A stretch of 6,776 nucleotides of DNA, taken from assembly GCA_900555975.1 (NCBI GenBank), contig USNI01000048.1, positions 1 through 6,776 on the forward strand, read 5' to 3'. This DNA comes from an uncultured Desulfovibrio sp. (GTDB taxonomy: Bacteria > Desulfobacterota > Desulfovibrionia > Desulfovibrionales > Desulfovibrionaceae). Shown one piece after another: positions 1 through 6,776 of the stretch. Position numbers and translations under genes: made by a program. The notes under the pieces were generated by a model. That model saw only the letters and a program-made list of their open reading frames with translations, was not told the origin of the DNA and did not search any database. The stretch's first letter is position 1, and each line of letters starts with the position of its first letter.

Positions 1-1
1 G

Positions 2-397
2 GCTCCGAGCTTTGAACGCGCTTCCGAAGCGGTGACGAAGAAGGTGTCCGAACTTTCCGCCGAAGACTGCGCCTTTGACATCGGTGAAGAAACGGTGAAG
101 GAATATGCGAAGCTTCTGGCCGATGCCCGTACCATCGTGTGGAACGGACCTGTGGGGGCATTCGAGACGGTTCCCTTCGACAAGGGCAGCCGTGCTCTGG
201 CCGACATCCTGGCCGACTCCGATGCCTATACCCTGGTGTGCGGCGGTGATACCGTGGCCGCGGTGGAGTCCTTCGGCGTAGCCTCCAGAATGGGCTATCT
301 TTCCACCGGCGGCGGCGCCTTCCTTGAAGTCCTGGAAGGCAAGACCCTGCCTGCCGTGGCGGCGCTTGCCGACGCGGCGTCGAAAAAGAAGATCTGA
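2..397 (+). CDS. pgk: Phosphoglycerate kinase, C-terminal part (5' end outside window)
   Basis: This is the last 131 codons of phosphoglycerate kinase, the cytoplasmic glycolytic enzyme that transfers phosphate between 1,3-bisphosphoglycerate and ADP. The frame is open from base 2, so the gene enters from the left; the GTG at base 32 is an internal valine, not a start. Visible nucleotide-domain motifs, numbered from the first visible residue, are WNGPVGAFE (47-55), GGDTVAAVESFG (81-92) and STGGGAFLE (101-109), followed by the usual LEGKTLPAV end. About two thirds of a normal protein of roughly 390-400 residues is missing on the left only because of the window edge. The stop at 395-397 is followed by a strong hairpin. 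The gene converges with the tungstate/molybdopterin operon and has no evident functional link to it. Identity is secure. Confidence 0.97.
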   Translation, partial: APSFERASEAVTKKVSELSAEDCAFDIGEETVKEYAKLLADARTIVWNGPVGAFETVPFDKGSRALADILADSDAYTLVCGGDTVAAVESFGVASRMGYLSTGGGAFLEVLEGKTLPAVAALADAASKKKI

Positions 398-450
398 CGA
401 ACGTGACCGGCTGGACGTCATCATCGTTCTGACCGGCCTCACATATCATG

Positions 451-486
451 GAGAAAGGGCGGGGAAAAGTTTCCCCGCCCTTTCTC
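451..486. terminator. Strong intrinsic terminator hairpin between convergent pgk and moaA
   Basis: A perfect 16-bp stem (451-466 with 471-486, arms GAGAAAGGGCGGGGAA and its complement) closes on a 4-base loop. Its GC-rich core is followed on the + strand by TTTCTCTTTA, giving a U-rich tail for pgk transcripts. On the minus strand the stem's own tail reads CCCTTTCTC, a poorer U-tract but plausible for the end of the moaA operon. It lies 53 bases after the pgk stop and 88 bases beyond the moaA stop. Its use by pgk is likely; bidirectional use is an inference. Confidence 0.88.
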
Positions 487-574
487 TTTATCAGGCTGAT
501 GCGTTTTGCCGATGGACGCCGCATCCCGTTTCAGTCGTTCCGTCTCCGGCAAGAAGGACGCCCGTCTTTTCCTG

Positions 575-1630
575 TCAGCCTCCTATGGCGGACATGCGCT
601 TATGGGCCACGGGACCGTTTCTGGAGGCAAGAATTTCCGCACCCACGGGTTTTCGTGAGACGGCGTCGATCATGATGCGGCGAACTTCTTCTGCACCCTT
701 GTCGCGCAGTGCGTCCCGCACGGGATATTCTCTGTCGTCGAAAAGACAGGTGCGGATATTGCCTTCCGCCGTCAGCCGCAGACGATTGCAGGACTGGCAG
801 AAGCTTTGCGTGACCGAGGTGATGAGGCCGAAGCTGCCTTTTGAAACGCGGCCGTCCGGCGTAACGAGCTTCCACAGTTTTGCAGGACCGCGTTCCTCGG
901 CCGCGTTTCCGTCGATTTCCTGACCGTCTCTGCGTCGCAGAGCCACCGGGTCGAGTCTCCAGTATCTGCGGGCCGTTTCCAGAATGTCGGCAGCCGGCCA
1001 GAACAGATTGTTCGACCAGATGGTGGAGTCTCCCATGGGCATGAACTCGATGAAGCGCACATCCACCGGCCAGTCCATGGCCATGGATGCAAGATCATGC
1101 AGTTCGACGTCGTTGACGCCGCGCATGGCCACGGCGTTGATCTTCAGGGGAATCCCCAGTTCCAGCATGCGATGCATATTGCCGAGCACCGTGGGCAGTT
1201 CGTCTCTGCCGGTGATGGCGGCGTATTTTTCGCGATCCAGAGAGTCAAGGGACAGATTGACGGATACATCCAGAGCCTTGAGCGTCTCCAGTGCGGGAGC
1301 GAGCAGGGTTCCGTTGGTGGTCAGCTTCAGCGCAATATGCGGGAATCGGTCGTGTATTTTGACGAGAAAATCAAGAAATCCCTTTCTGGCAAAGGGCTCT
1401 CCGCCGGTGAAGCGCAGTTTGTGCACGCCGAGACCGATGGCGATTTCGATGATTTTTTCTATTTCCTCGAAACGCAGGATCTTTTCGTGCGGAATGAAGG
1501 GAACGCCTTCATCCCGACAGTAGCGGCAGCAGAGATTGCAGCGGTCGGTCACGGAAATCCGCAGATAGCGTACGGTTCTGCCGTGTCCGTCGACGAGCAG
1601 GGCAGGGGAGACTTCATTCTGTTCCGGCAT
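575..1630 (-). CDS. moaA: GTP 3',8-cyclase MoaA (molybdopterin/tungstopterin synthesis, radical SAM)
   Basis: A 351-residue radical S-adenosylmethionine enzyme, close to the usual family length. With MoaC it converts GTP to cyclic pyranopterin monophosphate, the first step of molybdenum/tungsten cofactor synthesis; MoaA makes the 3',8-cyclo-GTP intermediate. The N-terminal cluster motif is C31-x3-C35-x2-C38 (CNLCCRYC), followed by the SAM-binding GGEP at 76-79 in RFTGGEPFARK. The second 4Fe-4S site is C278-x2-C281-x13-C295 within CQSCNRLRLTAEG, which in the family holds GTP. The protein ends in IGG, the conserved C-terminal double glycine, so it is complete. The start is supported by AAGGAG eight bases upstream, lying inside the last codons of the preceding fusion gene; only 4 bases separate the two. 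It is the last gene of the operon and reads toward the 451-486 terminator. Confidence 0.97.
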   Translation of the reverse strand: MPEQNEVSPALLVDGHGRTVRYLRISVTDRCNLCCRYCRDEGVPFIPHEKILRFEEIEKIIEIAIGLGVHKLRFTGGEPFARKGFLDFLVKIHDRFPHIALKLTTNGTLLAPALETLKALDVSVNLSLDSLDREKYAAITGRDELPTVLGNMHRMLELGIPLKINAVAMRGVNDVELHDLASMAMDWPVDVRFIEFMPMGDSTIWSNNLFWPAADILETARRYWRLDPVALRRRDGQEIDGNAAEERGPAKLWKLVTPDGRVSKGSFGLITSVTQSFCQSCNRLRLTAEGNIRTCLFDDREYPVRDALRDKGAEEVRRIMIDAVSRKPVGAEILASRNGPVAHKRMSAIGG

Positions 1631-1634
1631 GAGG

Positions 1635-2672
1635 TCAGCTCCTTCCGCAGTCGCTCATGTCGCCGTTGAGCTTTTCCAGCGCATGGGGCAGTACGGGCAG
1701 CAGTGCCGCAAGGTTTTCCTGTGCGGCGAGACGGCTTCCCGGCAGGGCGATGAGCATGGTCCGTCCCAGCGTACCGGCCAGACAGCGGGAGAGCACCGCA
1801 CGAGGCGTGTGTGCCAGACCTTCGGAGAACATGACCTGTTCGAAGCCGGGCAGACGGCGGTCCAGCACGGGCAGCAGGGCTTCCGGCGTGAAGTCGCGGG
1901 GAGAAAGCCCCGTACCTCCCGTGGTGACGATGAGTCCCCAGCCGGAGGAGGCAAGATCCCTGACAAGCTTGCGCAGAGCGCGCGGATCATCGGGCAGCAG
2001 GAAAAGCTCACGCTTTGCCGGCGACAGCTCGGAGAGCATGTCGAGCAGGGCGGGACCGCTTTCATCCACGCGGATTCCTGCATACCCCTTGTCGGAAAGC
2101 GTGATGCAGGCCACGGCGAGACCTTCGCCGTTCCAAGGTTCGGGCAGAGGTTTCGGCAGGGGCAAAGGCGTGTCCTCCACCTCGAAGAGCAGCGGATCAT
2201 CGGTCTTGAACAGACCGCTTTTGCCGCCGGACTTGAGAATGAGACGCACGTCGCGGATCACCACGTCCTTCTGCACGGCCTTGACCATGTCGTAGATGGT
2301 GGCCGCGGCAATCTGCGCCGCAATGATGGCCTCCATTTCCACGCCGGTGCGTCCTGTGGTGCTGGCTGAGGCCTCAAGGATCACGGCAGGAGGCTCGTCC
2401 TGCACTTTGAAGCGCACGTCGGCATGGGTTATGGCCAGAGGGTGACACATGGGAATAAGTTCAGCCGTGCGTTTCGCCGCCATGATGCCCGCCACCTGGG
2501 CCACGGTGAGAACATCGCCCTTGGGCAGAGCCTTTGCCTTGAGCAGTTCCAGCGTGTGGGCGTTCAGCTCCACCACGGCTCTGGCTATGGCCGTGCGCTT
2601 CGTTTCCTGCTTGGCGCCGACATCCACCATGCGGGGAGCGCCTGAAGCGTCGAGATGGGAGAATTCAGACAT
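1635..2672 (-). CDS. moaC: Fused MoaC (cPMP synthase) and MoaB/MogA-type (molybdopterin adenylyltransferase) protein
   Basis: A 345-residue two-domain protein. Residues 1-160 are MoaC, which rearranges 3',8-cyclo-GTP to cyclic pyranopterin monophosphate. Visible motifs are [12 protein letters not shown] (15-26), [17 protein letters not shown] (51-67), LIPMCHPL with H77, IYDMVKA with D128 and K131, and LKSGGKSG with K147; these are the residues expected at the MoaC active site. A proline-rich linker (about 165-182, [11 protein letters not shown]) leads to a MoaB/MogA-like domain (184-345) with [20 protein letters not shown] (250-255), SPRDFTPEA and LPG, the family that adenylylates molybdopterin before metal insertion. 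The [16 protein letters not shown] stretch leans toward MogA, but MoaB versus MogA cannot be settled by eye. GAGG lies six bases before the ATG. The MOSC gene ends 13 bases upstream. Such MoaC/MoaB fusions are known in proteobacteria; the symbol covers only the N-terminal half. Confidence 0.93.
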
Positions 2673-2685
2673 GACCGACCTCGTC

Positions 2686-3141
2686 TCATGCCTGGGGAAG
2701 AACCTGGGGACGGAAGGAAATGCGGATGCTGTCGCCGGGCTTTACCACGCCGCCTTTGATGATCCGGCAGAACACGCCTCTTCTGGGCATGATGCAGTCT
2801 CCGACCTGCTGTCGGATGGCGCAGCCCATGTGACACTCCTTGCCGATCTGGGTGAGCACAAGCTCGATGTCGTCGCCGATGGTGAAGCGGGTGCCGAGGG
2901 GGCAGGTATGGAGTTCCAGGCCTTCCGTGGTGATGTTTTCGGCAAAGTCGCCGGGATGGACGTCTGCCCCCATGGAGCGCATGTATTCTATGTCTTCCAT
3001 GGCGAGAAGGCTGAGCTGACGGTGGGAGCCGTCGGCATGGACGTCGCCTTCCACGCCGTGGTTGGCCACAAGCGTCACCTGCGGCTGATTGATTTTCTTT
3101 TCACCCTTGCGGGAACTTGTGGATACGGCAACGATGCGCAT
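2686..3141 (-). CDS. MOSC-domain protein (molybdenum/tungsten cofactor-associated)
   Basis: A 151-residue single MOSC domain protein. MOSC domains occur at the C terminus of Moco sulfurase and as small free-standing proteins linked to molybdopterin handling; the exact reaction of this class is not established. Recognisable family features are [16 protein letters not shown] at the N terminus, the [18 protein letters not shown] stretch (29-46), [15 protein letters not shown] (63-77), LGTRFTIGD (82-90) and a cysteine-bearing segment, [18 protein letters not shown] (99-116), then [11 protein letters not shown] chose the ATG at 3141 because GGAG lies eight bases upstream and homology starts there. 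The frame stays open a further 52 codons upstream, but that part overlaps the end of tupC and looks non-coding. Between tupC and the moaC fusion, it probably acts on cofactor maturation. No signal peptide or membrane segment is visible. Confidence 0.88.
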
Positions 3142-3184
3142 GATGTTTTCTCCAGACTTGCTGTGTTCGTTTATGATGTTGCTT

Positions 3185-3213
3185 GCGACCGGTCCGCATT
3201 CAGACCGGATCGC
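3185..3213 (-). repeat. Hairpin spanning the tupC stop codon
   Basis: GCGACCGGTC (3185-3194) pairs with GACCGGATCGC (3203-3213) across an 8-base loop, with one bulged base. The loop contains the tupC stop codon (3200-3202). No T-run follows on either strand, so it is not a standard intrinsic terminator; it may stabilise the upstream tupABC message or affect translation into the MOSC gene 58 bases on. The structure is seen in the sequence, the role is inference. Confidence 0.45.
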
Positions 3214-3832
3214 TGACAATGCCGATTTCCCTTGCATCGAGGGCTGCGGGAACGTCCCTGTCATGCGTGGCGCATACGACGCTGACGCCCCGGGCACGCA
3301 GAGACCTTACAACACTGAGTATGGCCTTTTCGCTCGCCGCGTCAACATTGGACGTCGGTTCATCGAGAAGAAGGACCGAGGGAGAAAGAATGAGACGCGA
3401 CGCCAGAGCTATGCGCTGTCTCTCTCCGCCGGAAAGTTCTCCCGGTCCGCGCGAGGCCATGCTTTCAGGGTCGGTGAAGCCTACGGCCAGCATGCTTTCC
3501 ATGTAGCCTTTGCGTGCAAGTTTTCTGTCGACTCCCCTCAGTCTCAGCCCCAGCGTGACGTTCCAGAAGACGGAGGCCTTCATGAGATACGGCTCCTGCA
3601 GCAGAAGAGTGATTTCCCTGCGGGGCTCCGTCTGGCTGCCTGTGTAGCGCAGAACGCCGGATGTGGGTTTTTCCAGAAAGGCGAGCAGACGCAGAAGCGT
3701 GGACTTGCCGCTGCCGTTTCTTCCGGTAAGCACCACGGTTTCTCCCCTTTCCATGACGAACGAGGGAAGATGGAGCGCCGTGATGCTGCCGTAGCATTTG
3801 CGCAGGTCGTGCGCTTCAAAAAGAATGTTCAT
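3200..3832 (-). CDS. tupC: Tungstate ABC transporter ATP-binding protein TupC
   Basis: A 210-residue ABC ATPase that powers the TupB permease on the inner face of the cytoplasmic membrane. The order of motifs is complete: Walker A GRNGSGKST (37-45), Q-loop Q79 in LLLQEPYL, signature LSGGERQR (133-140), Walker B VLLLDEP (153-159), D-loop SNVD (161-164) and switch histidine H190 in CATHDRD. It is short, with no C-terminal regulatory TOBE domain such as ModC carries, which fits TupC. Its ATG overlaps the tupB stop by four bases (ATGA), a sign of translational coupling, and AAGGGA sits just upstream. The specific assignment to tungstate rests on the adjacent tupA and tupB rather than on this sequence. 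Confidence 0.93.
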   Translation of the reverse strand: MNILFEAHDLRKCYGSITALHLPSFVMERGETVVLTGRNGSGKSTLLRLLAFLEKPTSGVLRYTGSQTEPRREITLLLQEPYLMKASVFWNVTLGLRLRGVDRKLARKGYMESMLAVGFTDPESMASRGPGELSGGERQRIALASRLILSPSVLLLDEPTSNVDAASEKAILSVVRSLRARGVSVVCATHDRDVPAALDAREIGIVSDPV

Positions 3833-4524
3833 GCGCGTCCCTTGTGTCTGAACCAGGCGAGAAGAAAATTGACCAGAAAGGCGATGAGCAGCAGCACGAG
3901 GCCGAGGGCTATGCCCTGAGCGAATTCTCCCTTGCTGGTTTCCAGAGAGATGGCGGTCGTCATGGTTCTTGTGGAGTAGCGGATGTTGCCGCCGAGCATC
4001 ATGGCGACGCCCACTTCCGTGACGACGCGTCCGAAGGCGGTGACACAGACCATGCCGAGATCATATCGTATTTCCCGTATGGTGTGCAGCGCAAGCTGCG
4101 AGGGGGATGCGCCAAGCGTCAGCAGCGTTTCCCGGCAGTGCCGGTCGAGGTTCTCCACGGCCTGCGCCGTCCATGAGATGACGATGGGCAGAGCGAGAAT
4201 GCTCTGGCCTATGATCATGCCCGGCAGCGTGAAAAGCAGACCGAACTGACCGAGCGGTCCGCGGTAGGTGATGAACACATATACGATGAGTCCTATCAGT
4301 ACCGTGGGGAAGGCCAGGAGCGTATCCGAGAGAAGCCTCAGAAATTTTTTTCCGGGAAACGTGGTGTAGCCGAGCAGAAATCCAAGAGGCAGTCCCAGAG
4401 TGGCTGCGATGAGCAGGGCGCAGCTTGTGGAGGAAAGCGTGGCCTGGATGGCGGAGAACGTGGCGTCGTCCATGTTCAGAAGCAGATCGAGCGCCTTGCT
4501 CATGCCTTCGCTGAAATATCCCAT
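3829..4524 (-). CDS. tupB: Tungstate ABC transporter permease TupB
   Basis: A 231-residue inner-membrane permease of the binding-protein-dependent transport family, forming the tungstate channel with TupC. Hydrophobic segments are visible at about 26-54, 64-86, 96-116, 154-178 and 205-226. The cytoplasmic loop that docks on the ATPase is RETLLTLGASPSQLALHTIR (131-150), an EAA-type loop with its conserved glycine at 138. The TEVGVAMMLGGNIRYSTRTM stretch (169-188) is typical of TupB. I chose the ATG at 4524 because it has an AGGT ribosome-binding sequence and gives the usual length. The frame continues 38 codons upstream to 4638, but that extension is Ser/Arg-rich, runs back through the intergenic hairpin and overlaps tupA. 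The stop overlaps the tupC start by four bases. Confidence 0.92.
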   Translation of the reverse strand: MGYFSEGMSKALDLLLNMDDATFSAIQATLSSTSCALLIAATLGLPLGFLLGYTTFPGKKFLRLLSDTLLAFPTVLIGLIVYVFITYRGPLGQFGLLFTLPGMIIGQSILALPIVISWTAQAVENLDRHCRETLLTLGASPSQLALHTIREIRYDLGMVCVTAFGRVVTEVGVAMMLGGNIRYSTRTMTTAISLETSKGEFAQGIALGLVLLLIAFLVNFLLAWFRHKGRA

Positions 4525-4539
4525 GATGACCTGCGGATG

Positions 4540-4572
4540 AAAAAAGGAAAGCGGGCCGGAGCGCCGGCCCGC
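4540..4572 (-). terminator. Terminator-like hairpin between tupA and tupB
   Basis: On the minus strand, 10 bases after the tupA stop codon, a 9-bp all-GC stem (GCGGGCCGG, 4564-4572 with 4551-4559) with a 4-base loop is followed by TTTCCTTTTTT, the layout of a Rho-independent terminator. It lies inside the operon, 16 bases before tupB, so it should act as a partial terminator or 3' stabiliser. That would leave the periplasmic binding protein in excess over permease and ATPase, as is common for ABC importers. Structure is seen; read-through is inferred. Confidence 0.78.
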
Positions 4573-4582
4573 CCGGGGATTG

Positions 4583-5404
4583 TTACTTGCCCGCGTTGGG
4601 GAAGAAGAGCTGCTTGCCTTCGAGCTTGTAGTCTTCAATGAGTTTCTGGGTTTCGGGCTTTACCCACCAGTCTTCGAACTTGACGGCAAGATCCTTCTTG
4701 ACGTTGGGGCAGATGGCGGGATTGGTCGTGATGACGCTGTACTGGTTGAACAGCGCGGAATCGCCTTCCACCACGATGGCAAGAGGATTGGCGTCGCCCT
4801 GCTGGTTGGCATACTTGATCCAGGTACCGCGGTCGGTAAGGGCATAGGCACCCTTTTCGGCGGCAATGGCCAGAGTGGCCATCATGCCCTGACCGGCGGA
4901 AATATAGAAGGGTTCCTTGTCGGGAGAGAGATTGGAGTCCTTCCACAGCTTCAGCTCGGCGGAATGGGTGCCTGACTTGTCGCCGCGGCTGACGAAGCCG
5001 GCCTTGGCGTCATAGATGGCCTTCAGCGCTTCGGCAGTGGTCTTGCCGGCAACTTTTGCAGGGTCGGCCTTGGGACCGACGATGACGAAGTCATTGTACA
5101 TGACCTGACGACGGTCGATGCCGTAGCCGTCTTCAATGAACTTCTTTTCCACATCGGGCGCATGAACGAGAAGAACGTCGGCGTCGCAGTTCTTGGAGAT
5201 TTCAAGAGCCTTGCCGGTGCCCACGGCCACCCACTTGAGATCAATGCCGGTTTCCTTCTTGAAGGTGGGCACGACGTATTCCAGCAGACCGGAATCCTGG
5301 GTGCTGGTGGTCGTGGCCATCATCAGAGAGTCGGCCGCCTGCGCGGGGATGGCGCAGGACAGTGCAAGCAGGGTGCTGAAAAGGATTTTGCCTGAATGAT
5401 TCAT
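4583..5404 (-). CDS. tupA: Periplasmic tungstate-binding protein TupA
   Basis: A 273-residue extracytoplasmic solute-binding protein that captures tungstate and delivers it to TupB. Residues 1-23 form a signal peptide (K6, hydrophobic core ILFSTLLALSCAIP, cleavage predicted after AQA at 23). The mature N terminus carries the TupA hallmark TTTSTQDSGLL (31-41). Further oxyanion-binding-fold segments are VAVGTGKALEISKNCDADVLLVHAP (split here for reference at 59-83), NDFVIVGP (104-111) and SRGDKSGTH (139-147), whose Arg140 is a candidate ligand to the anion. These motifs separate TupA from ModA and WtpA. The start is well supported by AAGGAG seven bases upstream. The gene follows tunR by 52 bases, a gap holding an inverted repeat, and is followed by a terminator-like hairpin. 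Selectivity for tungstate over molybdate is known for the family but not shown here. Confidence 0.95.
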   Translation of the reverse strand: MNHSGKILFSTLLALSCAIPAQAADSLMMATTTSTQDSGLLEYVVPTFKKETGIDLKWVAVGTGKALEISKNCDADVLLVHAPDVEKKFIEDGYGIDRRQVMYNDFVIVGPKADPAKVAGKTTAEALKAIYDAKAGFVSRGDKSGTHSAELKLWKDSNLSPDKEPFYISAGQGMMATLAIAAEKGAYALTDRGTWIKYANQQGDANPLAIVVEGDSALFNQYSVITTNPAICPNVKKDLAVKFEDWWVKPETQKLIEDYKLEGKQLFFPNAGK

Positions 5405-5428
5405 GGAAAAGCTCCTTGTATGGTTTTG

Positions 5429-5450
5429 CGATGTCTCCGGGGAGACATCG
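5429..5450. repeat. Perfect inverted repeat in the tunR-tupA gap
   Basis: CGATGTCTCC and its exact complement GGAGACATCG flank two bases, a 22-base perfect inverted repeat. It lies 9 bases upstream of the tupA Shine-Dalgarno sequence. On the minus strand it is followed by CAAAACC, not a T-run, so it is not an intrinsic terminator. It may be a protein-binding operator, since it shares ATGTC/GACAT half-sites with the element upstream of tunR, or an RNA hairpin that protects the 5' end of tupA mRNA after processing. No clear -35/-10 pair is visible for tupA. Confidence 0.6.
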
Positions 5451-5456
5451 GCGTTG

Positions 5457-6416
5457 TCAGTCGGGAATGAGATGGACGCCCCGGGCCGGAAAGCTCATGC
5501 AGACTCTGCTTCCCTGGCGGATATTGAGTCTGGACAGAAAAGCCGTTTCCTGTACGGCGTTTATCTGTGTGCCGTCTCCAAGTTCCAGAACGAGAAACGT
5601 CTCCACCGTATCCTGATGCATGGCTGCGACGGTGGCCCGTACCGGGCCTTGAAGGGCGGCAGGCATTTTCTCGGTGGATACGACGATGCACTCCGGATCT
5701 ATGACGACGGTAACTACCTGATTGAGATGCAGTTCCATGTTCATGAACTGCCTTGCCTCGCACAGGGCCGCAATGACCAGATCGGAAAAGGTGGTGACTT
5801 CCACGCTGACGGCCCGCATGCCCGTGGAAATGGCGGTGACGATGCCGATGAATGTGTTCCCGTTTTCGTCGTTCCACCCGTTCTTTTCTGCTGATGCTCC
5901 ACGCACGATGCGTTTTGCTTCGCCTCCTGCGAAGTCCAGAAATTCCGTGATCTGGGAATGTTTCTGCTGACCGAGAAAGGTCTGGACCACATTGAAGGGA
6001 ACATGGAGTTCGAGAAGTTCCAGCCCCCTGGCATAGCGTATGGCACGCGGTCCGGCCATTCCGGGAGACAGCCCCATGCCTTCGGCCACGGCGTAGAACT
6101 TCTTGCGTACGAATCCCTGATCAAAGCGCAGGAAGCCGTCCTGTTCAGCTTCAGGCAGACTCAGGATCCGTCGGATGTGCTTCATGCAGGAGAGCGGCAG
6201 CAAGACATCCCGACTGCCGGGGTCGGGCACGTGCACCATGCCGGTCACGGTGTCGATGGTTTCGCGGACAGGCATTCCAAGTGCTTCGCCGAGACGCAGC
6301 CCTCCGTATCGGATGAGCAGAAAAAGAAGATGAAGCCGCGCGCGGACGATTTTTTTCGCCGTGGTCGTGGCCTCTGCTTCCCATGCCTCCCAGCGCAGGG
6401 TAAGCTGTTCGAGCAT
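5457..6416 (-). CDS. tunR: TunR-type tungstate-responsive regulator: dead tyrosine recombinase fold plus tandem Mop domains
   Basis: A 319-residue protein from the ATG at 6416. Residues about 1-170 align without gaps to the catalytic half of XerC/XerD recombinases: YGGLRLGEAL carries the first Arg (R41), VHVPDPGSRDVLLPL matches the beta-hairpin with Pro66 in place of the catalytic Lys, and GPRAIRYARGLELLEL through LGQQKHSQITEFLDF has R124 for His, a kept R127, Q150 for His/Trp and F159 for the nucleophilic Tyr. It should therefore bind DNA but not cut it. Residues about 185-250 and 255-317 are two Mop/TOBE repeats (GNTFIGIVTAISTGM; LQGPVRATVAAMHQD) as in ModE, which bind molybdate or tungstate. 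This architecture defines TunR, known from sulfate reducers. The frame is open to an ATG at 6626, but that extension is unlike the family and crosses an inverted repeat, and the 6416 ATG itself has only a weak AGAAG upstream, so the start is provisional. It heads the operon and probably controls tupABC. Confidence 0.88.
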   Translation of the reverse strand: MLEQLTLRWEAWEAEATTTAKKIVRARLHLLFLLIRYGGLRLGEALGMPVRETIDTVTGMVHVPDPGSRDVLLPLSCMKHIRRILSLPEAEQDGFLRFDQGFVRKKFYAVAEGMGLSPGMAGPRAIRYARGLELLELHVPFNVVQTFLGQQKHSQITEFLDFAGGEAKRIVRGASAEKNGWNDENGNTFIGIVTAISTGMRAVSVEVTTFSDLVIAALCEARQFMNMELHLNQVVTVVIDPECIVVSTEKMPAALQGPVRATVAAMHQDTVETFLVLELGDGTQINAVQETAFLSRLNIRQGSRVCMSFPARGVHLIPD

Positions 6417-6491
6417 GCTTCTGTTCAAATGTTGCTGAGTCAATGGGTACTTCGCAGTTTGCCTGTTCCGGTCCGCGGAAATACGGAATCG

Positions 6492-6511
6492 GACATGGAG
6501 CGGGCCATGTC
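6492..6511. repeat. Short inverted repeat GACATGG-6-CCATGTC
   Basis: GACATGG (6492-6498) and its exact complement CCATGTC (6505-6511) are separated by six bases. The right arm is shared with the left arm of the larger inverted repeat, giving three related half-sites in a row on alternating strands (6492-6498, 6505-6511, 6534-6540 as GTCATGG). This arrangement suggests cooperative protein binding, though it is an inference. Confidence 0.4.
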
Positions 6512-6540
6512 GTTTCATAAATGACATAAAAACGTCATGG
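6505..6540. promoter_or_regulatory. 36-bp inverted repeat with 11-bp arms, candidate TunR operator
   Basis: CCATGTCGTTT (6505-6515) and AAACGTCATGG (6530-6540) are inverted repeats with a single mismatch in 11 positions, separated by a 14-base AT-rich spacer. The spacer begins with part of TCATAAATGA, itself a small palindrome at 6515-6524. The element lies 89-124 bases before the tunR start codon. Two 11-bp arms around an AT-rich centre resemble a Xer recombinase core site, and TunR proteins are reported to bind a motif of about 30 bp, so autoregulation and operon control by TunR is a reasonable inference. Binding is not shown by sequence alone. Confidence 0.55.
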
Positions 6541-6602
6541 TGTATATGCTGTGAAAAATGTCCGTTACTCCATGCGGCATCCTCTTCAAGAGAAAGAATG
6601 CT

Positions 6603-6622
6603 CGTTTCAAAATAACAGAAAA
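6603..6622. repeat. Second, imperfect copy of the operator centre
   Basis: This stretch, starting CGTTTCAAAAT, matches 6511-6531 (starting CGTTTCATAAAT) at 18 of 21 aligned positions, allowing one gap and two mismatches; the copies start 92 bases apart on the same strand. It could be a second binding site for the regulator further upstream of tunR. AT-rich composition raises the chance of coincidence, although the shared CGTTTCA and ACA blocks are not simple runs. Confidence 0.35.
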
Positions 6623-6647
6623 TCACCGTTTGAGCAATACTGAAATG

Positions 6648-6667
6648 GTGAAGCGCTTAGTGAAGCG
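6648..6667. repeat. Two direct GTGAAGCG repeats, 12 bases apart
   Basis: GTGAAGCG occurs at 6648-6655 and again at 6660-6667, a 12-base period close to one helical turn. The first copy overlaps the palindrome AAGCGCTT (6651-6658). Such a layout can be an activator site, but no regulator can be assigned. Confidence 0.3.
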
Positions 6668-6776
6668 GTTTTTATTTCAAAATTATCATACTTCCTTTCA
6701 AGATCATTGAATAAAAAAGTGAAAAACGTTTTCATGGAACGCCCTCCCGGCAGACGCGGGCCCTCTTTTTTTTTTT

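Follow-up and report, generated by a model that had tools for sequence, protein, structure and literature searches.

A probable TunR-type regulator with a recombinase-like domain and a di-Mop domain ahead of tungstate-uptake genes

Background

The window, that is the whole stretch of 6,776 nucleotides from an uncultured Desulfovibrio sp. that was analysed, carries a gene whose product appears to join parts of a DNA-cutting enzyme to parts of a metal sensor, and this gene lies directly ahead of tungstate-uptake genes. The locus raises the question whether such a protein controls these genes and, if so, what it senses and which DNA it reads. The first-pass annotation had seen here a recombinase-derived regulator gene and had proposed the TunR-type architecture, a dead tyrosine-recombinase domain followed by two Mop domains. 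Our analysis confirms the gene and supports the architecture. The TunR family, reportedly described by Kazakov et al. in 2013 (J Bacteriol 195:4466), is said to consist of tungstate-responsive regulators. Its members are reported to be activators of modABC or repressors of TSUP transporters, and the activation of modABC by the D. vulgaris TunR reportedly falls with tungstate. These two roles, which the annotation had named for the family, would belong to other branches, whereas the clade of the window protein is tup-associated. In the literature searched, whose reach did not extend to the 2013 TunR paper, no paper linked TunR to tungstate or Desulfovibrio, or Mailhella to tungstate.

Gene order and the start of the regulator

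The window contains the following genes and features:

2-397, plus strand: phosphoglycerate kinase gene, end only
575-1630, minus strand: moaA (TIGR02666, over cut-off)
1635-2672, minus strand: moaC-moaB fusion (NF002947, over cut-off)
2686-3141, minus strand: MOSC-domain protein (open reading frame as listed reaches 3297)
3200-3832, minus strand: tupC-like ABC ATPase of 210 aa that lacks a TOBE domain
3829-4527, minus strand: tupB permease (NF041773, 288 bits, cut-off 320)
4583-5404, minus strand: tupA, tungstate-binding protein (NF041772, 325 bits, curated cut-off 400)
5429-5450, minus strand: stem-loop between the regulator stop and the tupA ribosome site
5457-6443, minus strand: regulator gene (328 aa if translated from the probable TTG start, 6441-6443)
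5457-5876, minus strand: di-Mop (TOBE) domain, predicted ModE/ModG fold, residues 190-328
5877-6443, minus strand: predicted Xer-type tyrosine-recombinase catalytic-domain fold, residues 1-189, without core-binding domain

The regulator is thus first in a tupABC-MOSC-moaCB-moaA run, in agreement with its earlier placement at the head of a tupABC-moa operon. The tupB reading frame as listed reaches 4638, and the model match suggests an ATG near 4527. Against the 319-position TupC model, the TupC-like ATPase is short (210 aa), the C-terminal part of the model having no counterpart in it. Two other starts are available to the regulator, an ATG at 6416 (319 aa) and an in-frame GTG at 6626 (389 aa). 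The TTG is found nine codons upstream of the ATG at 6416, with an invariant GAAG before it, in seven aligned upstream regions, and the named Mailhella homologue P0004 has 328 aa. Residues are numbered here in the 328-aa form; those of the first-pass annotation are 9 lower. The nearest relative among seven loci in public genomes belongs to an uncultured Mailhella MAG, with 93% protein identity.

The regulator and a moeA point away from each other in all nine Mailhella loci, across a gap of about 360-400 bp that would serve transcription in both directions; judged by L001, the window would need about 55 bp more to reach moeA. The eight Mailhella loci with long enough contigs also have a second moeA gene, which carries a fused PBP-like domain (in L001 the two moeA genes occupy 4246-7585), and the moaCB-moaA tail is present in 8/9, the contig of L040 ending early. 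For D. vulgaris, an excerpt of one study (PMC10102598) infers that both moeA genes are necessary for the tungsten cofactor of Aor.

Because a predicted fold that grips DNA is joined to a predicted metal-sensor fold directly ahead of tungstate-uptake genes, the protein likely switches them on or off. As a whole, the locus is probably best explained by a TunR-type dead recombinase with a di-Mop domain, likely a transcription factor for tungstate-uptake and cofactor genes, and its targets would lie on both sides of its own promoter.

A predicted recombinase fold that lacks most of its active site

Structure prediction gives a clear Xer fold for residues 1-189, as expected from the integrase fold claimed for the N-terminal half, and the gap-free alignment to Xer recombinase from the HxxR box to the Tyr box was borne out. 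This predicted fold stands where a ModE-family winged helix was looked for at the regulator N-terminus and not found. It begins at XerA residue 100 and XerH residue 169, so that the N-terminal core-binding domain is lacking. At the positions of the catalytic set R-K-H-R-H-Y the regulator has R50, P75, R133, R136, Q159, and F168. The earlier reading of two remaining arginines, with Pro, Arg, Gln, and Phe elsewhere, is therefore exact for the window protein, whose positions read R-P-R-R-Q-F.

Among 87 aligned family members (one partial locus, L074, was left out) the second Arg is kept in all and the box-II His is lost in all. The first position is Arg in 75/87 and Lys in 12/87, the third-box His is present in 13/87, and the recombinase Tyr in 17/87. 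As read from this alignment, the loss of catalytic residues is graded across the TunR-type family. Several proteins (L091, L093, and L094 with the signature KERRHY, L115 with KVRRHY, and others alike) are mod-type TunR-like proteins that retain the Tyr and the third-box His, have Lys for the first Arg, and lack the box-II His. A DNA-cutting enzyme would here have been turned into a switch, and the order of loss may be readable, the box-II His being gone from 87/87 members and the Tyr from most.

The clear predicted Xer fold, and a family operator that is inverted like a recombinase core site, could also point to an active or recently active site-specific recombinase, with the upstream repeats as its recombination site. 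However, the window protein and 43/43 aligned clade members have other residues in place of the box-II His, the beta-hairpin Lys, the third-box His, and the Tyr, and the gene order around the regulator is stable. Neither the catalytic set R-K-H-R-H-Y nor the core-binding domain of an active tyrosine recombinase is found in the window regulator, and we consider this alternative extremely improbable.

A tup-linked clade within the family

Matches to the regulator were found in 230 of the 288 Desulfovibrionaceae genomes searched, and all 43 close matches listed plus 44 more distant ones, mostly from the top of the listing, were fetched. With mod-linked members the regulator shares about 25-35% identity over most of its length (E down to 6e-50), full-length homology being judged against the fetched mod-linked paralogues. 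In a joint tree of 74 sequences, from which 13 near-duplicates had been dropped, 35 tup-type proteins including that of the window lie on one side of a branch with a support of 100/100 and a length of 0.97 changes per column.

At 32/43 tup-type loci tupA is next downstream of the regulator on the same strand. The regulator sits after tupC in L070 and L073 and is divergent from tupABC in L074. No tup gene was found in the stretch examined of 8/43 loci (L043, L047, L066-L069, L071, L072); in L066 a TrkA-like gene adjoins the regulator. Ten of the 44 paralogue loci have a divergent modA on one side and convergent mod genes on the other, and five are divergent from modABC; this is the setting reported for TunR. 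These neighbours were identified by tblastn with E. coli ModABC and Desulfovibrio ModA, gene calls at several GC-rich paralogue loci being mostly spurious frames. No TSUP gene was found beside the paralogues in a search, weak as a test, that used E. coli YfcA. Querying with one paralogue yielded 1001 proteins, and among the 120 listed a good many of those with a name are annotated as molybdate transport system regulatory protein. A second, very divergent TunR-like gene (L101-L104; tree stem 2.07) is present in four of the fetched Mailhella genomes, with no mod or tup gene beside it within the stretch examined. Genome G045 has tup-type and mod-type genes alike.

The di-Mop domain and its anion pocket

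Two Mop domains of ModE type had been claimed for the C-terminal half, and the predicted fold of residues 190-328 bears this out. The type-2 oxyanion ligands of ModE we take to be S126, R128, T163, S166, and K183. At ModE S126, R128, S166, K183, and A184 the window regulator has E193, G195, Q232, D249, and P250, and a Glu is also found at the T163 position. In an excerpt of the Tub study (PMC11980592), tungstate is held at the type-2 site by Ser4, Arg6, Ser40, Lys60, and Ala61, as in Mop and ModE. The alignment thus reveals no ModE/Tub type-2 ligand set in the Mop domains of the window regulator, and tungstate sensing by this protein cannot be assumed. The set S126, R128, and K183 is complete in 0/43 tup-type proteins versus 40/44 others, the four exceptions among the latter (L101-L104) all being copies of the second Mailhella paralogue. 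Six tup-type rows retain one or more of the three residues. With its ligands gone, the classic Mop pocket probably does not serve metal sensing, and a whole branch without the full set of known sensor residues would sense metal in another way, if at all. On the tree and the alignment, the tup-linked clade with its lost ligand set is a distinct branch within a family known since 2013.

Other residues are fixed in this branch. R210 is Arg in 43/43 tup-type proteins and 0/44 others, F283 is Phe in 43/43 versus 0/44, H276 is His in 43/43 versus 1/44, and E281 is Glu in 43/43 but also in 19/44 others. In our reading of the alignment, counting gap-free from SARN, R210 of the first Mop repeat would align with Val21 of the Tub type-1 loop, and in the second repeat H276 would come just ahead of that loop and F283 just behind it. 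The Tub contacts at the type-1 loop are made by the backbone. Since the Mop fold has been retained and other residues have become fixed, the domain seems changed rather than dead, and R210, H276, and F283, which lie within the beta1-beta2 loops or next to them, are the leading candidate residues of a rebuilt anion site.

The absence of the complete Ser/Arg/Lys set in every one of the 43 clade members and the long stem branch (0.97 changes per column) before the clade would also suit a regulator that binds DNA and no oxyanion, with the di-Mop domain as a dimerisation scaffold only and a fixed or autoregulated tup/moa level. We regard this as rather unlikely. In either case a metal-sensor fold is retained without the known ligand residues in a branch beside a tungstate-specific transporter.

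Candidate DNA sites

The palindrome at 5429-5450 was rejected as first choice for the operator. A stem is present in the regulator-tupA gap in each of the 11 sequences folded (the window and ten relatives), and because its sequence is not kept an RNA hairpin suits it better than an operator. The stem is weak in L005 and L041, and the z-scores range from -4.0 to 0.0 (6/11 at or below -1.7), so that an RNA hairpin is not convincing in every sequence. As to a riboswitch, neither the window nor any of six relatives gave a match to an Rfam family at its gathering score. Of the two gel-shift targets proposed earlier, 5405-5456 thus holds an unconserved stem-loop, while 6480-6640 does hold conserved blocks, which reach beyond it (about 6548-6689).

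Many other members have a common site. GTCACG-N14-CGTGAC occurs before tupA in Desulfovibrio-type loci, and a symmetric motif seeded with it converged on GTCACGctttc-nnnn-gaaagCGTGAC, for which 39/88 sequences have in-sample scores of about 16 or more (237 coding windows as background: 99th percentile 15.96, maximum 20.2). It is located 130-380 bp upstream of 24/44 paralogues and in the regulator-tupA gap of 13 sister tup loci (L050, L051, L055-L065; scores 19.0-25.4); L007 (16.3) and L042 (18.9) owe their scores to a single good half. The window lacks it (best score 1.6), and the ten Mailhella core sequences including the window score at most 5.2. A score under 15.96 is found for 29/44 tup-type sequences, ten Mailhella and 19 others, so the operator loss, as scored by the motif, is not confined to Mailhella. 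Three modA-side paralogue loci (L085, L086, L100) are also low, with 6.7, 2.6, and 14.5. We regard the site as shared by some of the members examined and not as defining the TunR family by descent.

At modA promoters, 13 non-Mailhella genomes with modA provided seven new promoters and five of the training set, one being left out. All seven new ones carry the motif (16.1-22.8), the training ones scoring 18.9 (L099), 14.5 (L100), 20.0 (L118), 6.7 (L085), and 2.6 (L086); none of those of nine Mailhella genomes does (best 9.0). Genome-wide, the one-mismatch matches to GTCACG-N14-CGTGAC listed number 4-19 per genome versus 3-15 for the reversed control, and 9-19 versus 3-7 in seven Mailhella genomes. 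That Mailhella dispense with molybdate uptake was rejected, ModA-like proteins being present in 22/22 genomes searched, nine of them Mailhella. Mailhella and operator-bearing tup-type relatives differ at 18 residue positions, too many to single out one. Downstream of the regulator, L070-L073 share a GCGTGACTG(C/T)TTTT... element, and L070 has a tandem repeat AAAAAGCGTGACTGCTTTTGCAAAAAGTGTACA with half-sites that are direct, not inverted.

The moeA/regulator region of Mailhella contains other blocks:

6668-6689, minus strand: block A, ATGATAATTTTGAAAT half-site, forward (exact TGAAAT in 10/10 Mailhella regions)
6631-6652, plus strand: block B, AATACTGAAATG half-site, inverted (exact in 6/10 Mailhella regions)
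6598-6619, minus strand: block C, in the window TTATTTTGAAAC (TGAAAT in 8/10 Mailhella regions)
6548-6560, plus strand: fourth, weaker copy GCTGTGAAAAATG, inverted, seen by eye

Blocks A and B are 33 bp apart. Block C reads TGAAAC in the window and L001, and its distance to block A is 70-73 bp in the other eight regions. Exact TGAAAT/ATTTCA was counted 34 times in the ten regions versus about 6 expected, a count that is not independent because the regions are related. By eye, the opposite strand of block B offers TTGCTC as a possible -35 and block C overlaps a possible -10, an overlap that leans to repression; a sigma-70 scan gave one match, on the other strand, with 1.0 expected by chance.

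Block C resembles an element before modA. In all nine Mailhella modA promoters A(A/C)T(A/T)TTGAAATGAG stands close to the start codon, where it overlaps the ribosome site. The 13-letter form ATATTGAAATGAG, chosen after both promoters had been seen, has five exact matches in seven genomes, all before modA, and 22 one-mismatch matches, of which three are block C, versus two in all for the reversed control; block C of the window differs from it by two letters. The other 19 of the 27 matches lie in open frames of at least 100 aa (16, by a loose test that also caught 3/5 modA sites), in an RNA-like stretch by eye (2), and at a gene start (1). The like element at both promoters suggests that one factor reads both, and we infer that this factor is the window regulator.

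The blocks might belong to another regulator, either of TaoR/TupR type or the second Mailhella TunR paralogue (L101-L104), with the window protein acting elsewhere or on its own gene only. An excerpt of PMC10102598 ties D. vulgaris tupABC to tupR/DVU3193, the divergent paralogue exists in four Mailhella genomes, and the blocks also stand before modA on another contig. However, the run downstream of the blocks starts with the window regulator, and open frames of 250-450 aa in eight Mailhella genomes gave no HTH_17 match, a search that may miss TaoR. We think it unlikely that another regulator owns the blocks. A separate idea was that the tup-type regulator might have replaced TaoR. PF12727 matches in 21 genomes comprised the moeA fusion and weaker ones; seven of the eight fetched look PstS-type by eye (the frame of L154 is unclear), and further MoeA-PBP fusions are L159 in G052, L160 in G062, and L161 in G050. 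Of 28 other genomes, 26 without a tup-type gene, 25 gave a match at E 1e-18 with a probe that may miss the D. vulgaris TaoR; only G029 and G032 had a second match, that of G029 sharing a frame with an HTH_17 match.

In the preferred reading, control by the window regulator, the protein would dimerise via its di-Mop domain like ModE, and each Xer domain would read one half-site of an inverted pair, like an Xer dimer on a core site and with no strand exchange. The GTCACG-N14-CGTGAC site of several sister lineages would have given way to TTGAAAT-type half-sites at about 6548-6689 in the window lineage, and the modA promoter would have changed in a similar way. On balance, tup, moa, and moeA transcription would fall when tungstate is plentiful, via repression or lost activation. 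Tentatively, the tup-linked clade could be a third functional class of TunR, with a rebuilt, tungstate-selective pocket (R210, H276, F283) and, in Mailhella, a DNA code changed at tup/moeA and modA together; this is conceivable, though we would not expect it to hold in full. If true, two separate promoters would have changed their operator, and this would illustrate cleanly how a regulon is rewired. The clade offers a direct test of how cells tell tungstate from molybdate in the cytoplasm.

Comparison with known systems

TaoR/TupR (Rajeev et al. 2019, as cited in PMC10102598 and PMC11980592) is named as a regulator of tungstate uptake in Desulfovibrio. TaoR/TupR combines an HTH with a PBP-like domain, whereas the window regulator combines Xer and Mop. 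From E. coli ModE it differs by an Xer fold in place of the winged helix and by S126, R128, S166, and K183, which are not kept. With XerA, XerH, and XerD it shares the catalytic-domain fold and the gap-free alignment through the HxxR-to-Tyr boxes, but four of six catalytic residues are gone, the core-binding domain is missing, and a C-terminal di-Mop domain has been added. The closest likeness is to the TunR family, with Xer-like DNA-binding and ModE-like di-Mop domains in Desulfovibrionaceae beside a tungstate or molybdate transporter; the fetched TunR-like paralogues have the same architecture, adjoin modABC, and in many cases carry the common operator. Within this family the window regulator belongs to a separate tup-linked clade that has lost the oxyanion ligands, has Phe for the Tyr that 17/87 members keep, and lacks the operator of other members.
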